From an uncultured Peptostreptococcaceae bacterium (GTDB lineage: Bacteria; Bacillota; Clostridia; Peptostreptococcales; Anaerovoracaceae), in assembly GCA_905235115.1 (NCBI GenBank), contig CAJOKT010000001.1:1-64000 (forward strand): a stretch of 64,000 nucleotides of DNA, in the 5' to 3' direction. A model generated the notes under the pieces. That model was given only the letters and a program-made list of their open reading frames with translations. It did not search any database and was not told the origin of the DNA. Position numbers and translations under genes: made by a program. How positions within the stretch are numbered: the stretch's first letter is position 1; every line of letters begins with the position of its first letter. Below, piece after piece: positions 1 through 64,000 of the stretch.

Positions 1-95
1 AGCTGTGTAGATTACTACTTATTGGGTTGAACCGCCGTATGCCGAACGGCACGTACGGTGGTGTGAGAGGGGCTACAAGTTAGCCCCTACTCGAT
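1..95 (+). mobile_element. Group II intron, 3' end only (domains V and VI)
   Basis: Positions 31-62 fold as a typical domain V: a 9-bp lower stem (31-39 with 54-62), a 2-nt bulge (CG, 52-53), a 4-bp upper stem and a 4-nt GAAC loop. Positions 66-90 form a domain VI hairpin (GGGGCTA paired with TAGCCCC), with A89 as the likely branch point, and the CTACTCGAT ending is characteristic of bacterial group II introns. The catalytic triad reads CGC. The reverse transcriptase and the rest of the intron lie upstream of the window. The exact 3' splice point (about 95) is inferred. Confidence 0.8.
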
Positions 96-115
96 TATCG
101 GTTTAAGTGCGGGGA

Positions 116-358
116 TCAGTTATCCTGATCTTCCTCGCTATTTCTGCGGGCCTGTTCCCACATCTCTCTTCTGGCGTTCCTGGCCTTGGTAAAGGGCAGG
201 GTGCCGTGGCGGATGTCGTAGATCAGCCTGTGGATGCCTGCTGCGAGTATCAGAAGGAAAGCGATGAAAGCCAGAGGCGGCTTGCCGCTCACCTTGTACA
301 GGAGATAGAATATGAGGGCCGAGCCCAGAAGTGTCAGATTGATGGGATTGTTCTTCAT
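116..358 (-). CDS. Small two-helix membrane protein, unknown function
   Basis: 80 residues. Two hydrophobic segments are visible, about residues 7-23 and 29-46, followed by a highly charged C-terminal tail rich in Arg, Glu and Asp, so the tail is probably cytoplasmic. The start is supported by AAAGGTGACC just upstream on the minus strand and by a good promoter at 386-414. I do not recognise a family. It lies between the group II intron end and the divergently transcribed M3 peptidase. It is probably a real gene because the ribosome site and promoter are both well placed, but no function can be assigned. Confidence 0.65.
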   Translation of the reverse strand: MKNNPINLTLLGSALIFYLLYKVSGKPPLAFIAFLLILAAGIHRLIYDIRHGTLPFTKARNARREMWEQARRNSEEDQDN

Positions 359-385
359 GTGGTCACCTTTCTGTATAACGGCTCA

Positions 386-414
386 ATTGTAACCCATATG
401 CGGCTCAAAATCAA
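386..414 (-). promoter_or_regulatory. Sigma-A type promoter for the small membrane protein
   Basis: Read on the minus strand, TTGATT (409-414) and TACAAT (386-391) are separated by 17 nt. Two copies of CGGCTCAA in direct repeat (379-386 and 401-408, 22 nt apart) overlap this promoter and could be a regulator site. Confidence 0.6.
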
Positions 415-480
415 TTTTTAAGTGTATATTTTGCTTCAGTATGGTAAAATGTTCCCATGACCCAACAAGGAGGTAATTTT

Positions 481-2190
481 ATGGAAAAAACCAACTGGAA
501 ATTCAGTGAACTAGAGTACAGGCGCCCAGACGTGGAGAAGCTGGTGAAGGATACAGTGGAAGCCACAGAGGCGGTCAAAAGCGCCGCTTCCGGCGAAGAG
601 GTCCTTGAGATCATGATGAGAGAAGAGGAGAAGAGCAAAGAGCTTTCCACCATGGTCACCATCGTGAACATCAGGCACACTCTGGATACCAAGGATGAGT
701 TCTACGACAAGGAAAATCAGTGGGTCGATGAGACGTTCCCCACGATAATGCCATATTTTCTCCAGTACAACGCTGCCATCGAGGAAAGTCCCTTCAGACC
801 CTATATCGAGGAGAAACTGGGGAAACAGTACTTCGTGGAGATGGACCTTCAGAAGAAGAGCTTTTGCGAGGCCAACATCCCTCTGATGCAGAAGGAAGCC
901 AAGCTCACCGATGAGTATCAGTCCATCATGGCTGCCTGCCAGGTGGAATTCATGGGAGAGAAGAGAAATCTATACGGCCTGCAGAAGTTTTTTGAGCACG
1001 ATGACAGGGAAGTGAGAAGGGCCGCTTTCAAGGCTTACTCGGATTTCTATCACGGCCACGAGCAGAGGCTGGAGGAGATCTGGGACGAACTCATCAGCGT
1101 GAGAAACGAAATGGGAAGAAACCTGGGATATGAGAACTACATCCCCTTAGGATACATGAAGCAGGGACGCACCGACTACGGTCAGCAGGAGGTGGCACCC
1201 TTCAGAGAACAGGTCAGGAAGGAACTGGTTCCCTTCTGCCAGAAGCTTTACGAGGCACAGGCAAAGAGACTTGGCATCGAAAAAGTCATGGTCTTCGATG
1301 AAAAGAGGGTATTCCCGGACGGCAATGCCACGCCCATCGGAGACGACGACTTCATGATCGCAGAGGCAAGGAAGATGTACCACGAGCTCAGTCCGGAGAC
1401 GGCTGAATTCATCGATTTCATGATCGACCACGAGCTCATGGATCTGAAGAACAAGCCGGGCAAGGCTTCCACAGGCTACATGACACTTCTTCCGTCCCTC
1501 AGCGCACCTTTCGTGTTCTCCTGCTTTAATCAGACCATCTTCGACATGCAGGTGCTCACTCACGAGCTGGGCCACGCCTTCGCAGGGTTCAGAGCCTGCC
1601 GCAGGCAGCCTGTGGAGACATACTATTTCTCATCCACGGATATTGCGGAGATCCACTCCATGTCCATGGAGCAGTTCACCTACGGATATGCGGAGAGATT
1701 CTTCGGTGACGACGCGGATAAGTATCGTTTTGCACACCTTCAGGAGGCCATCACCTTCGTTCCCTTCGGAGTTGCTGTGGACGAGTTCCAGCACATCTGT
1801 TACGCACATCCGGAACTGACACCGAAGGAGAGGACCTACGAGTGGCACAAGCTGGAAGAAAAGTATATGCCCTGGAGGACCTATGAGGACGATGAGTTCA
1901 TGGAGAGGGGCGGATACTGGTATCATAAGCTTCACATCTACCTCTATCCCTTCTACTACATAAACTATACTCTGACCACCATGGGTGCCATGGAATTCAA
2001 GAAGAAATATGCCGATGACCCAGTCAACGCCTGGAAGGACTATCTTGCCCTTACGGACGTGGGAGGAAGCAGAAGCTATCTTGAGATACTGAAACTTGCC
2101 AATCTGGCCGTTCCCTTTGAAGAAGGCGCAGTGGCCAGGGCCACAGGATATGCCAAGTCCATTCTTGAAAAGGACATGGCAGAGATGTGA
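481..2190 (+). CDS. M3 family oligoendopeptidase (PepF/thimet-like)
   Basis: 569 residues. A zinc metallopeptidase that should cut short peptides in the cytoplasm. The zinc/catalytic motif HELGH is at residues 361-365, and the downstream Glu ligand is in the AEIHSMSMEQF stretch about 25 residues later, as in family M3. Length fits the M3B oligoendopeptidase group (about 560-600). An ATG 24 nt upstream (457) is in frame, but AAGGAGG at 469-475 sits just before 481, so 481 is the start. It is followed after 16 nt by mtnN and then an M20 amidohydrolase, a peptide and metabolite recycling cluster. No signal peptide is seen. The family assignment is firm; the substrate is unknown. Confidence 0.93.
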   Translation: MEKTNWKFSELEYRRPDVEKLVKDTVEATEAVKSAASGEEVLEIMMREEEKSKELSTMVTIVNIRHTLDTKDEFYDKENQWVDETFPTIMPYFLQYNAAIEESPFRPYIEEKLGKQYFVEMDLQKKSFCEANIPLMQKEAKLTDEYQSIMAACQVEFMGEKRNLYGLQKFFEHDDREVRRAAFKAYSDFYHGHEQRLEEIWDELISVRNEMGRNLGYENYIPLGYMKQGRTDYGQQEVAPFREQVRKELVPFCQKLYEAQAKRLGIEKVMVFDEKRVFPDGNATPIGDDDFMIAEARKMYHELSPETAEFIDFMIDHELMDLKNKPGKASTGYMTLLPSLSAPFVFSCFNQTIFDMQVLTHELGHAFAGFRACRRQPVETYYFSSTDIAEIHSMSMEQFTYGYAERFFGDDADKYRFAHLQEAITFVPFGVAVDEFQHICYAHPELTPKERTYEWHKLEEKYMPWRTYEDDEFMERGGYWYHKLHIYLYPFYYINYTLTTMGAMEFKKKYADDPVNAWKDYLALTDVGGSRSYLEILKLANLAVPFEEGAVARATGYAKSILEKDMAEM

Positions 2191-2206
2191 TACAGAGGAC
2201 TGACTG

Positions 2207-2887
2207 ATGGCAGACAGCAGAATGACAGGGATCCTTTCGGCTCTGGAGGTCGAAAGCGATATCATACTTAAAGAGATGACCGGCACAGAGGTCTCGGTCA
2301 TTGCAGGCATGACCTTTACAAGAGGTTACATACATGACAGGAAGGCTGTGCTTGCCACGTGCGGGGTGAGCAAGGTCAATGCTGCGCTTTTCACCCAGAT
2401 CATGATCGATCATTTCAGACCTGACTGCATCCTTTTCACAGGAGTTGCAGGCAGCATGGATCCTTCAGTAAAACAGATGGATCTGGTGGTGGCGGATAAG
2501 CTCACCTTCCACGATGTGGATCCCCACCAGCTGGAGTTTTGCTTCCCAAATCAGGTATGGTTCAGAACAGACGAGAGACTGACGGAGCTTATATGTCAGA
2601 GTGCGGAGGGACCCATTTCAGGAGCCATTATAACCGGAGATCAGTTCATCACTTCAAGAGAACAGAAGAAAAAGCTCAAGAAGAGATTTCCCGAGGCTCT
2701 GGCGGTGGAGATGGAGGGGTGCGCTGTCGCCCAGACCTGCTGCGTCAATCAGGTTCCTTTTGCGGTGATAAGGTGCATCTCGGATCTGGCGGACAACAAG
2801 GCGGAAGATTCATACGATGCCTTCGAGAAGAAGGCAGCGGAGAAGTCTGCAAGCGTCATACTTAAAACGATATGCGACATGCAGTGA
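2207..2887 (+). CDS. mtnN: 5'-methylthioadenosine/S-adenosylhomocysteine nucleosidase
   Basis: 226 residues, the usual length. The enzyme splits methylthioadenosine and S-adenosylhomocysteine into adenine plus a thioribose, recycling products of SAM use. Seen: N-terminal GILSALEVE with the acid/base Glu (residue 14), TGVAGS nucleoside-binding stretch, VEMEG (167-171) that contacts ribose and substrate, and the catalytic Asp in ISDLAD (Asp193). It starts 16 nt after the M3 peptidase and ends 11 nt before the M20 gene, so all three are probably one transcript. Confidence 0.93.
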   Translation: MADSRMTGILSALEVESDIILKEMTGTEVSVIAGMTFTRGYIHDRKAVLATCGVSKVNAALFTQIMIDHFRPDCILFTGVAGSMDPSVKQMDLVVADKLTFHDVDPHQLEFCFPNQVWFRTDERLTELICQSAEGPISGAIITGDQFITSREQKKKLKKRFPEALAVEMEGCAVAQTCCVNQVPFAVIRCISDLADNKAEDSYDAFEKKAAEKSASVILKTICDMQ

Positions 2888-2898
2888 GGTGAAGATCA

Positions 2899-4125
2899 AT
2901 GGACGATAAGCTTCTTAAAAGGATCGACGAAATAGTTGAGGGACTGGAACCTGAGCTCAAAAAACTGGCTCTGGACATCCATGATAATCCTGAACTGGGC
3001 AATCAGGAGTTCAAGGCGCTGAAATGGCAGACGGACCTTCTCAGAAAGTACGGCTTCGAAGTGGAGGAGGGCTTCTGCGGCATACCCACAGCCTATAAGG
3101 CAGTATATATGGGCAAAAGACCCGGCCCGAAGATAGGCATGCTGGCTGAGTACGATGCTCTCCCCGAACTGGGACACGCCTGTGGCCACAATCTGATCTG
3201 TACAATGAGCGTGGGGGCTGGGATCGCCATGAGAGAATTTGCAGACGAGTTCGGCGCCGAGATCCAGGTCATAGGCACACCTGCGGAAGAAACAGCAGGC
3301 GCCAAGGTGGAGATGTCCAGAAAACACGCCTTTGATGAGCTGGACGTAGCCATGATGTCGCATCCTGCATACAAGGACGCCACATCCCTGAATTTCTCGG
3401 CCATCAAATGCTTTCAGATAGAGTTCTTCGGAAAGTCTGCTCACGCTGCGGCAGCTCCGGAGGACGGCATCAACGCTCTGGACGCGATGATACAGCTCTT
3501 CGTCGGAGTGGGACTTCTGAGACAGCAGACCAGGTCTGACGCCAGGATCCACGGGATCATCCAGGACGGAGGCAAGGCTCCCAATATCATTCCGGATTAT
3601 ACCAGAGCCCTCTTCTATACCAGGGCTTCCAGATTCAGCTACGCCATGGAACTGGCCGAAAAGGTCTATGCCTGCGCCGAGGGCGCCGCAAGAGCCACGG
3701 GCTGCACGTTGAAGATCCAGGATGCCGAGGAAGACTTCAGAGACGTATGCTCCAACCTTTATCTCTCTGATCTGATGGCTGGAAACATGGAGAAGTATAC
3801 CGGTCACAAGTTCGCGGATCTCGGAAGGACACCGGTCCCGGGAAGTTCCGACATAGGAGATGTCAGCTACTGCTGCCCGGCCATCCAGACCACCACCAGC
3901 CTGTCAGCTCCGGGAGATGATGCGGTCTACAAGCCGCACACCCCTGAATTCGCCAGAAGGACAGGAACTGATCAGGCAGTGAAGAACTGCATGGACTTCG
4001 TCAAGGGTTTCGTGATCACTGCTGTGGATCTTATGACAGAGCCTGAACACCTGAAAAGGATAAAAGAAGAATTCAGCCATGTGAACGATCCCAGGCTTGA
4101 AGATGAAATAGAGTTGCCGGTATAG
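2899..4125 (+). CDS. M20 family amidohydrolase (AbgB/M20D-like)
   Basis: 408 residues. A two-zinc amidohydrolase that should cleave an N-acyl or N-aminoacyl bond in the cytoplasm. HACGHN (residues 93-98) is the M20D metal motif, followed by GTPAEET containing the catalytic Glu region, and a dimerisation domain from about residue 170. Overall pattern resembles p-aminobenzoyl-glutamate hydrolase subunit B and related amidohydrolases more than N-acetyl-amino-acid deacetylases. GAGGTGAAGATCA gives the ribosome site, 11 nt after mtnN. Its exact substrate cannot be read from sequence. A terminator follows at 4146. Confidence 0.88.
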   Translation: MDDKLLKRIDEIVEGLEPELKKLALDIHDNPELGNQEFKALKWQTDLLRKYGFEVEEGFCGIPTAYKAVYMGKRPGPKIGMLAEYDALPELGHACGHNLICTMSVGAGIAMREFADEFGAEIQVIGTPAEETAGAKVEMSRKHAFDELDVAMMSHPAYKDATSLNFSAIKCFQIEFFGKSAHAAAAPEDGINALDAMIQLFVGVGLLRQQTRSDARIHGIIQDGGKAPNIIPDYTRALFYTRASRFSYAMELAEKVYACAEGAARATGCTLKIQDAEEDFRDVCSNLYLSDLMAGNMEKYTGHKFADLGRTPVPGSSDIGDVSYCCPAIQTTTSLSAPGDDAVYKPHTPEFARRTGTDQAVKNCMDFVKGFVITAVDLMTEPEHLKRIKEEFSHVNDPRLEDEIELPV

Positions 4126-4145
4126 TATAAATACTGATAACACAG

Positions 4146-4179
4146 CCTCCGGAAAAGTTTTTTTTCGGAGGTTTTCTTT
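4146..4179 (+). terminator. Rho-independent terminator after the M20 gene
   Basis: CCTCCG (4146-4151) pairs with CGGAGG (4166-4171), extended inward by A/T pairs, followed by TTTTCTTT. Confidence 0.8.
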
Positions 4180-4227
4180 ATCTTGATGAACTTTTTGTTC
4201 TAAAAATGTTCTAAATTTAAAAACATA

Positions 4228-4255
4228 TTGAAATAAAAAATGGGGGTGCTATAGT
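4228..4255 (+). promoter_or_regulatory. Promoter of the kor operon
   Basis: TTGAAA (4228-4233), 16 nt, TATAGT (4250-4255). Just upstream GTTCTAAA occurs twice (4197-4204 and 4208-4215), 11 nt apart, so both copies face the same side of the helix; this may be an activator site. Confidence 0.55.
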
Positions 4256-4318
4256 GAATCTGGATGGTCATAACAACCGTCCGATGCACAATATGTTGTG
4301 GAAAACACGAGGTGAAAA

Positions 4319-4522
4319 ATGGCAACTAAGAAGAAATTGGTCACTTATCCGAAATGGTGTAAGGGTTGCGGCATCTGTGTGGCTTTTTGTCCCAAAGAGG
4401 TTCTTGCGGTAGAGAAGGAAAAGATCGTCGTCAGGAACCCTGAGAACTGCATTCTTTGCGGTCTCTGTGAACTGAGATGCCCGGATTACGCTATTTGGCT
4501 CGATGAGGAGGTGGATGAGTAA
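4319..4522 (+). CDS. korD: 2-oxoacid:ferredoxin oxidoreductase, delta subunit (2[4Fe-4S] ferredoxin)
   Basis: 67 residues. Carries electrons from the catalytic subunits to ferredoxin. Two full [4Fe-4S] motifs are present: Cys14, 17, 20, 24 (CKGCGICVAFC) and Cys44, 47, 50, 54 (CILCGLCELRC). It is first in an operon with alpha, beta and gamma subunits, and its stop codon overlaps the next start by one base (TAATG). The korDABC order is typical of 2-oxoglutarate or branched-chain 2-oxoacid enzymes of anaerobes; which acid is used is not decided by sequence. Confidence 0.9.
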   Translation: MATKKKLVTYPKWCKGCGICVAFCPKEVLAVEKEKIVVRNPENCILCGLCELRCPDYAIWLDEEVDE

Positions 4523-5670
4523 TGGCAGAAAAGAGATTCCAGGTATTACAGGGAAATGAAGCTGTAGTAGAGGGAGGAATTGCAGCCGGTATGAGATTTT
4601 ATTCCGGTTATCCCATCACTCCTTCAACAGAGATCGCTGAGAGATCTGCCTTAAGACTTCCTCAGGTGGGCGGTAAATTCATACAGATGGAGGACGAGAT
4701 CGGCGGGATCGCAGCTGCTCTCGGAGCATCCATGGCAGGACTCAAGGCAATGACTGCCACATCCGGACCGGGATTCTCCCTTAAGCAGGAGAATATAGGC
4801 TACGCGGCCATCGCGGAGATCCCCATCGTCATCGTTGACGTTCAGCGTGAAGGCCCTTCCACGGGGCTTCCCACGTCCCCATCACAGGGGGACCTGATGC
4901 AGTCAAAGTGGGGCACCCACGGAGATCACCCGGTCATCGTGATCTCACCCTCATCGGTGCAGGAGTGCTACAATGAGACGGTCAGAGCCTTCAACATGGC
5001 TGAAAGATTCAGAGTTCCCGTGATCTTCCTCATGGACGAGATCGTGGGACACCTGAGAGAGGGGTGCGAACTCATTCCTCCCGAGGAACTGACCATCTCC
5101 AACAGAAGGGTTGACAGAGAGTTCAACGGAACACTGGCGTATGCCGTACAGGAAGGAAACTACGTTCCTGAGTACGCTCCCTTCGGAGTGGGAGACCACT
5201 TCAACGTAACAGGTCTTTTCCACAATCTGGACGGATTCCCAACCAATGATTCCGATGTCACGGATTCTCAGGAGAGAAGACTTCTGGACAAGATCACCAA
5301 GAGAAGAGACAGGATCGAGAAGTGGGAGGAAGTGGATACCGAGGACTGCGAAGTCCTTCTGATCTGCTTCGGGGGAACAGCGAGAGCTGTGGAAGGCGCC
5401 ATGGATATCTCTCACCAGTACGATTCAGTCAAACTGGGCATGTTCAGACCCATTACGGTCTGGCCCTTCCCTGAGGGCGCTCTTCAGAAGATCCTGAAGC
5501 AAAACAGACACCTCAGACATATCGTCGTCGCAGAGCACAATGACGGTCAGATGATCCTGGAAGTCCAGAGAATAGTGGAAGGAGCCGTTCCTGTCACTCA
5601 TCTGGGAAAGATAGACGGCACCACCATCACTCCCGACGAGATACTTGATAAGATCAAGGAGGTGTATTGA
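4522..5670 (+). CDS. korA: 2-oxoacid:ferredoxin oxidoreductase, alpha subunit
   Basis: 382 residues. Pyrimidine-binding/transketolase-like subunit of a four-subunit oxidoreductase that oxidatively decarboxylates a 2-oxoacid to an acyl-CoA and reduces ferredoxin. Seen: GNEAVVEGGIAAG and YPITPSTEIAE near the N-terminus and the GPSTGLPTSPSQGDL motif, all typical of KorA/VorA. The start overlaps the korD stop by one base. The next start follows after one base, so translation is coupled. Substrate (2-oxoglutarate or a branched-chain acid) is inferred only at family level. Confidence 0.9.
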   Translation: MAEKRFQVLQGNEAVVEGGIAAGMRFYSGYPITPSTEIAERSALRLPQVGGKFIQMEDEIGGIAAALGASMAGLKAMTATSGPGFSLKQENIGYAAIAEIPIVIVDVQREGPSTGLPTSPSQGDLMQSKWGTHGDHPVIVISPSSVQECYNETVRAFNMAERFRVPVIFLMDEIVGHLREGCELIPPEELTISNRRVDREFNGTLAYAVQEGNYVPEYAPFGVGDHFNVTGLFHNLDGFPTNDSDVTDSQERRLLDKITKRRDRIEKWEEVDTEDCEVLLICFGGTARAVEGAMDISHQYDSVKLGMFRPITVWPFPEGALQKILKQNRHLRHIVVAEHNDGQMILEVQRIVEGAVPVTHLGKIDGTTITPDEILDKIKEVY

Positions 5671-5671
5671 T

Positions 5672-6496
5672 ATGCCGAGCAAACTCATAGAAAACACCAT
5701 GCGTGTGAACAGACTTCCCCATATCTGGTGCCCGGGCTGCGGCCACGGGATCCTCATGAGGGACGTGGCACAGGCAATAGAAAACTGCGGACTGAATCCC
5801 GATAAGGTCGTCATCGTATCCGGTATCGGATGCTCTTCGAGAGCCGCAGGATACATGAATTACAACACGCTGCACACCACTCACGGCCGTGCGATCGCTT
5901 TCGCCACAGGCGTCAAGCTGGCCAACCCGGAGCTTAACGTGATCGTGATCACCGGAGACGGAGATGCCACAGCCATCGGCGGGAACCACCTGATCCATGC
6001 GGCAAGAAGAAACATAGACCTTACGGTCGTGGTATTCAACAACTCCATCTACGGCATGACCGGCGGACAGTATTCTCCCACCACTCCTCACATGGAGAAG
6101 GGGACCACCGCTCCCTACGGAAACATCGACTATGACTTCGACATTCCTAAGCTGGCTGAGGCTGCAGGCGCCACATTCACCGGCAGATGTTCTGCATACC
6201 ATGCACAGCAGGCCATCAAGCTCATCGAGGCGGGGATCAGACATCACGGCTTCTCCGTCATCGACGGCGTTTCAGTTTGTCCTACATACTACGGAAGAAA
6301 GAACAAGAAGGGCGACTCCGTCAAGATGCTGAACTGGCAGAAGGACAACTTTGTGGACGTCAAGGCCGCAGAGAAACTTCCTCCCGAGAAACTGGAAGGC
6401 AAGACACTGATCGGCAAGTTTTACGAGTCAAACGATAAAGAAGAGTACACAGATATGTACATGGATCTGATCGAAAGAGCCGGAGGTAACAAATAA
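5672..6496 (+). CDS. korB: 2-oxoacid:ferredoxin oxidoreductase, beta (thiamine pyrophosphate) subunit
   Basis: 274 residues. Binds thiamine pyrophosphate through GDGDATAIGGNH (from residue 95). HIWCPGCGHG near the N-terminus and IGCSSR are typical of this subunit. AAGGAGG ends 7 nt before the ATG at 5672; a longer in-frame start at 5645 would lie inside korA and is less likely. Overlaps korC by one base (TAATG). Confidence 0.92.
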   Translation: MPSKLIENTMRVNRLPHIWCPGCGHGILMRDVAQAIENCGLNPDKVVIVSGIGCSSRAAGYMNYNTLHTTHGRAIAFATGVKLANPELNVIVITGDGDATAIGGNHLIHAARRNIDLTVVVFNNSIYGMTGGQYSPTTPHMEKGTTAPYGNIDYDFDIPKLAEAAGATFTGRCSAYHAQQAIKLIEAGIRHHGFSVIDGVSVCPTYYGRKNKKGDSVKMLNWQKDNFVDVKAAEKLPPEKLEGKTLIGKFYESNDKEEYTDMYMDLIERAGGNK

Positions 6497-7041
6497 TGTC
6501 AAGAATAGAAGTAAGAATGTCAGGATCTGGCGGACAGGGCGTGATCATGGGGACCATCATTCTGGCCGAGGCAGCTTTTGAGGACGGCAAACAGGTAGCT
6601 CAGTGCCAGTCCTACGGACCGGAAGCCAGAGGAGGCTCTTCCAAGGCTGAGACCATCATCTCTGACTCGAAGATCCACTATACAAAGGTCAAATTACCGG
6701 ATCTGCTCCTTTCACTGACACAGCAGTCCTTTGATAAGTATCTTCCTTACATAAAGGACGGCACGATCATAGTTGTGGATTCATCCATCGAGGTACCCGA
6801 GGAGACAAAGAAGGCTCATAAAGTCTTCAGTCTTCCCATCCTTGACGCCGCAGCGGAAGTCATCAGGAACAAGATGTCAGCTAACATCATCTCCTGCGGA
6901 GTGATCAATGCGATCCTCCATGTGGCAGACTGGGATGCGGTGGAACACGCCGTTCTCAACCATGTTCCCAGGGGAACGGAGGAATCCAACCTTAATGCTC
7001 TTCACTATGGAGCAAAACTGGCAAGAGAGTACGGTGAATGA
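6496..7041 (+). CDS. korC: 2-oxoacid:ferredoxin oxidoreductase, gamma subunit
   Basis: 181 residues. The gamma subunit completes the KorDABC complex. The N-terminal GSGGQGVIMG glycine-rich loop and the YGPEARGGSSKAE motif are hallmarks of the family. It starts on the korB stop codon (TAATG). The downstream transporter starts 22 nt later and is probably on the same transcript. Confidence 0.92.
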   Translation: MSRIEVRMSGSGGQGVIMGTIILAEAAFEDGKQVAQCQSYGPEARGGSSKAETIISDSKIHYTKVKLPDLLLSLTQQSFDKYLPYIKDGTIIVVDSSIEVPEETKKAHKVFSLPILDAAAEVIRNKMSANIISCGVINAILHVADWDAVEHAVLNHVPRGTEESNLNALHYGAKLAREYGE

Positions 7042-7062
7042 TCGATCACCGGGAGGATCATC

Positions 7063-8259
7063 ATGTTTTATTTTGGCGGAGTAATGGGCAGCATTTTTTC
7101 CATCGTATTTGTTGCCTTTGCCATCGCAGCCATCGGATATCTGGTGGGTGCCATAAACATCAAAGGAATATCTCTGGGGACAGCGGGAGTGCTGCTTACG
7201 GCCATAGTCTACGGCATCATAGTCAGCAAGTATCCCGACTTCCAGGTGGGAGAGACCGTGATAACCCTTTTTGATGATGCTGTCAAGTCCAGGTTCAGTA
7301 TGCTGTCCAACATCGGGACCGCACTGTTTGTGTCAGCAGTTGGGCTCATAGCGGGACCCAGATTTTTCAGGTCATTCAACAAGGCTACCATTTCATACAT
7401 CTACATGGGACTGATCATCATCGGCATGGGATGCCTGCTCACCTTTGCGTTCATAAAGGCGGACAGCAATCTGGAGCCTGCCATGGCTGTAGGCATCATG
7501 ACGGGAGCCCTCACCAGCACCCCAGGGCTTTCCGCCGCAAAAGAAGCAGCTGCGGGAGCTGAGGATCTGGTCACAGCGGGGTACGGCATAGCTTATCTAT
7601 ACGGAGTGCTTGGCGTTGTATTCTTCGTCCAGATCATGCCTAAGATCCTCAAAGTCAATATGGCTGAGGAGAGGGAGAAGCTTGCAGCAGTAAACGCAGT
7701 CAGAGGCGTGGAGATAAAGAGAGAAGTGAGGAAGGTGGAATCCTTCGGATTCTTCCCGTTCTTCATGGCCATCGCGCTGGGCTGCATCATAGGGGCTTTC
7801 AAGATCCCGGGACTTAACTTCTCTCTGGGCAATTCAGGCGGATGCCTGCTGGCAGGACTGATCATCGGTCATTTCGGACACCTGGGGCCCCTGGACCTCA
7901 GGATCGACAAGCAGACCCTGAACTTCATGAGAGAGCTTGGACTGGTCCTGTTCCTTATAGGAGCAGGAGTTCCCGGCGGAGTGAACTTCATGAACAACAT
8001 CAGGCTGTCATACTTCATATACGGTATCGTGATCACCACGGTGCCCATGATAGTCGGATACTTCCTGGCGACCAAGGTGTTCAAGATCGATCTTCTCAAC
8101 TCCCTCGGATCCATTACCGGAGGAATGACAAGCACGCCGGCTCTCGGGACCCTGATCGCCACAGCAGGTACGGACGATGTGGCCGCTGCCTATGCGGTGA
8201 CCTATCCCATTGCACTGGTATGCGTAGTCATAACCGCAAAGATACTGGTTATGCTGTAG
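7063..8259 (+). CDS. AspT/YidE/YbjL-type membrane transporter, short form
   Basis: 398 residues with about ten hydrophobic helices. The protein is an internal duplication: the first half carries GALTSTPGLSAA and the second GGMTSTPALGTL, the signature repeated in aspartate-alanine exchanger (AspT) relatives. Family members such as AspT and YidE are usually about 550-560 residues, with two TrkA-C domains between the halves; here only a short charged linker (about residues 205-225) joins them. GGGAGGATC precedes the ATG. Position directly after korC suggests it moves the oxoacid, a precursor amino acid, or a product of the enzyme. Strong terminator follows. Confidence 0.82.
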   Translation: MFYFGGVMGSIFSIVFVAFAIAAIGYLVGAINIKGISLGTAGVLLTAIVYGIIVSKYPDFQVGETVITLFDDAVKSRFSMLSNIGTALFVSAVGLIAGPRFFRSFNKATISYIYMGLIIIGMGCLLTFAFIKADSNLEPAMAVGIMTGALTSTPGLSAAKEAAAGAEDLVTAGYGIAYLYGVLGVVFFVQIMPKILKVNMAEEREKLAAVNAVRGVEIKREVRKVESFGFFPFFMAIALGCIIGAFKIPGLNFSLGNSGGCLLAGLIIGHFGHLGPLDLRIDKQTLNFMRELGLVLFLIGAGVPGGVNFMNNIRLSYFIYGIVITTVPMIVGYFLATKVFKIDLLNSLGSITGGMTSTPALGTLIATAGTDDVAAAYAVTYPIALVCVVITAKILVML

Positions 8260-8283
8260 CCGGCATCCGAACATAATTTTTTG

Positions 8284-8312
8284 CTGCCCGATAGACAATC
8301 GGGCAGTTTTTA
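8284..8312 (+). terminator. Terminator of the kor operon
   Basis: CTGCCCGAT (8284-8292) pairs perfectly with ATCGGGCAG (8298-8306), followed by a T run. Confidence 0.9.
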
Positions 8313-8396
8313 AGTTAAAAGTACACATAATTTACACACAAAGCCATTGATTTCGTGTTAGATTATATGTAATTTGATATCGAACGAGGAAAAGAT

Positions 8397-9264
8397 ATGT
8401 TTGGATACGTATTGGTAAACAAACCGGAACTTAAGATAAAGGATTTTGAACTTTACCGCAGCTACTACTGTGGTATATGCCATGCTCTGAAGGAGAGCTA
8501 CGGCCTTACGGGGAGGATGACACTGAACTATGACATGACCTTTCTTGCCATGCTCCTGTCGGACCTTTATGATAAGGAAGACTGCGACTTTGAGGCCAAG
8601 TGTCTGCTGCATCCTGCGAAGAAGCACCCTGAGAAGAGGAACGAGTTCAGCAGGTACTGCGCGGACATGACCATCTTTCTCTCATATTACAAGGGTGTGG
8701 ATGACTGGCTGGATGATCATGGTGCCAGGGGCTGGACGGAGAAGAACGCCCTTAAACGCAAGGCTTTAAGGGTGAAGGAAGCGTATCCCGAAAAGTGTGC
8801 CAGGATCGAGAATAACCTGGACATGCTCAGGATCGTGGAGAGCGCAGGTGAGCAGCCTATCGATAAGTGCGCCAACGCCTTCGGGGAGATCATGGGTGAG
8901 ATATTTTGCTGTAAGGATGATATCTTCAGGGACGATCTCTTCAAGGTGGGCTTTTTCCTTGGGAAGTTCATATATATTCTTGATGCCTACGAGGACATCG
9001 AAAAAGATCTTGAAAAGGGAAGTTTCAATCCTTTTACGGCAGAATACCAAGAGGTAAAAAACCGGTAATTATGATAAATTCGACGAGGATGTGGTAAATA
9101 TCCTCATGCTGATGATCAGCGAGTGCACGGACGCTTTCGAAAAACTGCCCCTCATTGAGAATGTGGAGGTTCTGAGAAACATCCTGTATTCGGGGATATG
9201 GGTGAGATTTAAGAACTGTCAGGAAAAGAGGCAGGAAGCGAGAATAAAGGAAAGGGATAAGTAA
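8397..9264 (+). pseudogene. DUF5685-family protein with an apparent frameshift
   Basis: The first frame gives 223 residues and stops at 9068. From 9064 a second frame continues without a stop to 9264 with protein-like sequence (NYDKFDEDVVNILMLMISE, then RNILYSGIWVRF), matching how proteins of this family end. Removing one A from the run AAAAAA at 9056-9061 joins them into 288 residues, the usual length. The N-terminus (MFGYVLVNKPELKIKDFELY, then CGICHAL) fits DUF5685, whose function is unknown. GAGGAAAA precedes the ATG. The J-domain gene starts 3 nt after the restored stop. It may be a sequencing error, a real mutation, or a phase-variable run. Confidence 0.75.
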
Positions 9265-9267
9265 CAT

Positions 9268-9927
9268 ATGGACCCTTACAAAGTGCTCGGGGTGAGCCCC
9301 GATGCTTCGGAAGATGAGATAAAAAAAGCATACAGGACCCTGAGCCGTAAATATCATCCGGACGCCAACGTGGGGAACCCCCGCCAGGCGGAATATGAGG
9401 AGCGGTTCAAGGAAGTGCAGCAGGCCTATAAGACCATCATGGACGGCAAAGCCAACGCTCAGGAGTTCGGAGCACAGTATCAGTACGATCCCTTCGGGTT
9501 CGGAGATCAGCGCACCCAACGGGAGCAGACAAGTCAGGATGATCAGTATTTAAGGTCCGCCGCCAGCTACATACAAAGCGGTTATTACAGAGAGGGTCTC
9601 AATGTTTTGAACCAGATTTCCTCTGACAGAAGGAAAGGTCTATGGTATTACTACAGCGCTATGGCGAATTACCGCCTGGGCAATGTGGTCATAGCCAAGG
9701 AGCATGCCAATATCGCATGCAGCTTCGAGCCGTCCAACTTTGCCTTCAGGCAGCTTTATACAGCTATCACAGGCGGAGAGGGAAGGTATCAGCAGCGTTC
9801 GGCCGGATACGGAGGCAATCCCTCTATGCAGATGCCCAACTACTGCGCTCAGACCGCAGCAACGCTGCTTCTTATGAGCTTGTGCTGCGGAGGCGGATAC
9901 GGACTGCCGCTCATCTGCTGCATATGA
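9268..9927 (+). CDS. J-domain protein with TPR-like region and Cys-rich tail
   Basis: 219 residues. Residues 1-65 are a J domain with the HPD triad (KYHPDAN), the part that stimulates Hsp70/DnaK ATPase. There is no Gly/Phe, zinc-finger or client domain of true DnaJ. Residues about 90-165 look like two TPR-type helical repeats. The tail is hydrophobic and cysteine-rich ([16 protein letters not shown]). It follows the DUF5685 gene by only 3 nt in its restored frame, so the two probably act together. The partner and client are unknown. Confidence 0.85.
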
Positions 9928-9955
9928 CGTGACACAGCAAAAAACAGGAGAAACC

Positions 9956-10828
9956 ATGAAATACGACTGCATCATTATAGGCTCGGGTCCTGCGGGACTT
10001 TCAGCGGCTCTGAACCTTAAACTTCACAATAAGGAATTCCTCTGGTTCGGCCAAAGTGACATGAGCCGCAAGGTCAGGATCTCGGAAAAGATCGCTAATT
10101 ATCCCGGAGTGCCAATGATATCCGGAGAGGAACTGAACGGGATCTTCATGAAACAGGCTCAGGAAATGAAAATCGAGATCACCGATCAGGTGGTTACACA
10201 GATCTCATACACAGGCAAGGGTTTCATGGCTCTGGCAGGAAATGATATCTTCGAGTCAAAGACCATGATACTGGCTACGGGAGCGGTATCCGCCAAGGGG
10301 TTCCCCGGAGAGGACGATTTTCTTGGAAAGGGCGTGAGCTACTGCGCTACATGCGATGGCTTCCTGTACAGGGGCAAGACAGTTGCGGCATTTATCGGAG
10401 ATCAGAGCTACGAACACGAGGTGAATTACCTGGCGGGACTGGCCTCCAAAGTCTACTATTTCAAGGGATTCAAGGATGGGGCCGCTGAAATGCCCGTGAA
10501 CGTTGAGCTTCAGGATAAGCCCATAAAGGAGATCAGGGGAGGAATGAGAGTGGAAGGCATCACCAGGACAGACGGGACCGAGATCCCGGTGGACGGGGTG
10601 TTCATTCTGAGAAATTCGGTGGCGCCTGCCAATCTTTTGCGCGGACTCGAACTGGACGGACCCCACATCAAGGTGGACAGACAGTGCCGCACCAACATCA
10701 GGGGATGCTTCGCCTGCGGAGACTGCACGGGAAGACCATATCAGATCACCAAGGCAGTGGGCGAGGGAAACGTGGCTGCCCACGAGGTGCTGGATCTTCT
10801 CTCCGAAATGGAGAAAGAGGGGAAGTAA
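9956..10828 (+). CDS. Thioredoxin reductase-like flavoprotein lacking NADPH motifs (FFTR-like)
   Basis: 290 residues. FAD-binding GSGPAGL at the N-terminus, redox pair CATC (Cys130, Cys133) and the C-terminal GDCTGRPYQITKAVGEG are as in bacterial thioredoxin reductase. However the NADPH-domain motifs are missing: where TrxB has GGGDSA the sequence is FIGDQSYEHEV, and HRRxxxR is replaced by YFKGFKDG. Loss of both motifs is the known mark of ferredoxin-dependent flavin thioredoxin reductases of clostridia, so ferredoxin is the likely electron donor (inference). AGGAGAAACC precedes the ATG at 9956; an upstream in-frame start at 9929 is less likely. Confidence 0.82.
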   Translation: MKYDCIIIGSGPAGLSAALNLKLHNKEFLWFGQSDMSRKVRISEKIANYPGVPMISGEELNGIFMKQAQEMKIEITDQVVTQISYTGKGFMALAGNDIFESKTMILATGAVSAKGFPGEDDFLGKGVSYCATCDGFLYRGKTVAAFIGDQSYEHEVNYLAGLASKVYYFKGFKDGAAEMPVNVELQDKPIKEIRGGMRVEGITRTDGTEIPVDGVFILRNSVAPANLLRGLELDGPHIKVDRQCRTNIRGCFACGDCTGRPYQITKAVGEGNVAAHEVLDLLSEMEKEGK

Positions 10829-10933
10829 GTTCTTGGATCCTCTTGCAATAATGAGCCGGATTGCGTAAACTGATACTGATGAAAAGCGTTTGATCCCGTT
10901 GTTTTTTGTTCAACAGAAAGGCAGGATAAGGAA

Positions 10934-11212
10934 TTGAACGTAAATTGGTTTAAGAATCCGGATAACATTGTGTATGCTCCGCTGGATAGTTTTGCGGACA
11001 ACTTTGCAAAAGAGACCGGGATCCCCGATCTTAAGAATGAGATCATCGCTTTCCGCGATAACCCCACCGCAGAAGGCAAGCTCTTAAAGGGTCTGAAGCG
11101 CACTTCTCTGAAGCTTCTGGTGCCCAATCTGACCTTCGATGAGAAGATCGAGATGGGTGACAACGTTTTCGTCTACATGGGCGAGAATTACGACGCCTAC
11201 TGCATATACTGA
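10934..11212 (+). CDS. Hypothetical protein, 92 residues, TTG start
   Basis: Open frame reading from TTG at 10934; the nearest upstream stop is at 10880 and no ATG or GTG lies between. GGATAAGG is a modest ribosome site. The protein is soluble, mixed alpha/beta by composition, with an acidic C-terminus (DNVFVYMGENYDAYC). I do not recognise it. It is followed closely by a terminator, which supports that it is a real gene ending there. No function is proposed. Confidence 0.55.
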   Translation: MNVNWFKNPDNIVYAPLDSFADNFAKETGIPDLKNEIIAFRDNPTAEGKLLKGLKRTSLKLLVPNLTFDEKIEMGDNVFVYMGENYDAYCIY

Positions 11213-11230
11213 TCTCTCAATTAACTTTGT

Positions 11231-11272
11231 GAGCATGTCCGCGCTCCTTGGGCGCCGATGTGCTCTTTTTTT
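11231..11272 (+). terminator. Terminator after the hypothetical gene
   Basis: A 14-bp imperfect stem (11231-11244 with 11252-11265, two G-T pairs and one mismatch) is followed by seven T. Confidence 0.75.
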
Positions 11273-11298
11273 ACGTTTTGGATCGATTTAAAATAGAT

Positions 11299-11328
11299 TT
11301 GGTATTATTCCACACTTTATGATATAAT
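11299..11328 (+). promoter_or_regulatory. Promoter of the rdgB-yihY pair
   Basis: TTGGTA (11299-11304), 18 nt, TATAAT (11323-11328). Confidence 0.65.
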
Positions 11329-11350
11329 TTCTTATCTGTAGATACTTTTA

Positions 11351-12010
11351 ATGAGAGGCAGAACCTTGAGTGAGACATTCGTACTGGCTACCCACAATCC
11401 GGGTAAGCTCAGAGAATTTGATAAAATAGCAAAACGTCTGGGTCTCAGAGTGATCACCAGAGATGAGGCCGGCGTTCCCCACGACTTCGACGTGGTGGAG
11501 GACGGGACCACATTCGAGGAGAATTCGTACAAGAAGGCTCATGAGATCATGCTCATGACGGGATTGCCCACCATGGCAGACGATTCAGGACTTTCCGTGG
11601 ATTCGTTGGACGGAGCTCCAGGAGTATATTCCGCCAGGTTCGGCGGAGCGGACGGTGATTCCAGGAGAAATTACGAGAAGCTCCTCAGCCTCATGAAAGG
11701 CATGACGGGAGATGAGCGGAAGGCTCATTTTACCACGGTCATAACTGTATGCTACCCGGACGGAAGGACGGTCACATCCAACGGACAGTGTTTCGGACAC
11801 ATTGCGGAGGAACCCGTGGGAGACAATGGCTTCGGATATGACCCGGTATTCATTCCCGACGGATATGATGAGACCTTCGGCGTCATGGGACCTGAGGTAA
11901 AGAATAAGATCAGCCACAGAGCAAAAGCTCTGGAGCAGCTTGAGAAGCATCTGGAAGAGGAAAGCAAGACTTGGAGCAGTTTGAGTTCAAACACTTTGCA
12001 AAACAACTGA
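11351..12010 (+). CDS. rdgB: XTP/dITP diphosphatase (non-canonical purine NTP pyrophosphatase)
   Basis: 219 residues. Hydrolyses XTP and (d)ITP to monophosphates, keeping deaminated purines out of nucleic acids. Seen: THNPGKLREF near the N-terminus, the MADDSGLSVDSLDGAPGVYSARFGG core with catalytic Asp, GFGYDPVF, and a late SHRAKAL. The start is uncertain: ATG at 11351 has a poor ribosome site, while TTG at 11366 has GAGAGG 6 nt before it. The last 40 nt overlap the next gene. Confidence 0.9.
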   Translation: MRGRTLSETFVLATHNPGKLREFDKIAKRLGLRVITRDEAGVPHDFDVVEDGTTFEENSYKKAHEIMLMTGLPTMADDSGLSVDSLDGAPGVYSARFGGADGDSRRNYEKLLSLMKGMTGDERKAHFTTVITVCYPDGRTVTSNGQCFGHIAEEPVGDNGFGYDPVFIPDGYDETFGVMGPEVKNKISHRAKALEQLEKHLEEESKTWSSLSSNTLQNN

Positions 12011-12870
12011 AGAAAGCAGCAAAAGAGGTATATGAGTTCTTCGGCGACCCTTACTTTCAAGGGTCTGCCGCAGGCATCGCGTATTTCCTTTTTTTGAGCG
12101 CATTGCCCATGTTTATACTGCTGTCGGAAATCATGGGACTGTTTTCCCTTTCCCTGGACGCCATTGAGAAATGGCTGGACCTGAATATTTCGGGGGAGGG
12201 CATCGACCTCATAAAGGGCTTCTTTGACTATTATCCCTCAGGAGTCAACAACGTGATCCTGGCAGTGATCTCAGTCTGGGCCGCATCCAGAGCAGAGTAT
12301 AACCTGATGAGGATCATAAACTATACGTTTTTCGACGGAAGGATGCTGGGAAAGGGCTACGTGAGGGAAAGGGGCCGCGCCATGGTGATAGTTCTGGTGA
12401 CCATCGCGTCTCTGGGCATTTCCCTTGTGATCCTGATATACGGTCCTGTGCTTCTTGAGGCACTTTTCGAGAAAAATGAGTTGACGGAGGCCATAGGGAT
12501 AGTATGGATGGCACTCAGGTGGCTGGTGGCCCTGGGTCTTCTGTACCTTGTTATATCGGTCCTGTTCTACTCGCTGCCGTCACTCAGACTGCCATACAGG
12601 CAGGTGGTCCCCGGTACTCTTGTCACATCGGTGGGGATAATCGTGGTGACCGCGGTGTACAACATTTACATGAGATACAATGTGAACTATGACATTCTTT
12701 ACGGATCTCTGGCCGGCGTCGTAGGTCTCCTGATCTGGCTCTGGGCAGTAGGATGGGTGATACTCATAGGAATAGTATTCAACAGAGTCTGGTGGGCCGT
12801 AAGGGATGAGAACAAGATACCGATACCCAATGAGGTCATAGACAAGAGAACTCCCACAGGCATCTTCTGA
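11971..12870 (+). CDS. YihY/BrkB family membrane protein
   Basis: 299 residues, TTG start inside the end of rdgB, preceded by GAGGAAA. Six hydrophobic helices (about 35-60, 95-112, 135-165, 178-205, 212-235, 245-270). ADPYFQGSAAGIAYFLFLS-like N-terminus, where the first helix follows an amphipathic segment, fits the YihY/UPF0761 family, once misannotated as ribonuclease BN. The molecular role of the family is not settled. The 40-nt overlap with rdgB implies coupled translation. Confidence 0.87.
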   Translation: MEQFEFKHFAKQLKKAAKEVYEFFGDPYFQGSAAGIAYFLFLSALPMFILLSEIMGLFSLSLDAIEKWLDLNISGEGIDLIKGFFDYYPSGVNNVILAVISVWAASRAEYNLMRIINYTFFDGRMLGKGYVRERGRAMVIVLVTIASLGISLVILIYGPVLLEALFEKNELTEAIGIVWMALRWLVALGLLYLVISVLFYSLPSLRLPYRQVVPGTLVTSVGIIVVTAVYNIYMRYNVNYDILYGSLAGVVGLLIWLWAVGWVILIGIVFNRVWWAVRDENKIPIPNEVIDKRTPTGIF

Positions 12871-12908
12871 TGCGGCGCAAAAAACGCTGCACGGAAAGGT
12901 CCGGCCCC

Positions 12909-12937
12909 TTGAATAGACCGTCTGTCTGTGGTAGAAT
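12909..12937 (+). promoter_or_regulatory. Promoter of gmk-rpoZ
   Basis: TTGAAT (12909-12914), 17 nt, TAGAAT (12932-12937); the gmk start is about 40 nt downstream. Confidence 0.7.
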
Positions 12938-12978
12938 ATTAGTTTGAATAGATGCAGTATAAATAAGGTCTGGCAATT

Positions 12979-13608
12979 ATGAAAATCAAAAAAGACAAGG
13001 GGAAACTTTTTATAATCTCGGGGCCCTCCGGAGCAGGAAAGGGCACCATCTGCAACAGGATCATCGATGAGACCGGACTTGAATTCTCAGTGTCGATGAC
13101 GACCCGGCAGCCCAGAGAAGGGGAAGTGGATGGAGTTCACTACTACTTCGTGGATGAGGATACCTTCCTCATGGCAGTGGCAGAGGGGGGACTTCTTGAG
13201 AATGCAGAGGTCTTCGGAAACAGATACGGCACGCCAAAGGGTCCTGTACTGGAGAGACTCAGCGCAGGAACGGACATCCTTCTGGACATCGACGTTCAGG
13301 GAGCGCTGCAGATAAGGGAGAATTACCCCGACGGAGTCTTCGTTTTTCTGGTCCCGCCTTCAATGAAGGAACTGAGAAGGAGACTGGAGAGCAGGGGCAC
13401 CGAAACAAAAGAAAAAATAGAACTGAGACTCAGCAAGGCCCTTTCGGAAATGGCTTACGTGAAAAGCTATGATTACCTGGTGGTGAACGACGATCTGGAC
13501 GAGGCTGTGAACAGAGTCAAGGCCATAATCCTGGCGGAGCATTCCAGAGTGAATGTGACCCCGGAGGAACTTGTCGAAGAATATTCAACGGAAACGGAGG
13601 AAGAATAA
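12979..13608 (+). CDS. gmk: Guanylate kinase
   Basis: 209 residues. Phosphorylates GMP to GDP with ATP. P-loop GPSGAGKG at residues 15-22, followed by TTRQPREGEVDGVHYYF, the GMP-binding segment, and DIDVQGA. Typical length. Its TAA is directly followed by the rpoZ ATG, a common gmk-rpoZ arrangement in Bacillota. Confidence 0.96.
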   Translation: MKIKKDKGKLFIISGPSGAGKGTICNRIIDETGLEFSVSMTTRQPREGEVDGVHYYFVDEDTFLMAVAEGGLLENAEVFGNRYGTPKGPVLERLSAGTDILLDIDVQGALQIRENYPDGVFVFLVPPSMKELRRRLESRGTETKEKIELRLSKALSEMAYVKSYDYLVVNDDLDEAVNRVKAIILAEHSRVNVTPEELVEEYSTETEEE

Positions 13609-13806
13609 ATGTTATATCCATCTATCAACGAGATCAGAAAGAAAGCTGATTCCAGATACACTCTGGCCATCCTTGCGGCGAAGAGGGCCCGCGACATCAT
13701 CGACGGCAAGCCTGCGCTTACGGATTGCGGAGTGAACAGACCCGTATCCATCGCAGCCAATGAGATAAACGAGGATCTGATCACCTATAAGAGGGATGAG
13801 GAATAG
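13609..13806 (+). CDS. rpoZ: DNA-directed RNA polymerase omega subunit
   Basis: 65 residues. Small subunit that helps assemble the polymerase beta' subunit. Seen: MLYPSINEI, YTLAILAAKRARDI (the conserved helix) and the downstream NRPVSIAANEI. Starts immediately after gmk with no gap. Slightly short, as is usual in clostridia. A terminator follows. Confidence 0.95.
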   Translation: MLYPSINEIRKKADSRYTLAILAAKRARDIIDGKPALTDCGVNRPVSIAANEINEDLITYKRDEE

Positions 13807-13822
13807 GGAAGCACTTTTTGCG

Positions 13823-13848
13823 GTCCCTATGCAATTAGGGACTTTTTT
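13823..13848 (+). terminator. Terminator after rpoZ
   Basis: GTCCCTA (13823-13829) pairs with TAGGGAC (13836-13842), then six T. The ileS start lies only 30 nt further on. Confidence 0.85.
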
Positions 13849-13878
13849 ACGTTATTAACCATTTGAAAGGAACCATTC

Positions 13879-16800
13879 ATGTTCAATGATCTGAAAGACG
13901 CTCCTGTAAAGGACGTACAGAACGAGCAGGTCGCCGGATGGAAAAGGATCGACCTGCTGCACAGATGCGTGGAGCAGCGGGAGGGCTGCCCCCAGTTCGT
14001 TTTTTACGAAGGACCCCCCACAGCCAATGGCAAGCCGGGCATCCATCACATGATAGCAAGGACTCTGAAGGACTCTGTTAACCGTTACAAGACCATGCAG
14101 GGCTTCCAAGTCAAGAGAAAGGGCGGCTGGGACACTCACGGACTTCCTGTGGAGATCGAAGTGGAGAAGCAGCTGGGATTCAACGGCAAGCAGGACATCG
14201 AGGCATACGGCATCAGGGAATTCAACGAGAAGTGCCGCGAGTCAGTCTTCACATATACGGAAATGTGGACCGAGATGTCAGACCGCATGGCTTACATGGC
14301 TGACATGGACGATCCCTACATCACATATAAGAACGACTATATCGAGACCGGCTGGTGGGTCATGAAACAGGCCTTCGACAAAGGGCTGGTATATGAGGGA
14401 TACAAGATCCTTCCTTACTGCCCCAGATGCGGGACAGGCCTGGCTTCTCACGAGGTAGCTCAGGGATATAAGATGGTGAAGGTAAACACTCTCACCTGCA
14501 AGTTCAGGAAGAAGGACACCGAAAACGAATACTTCCTGGCCTGGACCACAACGCCCTGGACTCTTCTGTCCAACGTGGCTCTGACCGTGGGACCTGACAT
14601 CGACTACGTCAAGGTCCTGATGAAGTCCGGCAAGGATGAGGGCAACATCTTCTATCTCGCAAAGAATCTCGCCTCCGGGGTACTGGGATCAGAAGAGTAT
14701 GAAGTCCTTCAGGAACTGAAGGGAAGGGACATGGAGTACTGGGAGTATGAACAGCTTATCCCCTTCGTGGAAGTGCCCGCCAATAAGAAGGCTTTCTATG
14801 TTACCTGCATGGATTACGTCTCTATCGAGGACGGCACGGGGATCGTTCACACGGCTCCGGCCTTCGGTGAAGACGACTACAACTGCGGGGTAAAGTACGG
14901 GCTTCCCGTGCTTCAGCCTGTAAACGAGAAAGGTGAATTCACCACATCTCCCTGGGAAGGCCGCTTCGTCATGGAAGAGGGTCTGGACATCGAGATCATC
15001 AGGTATCTGGGCGACAAGATCTACAAGAAAGAGAAGATCGAGCACAACTATCCCCACTGCTGGAGATGCGATACTCCGCTGGTATACTACGCCAAGAAGT
15101 CCTGGTACATCGCCATGTCCAAGCTTAAGGATCAGCTGGTGGCAAACAACAAGACCGTAAGCTGGCATCCTGATTATATTGGAGAGAAGCGCTTCGGCAA
15201 CTGGCTGGAAGAGGTGAAGGACTGGGCGATCTCAAGGTCCAGATACTGGGGAACTCCCCTTCCGGTCTGGCAGTGCGAATGCGGACATCTGGAGTGCATC
15301 GGTTCCAGAAAGGAACTGGTGGAGAAGGTCAACGAGAATATTGACGAGACCATAGAACTGCATCGTCCCTATGTGGACGAGGTCACCATCACATGCCCCA
15401 AGTGCGGCAAGGTGATGCACAGAGTGCCGGATGTAATGGACTGCTGGTTCGACTCCGGTTCCATGCCTTTTGCGCAGTGGCACTATCCGTTCGAGCATAA
15501 GGATGACTTTGATGAACTTTTCCCGGCAGACTTCATCTGTGAGGGCATCGACCAGACAAGAGGATGGTTCTACTCCCTCATGGCGGTCTCTACCATCGTG
15601 ACCGGCAAGGCTCCGTACAGGAACGTGCTTGTAAACGACCTGATCCTGGACAAAGAAGGAAAGAAGATGTCCAAGCACAAAGGGAACACCGTCTCTCCTT
15701 TCGAGATGCTGGACAAGTACGGCGCAGACGCAGCCAGATGGTATCTGCTCGGAGTTTCTCCCGCATGGCAGCCTACCAGGTTCGACGAAGAAGGCCTTAA
15801 GGACGTCGCCTCTAAGTTCTTCGGGACACTCAGGAACATCTATAACTTCTTCGTGCTCTATGCCAACATAGACGGGATCGACCCCAGAGAGTTCGATGTC
15901 CCCTACGGTGACAGACCCGAACTTGACAGGTGGATACTGAGCAAGTACAACAGCCTGATCAGGGACGTGACGGAATTCATGGATGATTACGATCACATGA
16001 AGACTGTAAAGGCCATTACAGATTTTGTAGATGAAGATCTTTCCAACTGGTATATCAGGCGCGCAAGGCGCAGATTCTTCACCACAGACCTTACGGATTC
16101 CAAGAAGGCAGCCTATGCCACCACCTATGAAGTGCTGGTTGGAGTGGCCAAGCTCATGGCTCCGCTTGCTCCCTTTATCTCCGATGAGATCTACACAAAT
16201 CTGACAGGGGAGGAGTCTGTGCACACCGCATACTTCCCCAAGGCAGACGAGTCTCTGATCGCAAAAGACGTGGAAGAGAGAATGGATCTCGTCAGGACTC
16301 TGGTTTCTCTCGGAAGAGGCATCAGAGAGAAGGAGAGGATCAAGGTACGTCAGCCCTTGAGAGAAGTTCTTGTGGACGGCAAGTACGAAGAACTGATCTC
16401 AGACCTTACGCCCCTTATCATAGAAGAACTGAATGTTAAGGAAGTCAGGTTCGACAGCGATCTTGACAAATTTATGAACTTCAGTCTGAAACCCAACTTC
16501 CGCCAGGCCGGACCTTACTTCGGAAAGCAGGTCAAAGCCTTCGGAAATTACATTGCAACCGCGGATCCCAAGGCTTTCATCTCCGAGATCGAATCAAAAG
16601 GCGAGGTGGAGATAGACCTTGACGGTAATAATTATATGGTAAACAAGGATCTTCTCGACATCAGGATCGAAGCCAGGGAGGGGTTCTCCGTGGCCATGGA
16701 AAACAATGTGTTCGCCATCCTTGATACATCTCTCGATCAGGAGCTTATAGACGAGGGATTCGCAAGAGAACTGATCTCCAAGGTCCAGCAGATCCGCAAG

Positions 16801-16998
16801 GCTCAGGATCTTGAGATGATGGACAACATCCATATCTTCATCGATGCCGATCCCGACATCCTGAATGCTGTGAACATCCACAGGGACTACATTATGGATG
16901 AGACTCTGGCCTTAAGCCTTACAGAACAGGCCGGGCTTGAGGATTCATACGATCTGAACGGTCACAAGACCGGCATCAAGGTCGTCAAAAACAACTAA
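13879..16998 (+). CDS. ileS: Isoleucyl-tRNA synthetase (long, type 2 like)
   Basis: 1039 residues. Charges tRNA-Ile. The class I signature appears as GIHHMI (His56, His57) instead of HIGH, and KMSKHKGN (Lys596-Lys599) stands for KMSKS. The editing domain lies between them (about 200-400), with the Cys-rich CPRCGTGLASHE zinc-like segment at about 180. Length and the GIHHMI form match the longer IleRS group found in many clostridia. Two CxxC pairs near 15270-15410 form another zinc site. No T-box leader is seen in the short upstream spacer. AAAGGAACC precedes the ATG. Confidence 0.96.
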   Translation: MFNDLKDAPVKDVQNEQVAGWKRIDLLHRCVEQREGCPQFVFYEGPPTANGKPGIHHMIARTLKDSVNRYKTMQGFQVKRKGGWDTHGLPVEIEVEKQLGFNGKQDIEAYGIREFNEKCRESVFTYTEMWTEMSDRMAYMADMDDPYITYKNDYIETGWWVMKQAFDKGLVYEGYKILPYCPRCGTGLASHEVAQGYKMVKVNTLTCKFRKKDTENEYFLAWTTTPWTLLSNVALTVGPDIDYVKVLMKSGKDEGNIFYLAKNLASGVLGSEEYEVLQELKGRDMEYWEYEQLIPFVEVPANKKAFYVTCMDYVSIEDGTGIVHTAPAFGEDDYNCGVKYGLPVLQPVNEKGEFTTSPWEGRFVMEEGLDIEIIRYLGDKIYKKEKIEHNYPHCWRCDTPLVYYAKKSWYIAMSKLKDQLVANNKTVSWHPDYIGEKRFGNWLEEVKDWAISRSRYWGTPLPVWQCECGHLECIGSRKELVEKVNENIDETIELHRPYVDEVTITCPKCGKVMHRVPDVMDCWFDSGSMPFAQWHYPFEHKDDFDELFPADFICEGIDQTRGWFYSLMAVSTIVTGKAPYRNVLVNDLILDKEGKKMSKHKGNTVSPFEMLDKYGADAARWYLLGVSPAWQPTRFDEEGLKDVASKFFGTLRNIYNFFVLYANIDGIDPREFDVPYGDRPELDRWILSKYNSLIRDVTEFMDDYDHMKTVKAITDFVDEDLSNWYIRRARRRFFTTDLTDSKKAAYATTYEVLVGVAKLMAPLAPFISDEIYTNLTGEESVHTAYFPKADESLIAKDVEERMDLVRTLVSLGRGIREKERIKVRQPLREVLVDGKYEELISDLTPLIIEELNVKEVRFDSDLDKFMNFSLKPNFRQAGPYFGKQVKAFGNYIATADPKAFISEIESKGEVEIDLDGNNYMVNKDLLDIRIEAREGFSVAMENNVFAILDTSLDQELIDEGFARELISKVQQIRKAQDLEMMDNIHIFIDADPDILNAVNIHRDYIMDETLALSLTEQAGLEDSYDLNGHKTGIKVVKNN

Positions 16999-17002
16999 TA
17001 GA

Positions 17003-17042
17003 GGACAGAGTCCGGGCACGGATGTTTTGCGCCCGGCTGTCC
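17003..17042 (+). other. Strong hairpin after ileS containing TTTTGCG
   Basis: GGACAG (17003-17008) plus CCGGGC (17012-17017) pair with GCCCGG (17031-17036) plus CTGTCC (17037-17042), leaving a 3-nt bulge. The loop carries GGATGTTTTGCG (17020-17031), a 12-mer found twice more in the window. No T run follows, so it is not a standard terminator. Confidence 0.6.
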
Positions 17043-17072
17043 GTAAGTAAAATACAGGAAGGAGGAAGCACC

Positions 17073-17669
17073 ATGGCAAAACTTTTGTATATGGGAAGGA
17101 ACAGCTTCCGCATCATCGGGGCTAAGGGCACGGTATGCTATGTTGACCCCTACGCAGGAGCAGATTACGATATCCCTGCGGACCTTATCCTTGTGACTCA
17201 CCAGCATAATGACCACAATCAGATAAAGAAGTGCGCTCAGAAGAGCAACTGTGTGGTCATCCAGAATAAGGAGGCCCTGGAGGGCGGAAGATACAACAAT
17301 TTCGACGTGAACGGGATCTTCGTGGAAGCGGTGAAGGCTTCAAACAAAAATCACGATCCCAAGGACTGCGTGGGCTATATCGTGACCATAGAGGGCATCC
17401 AGCTTTATTTCGCAGGGGACACCGACAAGATCCCTGAAATGGCTGATCTGAATGACAGAAATCTTAGTTACGCATTTCTTCCATGCGACGGTTATTACAA
17501 CATGGGACCTGAGGAAGCTGCGGAATGTGCCCGGATCATCGGAGCCGCTCACAGCGTTCCGGTTCACTCGGACCCCGGCAGGGACTACAGTCTTAAGAAC
17601 GCTCTTACATTTGCCAGCCTGGCACCGGATGCGATGATAGTAAAGCCGGGAGAAGAAATAGAGCTTTAA
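17073..17669 (+). CDS. Metallo-beta-lactamase fold hydrolase (UlaG/COG2220-like)
   Basis: 198 residues from ATG at 17073, which has GGAAGGAGG just upstream; an earlier in-frame ATG at 17022 lies in the hairpin and is unlikely. The metal motif THQHNDHN (residues 42-49) is HxHxDH. Further ligands are FAGDTD (Asp) and VHSDPG (His) near residues 115 and 175. Members of this compact group hydrolyse phosphodiesters or lactones, but no substrate can be assigned. It lies between ileS and rlmN, with no clear operon partner. Confidence 0.85.
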   Translation: MAKLLYMGRNSFRIIGAKGTVCYVDPYAGADYDIPADLILVTHQHNDHNQIKKCAQKSNCVVIQNKEALEGGRYNNFDVNGIFVEAVKASNKNHDPKDCVGYIVTIEGIQLYFAGDTDKIPEMADLNDRNLSYAFLPCDGYYNMGPEEAAECARIIGAAHSVPVHSDPGRDYSLKNALTFASLAPDAMIVKPGEEIEL

Positions 17670-17705
17670 CAAGCCGAAGCAGCATATTTTAAGAATCGGG
17701 GCCTT

Positions 17706-18731
17706 ATGAATCTACTGAATCTCACATCTGAAGAAATGAGAAACGAGATGAGTCTTCTGGGACTTGAGGAATACAGGGCGGATCAGATATTCAAATGGAT
17801 ATCCAAGGGCGTTACGGACCTGAGCCTTATGGGCGGAGTTCCCCGGAAGGTGAGGGACGCCTTTGAGAAAGACGGGATATATGCCGCGGTCCCCAGGGTG
17901 GTCAGATCCCAGACCTCATCACAGGACGGGACCGTGAAATGCCTCATGGAAATGGAAGACGGAGTGAGAGTCGAGACCGTTTTTATGAAGTATAAGTACG
18001 GCAATTCAGTATGCATCTCCTCTCAGGCCGGGTGCAGGATGGGCTGTGTTTTCTGCGCCTCAGGCATGAACGGGCTTGAGAGATCCCTGACTGCAGGGGA
18101 GATGTACGGTCAGATCCTGGCTATCGAAAACGAAACAAATGAAAAGATCTCACACGTGGTAGTGATGGGAATAGGGGAGCCGATGGACAATTATGAAAGT
18201 CTTTCGGCTTTTTTGAATATTCTTAACGACCCGAAGGGAAAGGGTCTTAGTATGAGGAACATCACCGTGTCCACCAGCGGTCTGATACCTAAGATCGACA
18301 GGTTCGGATCGGACTTCCCCCAGGTAAATCTGGCCATATCCCTTCACGCGGTCACCGACGGGGAGAGATCCGCTCTCATGCCGGTGAACAGGGCCTATCC
18401 CCTGAAGGATCTTATGGAAGCAGTGAGAAGATACACGGACAAGACCCATCGCAGGGTCACCTTCGAATACACTCTGATCAGGGGAGTCAACGATGACGAT
18501 GAACACCTGAGGAAGCTGGCGGCTCTTCTCAAGGGGATGCTCTGCCACGTCAACCTGATCCCTCTCAACAGAGTGAAAGGCAAGGAATTCGAACCCGGCC
18601 GCGAGCGGACTGCCTACCAGTTCAGAGATGAACTGGAGAAGCACGGCATCCCTGCAACGGTCCGCCGCGAGCTTGGGTCAGATATAGATGCAGCCTGCGG
18701 ACAGCTCAGGCTGAGCGGAGACAACAAGTAA
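17706..18731 (+). CDS. rlmN: 23S rRNA (adenine2503-C2)-methyltransferase
   Basis: 341 residues. Radical SAM enzyme that methylates A2503 of 23S rRNA and A37 of some tRNAs. The cluster motif is Cys110-x3-Cys114-x2-Cys117 (GCRMGCVFCASG), followed by GMGEPMDNY and the conserved C-terminal Cys in AACGQL. Length is normal. Cfr-type resistance methylases share this fold, but the N-terminal region and context look like an ordinary RlmN. It ends 10 nt before a lipoprotein gene. Confidence 0.93.
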   Translation: MNLLNLTSEEMRNEMSLLGLEEYRADQIFKWISKGVTDLSLMGGVPRKVRDAFEKDGIYAAVPRVVRSQTSSQDGTVKCLMEMEDGVRVETVFMKYKYGNSVCISSQAGCRMGCVFCASGMNGLERSLTAGEMYGQILAIENETNEKISHVVVMGIGEPMDNYESLSAFLNILNDPKGKGLSMRNITVSTSGLIPKIDRFGSDFPQVNLAISLHAVTDGERSALMPVNRAYPLKDLMEAVRRYTDKTHRRVTFEYTLIRGVNDDDEHLRKLAALLKGMLCHVNLIPLNRVKGKEFEPGRERTAYQFRDELEKHGIPATVRRELGSDIDAACGQLRLSGDNK

Positions 18732-18741
18732 GGAGGACGAA

Positions 18742-19242
18742 ATGAAGAAAAAAACATTGATAACCATGATGCTGCTTCCGGCCATTTTTTTGTTTGGATG
18801 TTCCGGTACAGGGGAGAAAGGTGGCTCCATTAAGATCGACGGCATCAAAGCTGAAGACATAAACGAATTCTACTACACCTATGAGAACATCAACTTCAAC
18901 GCATGTTATCAGAGATATCTGTTCCATGTGGTGGATGGGAAGCACATGTTCTTCCACGATAAGAGAGAGAATCCCGGAGAATACGGATGGCTCAGCGAGG
19001 AATACTCTGTCAGGAAGGGCGACTTCGAACTTACCGACGAAGAGTGGCAGACCTTTCTGGAGATCATCAAGGACGGCAAGGTCGTAAAACGTCAGGAGAA
19101 TCTGGAGTGTGGAGGCTCCGGTCCATGGATGTTCATTTACGCGGGGAATGACACCAAGGGCAAGGAGTACTATTTCCAGCCCAGCGATCAGGTGCTGGTG
19201 TTCGAGGAGTTCTGTGAGAAACTGGCGGAGTCAGGGAGATAG
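18742..19242 (+). CDS. Lipoprotein of unknown function
   Basis: 166 residues. Signal peptide with lipobox LFGC (Cys at about residue 20), so it should be anchored to the outer face of the membrane by Lgt. The mature part is soluble, charged, with many aromatic residues, and two Cys that could pair. AAGGAGGACGAA is a strong ribosome site 10 nt after rlmN. I do not recognise a family. Confidence 0.75.
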   Translation: MKKKTLITMMLLPAIFLFGCSGTGEKGGSIKIDGIKAEDINEFYYTYENINFNACYQRYLFHVVDGKHMFFHDKRENPGEYGWLSEEYSVRKGDFELTDEEWQTFLEIIKDGKVVKRQENLECGGSGPWMFIYAGNDTKGKEYYFQPSDQVLVFEEFCEKLAESGR

Positions 19243-19254
19243 GGGCTGGATGTT

Positions 19255-19277
19255 TTGCGTATGAAAACCGTACGCAA
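19255..19277. other. Inverted repeat TTGCGTA / TACGCAA
   Basis: Perfect 7-bp arms (19255-19261 and 19271-19277) with a 9-nt loop in the spacer before purE. The left arm is part of the recurring GGATGTTTTGCG 12-mer (19248-19259). No T run follows. Confidence 0.5.
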
Positions 19278-19286
19278 CGATAAATA

Positions 19287-19309
19287 GTTCGGCATTTATC
19301 GAACGTTCG
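19287..19309. promoter_or_regulatory. Candidate operator for the purine operon
   Basis: GTTCG (19287-19291), CGAAC (19300-19304) and GTTCG (19305-19309) form two nested inverted repeats, the second a perfect TCGAACGTTCGA. The CCGAAC core, read on the minus strand at 19287, resembles the PurR box of Bacillus (CCGAAC flanked by A/T). It lies about 45 nt upstream of the -35 element. PurR binding is an inference. Confidence 0.45.
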
Positions 19310-19353
19310 AAAAATAGTGCAAAAAATATCACCGAAATTTATCTCGAAAGGGT

Positions 19354-19381
19354 TTGAAACTGATCTGCCATTATATAGAAT
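19354..19381 (+). promoter_or_regulatory. Promoter of the purine operon
   Basis: TTGAAA (19354-19359), 16 nt, TAGAAT (19376-19381); purE starts about 44 nt downstream. No purine riboswitch fold is seen in the spacer. Confidence 0.6.
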
Positions 19382-19424
19382 GGAACTGAAGACCAAAGAT
19401 ATTCGGTCATAGAAGGAGGTCGGA

Positions 19425-19916
19425 ATGAAAAAAGTCGGCATTGTAATGGGTTCAGACAGCGACAAGGACGTGGCTTTAAAGGCTGTGGACGTTCTGAAGG
19501 AGCTTGGAGTTCCCTACGAAGTTCATGTTTATTCCGCACACCGCACACCGGAAGAGGCGGCAGAATTTGCCAAAGGCGCCAGAGAAAACGGCTTCGGCGC
19601 CATCATAAGCATCGCAGGCATGGCTGCCCATCTCGGAGGTGTGATTGCAGCATACACGACGCTGCCGGTAGTCGGCGTTCCTGTCAGATCTGCAGGGCTT
19701 GGAGGAATGGACGCACTTCTTGCAACGGTCCAGATGCCCAGCGGCATTCCCGTTGCTGCGGTGGCTGTAGACGGAGCGGCCAACGCTGCGCTTCTCTGCT
19801 GCGAGATGCTGGCTCTTACCGATGAGGGGCTTGCTTCCAGACTGGAATCCATACGCGAAGCAGGCAGGGCCAAGGTCCTGGAGAAGAACCGCAGGATCGA
19901 AGAAGAATTAAACTAG
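19425..19916 (+). CDS. purE: N5-carboxyaminoimidazole ribonucleotide mutase (class I or II PurE)
   Basis: 163 residues. Moves the carboxyl group to form CAIR in purine synthesis. GSDSDKDVA near the N-terminus binds phosphate and SAHRTPE carries the catalytic His. No purK is present in this operon, so the enzyme may be the CO2-using class II AIR carboxylase, or purK may lie elsewhere. GAAGGAGG precedes the ATG. First gene of the operon. Confidence 0.94.
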
Positions 19917-19957
19917 TTCACATTTTATATTCAGAATATTTAAAGAAGGAGCGGACA

Positions 19958-20644
19958 ATGGCTAACAAACTGGTTTACACAGGCAAGACAAAGAACGTAT
20001 TTGAGCTTGAAAACGGAAACTATCTCTTAAAGTTCAAGGATGACGTTACCGGAAAAGACGGCGTGTTCGATCCCGGTGAGAACTCAATCGGCCTCACCAT
20101 CGAGGGAGTCGGCGACGTCAACCTGAGAATGACTGACTATTTCTTCCGGAAGATCAACGCTGCAGGCATCAGGACCCATTTCGTCAAGGCCAACTTTGAG
20201 GATACCACCATGGAAGTCCTTCCCGCAAAGGTATTCGGTCACGGACTGGAAGTCATCTGCAGATACAAGGCTGTAGGAAGCTTCATCAAGAGATACGGCG
20301 AGTACATCGAGCCAGGTACGGATCTTCCCGCATACGTTGAGATGACCTTCAAGAACGACGCCAAGGGCGATCCCCTCGTAACCAAGGACGGCCTCGTTGT
20401 TCTCGGCATCATGACCGAGAAGCAGTACGATGATATCAAGGAAATGACCCAGAAGATCACCGGGATCGTTGCCGACGACATGAAGGAAAAAGGCCTGGAC
20501 CTTTATGATATCAAGTTTGAGTTCGGCTACGATGCTGACGGCGAAGTAATGCTCATCGACGAGATCGCATCCGGCAACATGAGAGTCTACAAGGACGGCA
20601 AATACATTCAGCCCATGGACCTTTCGGAGATGTTCTTTAAGTAA
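19958..20644 (+). CDS. purC: SAICAR synthetase
   Basis: 228 residues. Joins CAIR and aspartate with ATP. Seen: [14 protein letters not shown] (ATP-binding N-terminus), [13 protein letters not shown], and [12 protein letters not shown] near the C-terminus. It ends in TAATG, sharing one base with the next gene, so translation is coupled. Confidence 0.94.
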
Positions 20645-22071
20645 TGGGCGGCTTTTTCGGAGTAGTATCAAAAAGAGACGCCCTGAACGACGTGTTTTTC
20701 GGCGTTGACTATCATTCACACCTGGGAACCAGGCGCGGCGGTCTGGCTGCCTACGACGGTGAAGGCAAGGGCCTTCAGCGCGAGATCCATAATATCGAGA
20801 ATTCTCCCTTCAGGACCAAGTTCGAGAATATCTTCAACGAGATGAAGGGCAATTCCGTGATCGGAGCCATCTCAGATTCTGATCCCCAGCCCCTTCTGAT
20901 CAACGGAAGCCACGGGTGCTACGCCATATGCACAGTAGGGCTTATCCGAAACGAGAAGGAACTTATAGATTTCGTCTTAAAGCGGGGCGGACACTTCAAC
21001 GCCATGACCGGCGGCAAGGTGAACTCCACGGAGCTGGTGGCCACAATCATGAGCGAGAAGTCCGATGATCTGATCGAGGGCATCAAATATGCCATGGAGA
21101 TGATCGAGGGCACAATGTCCATCCTGATCTTGAGGGATGACGGCTCTCTCGTGGCTGCCCGCGACAAGCTGGGCAGACTTCCTGTCCTCATTGGGCGAAA
21201 CGAATACGGATACTGTGTGTCCTTCGAGTCTTTTGCGTACAAAAAACTGGGCTACGAGGACGTAAAGGAGCTGGGCCCCGGGGAGATCGTAAGCATCACT
21301 CCTGACGGCCTTACCGTTCTTCAGGAGCCCGGTGATAAGATGAGGATCTGCGCATTCCTCTGGTCCTACTACGGATATCCCAACTCCAACTATGAGGGAG
21401 TAAACGTGGAGGCTATGAGGTACAGAAACGGCGTGATCATGGCTAAGCACGACATGGAAGAGGGCATAACTGAGAGACTGGACTCCGTCTGCGGAGTTCC
21501 CGACTCGGGCACGCCCCACGCAATAGGCTATTCCAATTACAGCCACGTTCCTTTCACAAGACCCTTCATCAAGTACACTCCCACCTGGCCCAGAAGCTTT
21601 ATGCCCGCTGAGCAGAGCATCAGGAACAAGGTGGCAAGGATGAAGCAGATCCCGATTCCTGAACTGATCGAAGGCAAAAAACTTCTGTTCGTGGATGACT
21701 CCATTGTCCGCGGCACCCAGATCAGGGAGACCGTTAAGTTCCTTTACGATAACGGAGCCGAGGAGGTCCACATGAGATCTGCATCGCCTCCCATCATCTA
21801 TGGATGCAAGTATCTCAACTTCTCATCTTCAAAGAATGAGATGGAGCTTTTGGCGAGGAGGGTCATAGTTGAGCTGGAGGGCGAGGAAGGTCTGAAATAT
21901 GCCGAGGATTATTCCGACGGCAGGACCGAGCGCGGCAAGAAACTGAGAAAAGCCATAAGCGATAAATTCCACTTCGATTCCCTGGAGTTCCAGTCCCTTG
22001 AGGGTGTTCTGGAAGCCATCGGGATCGACAGATGTAAACTCTGCACCTATTGCTGGGACGGCAGAGAATAA
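20644..22071 (+). CDS. purF: PurF-like amidophosphoribosyltransferase with degenerate glutaminase domain
   Basis: 475 residues. The C-terminal phosphoribosyltransferase half is intact, with the PRPP loop VDDSIVRGTQ (residues 350-359). The N-terminal half has the Ntn-glutaminase layout but not its key residues: the protein begins MGGFFGV where ordinary PurF exposes Cys after processing (CGVFG); the HNG Asn segment reads TVG; and the HxRYST Arg segment reads GAISDSD. It should therefore not use glutamine by the standard mechanism and may use free ammonia. Its place in a complete pur operon, overlapping purC and before purM, argues that it is the PRPP amidotransferase. The start is fixed by the overlap. 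Confidence 0.8.
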   Translation: MGGFFGVVSKRDALNDVFFGVDYHSHLGTRRGGLAAYDGEGKGLQREIHNIENSPFRTKFENIFNEMKGNSVIGAISDSDPQPLLINGSHGCYAICTVGLIRNEKELIDFVLKRGGHFNAMTGGKVNSTELVATIMSEKSDDLIEGIKYAMEMIEGTMSILILRDDGSLVAARDKLGRLPVLIGRNEYGYCVSFESFAYKKLGYEDVKELGPGEIVSITPDGLTVLQEPGDKMRICAFLWSYYGYPNSNYEGVNVEAMRYRNGVIMAKHDMEEGITERLDSVCGVPDSGTPHAIGYSNYSHVPFTRPFIKYTPTWPRSFMPAEQSIRNKVARMKQIPIPELIEGKKLLFVDDSIVRGTQIRETVKFLYDNGAEEVHMRSASPPIIYGCKYLNFSSSKNEMELLARRVIVELEGEEGLKYAEDYSDGRTERGKKLRKAISDKFHFDSLEFQSLEGVLEAIGIDRCKLCTYCWDGRE

Positions 22072-22085
22072 CAAATCAAATATAG

Positions 22086-22185
22086 TTTCCCGGAGCCGCT
22101 CATGCTTATTCCCCGTGCTGCAGTTCCAGGCTCCGGCTTCGCAGCAGCTTGCCGGTCGCTGAGGACCGGCACTGCGGAAACCCCG
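22086..22185 (+). other. Structured spacer between purF-like gene and purM
   Basis: This 150-nt spacer is unusual in an operon where most genes overlap or abut. CCGGAGCC (22090-22097) pairs with GGCTCCGG (22129-22136), and GCCGGTC (22151-22157) pairs with GACCGGC (22164-22170). Neither hairpin has a T run. It could be a processing or stability element, a repeat of the genome, or a cis-regulatory RNA; no known riboswitch pattern is recognised. Confidence 0.45.
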
Positions 22186-22221
22186 GTAAACATTATTTGA
22201 TCAAGATAAGGGTTGATAACG

Positions 22222-23271
22222 ATGAACGACAAATCAAGATCTGAAAGCTACGCCCGGTCCGGCGTGGACATCACCGCGGGATATAAGGCTGTGGAACTCA
22301 TGAAGCCCCTGGTGGCAAGGACCATGACAGGGAATCATTCCGATGATATCGGAGGCTTCGGCGGACTTTTTGAACTGGACATGACAGGCATCACCAGGCC
22401 TGTTCTGGTCAGCGGAACCGACGGAGTGGGCACCAAGCTCAAGATAGCCTTTCTCATGGATAAGCATGACACAGTGGGCATCGACTGCGTGGCCATGTGC
22501 GTCAACGACGTGATCTGCTGCGGAGCCAGGCCTCTGTTCTTCCTGGACTACATCGCCTGCGGCAAAAATTATCCTGAGCGTATCGCTGAGATCGTGTCCG
22601 GCGTAGCAGAAGGCTGTGTGCAGTCCGGAGCAGAGCTCATCGGCGGAGAGACAGCTGAGATGCCCGGATTCTATCCTGTGGACGAGTACGACCTGGCAGG
22701 TTTCACCGTAGGTGTTGCAGACAAGTCCAGGATCCTCAACAAGGATACCATGAAGGAGGGTGATGTGGTCATCGGACTTCCTTCATCCGGAGTTCACTCC
22801 AACGGATTCTCCCTGGTAAGGAAGGTCTTAGACGTTGAGAATGCGGACCTCAGGACTCCTCTTCCGGAACTGGACGGAAGGAGCCTGGGAGAGACCCTTC
22901 TCACGCCCACCAGGATCTATGTCAAGCCCATGCTGAAGCTCATGGAAAAGGTAGACGTCAGGTCCGTTGCGCACATCACGGGAGGCGGCTTCTACGAGAA
23001 TATCCCGAGAAGCATTCCTGACGGTTTTCGGGCAAGGATCGACAAGAGAGCCCTGAGGATACCGCCCATCTTTAAGCTTCTTCAGACCAGGGGCGATATT
23101 CCCGAGAGAGACATGTTCAACACCTTCAACATGGGCGTGGGAATGACCGTTGTCGTTCCAGGAGCGCAGGTGCAGGATGCTATTGACATTCTGAGGGATG
23201 CCGGAGAAGAAGCATATATCATAGGAGATATACTTCATACAGACACCGACGAGAAGGTCGTACTCATTTAG
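22222..23271 (+). CDS. purM: Phosphoribosylformylglycinamidine cyclo-ligase (AIR synthetase)
   Basis: 349 residues. Closes the imidazole ring to form AIR using ATP. Seen: [34 protein letters not shown] and the later [11 protein letters not shown] and [13 protein letters not shown], all PurM signatures. ATG at 22222 is preceded by AAGGG at 9 nt; a TTG three codons earlier is less likely. purN follows 9 nt later. Confidence 0.95.
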
Positions 23272-23280
23272 GAGCCTGTC

Positions 23281-23901
23281 ATGGAAAAAGTAAGAATTGC
23301 AGTTCTTGTGTCGGGCGGAGGCACCAATCTCCAGGCTCTGATCGACAGTGAAAAGTCGGGAGTATTGACTTCAGGAGAGATCAAACTGGTCATCTCCGAC
23401 AACAGGGACGCATACGCTATTAAAAGAGCGGAAAACAATAACATTGAGACGATCGTCCTTCTCAGGAAGGATTTCGCCTCAAGAGAAGACCATGAAATAG
23501 CGCTTGTCGGCACTCTTATAGATCACCATATCGATCTTGTTGTGCTGGCAGGCTTTATGTCTATCTTAAGCCCGTATTTCATAGATGCCTTCAGGGACAG
23601 GATAATCAACGTCCACCCGTCTCTGATCCCGTCCTTTTGCGGAAAGGGATTCTACGGGCTCAAGGTGCATGAGGCGGCTCTTAACTACGGGGTCAAGGTG
23701 ACAGGAGCCACCGTGCACTTCGTAAACGAGATCCCCGACGGCGGCAGGATAATCATCCAGAAAGCCGTTGACGTAAAGGAAGGGGATACTCCTGAGATCC
23801 TTCAGAGAAGGGTCATGGAGGAGGCCGAGTGGAAGATACTTCCCCAGGCATGTCAGATGGTCTGCGGGAAGATCCTGGAGGAAAAAACCGATGTCGAATG
23901 A
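23281..23901 (+). CDS. purN: Phosphoribosylglycinamide formyltransferase 1
   Basis: 206 residues. Transfers a formyl group from 10-formyl-tetrahydrofolate to GAR. Seen: VLVSGGGTNLQALID (phosphate binding), the catalytic INVHPSLIPSF (Asn and His) and the Asp in NEIPDGG. Its last 11 nt overlap the next gene. Confidence 0.95.
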   Translation: MEKVRIAVLVSGGGTNLQALIDSEKSGVLTSGEIKLVISDNRDAYAIKRAENNNIETIVLLRKDFASREDHEIALVGTLIDHHIDLVVLAGFMSILSPYFIDAFRDRIINVHPSLIPSFCGKGFYGLKVHEAALNYGVKVTGATVHFVNEIPDGGRIIIQKAVDVKEGDTPEILQRRVMEEAEWKILPQACQMVCGKILEEKTDVE

Positions 23902-24628
23902 TACTTACACATTATCCAGCATAGAGGAAGCCCTTTCCCGCACGGATTATCCGGGAAGAGGGATCATTATAGGAAGGTCCCCGGACGGTTCAAATGCCAT
24001 GACAGCATACTTCATCATGGGCAGGAGCGAGAATTCCAAGAACAGGGTCTTCAGGGAGGAAGGAGAGGACGTGGTTATCTACCCCTATGACTACTCAAAG
24101 GTAGAGGATCCGTCGCTTATCATCTATTCTCCCGTCAGAAGGCTGGGCGGGAGGCTCATCGTCACCAACGGAGACCAGACCGATACCATCTTCGATCATC
24201 TGGCCGGGGGCGGCGATTTCAGGGAAGCCCTGAGAACGAGAACATTCGAGCCGGACAGGCCAAACTGGACTCCCAGGATCAGCGGCATACTGAATTTTGA
24301 GGGTGCAGATCTCAAGGGGGATTTCACCTATGAGATGAGCATACTGAAGAGCATTAACGCCGAGGGCACAGGCTGTGCCAGGTTTTTTTACGAATATCCG
24401 TCTGTACCCGGCCTTGGGCATTTCATCCATACTTACGAAGAAAACGGCGAACCCATTCCAACCTTCAGAGGAGAGCCAGAGAGAGTCCTGATGCCTGAGG
24501 ATCTCGAATCTTTTGCGAAGGCGGTCTGGGAGAGCCTGGACGAAGATAAAAAGATCTCCATGTACGCCTGTGTCATCGATCTTGGGACAGGAGAACGGAC
24601 ATCTGAACTCATAAACAAGAACGTTTAA
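23891..24628 (+). CDS. IMP cyclohydrolase, PurO-like
   Basis: 245 residues. Closes FAICAR to IMP, the last step of the pathway. The N-terminus (YPGRGIIIGRSPDG, then YFIMGRSENSKNR) fits the stand-alone IMP cyclohydrolase family first known from archaea (PurO), not the cyclohydrolase domain of bacterial PurH. It overlaps purN and comes right before a stand-alone AICAR transformylase; the two together replace bifunctional PurH. Confidence 0.85.
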   Translation: MSNDTYTLSSIEEALSRTDYPGRGIIIGRSPDGSNAMTAYFIMGRSENSKNRVFREEGEDVVIYPYDYSKVEDPSLIIYSPVRRLGGRLIVTNGDQTDTIFDHLAGGGDFREALRTRTFEPDRPNWTPRISGILNFEGADLKGDFTYEMSILKSINAEGTGCARFFYEYPSVPGLGHFIHTYEENGEPIPTFRGEPERVLMPEDLESFAKAVWESLDEDKKISMYACVIDLGTGERTSELINKNV

Positions 24629-24647
24629 TGGCACAGGAGGAAGTATC

Positions 24648-25832
24648 ATGAAAGAATATGAACTGAAATACGGCGTAAATCCCAATCAGGGTGAAGCATC
24701 CGTCTATATGGAGGACGGAAGAGATCTTCCCTTCAGGGTACTGAACGGAAGAGCAGGATACATCAATCTTCTGGATGCCATGAACAGCTGGCAGCTGGTC
24801 AAGGAGCTGAAGGAGGCTCTTGGCCTTCCTGCCGCAGCTTCTTTCAAGCACGTCAGCCCCACGTCTGCAGCTGTGGGTATCAGGATGAGCGGGAAGCAAA
24901 AGCGGGCTTTCTTCGTGGACGATCTGGAGGGCATAGACGAATCGCCCATAGCCATTGCTTACGCGAGAGCCAGGGGAACCGACCGCCTCAGCTCCTACGG
25001 TGACTGGGCTGCGCTTTCAGATGTCTGCGACGCGGCCACGGCCAGGATCCTCCAGAGAGAGGTTTCAGACGGAGTGATCGCTCCCGGTTATGACGAGGAG
25101 GCTCTGGAGATCCTCAGGGAGAAAAAGAAGGGCAAATACACCATCATACAGATGGATCCGGACTATGTTCCCCAGAGGATGGAGAAGAAGCAGGTCAATG
25201 GCATCATTTTCTCTCAGGAACACAATGATTCAAGGATAGGACCTGAGATCTTCGAAAACATCGTTACTGAGAAGGCTGTGATGCCGGAGGAAGCCAGGCG
25301 CGACCTCATCGTGGCGCTCATAACTCTCAAATACACCCAGTCCAACTCTGTGTGCTACGCCATTGACGGTCAGGCCATCGGAGTGGGCGCAGGACAGCAG
25401 TCCAGGATCCACTGCACGAGACTTGCAGGGGACAAGGCTGACAGATGGCAGCTCAGGCAGCACGACAAGGTGCTGGACCTTCCCTTCAGAGAAGATATCA
25501 GAAGACCAGACAGGGACAATGCCATCGACATCTATCTTTCGGAAGACTATGAAGATGTCATCGGAGAAAGCAGATGGCAGGAATGGTTCACGGAGAGACC
25601 TAAGCCCTTCACAAGGGAGGAGCAGAAGGAATATCTCAGGACCATAACAGGAGTTAGCCTGGGGTCCGATGCATTTTTCCCCTTCGGTGACAACATAGAG
25701 AGGGCGGCGAAGAGCGGAGTATCCTACGTGGCCCAGCCTGGAGGATCCGTGAGAGACGACAATGTAATCGAGACGTGTAACAAGTACGGAATGGTCATGG
25801 CCTTCACAGGACTCAGGCTGTTCCACCACTGA
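24648..25832 (+). CDS. AICAR formyltransferase, stand-alone (PurH transformylase domain)
   Basis: 394 residues. Formylates AICAR to FAICAR with 10-formyl-tetrahydrofolate. ELKYGVNPNQ starts the domain, and FKHVSPTSAAVG holds the catalytic Lys67-His68 pair. IGVGAGQQSRIHC and the C-terminal FPFGDNIERAA are typical. The N-terminal cyclohydrolase (MGS-like) domain of ordinary PurH is absent, its job being done by the preceding gene. GGAGGAAGTATC precedes the ATG, 19 nt after the PurO-like gene. Confidence 0.9.
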   Translation: MKEYELKYGVNPNQGEASVYMEDGRDLPFRVLNGRAGYINLLDAMNSWQLVKELKEALGLPAAASFKHVSPTSAAVGIRMSGKQKRAFFVDDLEGIDESPIAIAYARARGTDRLSSYGDWAALSDVCDAATARILQREVSDGVIAPGYDEEALEILREKKKGKYTIIQMDPDYVPQRMEKKQVNGIIFSQEHNDSRIGPEIFENIVTEKAVMPEEARRDLIVALITLKYTQSNSVCYAIDGQAIGVGAGQQSRIHCTRLAGDKADRWQLRQHDKVLDLPFREDIRRPDRDNAIDIYLSEDYEDVIGESRWQEWFTERPKPFTREEQKEYLRTITGVSLGSDAFFPFGDNIERAAKSGVSYVAQPGGSVRDDNVIETCNKYGMVMAFTGLRLFHH

Positions 25833-25851
25833 TGAGAATATGGAGCAGGAT

Positions 25852-27111
25852 ATGAGAATACTTGTGGTTGGAGGCGGCGGCCGTGAACACGCCATCATAA
25901 AAGCATTAAAGAAGAGCAGGGACTGCGGCGAGATCTTTTGCGCCCCGGGAAACGGCGGCATCGCAAAAGACGCGACCCCGGTGGACATAGGGGCCAAGGA
26001 TATAGAGAAGATCCGGGATTTCGCGGTTGAGAATAAGATCGACTTCTGCGTCGTGGCGCCGGATGACCCGCTTGTAATGGGAGCCGTGGATCTTTTGAAC
26101 GAGGCAGGGATCAGGACCTTCGGACCCGACAAAAAGGCCGCCATCATCGAGGGCAGCAAGGCTTTTTCAAAGGATCTCATGAAGAAGTACGGGATCCCGA
26201 CGGCAGCATACGAGACTTTCGACGATGTGGACAAGGCTCTGGAATACGTGAAGACATGCGGCATCCCCGTCGTGGTCAAGGCAGACGGTCTGGCTCTGGG
26301 CAAGGGCGTTCTGATCTGCGAGACAAGGGATGAGGCGGTCAGCGCCGTAAAGACCATAATGGAGGACAAGGCTTTCGGTAAAAGCGGGGACAAGGTGGTC
26401 ATCGAGGAATTCCTGACAGGCCCTGAAGTTTCCGTACTGAGCTTCACTGACGGAAACGTGGTGGTCCCCATGGTCTCCTCAATGGATCACAAGAGAGCCC
26501 TGGACGGAGACAAGGGGCTGAACACTGGCGGCATGGGAGCCATCGCTCCCAATCCCTATTACACCGAAGAAGTGGCAGAGGAATGCATGGAGAAGATCTT
26601 CCTGCCCACCATCAGAGCCATGAAGGAGGAGGGCAGGACCTTCAGGGGCTGCCTCTATTTCGGCCTGATGATCACGCCTGACGGCCCCAAGGTCATCGAG
26701 TACAACTGCAGGTTCGGCGACCCCGAGACTCAGGTGGTGCTGCCGCTTCTCGAGAGCGACCTTCTGGACATCATGGTAAAGACCTATGAAGGTACGCTGA
26801 ACCCGGAGGACGTGAAGTTCTCGGACGGCTGCTCCTGCTGCGTGGTAATGGCATCAGAGGGATATCCCGTTAGTTACGAGAAGGGTTTCCCCATCACCAT
26901 GCCGGAGGACAGGAACATCTACGTGGCAGGAGCCAAGCTGGAGGACGGAGTTCTCAAGACATCAGGAGGAAGGGTACTGGGAGTCACGGAGACTGCGCCC
27001 ACACTCGGGCAAGCCGTCAGAAAAGCCTACGAGACTGTATCTCTCGTAAGTTTTGACAATGCATATTACAGAAAAGACATCGGAAAACGTGCACTTGAAG
27101 CATATGAATAA
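25852..27111 (+). CDS. purD: Phosphoribosylamine-glycine ligase (GAR synthetase)
   Basis: 419 residues. Joins phosphoribosylamine and glycine with ATP. MRILVVGGGGREHAI at the N-terminus, the ATP-grasp region with VVKADGLALGKGV, and FGDPETQ near the C-terminal third are diagnostic. The ATG at 25852 is preferred because GGAG lies about 6 nt before it; ATG at 25840 would add four residues. It takes the unstable phosphoribosylamine made by the PurF-like enzyme. Confidence 0.95.
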   Translation: MRILVVGGGGREHAIIKALKKSRDCGEIFCAPGNGGIAKDATPVDIGAKDIEKIRDFAVENKIDFCVVAPDDPLVMGAVDLLNEAGIRTFGPDKKAAIIEGSKAFSKDLMKKYGIPTAAYETFDDVDKALEYVKTCGIPVVVKADGLALGKGVLICETRDEAVSAVKTIMEDKAFGKSGDKVVIEEFLTGPEVSVLSFTDGNVVVPMVSSMDHKRALDGDKGLNTGGMGAIAPNPYYTEEVAEECMEKIFLPTIRAMKEEGRTFRGCLYFGLMITPDGPKVIEYNCRFGDPETQVVLPLLESDLLDIMVKTYEGTLNPEDVKFSDGCSCCVVMASEGYPVSYEKGFPITMPEDRNIYVAGAKLEDGVLKTSGGRVLGVTETAPTLGQAVRKAYETVSLVSFDNAYYRKDIGKRALEAYE

Positions 27112-27125
27112 AAGCGAGGACAAAT

Positions 27126-30100
27126 ATGGTTTACAGAGTATACGTTGAAAAGATAAAGGGCCTGGACAACGAGGCCAGAGCTCTTTTGAACGACTTCAGG
27201 GAGCTTCTGGGAGTCCGGGGACTGGAAGATGTGAGACTCTACAACAGGTATGATCTTGAGGGTATCAGCCGTGAGCTTTTTGAAAGCGCTGTGAAGTCTG
27301 TGCTAAGTGAGCCCCAGCTGGACCGGGTGACATACGAGATACCTGAGGGGGATCGGGTGTTTTGCGTGGAATATCTTCCCGGGCAGTTCGACCAGAGAGC
27401 ATCTTCGGGCGCTGAATGCATCCAGCTGATCTCAAAGGCCGAAAAGCCTGAGATAAGGAGCGCTAAGGTATATGCTCTTTTTGGCAGCATTTCCGACGAA
27501 GACCTGGAAGCTGTGAAAAAATACGTGATCAACCCGGTGGAAGCCAGGGAAGCGTCTCTGGAGAAGCCCAAGACCCTTCAGATGGATCTGGCTGAGCCTG
27601 AGGATGTGGCTGTGATCGAGGGCTTCAGGGAAATGGATGACCGGGCGCTTAAGAACATGGTGGACCAGCTGGGCCTTGCCATGGATGAGGGAGATCTTAA
27701 GTTTACCAGAGGCTATTTCGCGAAAGAACAGAGAGACCCCACCATAACCGAGATCAGAGTTATCGACACCTACTGGTCAGACCACTGCAGACATACCACC
27801 TTCAATACCATCATCGACAGCGTGACATTTGAGGATGACTACATCCGGGAGGCATGGGAGAGATACCATGACCTTAAGAGGGAACTGAACAGGACAAAGC
27901 CGGATTCACTCATGGACGTTGGCACCATAGCTGCGAAGGTACTCAAGAAGAGAGGCATTCTGGACAGGCTGGACGAGTCCGGGGAGATAAACGCCTGCAC
28001 CATCAGGATAAAAGCAGATATTGAGGGGGAAACCGAGGACTGGCTTCTTCTCTTCAAGAACGAGACTCATAACCATCCTACGGAGATCGAACCCTTCGGA
28101 GGCGCCGCCACCTGTATCGGCGGAGCCATCAGGGACCCTCTTTCCGGAAGAAGCTACGTATACGCAGCCATGAGAGTCACCGGGGCTGGTGATCCTCTCA
28201 GGCCAATTAAAGACACATTGCCAGGAAAGCTGCCCCAGAGGACACTGGTCACCAAGGCCGCTCAGGGCTACAGTTCCTACGGTAACCAGATCGGTCTTGC
28301 CACGGGGCAGGTGGACGAGCTCTATCACCCGGGATATGTGGCAAAACGTATGGAAGTGGGAGCTGTCATTGCTGCCGCTCCTAAGGAAAACGTTGTAAGA
28401 GAAGAACCCGAAGCAGGGGATATCGTCATCCTCCTGGGCGGAAAGACAGGCCGCGACGGATGCGGCGGAGCCACCGGCTCCTCCAAGTCACATAACGCCA
28501 TGTCTCTTGAGACCTGCGGGGCAGAGGTCCAGAAGGGCAATGCTCCTGAGGAGAGGAAGCTCCAGCGGCTTTTCAGAGACCCTGAAGCATCACGCATGAT
28601 AATCCGCTGCAACGACTTCGGAGCAGGCGGAGTGTCAGTTGCCATCGGCGAACTGGCCGATGGACTGGATATCGATCTGAACAAGGTACCCAAAAAGTAC
28701 GAGAGCCTGGACGGCACCGAACTTGCCATCTCTGAGTCTCAGGAGAGGATGGCTGTGGTGGTCAGAGCAAAAGACAAGGACAGATTCTGTGAACTGGCGG
28801 AGAGAGAAAATCTGGAAGCTACAGCCGTAGCCTACGTAACCGACAACGGAAGACTTGTTGAAAAATGGAACGGCAGGGCTATCGTGGATATTTCCAGAGA
28901 GTTCCTGGATACCAACGGTACAGAGAAGCACATAGATGTGGTAGTTCCGAAGGAAAAGGACTTCGGCAAGGAGACAGTAACGGATCTCGCTGAAGGCATG
29001 AAAGCTCTCGCAGGGGATCTGAACGTGTGCTCCGGGAGGGGCCTTTCCGAGAGATTCGACTCCACTATAGGCGCAGGCACGGTGCTCATGCCTTTCGGAG
29101 GGAAATACCAGCGGACTCCCATACAGGCCATGGTTCACAAACTCCCGGTCATGGGAAGGGATACCAGAACGGTTAGCTTCATGTCCTATGGCTTCGATCC
29201 CTTTATTATGGAGAAGACTCCCTTCAGGGGGGCATATTTTTCCGTCGTTTCATCTGTGGCAAAGCTCATCGCTGCCGGCGCGGAGAACAGGGATATCTAT
29301 CTTTCATTCCAGGAATACTTCGAGAAACTGGGGCAGGACTCCGGCAAGTGGGGCGTTCCCTTAAGCGCTGTTCTTGGAGCAATGGAGGCTCAGATGGATC
29401 TCAGAGCCGGCGCCATCGGCGGAAAGGATTCCATGTCCGGCACATTCGAGGATATCCATGTGCCGCCCACGCTCATATCTTTTGCGGTTGCGGCAGGTGA
29501 TATCGACAGGGTGAAGAGCCCGGAATTCAAGAAGGCAGGGCACACGGTGCTCTGGGTGAAGCCTGAGCTTGACGGAAGGGGGCTTCCCTCGGGAAGATCC
29601 ATGAACAAGGTGTTCAATGCCGTAAGCGCGCTGAACAGAAGGCTGGAAGCCGCATATACTCCTGCATACGGCGGAGTGGCTGAAGCTGTGTTCAAGATGT
29701 CGATTGGAAACGGAGTGGGATTCCGCTATGCAGATAATGTTTCCCTCAATGACATATTCGGTTATTCCTACGGAAGCTTCGTCCTTGAGATAAAGGACGG
29801 GGAGGATGAGTACGCGCTTAGATTCCTCCGCGATGCCGGGATCGACGGTACCGTGCTGGGTCTCACCACAGAAGAGCAGAATATTTCCCTGGGCGATATG
29901 GAAGTGTCCCTGGGCGAGCTTTCAGCCATATATGAGGGAAAACTTGAACCTGTGTACCCATGCAACATTGTTCAGGACGGACCGGCGCTCCACAACGCGG
30001 AGTTCACCGGAGACGGAGGATTCGGAACAAGTGCGGCCGTATATTTTGCGAAGCCGAAGGTGCTGATCCCTGTATTCCCGGGAACTAACTGCGAGTACGA

Positions 30101-30860
30101 CACTGCCAAGGCGTTCCTGGAAGCGGGGGCGGAGCCCGAGATATTCGTCATAAACAACCTGTCCAGCAGTCATGTTGCCAGGTCAGTTGAGAGTTTTGCA
30201 GACAAGGTGAAGGAAAGCCAGATCATTTTCGTACCCGGCGGATTCTCCGGAGGGGATGAGCCGGACGGATCCGGAAAGTTCATCACCGCGTTTTTCAGAA
30301 ATCCTGAGATCAGAGATGCGGTCATGTCGCTTCTTGAGGACAGGGACGGCCTTATGGGAGGCATCTGCAACGGCTTCCAGGCCCTGATCAAGCTGGGGCT
30401 TCTTCAGTACGGCAGGATAGTGGACACCGACAGCCGGTCAGCTACTCTCACCTTCAACAGAATTTCCCGTCACCAGTCCAAGATCGTGAATGTCAGGGTC
30501 GCATCCGTCAAGTCACCCTGGCTGTCAGCGGTCAGGGCAGGGGACGTGTACCAGGTCCCCGTTTCCCACGGCGAAGGCAGATTCATGGCTCCTGAGGATG
30601 TCATTAAGGAACTGGAACAGAAGGGACAGATCATGACCCAGTATGTGGATCTTATGGGTAATGTCACTTATGACATCCAGTTCAATCCCAACGGGTCTGA
30701 CATGGCAGTGGAGGGTCTGATCTCACCGGGAGGCAGGGTCATCGGCAAGATGGGCCATGCCGAGAGGAGAGGCTACGGACTGTACAGAAACGTGCCGGGC
30801 AATTTCGACATGAAACTATTTGAGTCCGCAGTGAGATATTTTAACCCGAATCACTGTTGA
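27126..30860 (+). CDS. purL: Phosphoribosylformylglycinamidine synthase, single chain
   Basis: 1244 residues. Converts FGAR to FGAM using glutamine and ATP. Domain order: PurS-like N-terminus, linker, two AIR-synthetase-like halves (HNHPTEIEPFGGAATCIGG, then later SFMSYGFDPF) and a C-terminal glutaminase with nucleophile Cys1081 (GGICNGFQA) and VSHGEGRF carrying a catalytic His. So here, unlike in the PurF-like gene, the glutaminase is complete. The long single-chain form is typical of Gammaproteobacteria, Bacteroidetes and many clostridia. A strong promoter for the next gene overlaps its stop codon. Confidence 0.95.
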   Translation: MVYRVYVEKIKGLDNEARALLNDFRELLGVRGLEDVRLYNRYDLEGISRELFESAVKSVLSEPQLDRVTYEIPEGDRVFCVEYLPGQFDQRASSGAECIQLISKAEKPEIRSAKVYALFGSISDEDLEAVKKYVINPVEAREASLEKPKTLQMDLAEPEDVAVIEGFREMDDRALKNMVDQLGLAMDEGDLKFTRGYFAKEQRDPTITEIRVIDTYWSDHCRHTTFNTIIDSVTFEDDYIREAWERYHDLKRELNRTKPDSLMDVGTIAAKVLKKRGILDRLDESGEINACTIRIKADIEGETEDWLLLFKNETHNHPTEIEPFGGAATCIGGAIRDPLSGRSYVYAAMRVTGAGDPLRPIKDTLPGKLPQRTLVTKAAQGYSSYGNQIGLATGQVDELYHPGYVAKRMEVGAVIAAAPKENVVREEPEAGDIVILLGGKTGRDGCGGATGSSKSHNAMSLETCGAEVQKGNAPEERKLQRLFRDPEASRMIIRCNDFGAGGVSVAIGELADGLDIDLNKVPKKYESLDGTELAISESQERMAVVVRAKDKDRFCELAERENLEATAVAYVTDNGRLVEKWNGRAIVDISREFLDTNGTEKHIDVVVPKEKDFGKETVTDLAEGMKALAGDLNVCSGRGLSERFDSTIGAGTVLMPFGGKYQRTPIQAMVHKLPVMGRDTRTVSFMSYGFDPFIMEKTPFRGAYFSVVSSVAKLIAAGAENRDIYLSFQEYFEKLGQDSGKWGVPLSAVLGAMEAQMDLRAGAIGGKDSMSGTFEDIHVPPTLISFAVAAGDIDRVKSPEFKKAGHTVLWVKPELDGRGLPSGRSMNKVFNAVSALNRRLEAAYTPAYGGVAEAVFKMSIGNGVGFRYADNVSLNDIFGYSYGSFVLEIKDGEDEYALRFLRDAGIDGTVLGLTTEEQNISLGDMEVSLGELSAIYEGKLEPVYPCNIVQDGPALHNAEFTGDGGFGTSAAVYFAKPKVLIPVFPGTNCEYDTAKAFLEAGAEPEIFVINNLSSSHVARSVESFADKVKESQIIFVPGGFSGGDEPDGSGKFITAFFRNPEIRDAVMSLLEDRDGLMGGICNGFQALIKLGLLQYGRIVDTDSRSATLTFNRISRHQSKIVNVRVASVKSPWLSAVRAGDVYQVPVSHGEGRFMAPEDVIKELEQKGQIMTQYVDLMGNVTYDIQFNPNGSDMAVEGLISPGGRVIGKMGHAERRGYGLYRNVPGNFDMKLFESAVRYFNPNHC

Positions 30861-30885
30861 AAATGTCAAATTTCTAATGTATAAT
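30857..30885 (+). promoter_or_regulatory. Promoter overlapping the purL stop codon
   Basis: TTGAAA (30857-30862), 17 nt, TATAAT (30880-30885). It drives the small P-loop gene at 30928. Confidence 0.8.
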
Positions 30886-30927
30886 TGAATAACGATAAAG
30901 TTCACATACATTTGGAGGTATATTGCC

Positions 30928-31350
30928 ATGGTTAGATTGCTGATCGGACATAAAGGGTCCGGCAAAACAAAGCAGATGATAGATCTTGCCAACGAAGCCG
31001 TTGAGCAGGCAAACGGTTCGATCATTTTTATAAATAAGAATCAGAGACTCATGTTCGATCTGAAATATGCGATCAGAGTCATTTGTATGGAAGATTTCGA
31101 ACACGTTACCAACTCAGACGAATACATTGGCTTCCTGTACGGGATCATCAGTCTGGATCATGACATAGAGACTATTTTCATAGACAGCATACTGAAGCAT
31201 GCTGATTTCAAGCTTACAGATCTTCCTGAATTCATCGACAGACTCAAGGACATTTCCAAGAACTACGGCATGGATTTCGTGGTTTCCGTTTCTGCTGACA
31301 AGGAAGAGATGATCGGTGTTGATTTCGAAGGCGTCGATATAATCAACTGA
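30928..31350 (+). CDS. Small P-loop NTPase, unknown role
   Basis: 140 residues. Walker A motif GHKGSGKT at residues 7-14; a Walker B-like strand is IETIFIDSIL at about residues 80-89. The size is near the minimum for a P-loop domain, and it resembles the N-terminal part of helicase- or adenylate-kinase-like ATPases without further domains. TTGGAGG precedes the ATG. It has its own strong promoter and a terminator directly after, so it is a single-gene unit. No function can be named. Confidence 0.8.
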   Translation: MVRLLIGHKGSGKTKQMIDLANEAVEQANGSIIFINKNQRLMFDLKYAIRVICMEDFEHVTNSDEYIGFLYGIISLDHDIETIFIDSILKHADFKLTDLPEFIDRLKDISKNYGMDFVVSVSADKEEMIGVDFEGVDIIN

Positions 31351-31363
31351 CGAGATGGGAAAA

Positions 31364-31388
31364 GGCGGTCCGAAAGACCGTCTTTTTT
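31364..31388 (+). terminator. Terminator after the P-loop gene
   Basis: GGCGGTC (31364-31370) pairs with GACCGTC (31376-31382) around a CGAAA loop, then six T. Confidence 0.85.
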
Positions 31389-31396
31389 GATATGCG

Positions 31397-31412
31397 GGGT
31401 CCTTCGGGACCC
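31397..31412 (+). other. UUCG-capped hairpin in the Nudix gene leader
   Basis: GGGTCC-TTCG-GGACCC, a very stable small hairpin ending 3 nt before the AGGGGAGGAG ribosome site. No T run. It could protect or present the ribosome site. Confidence 0.5.
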
Positions 31413-31429
31413 AAGGGGAGGAGAATCTC

Positions 31430-32053
31430 ATGACAGATCTTTCCATGGAGGAGATCGCGCAGAAAATAAAGGACCGGCCGGCGGGCGTCATTGGAAGGAG
31501 ACGGGAGTATTCCGTCCTCATGCCTCTGGTGAACAAGGACGGAAGGATATGCTTTCTATTTGAGGTGCGGTCCCAGGATGTGGCCCAGCCAGGAGACGTA
31601 TGTTTCCCGGGAGGACGGATAGAAGAGGGTGAGACCGTCATAGAAGCCGCCCTCAGGGAGGCGGAAGAGGAGATCGGGCTGAAAAGTTCAGATCTCAAAG
31701 TCTTCGGACGATTCGACTCAATGATGGAGGTGGGGCGCATAGTCATGCATACGGTAGCCGCCGAGGTCAGGCCGGAGGCTCTGGACAGACTTGTGCCGGA
31801 TGAAGAAGTGAAGGAATGGTTCACTGTGCCGCTGGAGTTTTTTGCGGAAAACAGACCTGCCTATCACAGGATACCCTTGATCCAGAGCACGGATGACTTT
31901 CCCTTCAAGGAACAGGGGGTCGACCCAAACTACCGGTGGAGAAGGGCCTACGCAGATACATTTTTCTGGCATTATGAGGGACGCCTCATCTGGGGACTTA
32001 CAGCCGGGATCGTAGAATGGTTCATGGAAGAAATCATGGGAGTGTCCTACTGA
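31430..32053 (+). CDS. Nudix hydrolase, probable CoA pyrophosphatase (NudL-like)
   Basis: 207 residues. The Nudix box GGRIEEGETVIEAALREAEEEIGL fits Gx5Ex7REUxEExGU. Just before it, EVRSQDVAQPGDVCFPGG matches the extra motif shared by CoA pyrophosphatases, so it probably cuts CoA or acyl-CoA to 4'-phosphopantetheine and 3',5'-ADP. AGGGGAGGAG is the ribosome site. Substrate assignment rests on the motif only. Confidence 0.85.
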   Translation: MTDLSMEEIAQKIKDRPAGVIGRRREYSVLMPLVNKDGRICFLFEVRSQDVAQPGDVCFPGGRIEEGETVIEAALREAEEEIGLKSSDLKVFGRFDSMMEVGRIVMHTVAAEVRPEALDRLVPDEEVKEWFTVPLEFFAENRPAYHRIPLIQSTDDFPFKEQGVDPNYRWRRAYADTFFWHYEGRLIWGLTAGIVEWFMEEIMGVSY

Positions 32054-32108
32054 AAGCCATAAGTTCAAAAATAGCATGTAAAGATATGTTAAACCACAAA
32101 AAAATGCT

Positions 32109-32136
32109 TTTACAATACGTTTTTCTGTATTATAAT
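32109..32136 (+). promoter_or_regulatory. Promoter of the BMP/ABC importer operon
   Basis: TTTACA (32109-32114), 16 nt, TATAAT (32131-32136). Confidence 0.75.
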
Positions 32137-32176
32137 AGTGCAGTAAGTTAATCTATTTCACTTAGGAGGGAAAAAG

Positions 32177-33304
32177 ATGAAAAAGTTTTTAGCATTATTG
32201 TTATGCCTTGCTATGGTATTCACATTTGCAGCCTGCGGCGGCAACGGTGGAACTGATCAGGGCGGCAGTGATGAACCCACGGAAGTAACCTTTGATGATA
32301 TCGATGATAACTATGAATCCGCTGACGGAACATATCAGATCGCCATGGTTACCGACGTCGGTCAGTTAAAGGATGGATCTTTCAACCAGTTCACCTGGAA
32401 CGGCGTTAAGATGTATGCTTATGAGAACGGCAAGTCCTATAAGTATTATCAGCCCGCTAACGGATCCGCTGCAACAGATGATGACAGGATCAAGGCCATG
32501 ACAGACGCCTGCGATGCCGGCGCTGAGGTCATCGTAACTCCCGGCTTCCTTCAGGCAACTGCTCTTGAGACCGTAGCTCCTCAGTATCCCGAAGTACAGT
32601 TCATCTTCATCGATGGATGGGATATGGGACTTGACAACGTTCTCGGCGTTTCCTATCAGGAAGAGCAGGCCGGATATCTTGCAGGTTATGCTGCAGTTAT
32701 GGAAGGCTTCACCAAACTCGGATTCTCCGGCGGCGGCGGTGGCTCCAACCCGGCTTGTATCAGATACGGATACGGATATGCTCAGGGCGCAAACGCAGCT
32801 GCTGAGGCCAAGGGCGTTGATGTTTCCATGAGATATTCCTGGGAATATGGTTCTTCCTTCTCAGCATCTGACGACCTTCAGGCTATGCTTGCAGGATGGT
32901 TCAACGCCGGTACAGAAGTTATCTTCATGTGCGGCGGCACAATGTTCAACTCCGGAGCTGCTGCAGCTGAGGCTGCTGACGCTGCTATCATCGGTGTTGA
33001 CGTTGACCAGTCAAATCAGTCTGATACAGTAGTCACATCTGCTTGCAAGGGACTTGCTCAGTCCGTGCAGATCTCCCTTGGAAACTTCTACAACAACGGT
33101 CTCCAGAAGGGTGCTCTCGTTCTTGGAGCAGCTGATGATGCAGTAGGTCTTCCTGTTGACACATGGTCACTTGAGAACTGGACAGTTGATGATTACAATG
33201 CTCTCTTCGAGCAGATCAAGTCCGGCGAGATCGTGATCGACAACAGCAGCGACATGGCAGATCCCAGCCAGGCTGGTTTAGATCACATCACTTTCGAGAA
33301 CTAA
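32177..33304 (+). CDS. BMP-family lipoprotein, nucleoside-type ABC substrate-binding protein
   Basis: 375 residues. Signal peptide with lipobox FAAC (Cys20), then a short Gly/Asp linker and a BMP/PnrA-like periplasmic-binding fold (TDVGQLKDGSFNQFTWNG is the conserved start; QEEQAGYLAGYAA follows). The family binds purine or other nucleosides. Codon use is unusually uniform with many TCC/GCT codons, suggesting high expression. LAGGAGGG-type ribosome site. A terminator-like hairpin separates it from the ATPase gene, so the binding protein should be made in excess. Confidence 0.9.
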   Translation: MKKFLALLLCLAMVFTFAACGGNGGTDQGGSDEPTEVTFDDIDDNYESADGTYQIAMVTDVGQLKDGSFNQFTWNGVKMYAYENGKSYKYYQPANGSAATDDDRIKAMTDACDAGAEVIVTPGFLQATALETVAPQYPEVQFIFIDGWDMGLDNVLGVSYQEEQAGYLAGYAAVMEGFTKLGFSGGGGGSNPACIRYGYGYAQGANAAAEAKGVDVSMRYSWEYGSSFSASDDLQAMLAGWFNAGTEVIFMCGGTMFNSGAAAAEAADAAIIGVDVDQSNQSDTVVTSACKGLAQSVQISLGNFYNNGLQKGALVLGAADDAVGLPVDTWSLENWTVDDYNALFEQIKSGEIVIDNSSDMADPSQAGLDHITFEN

Positions 33305-33343
33305 TGACTTACGAAAATTCATGCCTATAGCATGAAAAGAAAA

Positions 33344-33370
33344 GGGGGAATTAAACATTCCCCCTTTTTT
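33344..33370 (+). terminator. Partial terminator between binding protein and ABC genes
   Basis: GGGGGAA (33344-33350) pairs with TTCCCCC (33358-33364), then six T. Likely lets some transcripts through. Confidence 0.8.
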
Positions 33371-33410
33371 CAAAATTTATTTTCAGCTTTTGAGAAAAGG
33401 TACGGAAATT

Positions 33411-34949
33411 ATGTCAGAATATGTTATAGAAATGAACCACATCCGGAAGGAATTTCCCGGCATAGTGGCCAATGATGACATAACGCTCCAGCTTAAAAAG
33501 GGCGAGATACACGCTCTGTTAGGTGAAAACGGAGCCGGCAAGTCCACCTTGATGAGCGTGCTCTTCGGCCTGTATCAGCCGGAAGCCGGCGAGATCAAAA
33601 AGGACGGACAGGTCGTTAAGATCGATAATCCCAACGACGCCACTGCTCTGGGCATTGGAATGGTGCATCAGCACTTTAAGCTGATCGAGGTGTTCACGGT
33701 ACTCGATAATATCATCCTTGGCGCAGAGACCACAGGCCCAATGGGGTTCCTGAAGAAGAAAGAGGCGAGAGAAAAAGTTATCGCTCTGTCGGAGAAGTAT
33801 GGTCTTAAGGTAGACGTTGACGCAAAGGTAGAGGATATCACTGTAGGAATGCAGCAGAGGGTGGAGATCCTGAAGATGCTCTACAGAGACAACGACATCC
33901 TCATCTTCGACGAACCCACGGCAGTGCTCACTCCCCAGGAAATAGACGAACTCATGGAAATAATGAGAGGATTCGCCAGAGAAGGCAAATCCATCTTGTT
34001 CATCACGCATAAATTGAATGAGATCATGGCGGTATCCGACAGGGTAACGGTGCTCCGCAAGGGTAAATATGTGGGGACCGTCAATACCAAGGACACCAAC
34101 AAGCAGGAACTGTCGAACATGATGGTCGGACGTCCTGTACAGCTTGAGATCCACAAGAAACCCGCCACACCGGGAGATGTGGTCCTCAAGGTGGAAAACC
34201 TTACGGTACCGTCAAAGATCCACAAGAACAACGCGGTCAACAACGTATCCTTCGAAGTACATGCGGGAGAGATCCTCTGCATAGCAGGAATCGACGGAAA
34301 CGGACAGACTGAACTGGTATACGGCATTACGGGACTTGAAAAAGCATCCGGAGGCAAGATAACCCTTCTCGGAGAGGACATCTCAAATGCCTCCATCAGA
34401 AAGCGTGCCCTTGCCGGCATGTCCCATATCCCTGAAGACAGGCATAAGCACGGACTTATCCTGGGCTATACGCTGGAGCAGAATCTTGTGCTTCAGAAGT
34501 ACAAGGAACCTCAGTTCCAGAATCACGGATTCATTAAATTTGATGAAGTGAGAGACTATGCCGACAAACTCATCGAAGATTTCGATATACGTTCCGGACA
34601 GGGGCCCATCACTATTGCAAGGTCTATGTCAGGAGGAAACCAGCAGAAGGCTATCATCGCCCGTGAACTGGACAGAGATGAACCTCTTCTGGTAGCGGTC
34701 CAGCCCACCAGAGGACTGGACGTAGGTGCCATAGAGTATATCCACTCACAGATCGTGGAAGAGCGTGATCAGGGCCAAGCGATACTTCTTGTCTCACTGG
34801 AGCTGGAAGAGGTCATGGGACTTTCAGACAGAATACTCGTCATGTATGAAGGTGAGATCGTGGGAGAAGTGGATCCAAAGACGACCACTCCCGAAGAACT
34901 GGGACTTTACATGTCAGGAGCCAAGCGTCAGGGAAAGGAGGCGGAATAA
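33411..34949 (+). CDS. ABC importer ATPase, two-domain (nucleoside type, NupO-like)
   Basis: 512 residues. Two ABC domains: the first with Walker A GENGAGKS near residue 40 and the Walker B ILIFDEPTAVL; the second from about residue 255 with GIDGNGQTE in place of a good Walker A and a late SGGNQQKAIIARE signature. Such a degenerate second site is usual in the sugar/nucleoside (CUT2-like) importers. ATG at 33411 chosen; a TTG seven codons earlier is possible. It energises uptake of the ligand bound by the BMP lipoprotein. Confidence 0.92.
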   Translation: MSEYVIEMNHIRKEFPGIVANDDITLQLKKGEIHALLGENGAGKSTLMSVLFGLYQPEAGEIKKDGQVVKIDNPNDATALGIGMVHQHFKLIEVFTVLDNIILGAETTGPMGFLKKKEAREKVIALSEKYGLKVDVDAKVEDITVGMQQRVEILKMLYRDNDILIFDEPTAVLTPQEIDELMEIMRGFAREGKSILFITHKLNEIMAVSDRVTVLRKGKYVGTVNTKDTNKQELSNMMVGRPVQLEIHKKPATPGDVVLKVENLTVPSKIHKNNAVNNVSFEVHAGEILCIAGIDGNGQTELVYGITGLEKASGGKITLLGEDISNASIRKRALAGMSHIPEDRHKHGLILGYTLEQNLVLQKYKEPQFQNHGFIKFDEVRDYADKLIEDFDIRSGQGPITIARSMSGGNQQKAIIARELDRDEPLLVAVQPTRGLDVGAIEYIHSQIVEERDQGQAILLVSLELEEVMGLSDRILVMYEGEIVGEVDPKTTTPEELGLYMSGAKRQGKEAE

Positions 34950-36320
34950 ATGCCAAGACTTGAACCCGGAACGGGTAAGACCAAATGGTACAGGACCGAT
35001 GGGGCTGTGGCAGTATACTCCGCTTTGATCTCCATCCTTATCGGTATGGCAGTCGGTGCAGTGATCGTGGTGGTGGTCGGACTCCTCAAGCCCAACATCT
35101 CGCCCACCGGCATCTGGGAAGGAGTCAGACTGGTATTCCTTGGTGTGTTCTCCACGGGAAGATCAGGATCAGCTCTTTCCTTCGGATTCAACGCAGTCAA
35201 TATGGGCAACATGCTGTTCAGAGCAGTACCCCTTATCATGACCGGACTTTCAGTTGCAGTCGCCTTCAAGACCGGACTCTTCAACATCGGTGCCGCAGGA
35301 CAGTACCTCATGGGGACCATGGGGACCCTTTCTGTAGGTCTGTGGCTCGGATGGGCTGGAGTGCCCACCTTCGTTGCATGGATCTGCGCATTTCTTGCAG
35401 GAGTGATCCTGGGCGGTCTCTGGGGCGCTATTCCCGGACTGTTCAAGGCCTTCCTCAATATCAATGAGGTAATTACCTGTATCATGACGAACTGGATAGC
35501 GGCCAACCTTGTGACATGGTGGTTCGACGCCCATGAGATCTTCAAAAACTCCGCTGAAGGCGGAAAGGTGGGATACGTAATTCCCCTGAAGAACGTGGGA
35601 GTAGTAACACCGAAGATGTTCATGGACGTGCTCTTCAAAGGCTCCCAGGCTAACGGCGGGTTCTGGATCGCAGTTCTGATCGCGGTCGCCATGTGGATCA
35701 TGATGACCAAGACCACATTCGGATACGAGCTGAGAGCCTGCGGTTCCAACAGGCATGCCGCAAAATACGCCGGTATAAACGATAAGAAGAACATCATACT
35801 TTCCATGGCCATCGCAGGCTGTCTCGCTGCTGCAGGCGCTTCTCTTTATTATCTGTCAGGAAACACCGAGTTTTACTGGTCAACATACCAGAAACTCCCC
35901 GGCGAAGGATTCAACGGTATCCCCGTTGCACTGCTTGCGGCCAACCATCCGATCGGCGTGATATTCTCCGGAATATTCATGTCGATGCTGAATATCTCCG
36001 GTATCCAGCTTAAATACCTGACAGCGTACAACGAATACATTTCTGACATCATCATCGCGGTCATCGTTTACCTGTCAGCATTCTCCATGCTCTTCAAGAC
36101 CGTTCTTTCTAAGAAGATCAGAAAGGGCACCGGCGGAAATGTCAATGATGAACCCGCCCAGCAGCTGAAGACAGCCGATGAGCAGAACGCACAGGAGGAA
36201 AAAGAGATAATCGGAGACACTAAAAACTTCGAGGAAGATGTCATGGAAGACTATAAACAATTATTCGATGAAAGTGCCGGAATAGTTCATGCCGAATCTG
36301 AGGAAGGAGGGCAGAAGTAA
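34950..36320 (+). CDS. ABC importer permease 1 (NupP-like)
   Basis: 456 residues, about ten hydrophobic helices. Seen: GLSVAVAFKTGLFNIGAAGQYLMG, the conserved region of BPD_transp_2 permeases, here broken in two for clarity: GLSVAVAFKTG and LFNIGAAGQ. It has an acidic, hydrophilic C-terminal tail of about 70 residues (EEKEIIGDT..) not usual in the family. It starts directly after the ATPase stop and its own stop overlaps the next gene. Confidence 0.9.
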   Translation: MPRLEPGTGKTKWYRTDGAVAVYSALISILIGMAVGAVIVVVVGLLKPNISPTGIWEGVRLVFLGVFSTGRSGSALSFGFNAVNMGNMLFRAVPLIMTGLSVAVAFKTGLFNIGAAGQYLMGTMGTLSVGLWLGWAGVPTFVAWICAFLAGVILGGLWGAIPGLFKAFLNINEVITCIMTNWIAANLVTWWFDAHEIFKNSAEGGKVGYVIPLKNVGVVTPKMFMDVLFKGSQANGGFWIAVLIAVAMWIMMTKTTFGYELRACGSNRHAAKYAGINDKKNIILSMAIAGCLAAAGASLYYLSGNTEFYWSTYQKLPGEGFNGIPVALLAANHPIGVIFSGIFMSMLNISGIQLKYLTAYNEYISDIIIAVIVYLSAFSMLFKTVLSKKIRKGTGGNVNDEPAQQLKTADEQNAQEEKEIIGDTKNFEEDVMEDYKQLFDESAGIVHAESEEGGQK

Positions 36321-37327
36321 TGGTATTCTTGATACAGCAGACAATGCTTTATGCAGTTCCCCTTATGATAGTAGCTCTCGCAGGCGTTTGCGCCGAGCGT
36401 TCCGGCGTCATCAACCTTGCTCTTGAAGGTACCATGATATTCGGCGCCTTCATGGGTGTAATATTTGTAAGAATGTTCCAGAACGCCGGATGGACACAGG
36501 AGAACGGACAGATCATCATGCTGATCTCCCTGATCCTCACCGGAATATGCGGAATAGCATTCTCCATGCTTCTGGCATTCTCTGCCATCAACCTGAGAGC
36601 CGACCAGACTATCGGTGGTACCGCGCTGAACATGCTGGCTCCTGCTATCGTCATGTTCTTTATATACATGATCGTTCAGCAGAACACCATGGGCATGGTT
36701 TCCGGCGGAGCGGCAGGATGGTTCATGATCAAGCCTCAGACCTTCGGACTTCCCAAGGGACACAGTTGGGGGCCCATAATCGACCTGTTCATCAACAAGG
36801 TATATCTCACCACATATATCTGCATCCTGATTTTCGTGGTCGTATCCATTTTCCTGTATAAGACCAAGACCGGTCTCAGACTCAGGTCCTGCGGTGAGAA
36901 CCCTCAGGCTGCTGATTCTCTGGGAATCAATGTTCATAAGATGAGATATCTGGGCGTTGGTTTGTCCGGTTTTCTTGCCGGCGTGGGCGGATTCACATTC
37001 TCAATGACCACCGCAAACATGACATCCAACGGAGACGTGGCAGGCTACGGCTTCCTGGCTCTGGCTGTAATGATCTTCGGCAACTGGACGCCGCTGAACA
37101 TCGCACTCGGATCGATCCTCTTCGGTCTCTTCAAGTGCATCGCTGCCACATATGCCACACTGGATATCAACGGCGACGGTGTCTACATGCTCAATGAACT
37201 GGGACTCAGCCCCTACCTTTACAGGATGTTCCCGTACATCATCACGCTGATAGTTCTTGCCTTCACATCCAAGAGCTCCAGAGTGCCCAAGGCAGAAGGT
37301 ATACCTTACGATAAGGGACAGAGATGA
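36320..37327 (+). CDS. ABC importer permease 2 (NupQ-like)
   Basis: 335 residues, about nine helices. AERSGVINLALEG near the N-terminus is the hallmark of the partner permease in nucleoside importers. Overlaps permease 1 by one base (TAATG) and its last 4 nt overlap the DNA methyltransferase start (ATGA), so all four are translated in a chain. Confidence 0.92.
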   Translation: MVFLIQQTMLYAVPLMIVALAGVCAERSGVINLALEGTMIFGAFMGVIFVRMFQNAGWTQENGQIIMLISLILTGICGIAFSMLLAFSAINLRADQTIGGTALNMLAPAIVMFFIYMIVQQNTMGMVSGGAAGWFMIKPQTFGLPKGHSWGPIIDLFINKVYLTTYICILIFVVVSIFLYKTKTGLRLRSCGENPQAADSLGINVHKMRYLGVGLSGFLAGVGGFTFSMTTANMTSNGDVAGYGFLALAVMIFGNWTPLNIALGSILFGLFKCIAATYATLDINGDGVYMLNELGLSPYLYRMFPYIITLIVLAFTSKSSRVPKAEGIPYDKGQR

Positions 37328-38262
37328 GCCTTGTAAGAAATTTTGGAAAGATCATAACCTCCTGCAAAAGGGAGTACCGCAAAAAACGCTACGGAAGTTT
37401 CAAACTCTACGATAATATCAGTGAGGGTTCCATGCTTTGCTATGGCGACAACGCGGACTTCATGAAGTATCTTATCCGGAAAAAGGATATGGCAGGTAAG
37501 ATCGCTCAGATATATATCGATCCGCCTTTCTTTTCCAAGGCCACCTACGAAGCCACCGTCAGCATAACTGACGAATCCGGTGAGGAGACCAAGGTGAAGA
37601 AAAAGGCCTACCAGGATATCTGGGATGAGGGAATGGAAGAGTACCTCAAGATGATGGGATTAAGGCTCATGCTGATGAAGGACCTTCTTTCCGACAACGG
37701 CACCATCTGGGTCCACCTGGACTGGCACGGCATGCACTATGTGAAGGTCCTCATGGATGAGATCTTCGGTGAGAAAAACTTCGTGAACGAGATCATCTGG
37801 ACATACAAGTCCGGAGGATCCTCCAGGAGTCACTTTGCCAGAAAGCATGACTCTATACTGGTATATTCCAAGACAAAAAACTACTATCTGGATATACCCA
37901 AGGAAAAGTCATATAACCGTGACCTTAAGCCTTACCGGTTCAAGGGAGTCGAGGAATTCAAGGACGATATCGGCTGGTACACTCTTGTGAACATGAAGGA
38001 CGTCTGGCCCATAGACATGGTGGGAAGAACGTCAGCTGAACGCACCGGATATGCCACCCAGAAGCCCGAGGCTCTCATTGAAAGAATACTTAAAGCCGGT
38101 TCCAAAGAAGGAGACCTGGTGGCAGACTTCTTTGCCGGGTCTTCCACACTGGCTAAGGTGGCGGAGGACAACGGCAGAAAGTGGATATGCTGCGACAACA
38201 GCGAGGTAGCCATAGACAGTTCCCTCAAACGACTTGAAAACAAGCAGCTCTCCATGATATAA
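37324..38262 (+). CDS. Solitary DNA methyltransferase, beta class (type III Mod-like)
   Basis: 312 residues. Motif IV DPPF (residues 66-69) comes before the SAM-binding motif FAGSST (270-275), the beta-class order of N6-adenine or N4-cytosine methylases. TGYATQKPEAL is motif-like around residue 238. It is half the size of type III Mod proteins and there is no restriction or specificity gene beside it. The start overlaps the permease stop (ATGA), so it is translated from the nucleoside-importer mRNA. Recognition sequence unknown. It might be a conserved housekeeping methylase or part of a host-regulation system. Confidence 0.85.
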   Translation: MSLVRNFGKIITSCKREYRKKRYGSFKLYDNISEGSMLCYGDNADFMKYLIRKKDMAGKIAQIYIDPPFFSKATYEATVSITDESGEETKVKKKAYQDIWDEGMEEYLKMMGLRLMLMKDLLSDNGTIWVHLDWHGMHYVKVLMDEIFGEKNFVNEIIWTYKSGGSSRSHFARKHDSILVYSKTKNYYLDIPKEKSYNRDLKPYRFKGVEEFKDDIGWYTLVNMKDVWPIDMVGRTSAERTGYATQKPEALIERILKAGSKEGDLVADFFAGSSTLAKVAEDNGRKWICCDNSEVAIDSSLKRLENKQLSMI

Positions 38263-38276
38263 TCAATAGCAGGAAC

Positions 38277-38298
38277 GCGGACGCCGTAAGGCGTCCGC
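38277..38298 (+). other. Hairpin after the methyltransferase gene
   Basis: GCGGACGCC (38277-38285) pairs perfectly with GGCGTCCGC (38290-38298) around GTAA. No T run; the tRNA begins 6 nt later, so it may be a processing site or weak terminator. Confidence 0.55.
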
Positions 38299-38303
38299 AT
38301 TAT

Positions 38304-38378
38304 GTCCCGTTAGCTCAACGGATAGAGTGCCGGATTCCGAATCCGTAGATAGGGGTTCGATTCCCCTACGGGATACCA
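38304..38378 (+). tRNA. tRNA-Arg (CCG)
   Basis: Full cloverleaf. Acceptor GTCCCGT pairs with ACGGGAT, the anticodon loop TTCCGAA gives CCG, the T-loop is TTCGATT, and CCA is encoded. Confidence 0.95.
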
Positions 38379-38381
38379 ACG

Positions 38382-38413
38382 AAAGGATCTGCCTCCGCGG
38401 CAGATCCTTTTTT
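38382..38413 (+). terminator. Terminator after tRNA-Arg
   Basis: AAAGGATCTGCC (38382-38393) pairs with GGCAGATCCTTT (38399-38410), followed by T. Confidence 0.85.
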
Positions 38414-38502
38414 CATATCATATAAAACGATGCAGGAAAACTGTTATGAGAAACATGTTTTTCGGAGCGCCTAAAGTATTTTGCACTAAAATTGCTTTTG
38501 GG

Positions 38503-38531
38503 CTGAAAAGGATGAAACATGGTGTTATAAT
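38503..38531 (+). promoter_or_regulatory. Promoter of the Tad-like operon
   Basis: CTGAAA (38503-38508), 17 nt, TATAAT (38526-38531). The -10 is strong, the -35 weak. Confidence 0.5.
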
Positions 38532-38559
38532 GCTATCATCTTAAAGAAGGATGAGGGGA

Positions 38560-38583
38560 ACGCAGGCGCAGACCTGCGTTTTT
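38560..38583 (+). terminator. Leader terminator (possible attenuator) of the Tad-like operon
   Basis: ACGCAGG (38560-38566) pairs with CCTGCGT (38573-38579), then TTTT. It lies between the promoter and the first gene, so transcription would need to read through it. Confidence 0.6.
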
Positions 38584-38607
38584 CAGTCCGCGGGGAGGGG
38601 GATAGAT

Positions 38608-39225
38608 TTGAGAAGAAAGATAGCGGGCATCATCATGATCCTGCTGAGCATCGGAGGCCTGGGTTTCTGGGAACTGTGGGGAAGAGAAAACCTGAGTTAC
38701 AGGACCATACTGGTGTTCAAAGAGCCTCATGAAGCCTATACCGTTGTCACGGAGGACATGCTTCAGGAGATAAGGGTGGAAAGAGCCACATCTAAGGCTC
38801 TTAGGCCCGGGGACAGGGAGCGGATCGTGGGGCTTGAGACGAGGCAGTACGTGCCCGGCCAGCAGGAACTTAATATGGATTATTTCAGGGTTACGGTCTT
38901 CAGGACCGGGGTCAAGGCGGACAGCTACGTCTTAAAGGTGCCTGACCTTTGGATAGTAAGCTGTCCGGAATCCATCAGAAGGGGCGACATGGCCCTTTTT
39001 TACTTGGGAGAAGAACTTTTGTGTGAGGCAAGGGTAATTCACGTCAAGGACAGTTTCGGTCAGGAGATCACATATTCCGGGCTTGAAAGGTACTATCCGT
39101 CAGGGAGAATGAACCTGATTGAGGTCATGACAGGAGCTGAAAACATAAGAAAGCTGAGCGGCCTGGCGGAAAAAGGAAACAGATTCACTATTATTTATGC
39201 GGAGGAAGAATATGAGCGGAAATAA
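38608..39225 (+). CDS. SAF-domain protein, CpaB/RcpC-like, of a Tad-like system
   Basis: 205 residues from TTG at 38608, preceded by GGGAGGGGG at 8 nt. One membrane helix (about residues 6-22), then a SAF-like segment (AYTVVTEDMLQEIRVERA). CpaB/RcpC proteins of Tad pili have this layout; in Gram-negative cells they work at the secretin, which this organism lacks. The end overlaps the ATPase start by 14 nt. Similarity is moderate; position first in a Tad-type operon is the main support. Confidence 0.65.
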   Translation: MRRKIAGIIMILLSIGGLGFWELWGRENLSYRTILVFKEPHEAYTVVTEDMLQEIRVERATSKALRPGDRERIVGLETRQYVPGQQELNMDYFRVTVFRTGVKADSYVLKVPDLWIVSCPESIRRGDMALFYLGEELLCEARVIHVKDSFGQEITYSGLERYYPSGRMNLIEVMTGAENIRKLSGLAEKGNRFTIIYAEEEYERK

Positions 39226-40564
39226 CGAGTATACGGAAGTCATGTATGAAGAGCAGGATAAAGGTTTCGGGACCCTTCTCAGAGACGTTCTGAAATGCCT
39301 GGAGGAGGAGTGGAAAAGCACCGGCGAACAGGACAGAACAGAGAGGCTTGAGATGGAGAAGAAAGCCATAATGGGCTATCCTGAGGAGGCTGATAAGGTC
39401 AGGGACAGAATAAGAGAGATCATAGAGGAAAATGATTTTGAAAAGAGCTATCCGCCCTGGTACAGATCTGCGGAGGACGCGGTGTTCAACGAGCTTTTCG
39501 GTCTTGCAGGAATAGCTCCCTGGGCCTATGACGAGACGGAGGAATACATAAGATCTTCTTCCGCCAAGCTGATCGGAGATAAACTGTACTGCCTCATCGA
39601 CGGAAAGTCGGTGCTCCAGCCACAGAGGATAGGCAGAAAGAGGCGGGAGCAGCTTAAGAGAGCCCTTCTGATGGCCACGCCCAATGAGAGACTGGAGAAC
39701 GGCTTCCACGAGGTTTACCTGTATAACGGAATAAGGGTCACCATTTTTTCCGGACACAGGACCAAGGAAGGGCAGGACATAATGGTCTTCAGAAAGTATG
39801 TGCTGGAAAACATGAAATTCGAGGATCTGGCAGAGCTTGGGACCATTCCACCTGGAAGCGGGGAACTTTTCAGCCTTCTGGTGAAGGCAGGGGTAAACGT
39901 TATCTTTGCCGGACCGGTGAGATCAGGCAAGACCACCTTTCTCAGGGTCTGGCAGAGTTACGAGGATCGTGACCTGGAAGGACTGGCCATTGCAACGGAT
40001 CCGGAGACTGACTGGACGAAGATAATGGGAGACGCGCCAATGATGCAGATCGTGGCTGACGGCGAGGAACTGGAGAACATCACGAAGCCTATACTTCGCG
40101 GAGACAACGACTACGTGCTTCTCGAGGAAATGAGAGACGCCGTAGCATTCAATATCGCTCTGGAAATTACATCTCTGGGGACCAGAAGGAGCAAAGCCAC
40201 CGTACACACCATGTCGGCAGATGCTCTGCCATATATGATGGCTGAAAAGATCCGTCACCGATATGGAGGTGAGACCAGAGACATAATAAGAAAGATCGTG
40301 GAGAATTTCGATCTGGTATTTGAATTCCGCCAGATGGATGATAACCGTTCCGTGAAGAAGCTTACAGCCATAACTCAGTACTACATAGATAAGGAAACGG
40401 GAAAGCCCGCGTCTCTGAAAATGATGAAGTACGATTTTGCCGGCTCCAGGTGGATATGGAACAGCAATCTGTGCTGCAAGATGAAGGAGATACTTAGGAC
40501 TCATCCCGATGAAGCCAGGAGGATAGTGGAGATATTGAAGGATCTGGAGGCTTCATCCAGATGA
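39212..40564 (+). CDS. TadA/CpaF-like secretion ATPase
   Basis: 450 residues. VirB11/TadA-type ATPase that should power pilus or pseudopilus assembly. Walker A GPVRSGKTT at residues 234-242, Asp-rich DYVLLEEMRDA as Walker B and LGTRRSKATVHT as the His/Arg box, in the usual order. ATG at 39212 has GGAGGAAG just upstream; an earlier in-frame ATG at 39197 overlaps that site. The N-terminal 110 residues are charged and poorly conserved. Overlaps tadB by 4 nt. Confidence 0.87.
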   Translation: MSGNNEYTEVMYEEQDKGFGTLLRDVLKCLEEEWKSTGEQDRTERLEMEKKAIMGYPEEADKVRDRIREIIEENDFEKSYPPWYRSAEDAVFNELFGLAGIAPWAYDETEEYIRSSSAKLIGDKLYCLIDGKSVLQPQRIGRKRREQLKRALLMATPNERLENGFHEVYLYNGIRVTIFSGHRTKEGQDIMVFRKYVLENMKFEDLAELGTIPPGSGELFSLLVKAGVNVIFAGPVRSGKTTFLRVWQSYEDRDLEGLAIATDPETDWTKIMGDAPMMQIVADGEELENITKPILRGDNDYVLLEEMRDAVAFNIALEITSLGTRRSKATVHTMSADALPYMMAEKIRHRYGGETRDIIRKIVENFDLVFEFRQMDDNRSVKKLTAITQYYIDKETGKPASLKMMKYDFAGSRWIWNSNLCCKMKEILRTHPDEARRIVEILKDLEASSR

Positions 40565-41499
40565 TGGCGGTATTCATGATCCTGGTGCTTCTTTTCGGGA
40601 TCTTTGCCGCCACTTATGACTACATGAAGGATATTTATGCGTATGCGGAACAGATATTAAGGAGAGGCCTGAGATCATTAAGAGAGAACGAACTGAACGA
40701 CAGGGGAGAAATATTTGAAAATGTCAGAAGTCTGATGTGGATCACCCTGGGAATGGGCACCGATAAAGCTGTCATGCTGTTTTTCGGAATCTCAGTATTA
40801 TCGGGTCTTACGGCTCTGTTGACTCTTGGGCTAAGGCTGCCTGTGACGCTCAGGACGGTCTCTGTGGTGCTGTCGTCATTCATGCCGTATCTTCTTCTCA
40901 GAATCCGTTTGGAAAAGATCAGAGTGAGAAGTTCATATGAAGGAGAGGTACTGCTGTCAGAACTTACGGAAAACTACAAGATCCACTATTACAACATGCG
41001 TGAGGCAGTGGAAAAGACAGCCGGAAGCATACAGGATGCGCCTGATTCAAAGAGGATCCTCACGGATCTGGCAAGAGGGCTGGAAAGAGCAGGATCAGAG
41101 AAGACAGTAATGAGACTTCTCCGGGAGTTCGGGATGTCCATTAACACTTCCTGGTCGAATACACTCAGCAACCTGATGTATTTCGCAATAATAAAAGGGG
41201 TCCGGGTGGAAGAGGCAATGGAGGATCTTGAGGATACGATCATAAAGGCCAGAGAAGTTGAAGAATATTCCAGAAGACAGCTGAACGAGCCCAGACTTAT
41301 AGTGAGGTATCTCATACCGATCTGTTACCTTCTTACAGCCCTGGGAGGAGTGAGGTTTTTCGGCCTTGAGCCGGGAAAACTATGGCATTATCAGTTTCAG
41401 ACGGAGGAAGGAGCGACATGGTTCACCATCTCCTTAATACTTTACATAATAAGTTATATGGGAAACTTATATTTTTCGAGAAACAAGCTGGACTTGTAG
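40561..41499 (+). CDS. TadB-like inner membrane protein (T2SSF domain)
   Basis: 312 residues. Hydrophobic helices at about 3-20, 75-100, 105-120, 245-265 and 285-302, with a cytoplasmic T2SSF-like domain in the middle (SELTENYKIHYYNMREAVE, then RAGSEKTVMRLLREFG). Layout fits TadB. The ATG overlaps the TadA stop (ATGATGG, two possible starts). It overlaps the next gene by 82 nt in another frame, an unusually long overlap. Confidence 0.8.
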   Translation: MMAVFMILVLLFGIFAATYDYMKDIYAYAEQILRRGLRSLRENELNDRGEIFENVRSLMWITLGMGTDKAVMLFFGISVLSGLTALLTLGLRLPVTLRTVSVVLSSFMPYLLLRIRLEKIRVRSSYEGEVLLSELTENYKIHYYNMREAVEKTAGSIQDAPDSKRILTDLARGLERAGSEKTVMRLLREFGMSINTSWSNTLSNLMYFAIIKGVRVEEAMEDLEDTIIKAREVEEYSRRQLNEPRLIVRYLIPICYLLTALGGVRFFGLEPGKLWHYQFQTEEGATWFTISLILYIISYMGNLYFSRNKLDL

Positions 41500-41963
41500 A
41501 GGCACCGGAGAAGGATCTGTATCATGCAGCCATTCTTTTAAAGAATCTGTGCATAGTAAGAAAGACACATCCTGTATCTCTGGACTACATGCTGGAAGAG
41601 ATGAGTCTTGGTCCCGGCTCTCTTAAACATGTATTTCAGAAGACTCTTTCATTGTACCGGGCTCAGGACAGCGACATGGCATTCAGGTATTTCGCGGATA
41701 GGCTCGGCACCAGACACGGAAGGAACTTTGCCGCTTTCATGTCCAAAATGGACAAGATCGATCCCGGGGAACTTGTGCCTCAGATCGATGTATTCATCGG
41801 AGTAATAAGGGAAGTCAGGGCTACGGAAGCCATGAAGGCGGCGGACAGAAGGGCTGCCCTATGCACGTTTCTTGCCGCAGCAGCGTGTTTTGCGGTCCTG
41901 ATCAACTTTCTTGTGGTGGTAGTGTTTCTGGATACGATGGAAAGCCTCCGGTTCTTATACTGA
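41418..41963 (+). CDS. TadC-like membrane protein, short
   Basis: 181 residues from ATG at 41418, with AAGGAG just upstream. A helical cytoplasmic part is followed by one strong hydrophobic C-terminal segment (about residues 150-178). TadC proteins are normally about 280-300 residues with three helices, so this is a reduced version. The first 82 nt lie inside the tadB-like gene in a different frame. Role inferred from order. Confidence 0.6.
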   Translation: MVHHLLNTLHNKLYGKLIFFEKQAGLVEAPEKDLYHAAILLKNLCIVRKTHPVSLDYMLEEMSLGPGSLKHVFQKTLSLYRAQDSDMAFRYFADRLGTRHGRNFAAFMSKMDKIDPGELVPQIDVFIGVIREVRATEAMKAADRRAALCTFLAAAACFAVLINFLVVVVFLDTMESLRFLY

Positions 41964-41996
41964 GGAGTCGGAAGCTCAAAAGGGGGATTTAGGAAT

Positions 41997-42179
41997 ATGA
42001 AAAACATAATAATAATCATCGGTACCATAATTCTCGGGACGGTGATAGTCAGCCAGTTCATACTGGGGCCTGACAATTCGCTGCTTTCCGCGGCGGAATC
42101 TGTGGTATCCAACGGTACAATGCAGATAGAGGAGACCTTCAAGGGGTCCATCCAGCAGCAACAGGAGGGTACAGACTGA
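41997..42179 (+). CDS. Tiny membrane peptide 1 of the Tad-like operon (60 aa)
   Basis: 60 residues. Starts MKNIIIIIGTIILG with a hydrophobic N-terminal segment (2-22), then FILGPDNSLLSAAESVV and a Gln-rich tail. No prepilin leader (short basic stretch plus G/E) is present. It shares the MKxxIIxxGT start with the 36-aa peptide and GPDxSL with the 47-aa peptide, so the three look like relatives. GGGGGATTTAGGAAT is upstream. Likely leaderless pilin or pseudopilin of the system. Confidence 0.65.
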   Translation: MKNIIIIIGTIILGTVIVSQFILGPDNSLLSAAESVVSNGTMQIEETFKGSIQQQQEGTD

Positions 42180-42322
42180 TGAAACAGCTGTTGATCACGG
42201 TCGGGCTCCTGTTCCTTGGAATAGTGGTGTTTGATATGATGATGAACGGTCCTGACAGCCTCTTTGAGGTGTCCCGGGAGGCGGTGAACGCGGCAAAGGA
42301 GGGCTATTCATGCATGAACTGA
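42179..42322 (+). CDS. Tiny membrane peptide 2 of the Tad-like operon (47 aa)
   Basis: 47 residues. Start ATG overlaps the stop of peptide 1 (TGATG). N-terminus MKQLLITVGLLFLGIVVFD is hydrophobic, followed by MMMNGPDSLFEVSREAVNA. GPDxSL-type motif and length match peptide 1. GCAACAGGAGGG gives the ribosome site within peptide 1. Unknown role; likely a second structural peptide. Confidence 0.6.
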   Translation: MKQLLITVGLLFLGIVVFDMMMNGPDSLFEVSREAVNAAKEGYSCMN

Positions 42323-42678
42323 TCACATCTGTGGCGTCAGTTATAATACTGTCTCTATTTGTTTTGCAGTTCGCTTTCAGCGAGAATCTTTATCTGGAGC
42401 TTTCAGCCTGTGAGAAGGTCATAAATGAGTATGAAACGGCAGGAGATCATGGCCCTGATGACCTTATGAAGCTTAAGTCTGATCTCGACAGAATACCCAA
42501 TGTCAGAGCCGTGATCCGTGAGGACAGGGTGGAACTTACCATAGAAAACATCGTTGTCCCGGTCTGGAACAGGGGGAGCAACGAAATAAGACTCACAAAG
42601 GAACTGGATCATGAAGAATCTGATCATAACACTGGGGACGGTGCTTCTCATGAGCCTTCTTCTGAAGGCGCAGACTGA
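42310..42678 (+). CDS. Small membrane-anchored protein of the Tad-like operon (122 aa)
   Basis: 122 residues. One N-terminal hydrophobic segment (about 3-25), then a helical domain (LSACEKVINEYETAG) and a short beta region, ending with an acidic, disordered tail. Similar in shape to TadE/TadF minor pilins but not recognised by sequence. It starts inside peptide 2 (13-nt overlap) with AAAGGAGGGC upstream. Confidence 0.6.
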   Translation: MHELITSVASVIILSLFVLQFAFSENLYLELSACEKVINEYETAGDHGPDDLMKLKSDLDRIPNVRAVIREDRVELTIENIVVPVWNRGSNEIRLTKELDHEESDHNTGDGASHEPSSEGAD

Positions 42679-42721
42679 GGTCAATTCGGCCTTGATCCTT
42701 GCCATCACAGGGGGATCATAG
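42611..42721 (+). CDS. Tiny membrane peptide 3 of the Tad-like operon (36 aa)
   Basis: 36 residues, in another frame within the end of the 122-aa gene. Reads MKNLIITLGTVLLMSLLLKAQTEVN..., with hydrophobic residues 3-18. AAGGA sits about 8 nt before the ATG. The MKNLIITLGT start closely copies that of peptide 1 (MKNIIIIIGT). Only this resemblance and position support it. Confidence 0.45.
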   Translation: MKNLIITLGTVLLMSLLLKAQTEVNSALILAITGGS

Positions 42722-42722
42722 G

Positions 42723-42751
42723 TTTACAAAACAGTCCTTTCATGTTAATAT
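42723..42751 (+). promoter_or_regulatory. Promoter of the pantothenate kinase gene
   Basis: TTTACA (42723-42728), 17 nt, TAATAT (42746-42751). Confidence 0.6.
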
Positions 42752-42809
42752 TGCCTTGAGCGGGTCTGCATCCCGCAAAACATAAAGGCGCAGGCGAAAG
42801 GACCTTCAG

Positions 42810-43652
42810 ATGGGTATAACAGTAGGAATAGATATAGGTGGAAGCACCACGAAAATAGTAGGATTCAGAGACGGCGAGATGCTGATACCGGTAAAGATAT
42901 CATCAAATAACCCGGTGGCATCCATATTCGGAGCATTCGGGAAGTTTCTGTATGACAACATGCTGGACCTTGGGGAAGTGTGCCAGGTCAACCTGTCCGG
43001 AGTCGGAGCTTCAGGAATAGACAGACCGATCTACGGACTTCCCACATTTAAGGTGGATGAGTTTACGGCTAATGGCCTCGGGGGCTCGTATTTTGCGGAA
43101 GGAAAGGATAACTTCATGGTGGTAAGCATGGGTACAGGGACCTCCTATGTAGGTGTGAAGGACGGAGTGCCTGAACATCTTGGGGGCATCGGTATCGGCG
43201 GAGGCACCATAATTGGTCTTTCCAAGTACATCCTGAACACCAACGAGATCGACAGGATAGAGGAAATGGCTCTTCTGGGAGACATCAGAAGGATAGACCT
43301 TCAGGTGGGAGACATCTCCAGGGAGCAGCTGCCCGGTCTTAACCCGGACACCACAGCTTCCAGTTTTGGCAAGTCCTCATCCAGAGCTACCCAGGAGGAC
43401 AAGGCCGCAGGGATAATCCACATGGTGCTGGAGGACATATTCCAGACCGCTGCGCTTATTGCAAACGGAAGAGGGATCACGGATTTCGTCATGATCGGCG
43501 CTCTCACAGATATGGAGGAGTGCAAAAGGGCATCTGAAAGCGTGAGGGTGCTTTTCCCGGACTGCACTTTCATAATCCCGGAGCAGGGCGAGTACGGAAC
43601 TGCCATAGGAACAGCGTTGGCCAGAAACGGTAGCCTGAAAGAGATAAAATAG
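42810..43652 (+). CDS. coaW: Type II pantothenate kinase
   Basis: 280 residues. First step of CoA synthesis, phosphorylating pantothenate. IGIDIGGSTTK-like N-terminus (VGIDIGGSTTKIVG), the GTGTSYVGV phosphate loop and the ASK/HSP70/actin fold match the type II family known from Staphylococcus and clostridia. Type II enzymes are not inhibited by CoA. AAAGGA precedes the ATG. It has its own promoter and a terminator after it. Confidence 0.88.
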   Translation: MGITVGIDIGGSTTKIVGFRDGEMLIPVKISSNNPVASIFGAFGKFLYDNMLDLGEVCQVNLSGVGASGIDRPIYGLPTFKVDEFTANGLGGSYFAEGKDNFMVVSMGTGTSYVGVKDGVPEHLGGIGIGGGTIIGLSKYILNTNEIDRIEEMALLGDIRRIDLQVGDISREQLPGLNPDTTASSFGKSSSRATQEDKAAGIIHMVLEDIFQTAALIANGRGITDFVMIGALTDMEECKRASESVRVLFPDCTFIIPEQGEYGTAIGTALARNGSLKEIK

Positions 43653-43663
43653 ATAATTAAAAC

Positions 43664-43684
43664 AGGGGCCGGAAGGCCCCTTTA
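43664..43684. terminator. Shared terminator between coaW and ychF
   Basis: AGGGGCC (43664-43670) pairs with GGCCCCT (43675-43681), with A/T runs on both sides, so it can serve both convergent genes. Confidence 0.75.
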
Positions 43685-43706
43685 AAATACAGTGATCCGG
43701 ATGAGA

Positions 43707-44801
43707 TCAGACGTTGAAAAGGAAGTTTACTATGTCTCCGTCCTTCATGACATATTCCTTTCCTTCAGAACGCAGGAGTCCGGCCTCCTTGGCTTTTGCC
43801 ATGGAGAAACCTACCTCGGCGAACTTGTCGTAGGCGATGGTCTCGGCTCTGATGAAACCTCTTTCAAAGTCGGTATGGATCTTTCCCGCCGCCTGAGGAG
43901 CCTTTGTACCGTTCTTGATGGTCCAGGCTCTTGCTTCATCTTCACCTGCGGTGAGGAAGGAGATCAGGTCGAGAAGCTTGTATGAAGATCTGACCAACTG
44001 ATCGAGACCGGATTCTTCTATGCCCAGTTCTTCCAGGAACAGCGCCTTTTCTTCATCGTCGAAATCCGCGACTTCGGCTTCGATCTCAGCGCAGATGACC
44101 ACGCACTGGGAACCTTCCGCTTCCGCAATCTCGCGGACCACCTGAACGTATGGATTGGATCCCGCATCTGAAACTCCGTCTTCAGCCACGTTGGCCACGT
44201 AGATAATGGGCTTATAGGAGAGAAGACCTACGGACTTGATGAATTCCGTCTCTTCCTCGTCGAAGTCCATGGCCCTTGCATTCACTCCTTCGGCCAGCTT
44301 GTCGTAGACCCTTTTCAAAAGATCCGCTTCCCAGTTGGCGGACCTGTCGTATTTGGCCTGCTTCTCTGTTTTGGCGATCCTCCTTTCAAGGATTTCCATG
44401 TCGCTTAAGAGAAGCTCGGTGTCGATGGTCTCAATGTCAGACCCGGGGTCTATCCTGCCGTCCACGTGAACGATGTTTTCGTCCTCGAAGCACCTCACCA
44501 CATGAACTATGGCATCTACCTCGCGGATGTGGCCCAGGAATTTGTTGCCGAGACCTTCACCCTTGGATGCACCCTTTACCAGACCTGCGATATCGCAGAA
44601 TTCAATGGTAGCATAGATGGTTTTTTTTGAATTGTAGACCTCGTGGAGTTTGGTGACTCTTTTGTCAGGCACCGTCACCATCCCCACGTTGGGTTCGATG
44701 GTGCAGAAAGGGTAATTGGCGGCTTCGGCGCCGGCCTTTGTTATCGCGTTGAAAAGTGTGCTCTTGCCCACATTGGGCAGTCCAACGATACCGAGTCTCA
44801 T
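43707..44801 (-). CDS. ychF: Redox-regulated ATPase YchF (Obg-family)
   Basis: 364 residues. P-loop [15 protein letters not shown] at the N-terminus; NKxD is replaced (YVANVAED), fitting YchF's preference for ATP over GTP. TGS-like C-terminus. The protein binds ribosomes and takes part in stress response; the exact role is not settled. Reverse strand, upstream of and probably co-transcribed with lgt. Confidence 0.95.
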
Positions 44802-44820
44802 TTTAAAAGCTCCTTATTTG

Positions 44821-45588
44821 TTATTGCAACTCCGCAGAACTCTTGTCCAGCGGGTATTTTTTGCGCAAAATTTTAATTGCCACAGCGCTGCATATCATGA
44901 TCACGATACTGATGACCTGAGCCTGTCTTAGGGGCCCGATCATCAAGCTGTCAGTTCTCAGTCCCTCAACAAAGAATCTTTCGAAGGAGTAGAGCATGAA
45001 GTACAGACAGATGATCTGGCCTTTGAAAGTGCGCCTTTTGTCTGAGAACCAGATAAGGAAGACAAACAGAAGGAAGCACCAGATGGATTCGTAGAGAAAT
45101 GTGGGATGGTAGCCGGTTCCATCGATGATCTGGGCCCATGGAAGATCTGTATCTGTGCCGTGGGCCTCTTCGTTGAAGAAGTTGCCCCATCTTCCTATGG
45201 ACTGACCCAGGGCGATCACCGGCGCAAGTACGTCCAGGATGTCGAGAAAATTTTCCCTGTCGTGCTTAGCCACCAGATAGGCAGTGATGAATCCAAGGAT
45301 CAGTCCGCCGTGAATGGCAAGACCGCCGTTTCGTGTATTGATGATCTCAGCAAGATGGTTCTGATAATATGACCAGTTGAATATGACATAGTATAGTCTG
45401 GCGCCCACCAGAGAGGATGGGATGAGCCAGATCACCAGGTCCAGAAAGGTGTCCGGTTTGAGACCGAACTTCGGCGCCCGCCTGTAGCTGATGTACGCGC
45501 CAAGAATGAAGGCGAAACCGATGAGTACGCCGTACCACATTATATCTATTCCGAAGACCGTGAAGGCAACTCTTCCCGGTGAAACCAT
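44821..45588 (-). CDS. lgt: Prolipoprotein diacylglyceryl transferase
   Basis: 255 residues, seven hydrophobic helices. Adds diacylglycerol to the lipobox Cys, required for the lipoproteins in this window. Seen: GARLYYVIFNW, GLAIHGGLI (the GGLI region near the active His) and GRWGNFFNEEAHG, the Lgt signature. AAAGGAGATC precedes the ATG on the minus strand. Confidence 0.95.
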   Translation of the reverse strand: MVSPGRVAFTVFGIDIMWYGVLIGFAFILGAYISYRRAPKFGLKPDTFLDLVIWLIPSSLVGARLYYVIFNWSYYQNHLAEIINTRNGGLAIHGGLILGFITAYLVAKHDRENFLDILDVLAPVIALGQSIGRWGNFFNEEAHGTDTDLPWAQIIDGTGYHPTFLYESIWCFLLFVFLIWFSDKRRTFKGQIICLYFMLYSFERFFVEGLRTDSLMIGPLRQAQVISIVIMICSAVAIKILRKKYPLDKSSAELQ

Positions 45589-45620
45589 ATTTGTGATCTC
45601 CTTTCGCTATGATACAGATT

Positions 45621-45649
45621 ATCCTATCATTTTTTGGTAATATTGTCCA
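45621..45649 (-). promoter_or_regulatory. Promoter of lgt-ychF
   Basis: On the minus strand TGGACA (45644-45649), 17 nt, TAGGAT (45621-45626). Confidence 0.5.
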
Positions 45650-45667
45650 CATTTTGAAATAAATACG

Positions 45668-45696
45668 ATGACAAAACAAATGCAGTGTGGTAATCT
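45668..45696 (+). promoter_or_regulatory. Possible promoter of the DUF4358-DHHW gene
   Basis: ATGACA (45668-45673), 17 nt, TAATCT (45691-45696). Moderate match. Confidence 0.4.
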
Positions 45697-45742
45697 CTAA
45701 ACTGTTGGAATCACAATGTTTAATTAGAGGGAAGCACGACAT

Positions 45743-47278
45743 ATGTTATTTGAGAAAATAAAGTATTCAGTGTATGTGATACTGATCGCTGCACTGATCG
45801 CGGTGATGCTGTTTTTTACGGGTTGCGGCGGTGACAGCAGCAAGGGTCCTCTTGACATGGACTCAGTAGCCCTGGCCAGTTCACTGGTCAAGGACGTGAA
45901 TTATGAAGGTGAGCTTCTTCAGGTAAACATTGAGTCTGTCAACTCATTTCTGGATATTCCGGAATACCGGGAAGGTTACTTCTTCATCGCAAGTCAGGCT
46001 ACGACGGACTGCTTCGGTGTATTCGAGTTCAAGGATGCAGAACTGGCAAAAGCTGCCGAGGAAGCGGTGGAACTTTACTTCAGGGATGTGGCGGATGCCT
46101 ATGAGAAGTACGATCCTGAGGAAGCCAACAAGGTCTCCGAGAAGTCCGTCCTGATCAGAAAGGAGAATCTTCTTGCATTCTGCGTGACCGATGACAATGA
46201 AAACGCCGAAAGCATCATTAAGGCCGCTTTCGATAATGCCGTGCCTGCAGAAGCAGAAGAAGATGCTGAATCTGAAGATTCTCAGAAGGAAGACAGCAAA
46301 GAAAATGATGAAACAACGGAGACCGACAGCACTCAGGTATCTGCTCCCGAGAAGACATATCCTGTCATTGTCGCCGGCGGTGACCTGAGTTACAGCGGCT
46401 TCATAGGGATCATCGGAAACGCTGCTTTCGAGATCTATGACTATGTGGAGTCCACAGCTGCCCGCTACTGCGAGATCGTTAATTATGCTGCCGATCAGCT
46501 TAAGGGAAGCGCCAATGTGTACTCTATGATAGTACCTACGTCAGCAGGGATCACAGTTCCTGACGCATATCAGGATCAGCTCATGGGTTCAGATCAGAAG
46601 ACTGCATTGAGCAATCTTTACGCTAAACTCAACGGCAACGTGATCAACCTTGATCTCTATGATCACTTGATGGAAAACAGGGACAAGTACATCTATTTCA
46701 GAACAGACCATCACTGGACCAGCATGGGAGCATATTATGCCTACGAGATCTTTTGCGACGCCAAGGGACTTCTTCCGATCTCACTGGACAGAAGACCTGT
46801 GAAGGACATGGGAAAATTCCTGGGTTCATTCTATTATGATACCAGGAACGCCTCTCTGCAGGCAACACCGGACGAACTGATAGCCTACTATCCAATATCC
46901 AACGTCTACATGACCGGAAAGGACAGCAACGGAAATGATATCAAGAAGGAAGTCATTCCTGACTACTCCAACTATGATATCTCTTTCAAATACAACTCAT
47001 TCATCGAGGGGGACGGAGATTTCAGAGTTATCGTCAATGAGGACAGACAGGATGATTCTTCCTGCCTTGTGGTCAAGGAATCCTTCGGAAACTGCTTCGC
47101 CCCATATCTGGCTGATCACTACCACACGCTGATCGTCATGGACTACAGATATACTTCTGTAAATGTCATAGACTATGCCAGAGAGCACGGTATCGATGAT
47201 GTTATTTTCGTTAACAACATCGGAATGACCAGATCATCATACCTTGTGGGCAAACTGGATACGGTAGTACGCGGCTAG
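45743..47278 (+). CDS. Lipoprotein fusing a DUF4358-like and a DHHW domain
   Basis: 511 residues. Signal peptide with lipobox FTGC, then a DUF4358-like domain (about 30-165; SQATTDCFGVFEFKDAELAKAAEE, broken for length: FGVFEFKD and AAEEAVELYF), an acidic linker rich in Glu, Ser and Asp (about 170-205), and a DHHW domain (about 210-510) whose DHHW motif is at residues 322-325. DHHW proteins resemble the SGNH-type alginate O-acetyltransferase family, so cell-surface polymer modification is possible. The fusion itself I have not seen described. GAGGGAAGC precedes the ATG; a terminator follows. Confidence 0.75.
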   Translation: MLFEKIKYSVYVILIAALIAVMLFFTGCGGDSSKGPLDMDSVALASSLVKDVNYEGELLQVNIESVNSFLDIPEYREGYFFIASQATTDCFGVFEFKDAELAKAAEEAVELYFRDVADAYEKYDPEEANKVSEKSVLIRKENLLAFCVTDDNENAESIIKAAFDNAVPAEAEEDAESEDSQKEDSKENDETTETDSTQVSAPEKTYPVIVAGGDLSYSGFIGIIGNAAFEIYDYVESTAARYCEIVNYAADQLKGSANVYSMIVPTSAGITVPDAYQDQLMGSDQKTALSNLYAKLNGNVINLDLYDHLMENRDKYIYFRTDHHWTSMGAYYAYEIFCDAKGLLPISLDRRPVKDMGKFLGSFYYDTRNASLQATPDELIAYYPISNVYMTGKDSNGNDIKKEVIPDYSNYDISFKYNSFIEGDGDFRVIVNEDRQDDSSCLVVKESFGNCFAPYLADHYHTLIVMDYRYTSVNVIDYAREHGIDDVIFVNNIGMTRSSYLVGKLDTVVRG

Positions 47279-47303
47279 AGCAAATAACCTGATCAAGGTA
47301 ATC

Positions 47304-47330
47304 AAACGGCATGTAATATGCCGTTTTTTT
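47304..47330 (+). terminator. Terminator after the DHHW gene
   Basis: AAACGGCAT pairs with ATGCCGTTT around GTAAT, followed by seven T. Confidence 0.85.
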
Positions 47331-47370
47331 ATATATAAATACATTTTTCAAAAGGGAAAAGGAGAGAGAA

Positions 47371-48930
47371 ATGAAAGTAAGAAAATTATTGGCAAAGGCA
47401 GCTGTTTCTGCAGCTGTCTTCATTCTTGCCGCATGCCCTGCGGCAGCATCATCGGCGCTGTCCGTGCCATCTGCGACAGACACTGCGTATGTTACTGTCA
47501 CCGGCATCGAGCACGGAGCAACAGTAAAAGCATACAAGATCGCAGAAGCGAATTACTCAAATGCAGGTCTTAATGGTTATGAGCCGGTTACGGGCGTGTC
47601 CATTGCGGATCTGGAAAGTCCTGCGCTTCAGGAGATCAGGGTCATTACAAAAGACCTGCAGGACGGGACTTTGGGTATTGAAGCCGTAGTTATGAATGAC
47701 GTTACGCCTTCAGATGCCTACACACTCGGTGACGGTTCCACAGCCTGCACCTACAGGGCCGAAGGAATGACCGCAGGCATGTATCTGGTCCTGGTGAAAG
47801 GCGTAAGCGGCAACATTTACAATCCTGCCATCGTATCTGTCGGGTATGACTCATCGTCTAAAATCACTTCGGGTACGCTTGACTTGAGCGGAAGCAGCTG
47901 GAACGTGTCCGGAGGGACCGCAGAAGTTAAACATTCCGGGGTAACAGTCTCAAAGGATACTGAGAATGGCATAAGGTCGTACTCGTATGACGATACGGTG
48001 AAATATGTGGTCACAGCCGGCATACCGAGCTACGATCCTGCAGTTTATAAGGACGTTATTTTCCGGCTTGTGGATACTGCTGACGCCGGACTCAGTTTTG
48101 ACAAGGAATCAGTGTCTGTTGAAGATGCCTGCGGAGCAGCAGTTTCCGCATCAAGCTATGAGGTCAGTCTCAGCGGCCAGACTATGACCGTGAATTTCGA
48201 TTCAGACTGGATCATTGCAAACAGCGGGACGTCGGTCACCGTCAGATACGAAGCAAATATGGATACTGATGCATCCCTTGATTTTGGAGGAAACACAAAC
48301 AGGGTAAAGGTGGTCTATTCCAATGATCCGGCATCCCAGGGCGGAGCCACTGCCTACGATGATCCGGATGATCCCGGCGCTCCACGGGCAGAAAGCACCG
48401 TTTATACCTTCGACTTCAGTTTCAAAAAGGTGGACTCTGCAGATCCCCTGACAGTTCTTACGGGAGCAGAATTCAGTCTGACCGGCACCAATACTACGGG
48501 GGATACGGTCACATATTCAGAAACATCATCAGGAAACGGTACAGTTCACTTCGCAGGCCTTTCTGAAGGTACATATACCATGAAAGAGACCAGAGCACCT
48601 GAAGGATACGCCGTAAACCAGAGTACATATACAGTTACAGTAAGCGCGTCATACAGTCCGGACAAAACACTTTCGAACTATACAGTAAACATTACAGACG
48701 AAGAAGGGAGTTCCTTTATGAACAAGACCTACCTATCAACACCTTCAACTGACGGAGGGGACGGAGCCATTCCAAACACTGCCTTCAAAGATCTTCCTGC
48801 AACAGGAGGGACCGGCACTGTGATGTTTTCCATAGCGGGAGCCGCTGCAGTTTCCGGCGGCACTCTTCTTCTCCTAAGGAGAAGGAAGGGTTCCGGGGCG
48901 GGGATGTTTTGCGCGGCCAGGCAAAAATGA
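47371..48930 (+). CDS. Major sortase-linked pilin (LPATG, SpaA/Cna-B type)
   Basis: 519 residues. Sec signal peptide, then pilin domains: one around residues 40-180, an isopeptide-type domain (about 185-345) with VSKDT and a Cna-B/SpaA domain (about 350-450) with E-box YTMKETRAPEGY. Sorting signal LPATG at 475-479, then a hydrophobic helix and RRRKG. After that comes an unusual extra tail (GSGAGMFCAARQK) that contains the recurring GGATGTTTTGCG DNA (48902-48913). The sortase gene follows 3 nt later. It should form the shaft of the pilus. Confidence 0.85.
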   Translation: MKVRKLLAKAAVSAAVFILAACPAAASSALSVPSATDTAYVTVTGIEHGATVKAYKIAEANYSNAGLNGYEPVTGVSIADLESPALQEIRVITKDLQDGTLGIEAVVMNDVTPSDAYTLGDGSTACTYRAEGMTAGMYLVLVKGVSGNIYNPAIVSVGYDSSSKITSGTLDLSGSSWNVSGGTAEVKHSGVTVSKDTENGIRSYSYDDTVKYVVTAGIPSYDPAVYKDVIFRLVDTADAGLSFDKESVSVEDACGAAVSASSYEVSLSGQTMTVNFDSDWIIANSGTSVTVRYEANMDTDASLDFGGNTNRVKVVYSNDPASQGGATAYDDPDDPGAPRAESTVYTFDFSFKKVDSADPLTVLTGAEFSLTGTNTTGDTVTYSETSSGNGTVHFAGLSEGTYTMKETRAPEGYAVNQSTYTVTVSASYSPDKTLSNYTVNITDEEGSSFMNKTYLSTPSTDGGDGAIPNTAFKDLPATGGTGTVMFSIAGAAAVSGGTLLLLRRRKGSGAGMFCAARQK

Positions 48931-48933
48931 TAA

Positions 48934-49764
48934 ATGAAGAATAGGCTGATCATAATGGCGGTGGTCGTCCTGTATGCGTCGGGGATCACGCTTATGTTGT
49001 ATCCTGCGGCCAGCAACCTTTTGAATCGCGAGAGGAACATGAAGATCATCTCAGCTTACGAGGAAAATCTCGGGACTGCAGGCGAGGAAGAGCTTGCGGA
49101 AATGATGGAGACCGCGGATGCGTATAACAGAGATCACAGGCGAAACTATGTTATAGATGCTTTCACTGAAAGCGGAGGTCATCTGAGCTCAGAAGACTAT
49201 AATTCCTTTCTCGATCTGAAAGGAGACGGAGTCATGGGATATCTCGATATTCCCGGTATCGGTGTGATGCTTGCTGTTTATCACGGAACGGACCCTGAAG
49301 TCCTGGGAAAGGGCGCGGGACATGTGGAAGGAACGTCTCTCCCCGTGGGCGGAGAGAGTACGCATTCGGTGATCGCGGCTCACAGAGGACTTCCGCAGGC
49401 TAAACTTTTCACCGATCTGGACAGGATGAAGACGGGAGATCTGTTTTATGTCCATGTTTTGAACAGGACCCTTGCATACAGGGTTGAACAGATCATCACG
49501 GTGGATCCCGATGACATAGACGCTCTCAAGATCGAGGAAGGCAGGGATCTGCTAACGCTTCTGACCTGTACGCCCTACGGGGTGAACACCAAAAGACTTC
49601 TGGTTAGAGGGGAAAGGGTCCCCTATGAAGAACAGATCTCCGAGTCTTCCGTGTTCCGCAGAGGGAGGCCGCCGTATATTGAACTGTTGATAACTAGTCT
49701 TACCGCGGTGATGCTGATCACAGCCATCGCGGTTCGAAAAAGCAGGAGATGTAACAATGTATGA
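48934..49764 (+). CDS. srtC: Class C (pilin) sortase
   Basis: 276 residues. Joins pilin subunits through the LPXTG Thr and a pilin Lys. His150, Cys212 (LTCTPYGVNT) and Arg221 form the catalytic set. An N-terminal helix and a C-terminal hydrophobic helix (about 245-265) match class C enzymes. It overlaps the next gene by 8 nt in the pilus operon. Confidence 0.92.
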   Translation: MKNRLIIMAVVVLYASGITLMLYPAASNLLNRERNMKIISAYEENLGTAGEEELAEMMETADAYNRDHRRNYVIDAFTESGGHLSSEDYNSFLDLKGDGVMGYLDIPGIGVMLAVYHGTDPEVLGKGAGHVEGTSLPVGGESTHSVIAAHRGLPQAKLFTDLDRMKTGDLFYVHVLNRTLAYRVEQIITVDPDDIDALKIEEGRDLLTLLTCTPYGVNTKRLLVRGERVPYEEQISESSVFRRGRPPYIELLITSLTAVMLITAIAVRKSRRCNNV

Positions 49765-50386
49765 AAAATATATCAGGAAGACTTTCCATGGGATCGCCAT
49801 AGCGCTGGCGGTCCTTTGCTTTTCGGTCCATCCGTGTCCGGTCCTAGCGGATGGCCTTGCGGGAAGTCTCGAGGTTTGCTACAGGACCGGCGAGACATTA
49901 CCCGCTGCTGCAATAGACGGTGCGGTGTTTACTCTTTATCAGATCGCGGATCATGACGAAGGACCGGGTCTCAATTCGGGTCACGCAGAATATGATCTCA
50001 TGGATATGAGCGCAGAAGCGATGGATGAACTGTCGGAGAAGCTGTCCCGTGAAGCAAAGGAGGGAGGAATATCGGGAGTGACCGACATGAGAGGAACAGT
50101 TACTTTTTCTGATCTTGCCCCAGGAATATACCTGGTAAAGCAGACCGGAAGCACAGGAAAGTCTGAAAAGTACGAGACTGCAAAGCCTTTTCTTGTAAGC
50201 ATACCGTCCGAAGAAGGATACGATGTCATATGCTATCCGAAGACCGCAGCAAAAAAAACAATTGTACCCAAGACCGGAGACATCCTCGGATCGAAAGAGG
50301 CTATAATTGTGCTTTTTGCATCCGGGGCCATCGGAGGTGTGCTCCTGATATCAGGACGAAGGAAAGGAGGGAATGAAAGATGTTGA
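49757..50386 (+). CDS. Minor pilin with VPKTG sorting signal
   Basis: 209 residues. Signal peptide, a Cna-B-type domain (FTLYQIADH, then FSDLAPGIYLVKQTG), the pilin-type Tyr-Pro-Lys at 160-162 and a non-standard VPKTG signal at 170-174 in place of LPXTG, followed by a helix and RRKGGNERC. Overlaps both neighbours. It may be the base subunit anchored to the wall or a junction subunit. Confidence 0.8.
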   Translation: MYEKYIRKTFHGIAIALAVLCFSVHPCPVLADGLAGSLEVCYRTGETLPAAAIDGAVFTLYQIADHDEGPGLNSGHAEYDLMDMSAEAMDELSEKLSREAKEGGISGVTDMRGTVTFSDLAPGIYLVKQTGSTGKSEKYETAKPFLVSIPSEEGYDVICYPKTAAKKTIVPKTGDILGSKEAIIVLFASGAIGGVLLISGRRKGGNERC

Positions 50387-52464
50387 AAAGGATTGGTGCA
50401 GTATTTTTTGCGGTGGTGTTTCTGTTATTTCCCTTCGGATACGCTTTTGCAGAAGAATTATCAGTACCTGCGAAAGCAGTGACTCAGGGGGCCTACTCAG
50501 AAGGGGACCTTCTGATCGACAGGACCACTGGTGTGGAGAATATCACGGGGTATGACTATATTTACTCCAATCCTCCAACTTCTGATTTGATCAGCATTAC
50601 CCTTCAGAATACAGCGGATTTCAAACTGCAAAGTCACTACTATTACGGTGGTCTGCACAATTGCTTCATGAATTCGCTGATATATACAGGAGGGGGATTC
50701 GGCGACAACAGGACTCCAAAAGAGATCCCGGGCGACATAGCACTTGTAAGGATCGCAGATTCAGTCAAAAACGGGGCAGGGGAAAAGTTTGATCTTTTGC
50801 TTCAGATAAAGAATCTTGTGATCACTCCGGACCCTGCATACTGTCTGAGGGATCCTGAGGTGGGGGTGAGTCTTTTATATTACCAGGAGAAAGCAGATCC
50901 TATCATTTCAACTGATCCCGCGGCGTATGACGATTTCGGCACTGCCACACAAGGACCCACGGTGTATGGCAGGTACACTGTGGAATTTGAGTATGAACTG
51001 AAGGTCGTGATATCCGGAAGCAACGACACAGCCCCTCGGGGTACCATGCTTTATGGTTCCCGTGACTTCGACTCCTACAGGGAAGGATATGACATCGTAT
51101 CCGGGATCAGAAGCGGAACAGACAGGGATGCTCCTACGATCTACGTGGAACCGGATTCGATCACGGATATCACGTTTGATCCTGCAAACGCATGCTATAG
51201 GATATGCGGAACGGCTGCGGACGAGAACACATGGAGATCCGGTTTCGCGGCACTTTTTGATTCCTCAGGATCCACCTTAAGATGGTTCGGTTTCCGGAGC
51301 CTTGGAACAACGATAATCGGGCAGGAAGCTTACGAGTTCTCCAGGTATTACAACGTCCGGGGCGAAATATTGAAGGGTGAAGGCTCCATTGATCCGGTGG
51401 ATGTCACAGTGGCAAAAGGAATGAACGTCAATTGTGTTATCGACCCGGCAGATGATTTCTATATCTCCTCTGTTAGACTGTATACCATTGATGACAGCGG
51501 GGAAGAGACTCTTGAGGGCATCTTTGATACGCAGGAAGTCATGAACTCAGACACTTACTGTATTCCAATAAACAGCATTGATAAAAACTACAGGTATGAG
51601 GTGGAATTTGAAAAAAGACACCTGGTCACGCTGGATGTCGTCAACGGCAGAGTGGGTGAGTCCGGGGACGTGACCCACGCAGAATACTATGTTGTTCCGG
51701 GCGGCGCGCAGGATCTTACTTATTCCGGATATGACGGATTCTGTCTCAGATCCATCGATGTGGACGGAACTCTGGCGGACATTGAGGGACATTCAACTGT
51801 CTACTCATTCTCGGACGTCTGTTCTGACCATCATGTGACCGTGACTTACGGCGCAAAATATAACATTGAGACCTCAGTCATAAACGGAACCATAACTGAA
51901 GGCATGACGGTTTGGGAAGGGGAGGACGCTCTGATAAGATACAGCCCGGATGAAGGTCATCACATTCAGAAGATCACTGTCGACGGAGCGGAAGTGGATA
52001 TAAACGAGTATCCGGTATCCTATATCTTCAGAGACATCACAACTGACCACAGAATAGAGGTGGTGTATCAGGCAAACTCAACCATGATATCGAAAGTAGA
52101 TGAGACCGGAAACAACGTCCCGGGAGCTGAACTTCAGATACTGAACGAGGAAGGCAACGTGCTTGATCAATGGGTCACCGGATCAGAGGATCACGTGATC
52201 TTTTCCCTCGGTGAGGGCACCTACACGCTGGCGGAAAAGACAGCCCCTTCCGGATATCTGACAGCTGAGGATGTTGTGTTCAATGTGGACAGCAGCGGAA
52301 AGCTCATCATAGAAGGAGAAGTTAAAGATAAGGTGATCATGGTGGATATCAGGATGAGAAGTCTGCCCAGTACCGGGTCCAACGGTCTGCTGCCTCATAT
52401 GATAATAATGGGAGCATGGCTGACTATGCTTTCCACAGCAGTTGTAATGACGAGAAGGGTATAA
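50380..52464 (+). CDS. Large LPSTG pilus tip protein/adhesin
   Basis: 694 residues. Signal peptide, a large N-terminal region (about 30-340) without a recognised adhesin fold, two or three repeats of about 75 residues (VTLDVVNGRVGESG and IETSVINGTITEG are copies), then a Cna-B domain (GAELQILNEEGNVL, ending YTLAEKTAPSGY) and LPSTG at 662-666. Overlaps the minor pilin by 7 nt. Last and largest gene of the operon, as is usual for tip adhesins. Confidence 0.82.
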   Translation: MLKRIGAVFFAVVFLLFPFGYAFAEELSVPAKAVTQGAYSEGDLLIDRTTGVENITGYDYIYSNPPTSDLISITLQNTADFKLQSHYYYGGLHNCFMNSLIYTGGGFGDNRTPKEIPGDIALVRIADSVKNGAGEKFDLLLQIKNLVITPDPAYCLRDPEVGVSLLYYQEKADPIISTDPAAYDDFGTATQGPTVYGRYTVEFEYELKVVISGSNDTAPRGTMLYGSRDFDSYREGYDIVSGIRSGTDRDAPTIYVEPDSITDITFDPANACYRICGTAADENTWRSGFAALFDSSGSTLRWFGFRSLGTTIIGQEAYEFSRYYNVRGEILKGEGSIDPVDVTVAKGMNVNCVIDPADDFYISSVRLYTIDDSGEETLEGIFDTQEVMNSDTYCIPINSIDKNYRYEVEFEKRHLVTLDVVNGRVGESGDVTHAEYYVVPGGAQDLTYSGYDGFCLRSIDVDGTLADIEGHSTVYSFSDVCSDHHVTVTYGAKYNIETSVINGTITEGMTVWEGEDALIRYSPDEGHHIQKITVDGAEVDINEYPVSYIFRDITTDHRIEVVYQANSTMISKVDETGNNVPGAELQILNEEGNVLDQWVTGSEDHVIFSLGEGTYTLAEKTAPSGYLTAEDVVFNVDSSGKLIIEGEVKDKVIMVDIRMRSLPSTGSNGLLPHMIIMGAWLTMLSTAVVMTRRV

Positions 52465-52472
52465 GCGGTAAA

Positions 52473-52496
52473 CCGGGCAGTTTCAGTACTGCCCGG
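52473..52496 (+). terminator. Hairpin at the end of the pilus operon
   Basis: CCGGGCAG (52473-52480) pairs with CTGCCCGG (52489-52496). No long T run, so termination strength is uncertain. Confidence 0.5.
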
Positions 52497-52544
52497 TGCT
52501 ATGTTTACAAGATGTTATTTTGTTGTTTTTAGTTAAAAAAATCA

Positions 52545-52576
52545 TTGACAACGGGTCAGGAATTTAGTAATATAAT
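52545..52576 (+). promoter_or_regulatory. Promoter of the tRNA cluster
   Basis: TTGACA (52545-52550) with TAATAT (52568-52573) at 17 nt or TATAAT (52571-52576) at 20 nt. Confidence 0.65.
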
Positions 52577-52604
52577 CCTTGCAGTCCGTGAGACTGGTTG
52601 ATGA

Positions 52605-52681
52605 GGCGGCGTGGCTCAGTTGGCTAGAGCACTCGGTTCATACCCGGGGTGTCACTGGTTCGAATCCAGTCGCCGCTACCA
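52605..52681 (+). tRNA. tRNA-Met (CAT), probably elongator
   Basis: Acceptor GGCGGCG pairs with CGCCGCT, loop TTCATAC gives CAT, CCA encoded. The 1-72 pair is G-T, not the C1-A72 mismatch of the initiator. Confidence 0.93.
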
Positions 52682-52700
52682 TTTTTCTTTTATATGATGT

Positions 52701-52776
52701 GGGAGTTTAGCTCAGCTGGGAGAGCATCTGCCTTACAAGCAGGGGGTCACAGGTTCGAGCCCTGTAACTCCCACCA
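52701..52776 (+). tRNA. tRNA-Val (TAC)
   Basis: Acceptor GGGAGTT with AACTCCC; loop TTACAAG gives TAC; CCA encoded. Confidence 0.95.
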
Positions 52777-52779
52777 CAT

Positions 52780-52856
52780 GGCCAAGTAGTTCAGTTGGTT
52801 AGAATGCCAGCCTGTCACGCTGGAGGTCGTCGGTTCGAGCCCGATCTTGGTCGCCA
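52780..52856 (+). tRNA. tRNA-Asp (GTC)
   Basis: Acceptor GGCCAAG with CTTGGTC; loop CTGTCAC gives GTC; CCA encoded. Starts 3 nt after the tRNA-Val CCA. Confidence 0.95.
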
Positions 52857-52875
52857 TTTTTTAAAACAAATATAT

Positions 52876-52952
52876 GGTGGGTATCGTCAAGCGGCTAAGA
52901 CCCAGGGTTGTGGCTCCTGTATGCGTGGGTTCGAATCCCACTACCCACCCCA
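52876..52952 (+). tRNA. tRNA-His (GTG)
   Basis: Acceptor GTGGGTA with TACCCAC; extra G at -1 opposite C73; loop TTGTGGC gives GTG; CCA encoded. Confidence 0.95.
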
Positions 52953-52963
52953 TTTTTGTTTAT

Positions 52964-53038
52964 TGGGGTATCGCCAAGCGGTAAGGCAACGGATTCTGAT
53001 TCCGTCATTCGCAGGTTCGAATCCTGCTACCCTAGCCA
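52964..53038 (+). tRNA. tRNA-Gln (CTG)
   Basis: Acceptor TGGGGTA with TACCCTA; loop TTCTGAT gives CTG; CCA encoded. Confidence 0.93.
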
Positions 53039-53045
53039 ATATTCT

Positions 53046-53064
53046 GCCGGACGGAGAGTCCGGC
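53046..53064 (+). other. Hairpin between tRNA-Gln and tRNA-Cys
   Basis: GCCGGAC-GGAGA-GTCCGGC, perfect 7-bp stem, no T run. Possibly a processing signal. Confidence 0.5.
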
Positions 53065-53070
53065 GCACAT

Positions 53071-53145
53071 GGCGACATAGCCAAGTGGTAAGGCACGAGT
53101 CTGCAAAACTCTGATTCCCCGGTTCAAATCCGGGTGTCGCCTCCA
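53071..53145 (+). tRNA. tRNA-Cys (GCA)
   Basis: Acceptor GGCGACA with TGTCGCC; anticodon loop CTGCAAA gives GCA; CCA encoded. Confidence 0.95.
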
Positions 53146-53153
53146 CGGAAAAG

Positions 53154-53182
53154 GACCTGTTCAGAAGAGCAGGTCTTTTTTT
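53154..53182 (+). terminator. Terminator of the tRNA cluster
   Basis: GACCTGTTC (53154-53162) pairs with GAGCAGGTC (53167-53175), then seven T. Confidence 0.85.
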
Positions 53183-53211
53183 ACTTTTTTGCGCTCCGGA
53201 AATTAAACAGT

Positions 53212-53276
53212 TCGCAAATCAATTTCATTTTGTCGCAACAATAAAGTTGCTGTTCAAATCGACCTGTCTGTATAAT
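53212..53276 (+). promoter_or_regulatory. Promoter and repeats upstream of the glycyl radical enzyme
   Basis: TTGCTG (53247-53252), 18 nt, TATAAT (53271-53276). Upstream, TCGCAA occurs twice (53212-53217 and 53233-53238), 21 nt apart, and GCAAC/GTTGC (53235-53239, 53246-53250) forms an inverted repeat touching the -35. A regulator site is likely; the protein is unknown. Confidence 0.55.
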
Positions 53277-53349
53277 GTAGATACCAGATCATGACAACAC
53301 AACATATACAGTTTTGCCGGATTCGTTCCGGAAACAGGGAGGGAATAAA

Positions 53350-55734
53350 ATGCTTAACGAACGTCTTCAGAGAATGCGCAACAAACTTTGGGATTCAAGG
53401 CCGTGCATCACATCTGAAAGGATCGTACTTCAGACTGAGGCTTACAAAAAATTTGCGGGAGACGCGGTCCCTATCTTCCGCGCTAAAGTCGTCAACTACA
53501 TCATGGAGCACATGACCACTCTCATCATGGATGATGAGCTGATAGTAGGTACTCCGACAAATAAATATCTTGGCGCAAACCTTCACCCTGAGTTCCAGTC
53601 CAGTACCAAGTTCTATCTGGAAGAACTTGATGAGTTCCCCGTAAGGACAAAGGACCCCTACGATGTATCCCCCGAGGACAGAGAGAAGATCCTTGAATGT
53701 CTTCCTTACTGGGAGGGTAAGGCTATGCAGGACATTGCAAAATCTGCTCTTCCCAAGCACACTGTCGAATGCATGGAGGATGATATCATCACGGTAGGCC
53801 TCACAAACGGAGTTTCCGGCGAGACCACATGCGACCATGAAAAGCTTCTCACCATCGGCCTCAAGGGTTATATGGAAGAGTGTCAGAGGAACATCGATGC
53901 CATGTATCCCAAATGCCAGCTGGACGAAGAGAAGAAGAACTTCTGGCAGGCCTGTATCATCCAGTGCCAGGGTCTCATAACATATGCCCACAGAATGGCC
54001 GAGGAGGCAGAACGTCAGGCTGCGGAGTGCACCGACGAAAAGAGAAAGAAGGAGCTTCTGACTATAGCGGAGAACTGCAGAGTTGTACCGGAGAATCCTC
54101 CTGAGACTTTCTGGCAGGCTCTTCAGATGGTATGGTTCGCCCACGTATATTTTCACATCGAGGTCTGCACCACTGCCAACGGCTTCGGCAGATTCGACCA
54201 GTACATGTGGCCTTACTATAAGAAGGATGTGATCGACGAAAAGAACATCACTCAGGAAGAAGCTCTTGAGCTGCTTCAGTGCTTCTATCTTAAAGCCTGC
54301 GAGGTGTTCGAGGTCAGAGACCGCTGGTATGCCACATCTTTTGCGGGATATCCCATGTGGGAGATCCTGGTGGTCGGCGGACAGACACCTGACGGAAAGG
54401 ACGCCACAAATGAACTGTCATATCTTTGCCTTGAGGCTGCCAACCAGCTTAAAACGACACAGCCAGTAATGGCGGTCAGAGTCTGGGACGGAACACCTGA
54501 AGATCTTATCAAAAAAGGCTGCCAGATGATCCAGGACGGACAGGCGAACCCCGGCTTCTTCAACGACAACACGGCTATGAAGATGGCTCTCGGCAAGGGA
54601 TGCTCCATCGAGGAAGCCCGCGACTGGACCATAGTCGGCTGCATCCAGCCCGGTCCCGGAGGCGGAGCCACAGATGGCTCCCCTGACGCCGGATATGTAA
54701 ACATGGGCAAGATGATCGAGTTCGTGCTCCACAACGGAGTGGATCCCGACACAGGCAAGCTCATGGGCCTTAAGACCGGTGATCCCAGAGACTTCAAGGA
54801 TATTGAAGAGTTCAAGGCTGCACTCAAGAAACAGATCCTTCACCACTACAGAATGGTATGCGACGGCTATAACGTGATGCAGAGCATGCACCAGACCAGA
54901 TACCCTGTGATCTTTGCAGGTATGCTGACAAAGGGATGCGTGGAGAGCGGACGTTCAGTGCAGCATGGCGGAGCCAAGTACAGCACAGCAGGGCTCTACA
55001 TCACAGGGGCAGCCAACCTGGCAGACTCCATCGCAGCTATCGATACCTGCGTATTCAGGGATAAGGACCTCACAATGGACGAGCTGATCCAGGCCTGCGA
55101 CAATAATTTCGAAGGTCAGGAACGTATCAGACAGCTTCTCCTCAATAAGCCTCCCAAATTCGGAAACGATAACGAGTACGTGGACGGCATCTACCGTGAG
55201 ATGATGCACTTTATCGCGGACAACGTTCAGAAGTGGCCTGACGCCAGAGGCGGATGGTACTCCTTCAACGTTCACTCTCAGACTGTAAACGTTTCCCATG
55301 GTCTGGTGACCGGCGCTACTCCGGACGGCCGCAAGAAGGGCGAACCTTTCTGCGATAACGCTTCTCCCATGATGGGAAGAGATGTTAACGGTCCTACAGC
55401 TACAGTAAAGTCTGTTGCATCAATGGATCAGAGCGCATTCCATGACGGAGCGCTGTTTAATCTGCGTTTCGATCCCAGAGGAGTACAGGGAGAGAAAGGA
55501 CTTGCCAACATCGAGGGAGTCATCAAGACCTTCTTCAAGGAAGGCGGAGAGCACATCCAGATCAACGTGGTCGATACAGATACTCTTAAGGATGCCCAGA
55601 TCAACCCCGAGAGACACAAGGGCCTGATGGTCCGGGTCGCAGGCTACATGGCCTACTTTACGGAACTGGACAAGAGCGCTCAGGATACCATCATCTACCG
55701 TACCGCTCATTTCGAGCCGGGCACAGGTAAATAA
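53350..55734 (+). CDS. Glycyl radical enzyme of uncertain substrate (GCIQP type)
   Basis: 794 residues. C-terminal glycyl radical loop VRVAGYMAYF with Gly765, and active-site Cys431 in GCIQPGPGGG. Family members (formate C-acetyltransferase, glycerol and propanediol dehydratases, choline and isethionate lyases, hydroxyproline dehydratase) use a Cys thiyl radical. Most eliminating members have Glu two residues after the Cys (GCVEP); here it is Gln433, so the chemistry may differ. ATG at 53350 has AGGGAGGG upstream. No radical SAM activase is within the window on either side. A terminator follows, so it is a single-gene unit, read under anaerobic conditions. Confidence 0.85.
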   Translation: MLNERLQRMRNKLWDSRPCITSERIVLQTEAYKKFAGDAVPIFRAKVVNYIMEHMTTLIMDDELIVGTPTNKYLGANLHPEFQSSTKFYLEELDEFPVRTKDPYDVSPEDREKILECLPYWEGKAMQDIAKSALPKHTVECMEDDIITVGLTNGVSGETTCDHEKLLTIGLKGYMEECQRNIDAMYPKCQLDEEKKNFWQACIIQCQGLITYAHRMAEEAERQAAECTDEKRKKELLTIAENCRVVPENPPETFWQALQMVWFAHVYFHIEVCTTANGFGRFDQYMWPYYKKDVIDEKNITQEEALELLQCFYLKACEVFEVRDRWYATSFAGYPMWEILVVGGQTPDGKDATNELSYLCLEAANQLKTTQPVMAVRVWDGTPEDLIKKGCQMIQDGQANPGFFNDNTAMKMALGKGCSIEEARDWTIVGCIQPGPGGGATDGSPDAGYVNMGKMIEFVLHNGVDPDTGKLMGLKTGDPRDFKDIEEFKAALKKQILHHYRMVCDGYNVMQSMHQTRYPVIFAGMLTKGCVESGRSVQHGGAKYSTAGLYITGAANLADSIAAIDTCVFRDKDLTMDELIQACDNNFEGQERIRQLLLNKPPKFGNDNEYVDGIYREMMHFIADNVQKWPDARGGWYSFNVHSQTVNVSHGLVTGATPDGRKKGEPFCDNASPMMGRDVNGPTATVKSVASMDQSAFHDGALFNLRFDPRGVQGEKGLANIEGVIKTFFKEGGEHIQINVVDTDTLKDAQINPERHKGLMVRVAGYMAYFTELDKSAQDTIIYRTAHFEPGTGK

Positions 55735-55746
55735 AGCTGATTTTAT

Positions 55747-55777
55747 AGGCCGTTCCGGAAGGAACGGCCTTTTTTTA
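55747..55777 (+). terminator. Terminator after the glycyl radical enzyme
   Basis: AGGCCGTTCC pairs perfectly with GGAACGGCCT around GGAA, then seven T. Confidence 0.92.
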
Positions 55778-55853
55778 TAAAAATGTCGCGTTTTTTACGC
55801 AAAAAGGATATAATCGATTAGACATATATTTCTTTACACAGAAGGGAGAGACC

Positions 55854-57839
55854 ATGCAAAAGATCAAAGTAGATGACTTCATGAAAGTCAAGTATTTATC
55901 ATCCCTTACATATTCCCCTGACGGAAGCAGGATCGCCTACGTATTATCCAACGTCAACGAGGAGAAGAAGGGCTACGAGTCCAATCTGAGACTTATCACG
56001 GGAAGGGATGACAGGGCCATGATCAATGACGGAAAGGTGGGGCCATTCTGGTTTGAGGACAATGAACATATACTTTTTGCGTCGGAGAGAGGGAAGAACG
56101 AGGATAAGGGAGGCGAGGACCCAAAGGACTTAAAAACGGTCCTCTTCAGACTGCCGCTTGACGGAGGTGAAGCTGAGAAGGCTTTTGAACTTCCCATAGA
56201 GGTAGATGATATCAAATTCCTGAGATCCGGCGACATGCTTATCAAAGCCAACACTCTTGTGGACCATCCGGATCTTTATCTTATGGAAGGGGACAAGAGA
56301 AAGGCTGTACTTGAGGCCCTCAGGGATGAGAAGGATTACGAAGTTCTGACACAGTCTCCGTTCTTTGCCAATGGCATCGGGTTCATCTCCGGGACCAGGA
56401 CATCTCTGTATCTTTACAGCAGGAAGTCCGGGAAACTCAAGCGTCTCACGGAGAAGTTCATGGATGTTGGAAATCTCATTGTTGACGGCAAGGATGTGTA
56501 TTTCTCCGGCGTATCCTTCAGAGCTAAAATGCCAAAGTACGAGGGCATCTACCATCTTGATCTTGAGACCCTTAAGACTGACAGGATCCTTAAGCCTATG
56601 CTCATGGTATACGACATCGGTCTGATCCGCGGAAAGATCGTGATCTGCGGGACCAACGGCAAGAAATGGGGCGACAACGAAGATCCCTGGTTCTACGCTC
56701 TGGACCCGAAGACAGGCGAACTTACGGTCATCTGCGAAGCAGATGAAAACATAGAAGCAGGTATTATCGGAGATATCGAGTACGGCGGCACCCGATTCAT
56801 TAAGACCGAGGGCGGCTACATGTATTTTCCGTCTGTCGAAAGAGACCGCTGCGTCTTAAAGAGGGTCGGTCTGGACGGAAAGATCGAGACAGTGGTCTCA
56901 AAGGAAGGCTCAGTAAACGACTATGACGTTCATGGTGACGATATCGTATTCATGGGAATGTTCGGCCAGGATCTCCCGGAGATCTTCCTGAAGGACGGTT
57001 CCGGATCACACAGAGTGACGTCCTGGAATAAAGAGGTATTCAAGGACTGCTACGTGGCTAAACCCAAGTCCATCAGGACCCGGGTTGGAGACGAGTCCGT
57101 GGACGGATGGGTGCTCCTTCCTGAGGACTTTGATGAAAACGGCAGTTATCCCGCGATCCTGGATATCCACGGCGGACCCAAGTGCACCTACGGGACCATT
57201 TACTTCCACGAGATGCAGTACTGGGCGAATAAGGGCTATATCGTCATGTACTGCAATCCACACGGGTCCAACGGTAAAGGAAATGCTTTCTCCTACCTGG
57301 ACATGCAGTGGGGCGGTATCGACTATGAACATATCATGGCCTTTGTTGACAGTGTTCTCGCAAAATATCCATCGATCGATACCGGGAAGATATGCTGCAC
57401 AGGAGGCTCCTATGGCGGATACATGTCCAACTGGATCATGGGACACACTGACAGATTCTGCGCCATCGCCACCCAGAGGAGCATCTCCAACTGGCTGACG
57501 ATGTACGGAGTAAGCGATATACCGCCTGTCGCCTGTGGGGAGACCTGCAGCACGGATCCCTACAGCGAAAAGGGCATCAGGCAGATGTGGGACGTTTCTC
57601 CTCTCAAATACGTGAACAACGCCAAGACTCCAACGCTTTTCATCCACTCAGATGAGGACCACAGGTGTCCCATAGAGGAGGGATATCAGTTGTTTACCGC
57701 ACTGGTATACAGAGGTATCCCTGCGAAGATGGTGGTGTTCCACGGCGAGAATCACGAGCTTTCAAGGACCGGCAAGCCTCATCACAAGCTGAGAAGGCTT
57801 AATGAGATCACAGCCTGGTTCGACAGGTACACGTCATAG
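55854..57839 (+). CDS. S9 family serine peptidase (acylaminoacyl/dipeptidyl type)
   Basis: 661 residues. An N-terminal beta-propeller (about 1-400, YSPDGSRIAYV repeat type) gates a C-terminal alpha/beta-hydrolase domain with catalytic Ser in GGSYGGYMSN, Asp in SDEDHRCP and His in GENHELSR. Cleaves short or N-acylated peptides, probably in the cytoplasm since no signal peptide is seen. AGAAGGGAGAG precedes the ATG. TATAAT at 55809-55814 is a possible -10 without a good -35. A terminator follows. Confidence 0.92.
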   Translation: MQKIKVDDFMKVKYLSSLTYSPDGSRIAYVLSNVNEEKKGYESNLRLITGRDDRAMINDGKVGPFWFEDNEHILFASERGKNEDKGGEDPKDLKTVLFRLPLDGGEAEKAFELPIEVDDIKFLRSGDMLIKANTLVDHPDLYLMEGDKRKAVLEALRDEKDYEVLTQSPFFANGIGFISGTRTSLYLYSRKSGKLKRLTEKFMDVGNLIVDGKDVYFSGVSFRAKMPKYEGIYHLDLETLKTDRILKPMLMVYDIGLIRGKIVICGTNGKKWGDNEDPWFYALDPKTGELTVICEADENIEAGIIGDIEYGGTRFIKTEGGYMYFPSVERDRCVLKRVGLDGKIETVVSKEGSVNDYDVHGDDIVFMGMFGQDLPEIFLKDGSGSHRVTSWNKEVFKDCYVAKPKSIRTRVGDESVDGWVLLPEDFDENGSYPAILDIHGGPKCTYGTIYFHEMQYWANKGYIVMYCNPHGSNGKGNAFSYLDMQWGGIDYEHIMAFVDSVLAKYPSIDTGKICCTGGSYGGYMSNWIMGHTDRFCAIATQRSISNWLTMYGVSDIPPVACGETCSTDPYSEKGIRQMWDVSPLKYVNNAKTPTLFIHSDEDHRCPIEEGYQLFTALVYRGIPAKMVVFHGENHELSRTGKPHHKLRRLNEITAWFDRYTS

Positions 57840-57849
57840 TATTTGATTC

Positions 57850-57874
57850 GGCCTCCCACGGGAGGCCTGTTTTT
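57850..57874 (+). terminator. Terminator after the S9 peptidase
   Basis: GGCCTCC (57850-57856) pairs with GGAGGCC (57861-57867) around CACG, then TGTTTTT. Confidence 0.8.
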
Positions 57875-57884
57875 GGGTTTACTA

Positions 57885-57939
57885 TTGACTTTATCGGGAT
57901 AAAGCGGTAGAATACTGTCGTGACATGAATTTAAATTCA
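57885..57939 (+). promoter_or_regulatory. Promoter and two palindromic operators of the catabolic operon
   Basis: TTGACT (57885-57890), 17 nt, TAGAAT (57908-57913). The spacer holds a perfect 16-bp palindrome CTTTATC-GG-GATAAAG (57889-57904), and TGAATTTAAATTCA (57926-57939) lies just after the expected transcription start. Both positions suit a repressor; the TetR protein of the operon is the obvious candidate (inference). Confidence 0.65.
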
Positions 57940-58009
57940 CAAGATAGGCTATAGGACCGGTCTAAGTGGATCTGAATATTTTGTACAGCAAGAAACAGGA
58001 GGGCAGACA

Positions 58010-59491
58010 ATGTCATACAACGGATTCGCCATCGATAAATATCCTGATGCGGATATCATCAACAGAAAACTGGACGCACTTATCCAGCTTCCCGTCTACG
58101 GGATCATGCCGGAAGCACTGGATGAGTACGAAAATGAGTATTTTGAAAAGAAGTGCGCGGGCTCCAGGGAGAGGATAACCGAAGCAAAAAACGTGATCCC
58201 GGGAGGTGTGCAGCACAACCTGGCTTTCAACTATCCGTTTCCCATAGTCATGACCAAGGCAGAAGGGGCTAAGCTCTACGATATAGACGGAAACGAATAT
58301 TATGACCTGCTTCAGGCAGGCGGCCCCACGGTCCTGGGGAGCAACCCGGAATTCGTAAGAGAACAGGTAATAGACCTTCTGAACACCTGCGGACCTTCCA
58401 CAGGACTTTTCCATGAATATGAGTATAAGCTGGCTTCCAAGATCTCGGAGCTGGTGCCTTCCGTGGAGATGTTCAGGATGCTGGGATCCGGCACTGAGGC
58501 CTGTATGTGCGCAGTCAGGGTGGCAAGACTCAAGACAGGACATGTGAACATTCTCAAGATGGGAGGCGCTTATCACGGCTGGTCGGACCAGCTGGCCTAC
58601 GGCATCAGGATACCCGGGACAAAGGGACTTCAGTCCAGGGGCATTCCATCCTACGTTTTCGGTCACACGGACGAGTTTTTCCCCAATGACCTGGATGATC
58701 TTGAAAGGAAGCTAAAAAGGAATCAGTTAAGAGGCGGCACAGCAGCGGTCTATGTGGAACCCGTGGGACCGGAAAGCGGAACCTGGCCCGTATCCAGAGA
58801 GTACATAAGGGGCTGTGAGGAGCTGGCCCACAAGTACGGTGCTCTTCTGATCTTCGATGAGGTGGTAACAGGCTTCAGGATAGGCACTGCCGGTGCTCAG
58901 GGTTACTTCGGAGTGGATCCTGACCTTACGGTATTCGGCAAGGTAATTGCCGGAGGTTATCCCGGAGCAGGCGGACTGGGCGGTCATAGAGACTGCATGC
59001 AGCACCTGGGGGCAGGCCTGGATTCTACCGGAAAGAAGGTCAAGAAAGCTCTTTGCGGAGGCACCATGGCTGCCACGCCTATTTCCTGCTGTGCAGGATA
59101 CCATACGATCTGCGAGATCGAAAGGACCAATGCCTGCGAGAAAGCAGGCCGCATGGCAGACAGACTGGTGGCCGGCATCAAGGCCTCGGTGGAAAAACAC
59201 GAACTTCCCTTCGTTGTTTTCAATCATGGATCCATCTGTCACGTGGACACAGTAGGCACCTTGCATTTCCACATCGACTGGAGCAAGCCCTGGAAACTTC
59301 CCGAGATCCTGAAACAGACCGGAAGGAGACAGACAGAGATGGAGCACATGGGAGCAGCGTACATGGCTGAAGGTATCGTAACTCTGGTAGGGTCCAGACT
59401 ATATACCTCAGCAGCCTACGATGAGGCGATGATAGATGACGTCATAGAAAGATTTGACAGAGTTTTTTCGAAGTGCGGAAGGCTGGACTGA
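58010..59491 (+). CDS. Class III aminotransferase (glutamate-1-semialdehyde aminomutase-like)
   Basis: 493 residues. PLP enzyme; the Schiff-base Lys is in FGKVIAGGYP (Lys311), and FDEVVTGFR is the class III cofactor motif. The closest layout is that of glutamate-1-semialdehyde 2,1-aminomutase, but there are no heme or other tetrapyrrole genes near and the protein is longer (about 430 in HemL). So a role in making or breaking an amino alcohol or amino acid of the catabolic operon is more likely. AGGAGGGC precedes the ATG. First gene of the operon. Confidence 0.85.
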   Translation: MSYNGFAIDKYPDADIINRKLDALIQLPVYGIMPEALDEYENEYFEKKCAGSRERITEAKNVIPGGVQHNLAFNYPFPIVMTKAEGAKLYDIDGNEYYDLLQAGGPTVLGSNPEFVREQVIDLLNTCGPSTGLFHEYEYKLASKISELVPSVEMFRMLGSGTEACMCAVRVARLKTGHVNILKMGGAYHGWSDQLAYGIRIPGTKGLQSRGIPSYVFGHTDEFFPNDLDDLERKLKRNQLRGGTAAVYVEPVGPESGTWPVSREYIRGCEELAHKYGALLIFDEVVTGFRIGTAGAQGYFGVDPDLTVFGKVIAGGYPGAGGLGGHRDCMQHLGAGLDSTGKKVKKALCGGTMAATPISCCAGYHTICEIERTNACEKAGRMADRLVAGIKASVEKHELPFVVFNHGSICHVDTVGTLHFHIDWSKPWKLPEILKQTGRRQTEMEHMGAAYMAEGIVTLVGSRLYTSAAYDEAMIDDVIERFDRVFSKCGRLD

Positions 59492-59526
59492 GTTTTTTGC
59501 ACCATATCCGGTAAAGGAGGAAAACA

Positions 59527-60561
59527 ATGGTTTACAGCATAGATGAAGCGGCAAGATTGGTGATCGAAACGGGGCATAAGCTCATTTTGGAAGGGCTGAT
59601 CGCAAGGACATGGGGAAATATTTCGGCCAGGGTGTCCGGCGAGACTTTTCTCATCACACCCTCCGGCAGGGCTTATGATACTCTGACCCCGGAAGACCTG
59701 GTGGTGGTCAGGATCAGAGACTGTTCCTATGAGGGAAGTATAACGCCCTCCAGCGAAAAGGGCGTACATGCGGCGGTCTACAGGCTGAGACCTGATGCGG
59801 ATTTTGTGATACACGCTCATTCCAGCAACGCGTCTTCCATAAGTATCCTTCAGGAGGACATCAAGCTTACCAGGTTAGAAAGCGACCTTCCGGGAGGAGT
59901 CATACCTACGGCCGGATATGCCATGACTTCAACAGACAAGCTGGTCAGGAATGTGACTTCTTCTCTCAAAAAACATCCTAAGGCCAAGGCCATGCTCCTG
60001 CCTTACCACGGGACTCTCTGCTTCGGCGGTTCCTGCGAGGAGGCCCTGGCCGTGACCAGAAGTCTTGAGAAGACCGCCGGACTGATATTCGAGAGGCGCA
60101 CCGGTGACAAGATACGTCCGTACAGCCTGAAGAACAACACAGTCTATAAGGGCTGCTTCGGGGGGAAAAACAACGAGACACATGTGATCCAGGTGAAGAC
60201 TCCCTTCGTCATGGAGATGAGTCTCAGAGGCAAGGACCTTCCCATCTTCATTGAAGACATGGCTCAGATGGTGGGTCCTGTCATCAGATGCAAGGATCCC
60301 ATGGGACGTAAGAAATTCATAATTCCCAGGAGCGCCAGAGGCAGACGCTCTGCCACTTTGGTGAAGGGGGAGGGAGCCTTCGTTACGGCTCCGGACAGAG
60401 AAGAGGCCGAGGCAATAGCCATTCTGCTTGAAAAACAGTGTCAGGCAGCGGATCTGGGCCTCAAAAAGGGCATCAGGGCACTGGCTTCCGGGCAGGCTGC
60501 TCTTGAACATCACATCTATGTGACGAAATACTCAAAACAGAAGGATCAGAACGATGCTTAA
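59527..60561 (+). CDS. Two-domain class II aldolase/adducin-family protein
   Basis: 344 residues. Residues 1-215 form a class II aldolase domain with zinc ligands His96 and His98 (HAHS) and a later His (PYHGTLCFGG); TWGNISARVSG is the usual N-terminal motif. Residues about 225-340 look like the second half of another aldolase domain (IEDMAQMVGP, then LVKGEGAFVTAP and IAILLEKQC) without its own HxH. Acts on a sugar- or hydroxy-acid phosphate by analogy with fuculose/ribulose phosphate enzymes. AAAGGAGG precedes the ATG; the end overlaps the TetR gene by 8 nt. Confidence 0.82.
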   Translation: MVYSIDEAARLVIETGHKLILEGLIARTWGNISARVSGETFLITPSGRAYDTLTPEDLVVVRIRDCSYEGSITPSSEKGVHAAVYRLRPDADFVIHAHSSNASSISILQEDIKLTRLESDLPGGVIPTAGYAMTSTDKLVRNVTSSLKKHPKAKAMLLPYHGTLCFGGSCEEALAVTRSLEKTAGLIFERRTGDKIRPYSLKNNTVYKGCFGGKNNETHVIQVKTPFVMEMSLRGKDLPIFIEDMAQMVGPVIRCKDPMGRKKFIIPRSARGRRSATLVKGEGAFVTAPDREEAEAIAILLEKQCQAADLGLKKGIRALASGQAALEHHIYVTKYSKQKDQNDA

Positions 60562-61180
60562 GAAACTGACGGAAGAGCAGATAGAGAAGATACTCACTTC
60601 AGCAATAACAGAGTTCGGCGAACAAGGCTACGGGAGAGCGAAGATAAGCTCCATAGCTCAGGCTGCCGGCATATCCGCAGGAGTGATCTATAAATACTAC
60701 GAGGATAAGGCGGCTCTCTTCGGAGCATGCCTTGAGCACTGCCTGGATTATCTGGACCGGGTCTACTCTGAAGTGGACCGCAATGCCGGTGACATGGAGG
60801 ACAGCATGGAACAGCTGGTGGAACTTGCCATAATAGCCTCCCGGGAACATCCGGAGTACTTCAGGCTCTACCACCAGATCACTCTTACTCAGGATCCGGA
60901 GGAAGCTGAGATACTGGCCTCAAGGATAGAGGGCAGTTCATCAAAGATATACACGGAGGCTCTGGAGGAGGCAAGGAGATCAGGAGTTGTGAAAGAGGAC
61001 TTGGATCCTGGTTATTTTGCGCTTTTTTTCGATGATGTCCTGATGATGATCAGCTTCAGCCTTTGCTCCGGATATTACAGAGAGAGGATGAGACTGTATC
61101 TGGGTCATGAGCCGTCGGACGCTGAACTTAAGGAACAGGTCTTAAGGTTCATTAAAGGCGCTTTCGGTATGGCGAGGTGA
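60554..61180 (+). CDS. TetR family transcriptional regulator
   Basis: 208 residues. N-terminal helix-turn-helix (about 10-55: ISSIAQAAGISAGVIYKYYEDKAALF, read as two parts ISSIAQAAGISAG and VIYKYYEDK), then an all-helical ligand domain. Lies inside the catabolic operon and overlaps the aldolase gene, so it is probably autoregulated and likely binds one of the palindromes at 57889-57939. The inducer would be a substrate or intermediate of the pathway. Confidence 0.9.
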   Translation: MLKKLTEEQIEKILTSAITEFGEQGYGRAKISSIAQAAGISAGVIYKYYEDKAALFGACLEHCLDYLDRVYSEVDRNAGDMEDSMEQLVELAIIASREHPEYFRLYHQITLTQDPEEAEILASRIEGSSSKIYTEALEEARRSGVVKEDLDPGYFALFFDDVLMMISFSLCSGYYRERMRLYLGHEPSDAELKEQVLRFIKGAFGMAR

Positions 61181-61185
61181 ATTAG

Positions 61186-62790
61186 ATGTACTTCTTATCT
61201 TACGATGTGGGCACCACAGGTATAAAAACATGTCTTTTCAAATGGGATAACGGCATCAGCATGACTGCCTCCGGTTCATACGGATACGGGCTTCATACCC
61301 TCCCTAACGGCGGGGCAGAGCAGGATCCGGAGGATTGGTGGGAGGCCATGGTGAAGAGTACCGGAGATCTCCTTGGAAAGACCGGCCTGGATCCTCGTGA
61401 GATCTCCGGGATTTCCTTCTGCTCTCAGATGCAGGGCCTGGTTTTGGTAGACCATGAAGGAAACGCCCTCCGGCCTGCCATGAGCTACATGGACCAGAGA
61501 GCCGCTGAGCAGATAGAACGGGGCATAAGGACCGGTCTCAAGGTGGAAGGAATGAACGCCCTGAAGCTTCTGAGATCCCTGTCGCTTACAGGTGCTGTGT
61601 CCGGAAGCGTCAAGGACCCCCAGTGGAAATACCTTTGGGTCAAGGACAATGAGCCTGAGGTATACAGCAAAATATATAAGTGGCTCGACGTCAAGGAATA
61701 CCTTATAATGAGAATGACCGGCCGTGCTGTCATGACCAGGGACAGTGCTTTCGCCACAATGCTCTACTGCACGAGAGACGGTCATGAGGGCTGGAGCGAA
61801 GAGCTTTGCGGCATCTTCGGGATAGACACCGGGCACCTCCCTGAGATCATAGAATGCACCGATCAGGTAGGTCCTCTCCGGGATATCCAGGCATCGGAAC
61901 TGGGACTTGCACCGGGGACCCCGGTGTTCGGAGGCGGGGGCGATGCGTCCCTCATAGGTGTGGGAACAGGAGCGGCATCTCCGGGAAAGACTCACATTTA
62001 TCAAGGTACCTCGGGCTGGGTAGGGACCGTCTGCGACAAACAGGTGGTGGACCCTTCATCCATGATCGCCGCTATCGTTGGCGCTTCCAAAAAGAATTAT
62101 GTGTATTTCGCGGAAATGGAGACTGCGGGCAAGTGTCTGGAGTGGGTCAAAGATCATCTGGCCCTGGACGAGATCGGTATATACCTGGAAAAGCAGGATG
62201 TATGTTCTGAAGGCCCCGGCAGTAAGGAGAAGGTGTATTCCAGTCTTTATGACTACATGTCAGAAGTAATAGGAAGGGCGCCCGCAGGTGCGGGCGGCGT
62301 TATATTCACTCCATGGCTCCACGGCAACCGCTGTCCCTTCGAGGATCCGGATTCCAAGGGCATATTCTTCGGCATCACTCTGGACACGGGAAAGACAGAG
62401 ATGCTGAGGGCTGTCATCGAAGGAATATGCTATCACCTGAGATGGATGCTTGAGTGTGAGGACAAAAAAGTTACTACCTCGGAAACCATCAGATTTTGCG
62501 GCGGAGGCGCACTTTCGGATGTTACGGCGCAGATCCTGGCGGATATAACGGGACGGACCGTAGAGGTCTGCGATGAACCGCAGAACGTGGGATCCATGGG
62601 TGCCGCCATCCTCTGTGCAGTGGGTCTGGGGCTGATCGGATCCATCGAGGAAGCGGATGACATGATACCTGCTTTAAAGACATTTGTCCCGGACGGCTCA
62701 GTGAAGAGTATATATGACAAGAACTTCCGGGTCTTCAAACTGCTGTATAAGTCAAACAAGAACAACTTTTCATTGATGAGGGAACAATGA
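61186..62790 (+). CDS. FGGY family carbohydrate kinase (xylulokinase-like)
   Basis: 534 residues. N-terminal SYDVGTTGIKTCLF phosphate loop, then two actin-like domains; GVGTGAASPGKTH and the late FCGGGALSDVTAQILADITG are FGGY signatures (given here in parts). Phosphorylates a sugar, polyol or related alcohol; the family is too broad to name the substrate. GCGAGGTGAATT precedes the ATG, 5 nt after the TetR stop. Its stop overlaps the next start (ATGA). Confidence 0.9.
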   Translation: MYFLSYDVGTTGIKTCLFKWDNGISMTASGSYGYGLHTLPNGGAEQDPEDWWEAMVKSTGDLLGKTGLDPREISGISFCSQMQGLVLVDHEGNALRPAMSYMDQRAAEQIERGIRTGLKVEGMNALKLLRSLSLTGAVSGSVKDPQWKYLWVKDNEPEVYSKIYKWLDVKEYLIMRMTGRAVMTRDSAFATMLYCTRDGHEGWSEELCGIFGIDTGHLPEIIECTDQVGPLRDIQASELGLAPGTPVFGGGGDASLIGVGTGAASPGKTHIYQGTSGWVGTVCDKQVVDPSSMIAAIVGASKKNYVYFAEMETAGKCLEWVKDHLALDEIGIYLEKQDVCSEGPGSKEKVYSSLYDYMSEVIGRAPAGAGGVIFTPWLHGNRCPFEDPDSKGIFFGITLDTGKTEMLRAVIEGICYHLRWMLECEDKKVTTSETIRFCGGGALSDVTAQILADITGRTVEVCDEPQNVGSMGAAILCAVGLGLIGSIEEADDMIPALKTFVPDGSVKSIYDKNFRVFKLLYKSNKNNFSLMREQ

Positions 62791-64000
62791 GCGGGAACAA
62801 CAGAACAGGCATGAATATCCTTCACGCCGGCATTGGCCTTGGCATGAAGGCCATAAAGATACCCAGACCGGTGCTTTACGAAGGTCCTGGGTCATCGGAC
62901 AGGCTCAGCGGCATACTGGAAACTGAAGGCAGGCTGAGACCTCTTATCGTCACCAGTCCCGGCACTGTACAAAGAGAATATTTCAATAAGATCAAGGACA
63001 GTCTTCTTGAAAACAGGCTTGAACCGGTGGTCTCTGCTACGGTTTCAGAAGACCCCTCCATCTCGGTCATAAAGGATATCGCAAGGATGTACCGCGATGA
63101 GGAGTGCGACTGCCTTGTAGCCATCGGTGGAGGTTCCCCCATGGACGCCATGAAGGGCGCCGCCGCCCTGATCGCGAGACCCGGGGCAGATATCAGAGGT
63201 ATGAAGGGAATAATGAAGGTTGGAAAGAACACGCCCCTCATGATCGCTGTGCCCACCACCGCGGGTACAGGTTCGGAATGCACCGTAGCGGCAGTCATAA
63301 CTGACGAAAATGAAAATTATAAATTTACCGTCAGCGACCTTTCACTTTGTCCGAAATATGCTATACTTGATTCGTGCCTGACGGTGAGTCTTCCCAAAAG
63401 CATAACAGCCATGACCGGAATGGATGCTCTGACTCACGCGGTGGAAGCCTATCTGAATACACCTTATCACAAGGCTGACACCGCGGAACTCTGCGAATCC
63501 GCAGTCAGCAAAATATTCAGGTATCTTGAGAGGGCCTGTAATGAGCCTGAAGACCTTGCTGTCCGCCAGAATATGCTAAAAGCCTCTTTTGAGGCCGGTG
63601 AAGCCTTCACAGTGGCCTGCGTCGGAAACGTCCACGCCATAGGCCACGGCATCGGAGGGATCTGCCATAAGCCTCACGGTCTCTGCATGGCGGTGCTTCT
63701 TCCCATAGTTCTTCTGGACTACGGAAAGGCGGCATACGGTTCTCTGGCAAAGCTCGCTTTAAGGTCCGGTGTCCTGGAAGATGACGGTTCAGGTGAAAGG
63801 CAGACTGGCCTGAGATTCATAGAGAAGATCAGAAGACTCAACAGGATAGTGGGCATACCTTCAGAGTTTGAAGGGCTGAGATATGCTGACGTGGATGAAA
63901 TAGCAAGAAGGGCAGTGAAGGAAGCAGTCCCCCTCTATCCCACCCCTGTCACATATGCAGAGGATGACGTAAAGAGAGTACTTTCTATTGCAATGGGAGA
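62787..64000 (+). CDS. Iron-containing alcohol dehydrogenase, cut by the window end
   Basis: At least 404 residues; the reading frame is open at 64000 so the 3' end is missing. Seen: GGGSPMDAMKG (cofactor), PTTAGTGSECT, GMDALTHAVEAY and NVHAIGHGIGGICHKPHG, which hold the conserved metal ligands. Reduces an aldehyde or oxidises an alcohol with NAD(P)H. The ATG overlaps the kinase stop by 4 nt, so it belongs to the same operon, where it would handle the aldehyde released by the aldolase (inference). Confidence 0.9.
   Translation, partial: MSGNNRTGMNILHAGIGLGMKAIKIPRPVLYEGPGSSDRLSGILETEGRLRPLIVTSPGTVQREYFNKIKDSLLENRLEPVVSATVSEDPSISVIKDIARMYRDEECDCLVAIGGGSPMDAMKGAAALIARPGADIRGMKGIMKVGKNTPLMIAVPTTAGTGSECTVAAVITDENENYKFTVSDLSLCPKYAILDSCLTVSLPKSITAMTGMDALTHAVEAYLNTPYHKADTAELCESAVSKIFRYLERACNEPEDLAVRQNMLKASFEAGEAFTVACVGNVHAIGHGIGGICHKPHGLCMAVLLPIVLLDYGKAAYGSLAKLALRSGVLEDDGSGERQTGLRFIEKIRRLNRIVGIPSEFEGLRYADVDEIARRAVKEAVPLYPTPVTYAEDDVKRVLSIAMG

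Follow-up and report, generated by a model that had tools for sequence, protein, structure and literature searches.

A Tad-like operon ending in four small leaderless subunits in an Anaerovoracaceae bacterium and its relatives

In the published accounts drawn on here, a prepilin is defined by a leader that prepilin peptidase removes (PMC10191384), the class III leader is given as hydrophilic and 6-51 residues long (PMC6916266), and the mature Caulobacter pilin has 45 residues (PMC11067988). Tad-like loci without a prepilin motif have been described in C. kluyveri, C. cellulolyticum, C. bolteae, C. sp. L2-50 and D. hafniense (Imam 2011, PMC3244431), and, going by that description, these appear to be the closest precedent for the operon type analyzed here. 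They are likened to it for their tadA, tadC, tadZ and rcpC homologs, for the lack of a prepilin signal motif and for the stated position of the genes far from other tad genes; they differ in that they are reported to contain tadV, and the available portion of the report describes neither leaderless subunits nor conjugative linkage.

The operon occupies positions 38608-42721 of the window (the whole 64-kb stretch of DNA that was analyzed, from an uncultured bacterium). As the preliminary description had it, this is a Tad-like operon that ends in four small leaderless ORFs (here sp1 to sp4), and all eight ORFs, in the order SAF, TadA, TadB, short TadC, sp1, sp2, sp3, sp4, were confirmed on the forward strand. 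The TadA/CpaF-like ATPase (39212..40564, 450 aa) carries the Walker A motif GPVRSGKT and matches Pfam T2SSE (PF00437, E 1.4e-10), which bears out its assignment as a TadA-type ATPase; its best match among solved structures is CpaF (5e-7), and window-type TadA forms a lineage apart from canonical TadA (support 100/100). The naming of the SAF/RcpC-like membrane protein (38608..39225, 205 aa, TTG start) as a SAF-domain protein holds in part: the domain gave no Pfam match at E<=1 in the window protein, but PF08666 scored above the cut-off in two of four same-position relatives (just below it in one, absent in one), and a profile seeded with the window protein recovered a counterpart at 55/58 loci. 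The TadB-like (40561..41499, 312 aa) and short TadC-like (41418..41963, 181 aa, overlapping tadB) platform proteins and their relatives had no Pfam match above the cut-off and were assigned as two ORFs in the expected order, by position and synteny (the TadC-like one solely so); the annotation given to the TadB counterpart of a Planococcus plasmid is type II secretion system F family. The TadA ATPase and, as putatively assigned, the two platform-like proteins and the SAF protein are common to this operon and the Tad/type IVc (Flp) pilus, e.g., Cpa of Caulobacter or the canonical Tad cluster of the organism's own genome, and small headless subunits occur in both (sp1 spans 46-71 aa across loci). 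Unlike that pilus, the window system has no leader, no Glu5/Tyr6 and no adjacent TadV, and its TadA lineage is separate.

A promoter-like element, CTGAAA-N17-TATWATGNTA (38503..38535, forward strand), lies 72 nt 5' of the SAF start. The exact pattern has two sites in the organism's own 1.97-Mb genome, one ahead of the window operon and one where the canonical Tad cluster begins, and the reversed control has none; across the genus it occurs at 11 sites, 4 of them ahead of a Tad operon. At two mismatches, one site in the window is unremarkable (37/100 shuffles).

The four subunits follow TadC closely: sp1 (41997..42179, 60 aa), sp2 (42179..42322, 47 aa), sp3 (42310..42678, 122 aa) and sp4 (42611..42721, a short form of 36 aa that overlaps sp3). 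Among 58 distinct loci (62 less 4 duplicates), the profile search for small ORFs beside TadA/B genes found sp1, sp2 and sp3 each at 55 and sp4 at 51 (after unique assignment), with the order sp1-sp2-sp3-sp4 fixed in 50; the three loci free of subunits end 323, 1663 and 1170 nt past TadA. Of 393 genomes sampled from the order, 104 have the operon type, which is spread over several families and also reaches a second class. Among culturable bacteria, Eubacterium pyruvativorans and Aminicella lysinilytica have it. The earlier label "reduced" suits the window copy, which has no ORF between SAF and TadA and hence no TadZ, a TadC of 181 aa (vs 291-299 aa in distant relatives) and a 36-aa sp4, but it does not suit many relatives, in which TadC and sp4 are fuller (sp4 has 112-201 aa at 34/50 loci and 29-65 aa at 16/50) and room for a TadZ-like gene, matching the TadZ slot of the Tad pilus, is present (33 of the 55 loci with a SAF match); the ORFs at this position in two relatives gave sub-threshold or no Pfam matches. 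Decay of a Tad operon, with chance loss of its pilin leaders, would explain the missing TadZ and the shortened TadC and sp4 of the window copy. Against this, pN was below pS for all four subunits in every compared pair, and the spread over several families and a second class speaks the same way; we regard decay as extremely improbable. In the window genus, where five loci were compared, sp1 had pN of 0.03-0.12 vs pS of 0.51-0.79, its pN being the lowest of the five genes compared (TadA 0.11-0.26). Because sp1-sp3 are kept at 55/58 loci and sp1 is the most constrained, the operon is, to judge from these sequences, a conserved machine and not a decayed Tad locus.

A survey of start sites and core positions found no class III signal peptide on the sp subunits, which upholds the claim that they have no prepilin leader. 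In 195 of 196 subunits with a measurable hydrophobic core (212 examined; 11/55 sp3 and 5/50 sp4 had no measurable core) at most four residues precede the core (median 3), whereas all 14 canonical Flp pilins have 12-29, five of which (MEMVQ) are mature. An upstream alternative start was absent in 40/55 rows of sp1, 40/55 of sp2, 42/55 of sp3 and 43/53 of sp4, counts that include the few misassigned rows dropped from the residue, selection and core counts and from the plasmid profile comparison (sp1 L092; sp2 L035 and L049; sp4 L009, L094 and L042) because the match was another subunit's ORF or, in L042, had a weak non-MK start. Position 2 is Lys or Arg in sp1 (54/54), sp2 (53/53), sp4 (49/50) and sp3 (50/55, the remaining five having His), and none of the 212 subunits has an acidic residue at position 5, the site of Glu5 in Tad/type IV filaments.

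The peptides might nevertheless be prepilins with an unusual site that is trimmed by the A24 peptidase of the genome, e.g., after Gly9 of sp1. Such a peptidase is present in 76 of the 77 genomes carrying the ATPase, and Gly9 lies within the sp1 core in most rows. A cut there, however, would take off part of the helix, the median of three pre-core residues contrasts with the hydrophilic 6-51 residues given for class III leaders (PMC6916266), and in none of the 77 genomes, judged by coordinates, does an A24 gene share a contig with the ATPase at a distance of 20 kb or less (nearest 22 kb), a count limited by contig ends. Trimming of this kind therefore seems improbable.

As described earlier, no Flp, TadV or TadZ gene lies inside the window operon, but the wider genome does contain an ordinary Tad cluster whose Flp pilin bears a leader (L005) and one A24 prepilin-peptidase match (C3:78334). 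Flp and peptidase, whose discovery elsewhere as the completion of an ordinary Tad system was to refute the preliminary description, are thus literally both present, but they belong to this second cluster, and the window ATPase belongs to a separate TadA lineage. In the ordinary cluster of the genus, the first TadE-like gene, immediately downstream of flp, begins at mature +1 and has Glu at +5 (6/6 loci), and the other TadE-like gene at these six loci retains its leader. Seven loci of other genera allowed identification of the two genes, and there the post-flp TadE-like gene has an upstream start that yields a Gly-ended leader. This leaderless gene may be taken, by analogy, as a same-genus precedent for encoding a subunit in its mature form.

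The reading of the small ORFs as paralogs was correct for sp1 and sp2 (98.8% in profile comparison), while sp3 and sp4 have only an N-terminal stretch in common (93.3%), which sp1 likewise shares with sp3 (63.7%) and sp4 (89.8%); a common N-terminal start unites all four families. The start MKxxIIxxGT, said to occur in three ORFs, is exact in sp1 and sp4 and loose in sp2 (MKQLLITVGL). Structure prediction covered sp3 and long sp4. AlphaFold2 modeled sp3 with one long helix at 2-44 and an alpha/beta head (mean pLDDT 85.5), and a long sp4 of a relative (L023) with a helix at 2-46 and an alpha/beta head (pLDDT 96.1), i.e., the lollipop architecture of the type IV filament superfamily is predicted for both, although fold searches with the sp models gave no pilin among the matches listed. 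In long sp4 forms the helix is followed by an ADEAAATAAL-like stretch, which resembles TadE/TadF/TadG pseudopilins; unlike these, sp4 has no leader and no significant profile match (1/23 long members matches Tad PF13400, at E 0.67). The TadE family has the accession PF07811. One of 39 sp3 members matches DUF4320 (PF14208, E 0.18). Profile comparison of sp1-sp4 with canonical Flp and TadE-like proteins gave probabilities of about 3% or less, a weak test because the Flp-TadE control itself reaches just 35%. That the peptides form a signaling or pheromone-like set unconnected with assembly, as also proposed before, seems very improbable: apart from small size nothing was found in its favor, and the predicted folded heads of sp3 (80-182 aa) and of long sp4 (112-201 aa), the strong purifying selection on sp1 and the constant order behind TadC all speak against it.

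Homologous modules adjoin genes of Firmicutes conjugative type IV secretion in two settings. In the clostridial genus g187 the module lies inside a conjugation region (VirD4, VirB4, TrbL, MobL type), and on Bacillales plasmids it sits beside coupling-protein genes in 9 of the 10 records examined for gene neighbors (of 28 in the set; MOB-suite classed 25/28 as non-mobilizable). The window copy differs in this respect: tblastn with g187 queries at 1e-6 found no VirD4, VirB4 or relaxase match in the window, nor did g187 queries find conjugation genes near the other 57 loci (flanks mostly 8 kb). Two Planococcus plasmids carry tandem arrays of near-identical small subunits (three on one, two on the other), as would suit a structural subunit made in many copies; searches with the sp1 and sp2 profiles give no match to the plasmid peptides, which are equated with them only by position. 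Leaderlessness is less strict on the plasmids, where 5-27 residues precede the core in 20 of 32 measurable subunits (11/43 had no measurable core), and subunits of one Paenibacillus plasmid have leader-like starts as judged by eye. Genes for surface proteins lie just downstream of the module at six loci, encoding SpaA proteins with thioester and/or TQ domains (L007, L009, L051) or SLH proteins (L048, L124, L129). Both kinds of neighbor, the surface-protein genes and the conjugation genes of g187 and the plasmids, fit a surface filament but would also suit subunits that stay in the membrane, as a short pseudopilus or piston or as an accessory ring for surface-protein export or DNA transfer without an extended filament. 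Proteins that cross the membrane once, remain uncut and conserve Lys2 would be expected to be well anchored. The near invariance of sp1, the existence of its paralog sp2 and the near-identical tandem copies on the two plasmids point instead to a polymer of many copies, and we consider membrane retention unlikely, if a serious alternative.

Since the subunits are leaderless, they are likely ready-made mature subunits that need no cutting step for a surface filament. The reading that we prefer, with a probability of roughly 0.55, is that, with no processing by prepilin peptidase, TadA, TadB and TadC assemble them into a thin surface filament or a pseudopilus. The earlier proposal of unprocessed structural subunits agrees with their conservation, with starts that leave no space for a leader, with the architecture predicted for them and with their constant neighborhood; their surface location and polymerization we infer. 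On this mechanism, sp1-sp4 would be inserted into the membrane in mature form, with Met1-Lys2 keeping the N-terminus cytoplasmic, and would then probably be assembled by the three Tad proteins; sp1 is likely the major, bulk subunit, with sp2 as its variant and sp3 and sp4 as putative minor subunits, and the SAF protein may guide the filament outward. The use could be adhesion, and mating contact for modules carried by conjugative elements. Several points weigh against this reading: Glu5 is absent and Lys2 would be unpaired in the filament core, the A24 peptidase in 76/77 of the ATPase genomes may allow processing in trans, the profile comparison (a weak test) and the fold searches give no link to pilins, and the plasmid subunits are less strictly leaderless, on plasmids mostly classed as non-mobilizable.

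Discussion of Gram-positive conjugation usually centers on adhesins instead of pili. The module copies found on plasmids and within a conjugation region suggest that it also has a pilus-like component. More tentatively, and at somewhat less than even odds, a lineage of type IV filament machines across the Bacillota may have abandoned prepilin processing, with mature-form subunits that have Met1-Lys2 in place of the cut site and polymerize without Glu5, the module traveling with conjugative plasmids as a mating filament and persisting as an adhesion machine on chromosomes in Anaerovoracaceae and further families. Leaderless systems of this kind would likely escape detection models that require a pilin signal motif. 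If a conserved machine with leaderless subunits is confirmed, prepilin processing would be dispensable, and the needs of assembly (a free N-terminus, Glu5, leader charge) would become testable.

The leaderless operon lies on the forward strand at 38608-42721 of the window, and the whole gene set of the preliminary description was found there: a SAF protein (38608-39225), the TadA ATPase (39212-40564; T2SSE match, 1.4e-10), TadB (40561-41499) and a short TadC (41418-41963), followed by the four small subunits sp1 (60 aa), sp2 (47 aa), sp3 (122 aa) and sp4 (36 aa), ending at 42721. Several of these ORFs overlap one another, and the nearest solved structure to TadA is CpaF (5e-7). A tRNA-Arg is located upstream, and the downstream gene was read by eye as pantothenate kinase-like. 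At the left end of the window (30-95) there is a group II intron match (Rfam, 45.7 bits).

Conservation of the small ORFs in relatives with the same ATPase had been put forward as a check, and it was confirmed. In the locus set (46 relatives from genome contigs, 15 further loci and the window, giving 58 distinct loci), sp1, sp2 and sp3 were each identified in 55/58 loci and sp4 in 51/58 after unique assignment, with the order sp1-sp2-sp3-sp4 in 50/58; the three loci without any of these genes offer just 323, 1663 and 1170 nt 3' of TadA. In the five loci compared from the window genus, pN of sp1 was 0.03-0.12 (pS 0.51-0.79) and that of TadA 0.11-0.26; sp2, sp3 and sp4 evolve faster than sp1, and pN is nonetheless below pS in all pairs, with pS close to saturation. 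In L128, a locus of a genome (G748) of the clostridial genus g187, the operon is apparently shortened inside: by eye, a sp3-like part directly follows TadA, and TadB, TadC, sp1 and sp2 are missing between them.

Known class III leaders are 6-51 residues long with a terminal Gly (PMC6916266). No in-frame alternative start was present upstream in 40/55 sp1, 40/55 sp2, 42/55 sp3 and 43/53 sp4 rows. A hydrophobic core was measurable in 196 of the 212 subunits examined and began after at most four residues in 195 of these, compared with 12-29 residues in the canonical Flp pilins of related genomes (n=14), five of those residues being mature (MEMVQ). Lys or Arg occupies position 2 of 206/212 subunits (His in five sp3), and an acidic residue at position 5 was found in 0/212.

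Profile comparison identified sp1 and sp2 as paralogs (98.8%) and an N-terminal stretch common to sp3 and sp4 (93.3%) and to sp1 and sp4 (89.8%), weakly shared between sp1 and sp3 (63.7%). Against Flp and TadE all four stayed at about 3% or below and gave no match, but Flp against TadE itself reached just 35%. The length of sp4 is 112-201 aa in 34/50 loci and 29-65 aa in 16/50. In the AlphaFold2 model of sp3 (pLDDT 85.5), helix 2-44 leads into a second helix and three strands; the model of one long sp4 (pLDDT 96.1) has helix 2-46 and a head similar to that of sp3. The predicted architecture of both resembles the pilin lollipop; a solved pilin was absent among the matches listed in fold searches with these models.

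The preliminary description had named, as a finding that would refute it, a Flp pilin and a peptidase elsewhere that complete an ordinary Tad system. Both were found, but they are attributed to a separate Tad cluster with its own TadA lineage. This canonical cluster, on own-genome contig C2, contains a second TadA (T2SSE match, 1.1e-48) with TadZ-, TadB- and TadC-like ORFs assigned by position, and encodes a Flp1-like pilin (MKGLFSKRG/MEMVQ, the slash marking the end of the leader); one A24 prepilin peptidase match is on contig C3. In the TadA tree, a 100/100 branch split 14 canonical from 28 leaderless-type proteins (18 from chromosomes or elements, 10 from plasmids); among the 28, the plasmid sequences form no single group, three of them being long branches of unsure placement. 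In the distant genome G893, the leaderless operon follows directly on a canonical Tad operon whose TadE and TadG carry leaders.

A promoter-like element (38503-38535) precedes the SAF start by 72 nt. Its exact pattern has two sites in the own genome (reversed control 0), one at the leaderless operon and one where the canonical cluster starts (G000:C2:35358), the latter within the longest TadZ frame, upstream of TadZ's likely start. Across six genomes of the genus, 4 of 11 sites sit before a Tad operon, and a looser pattern occurs ahead of the operon in 13/58 loci (0.05 expected from shuffles). In other genus members the element also precedes genes of a ~280-aa protein family and other genes. 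Similar proteins of 134-137 aa, sigma-region-4-like by eye and with no Pfam match, sit before the own-genome canonical cluster (L005:4915-5316) and before the leaderless operon in loci L010 (4702-5112), L012 and L014.

At an ATPase profile threshold of 1e-40, in overlapping samples, the ATPase was detected in 104/393 genomes of the order (101 of the window's family, 3 of another), 9/391 of the class (4 of the window's family, 5 of g187) and 4/398 of the phylum (the own genome and three distant ones). The three distant loci share the order SAF, TadZ-like, TadA, TadB, a TadC of ~295 aa, one small peptide, sp3 and sp4, where sp3 and sp4 were recognized by profile (1e-9 or better) and the small peptide by position only. 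Of the 55 loci with a SAF match, 33 have a gap large enough for TadZ between SAF and TadA, 19 have none (<100 nt) and 3 are intermediate. A surface-type gene directly follows the leaderless operon in a minority of the chromosomal set, with confirmed domains in L007, L009 and L051 (SpaA with thioester and/or TQ) and L048 (SLH); by eye, most other loci have housekeeping-type genes downstream.

In g187 the operon is embedded in a conjugation region that encodes a MobL relaxase, a VirD4-type coupling protein and TrbL (relaxase side, three genomes) and, past genes for surface proteins, an M23 peptidase and a VirB4-like ATPase (VirB4 side, two genomes). Relatives of the g187 TadA occur on 28 plasmid records, classified by MOB-suite as non-mobilizable (25) or mobilizable (3). 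The ten records examined for gene content show a recurring order: SAF (by tblastn in 9/10), TadZ-/ParA-like, TadA, two ORFs of platform size (one plasmid has the first of them split), small ORFs, sp3, sp4 and then a large ORF, similar to a g187 surface protein in 8/10. A coupling protein is annotated on 9/10, and both plasmids covered over nearly their whole length carry a VirB4-like gene. Chromosomal-set profiles recovered sp3 in 9/10 and sp4 in 10/10 (E<1e-3) and matched none of the small peptides on the ten plasmids. Plasmid subunits are less strictly leaderless, with core onset within four residues in 12 of 32 with a measurable core; by eye, the starts on one Paenibacillus plasmid resemble leaders. 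Two Planococcus plasmids carry near-identical small subunits in tandem (three and two copies). The sp4 profile also matches genes annotated as M23 metallopeptidase on two Planococcus plasmids (L164:16286-17212; L167:15039-15938), which suggests an sp4-like helix joined to a wall-cutting enzyme.

Loss of a leader was also seen within the window genus, in its canonical clusters. There, the TadE-like gene right 3' of flp (L005:8781-8936, and L104-L108) starts with MK(I/M)(V/A)E in 6/6 clusters, with Glu as residue 5, and a second TadE-like gene ~1.4 kb farther retains a Gly-ended leader in the same six loci. In the seven loci of other genera with both genes identified, an upstream start gives a Gly-ended leader followed by Glu at +5. 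The short and long forms are related (profile comparison, 97.6%), and the position of Glu in both implies that the short forms begin at mature +1; the TadE-like minor pilin beside flp has lost its leader within the window genus.

The nearest prior report found is Imam 2011 (PMC3244431), which describes a small number of tad-like loci, from clostridia and Desulfitobacterium, that lack a prepilin motif; they resemble the leaderless operon in this respect and differ from it in having tadV. The parsimonious reading of the sequence evidence is that the leaderless operon would encode a Tad-derived machine whose subunits are made directly as mature proteins.
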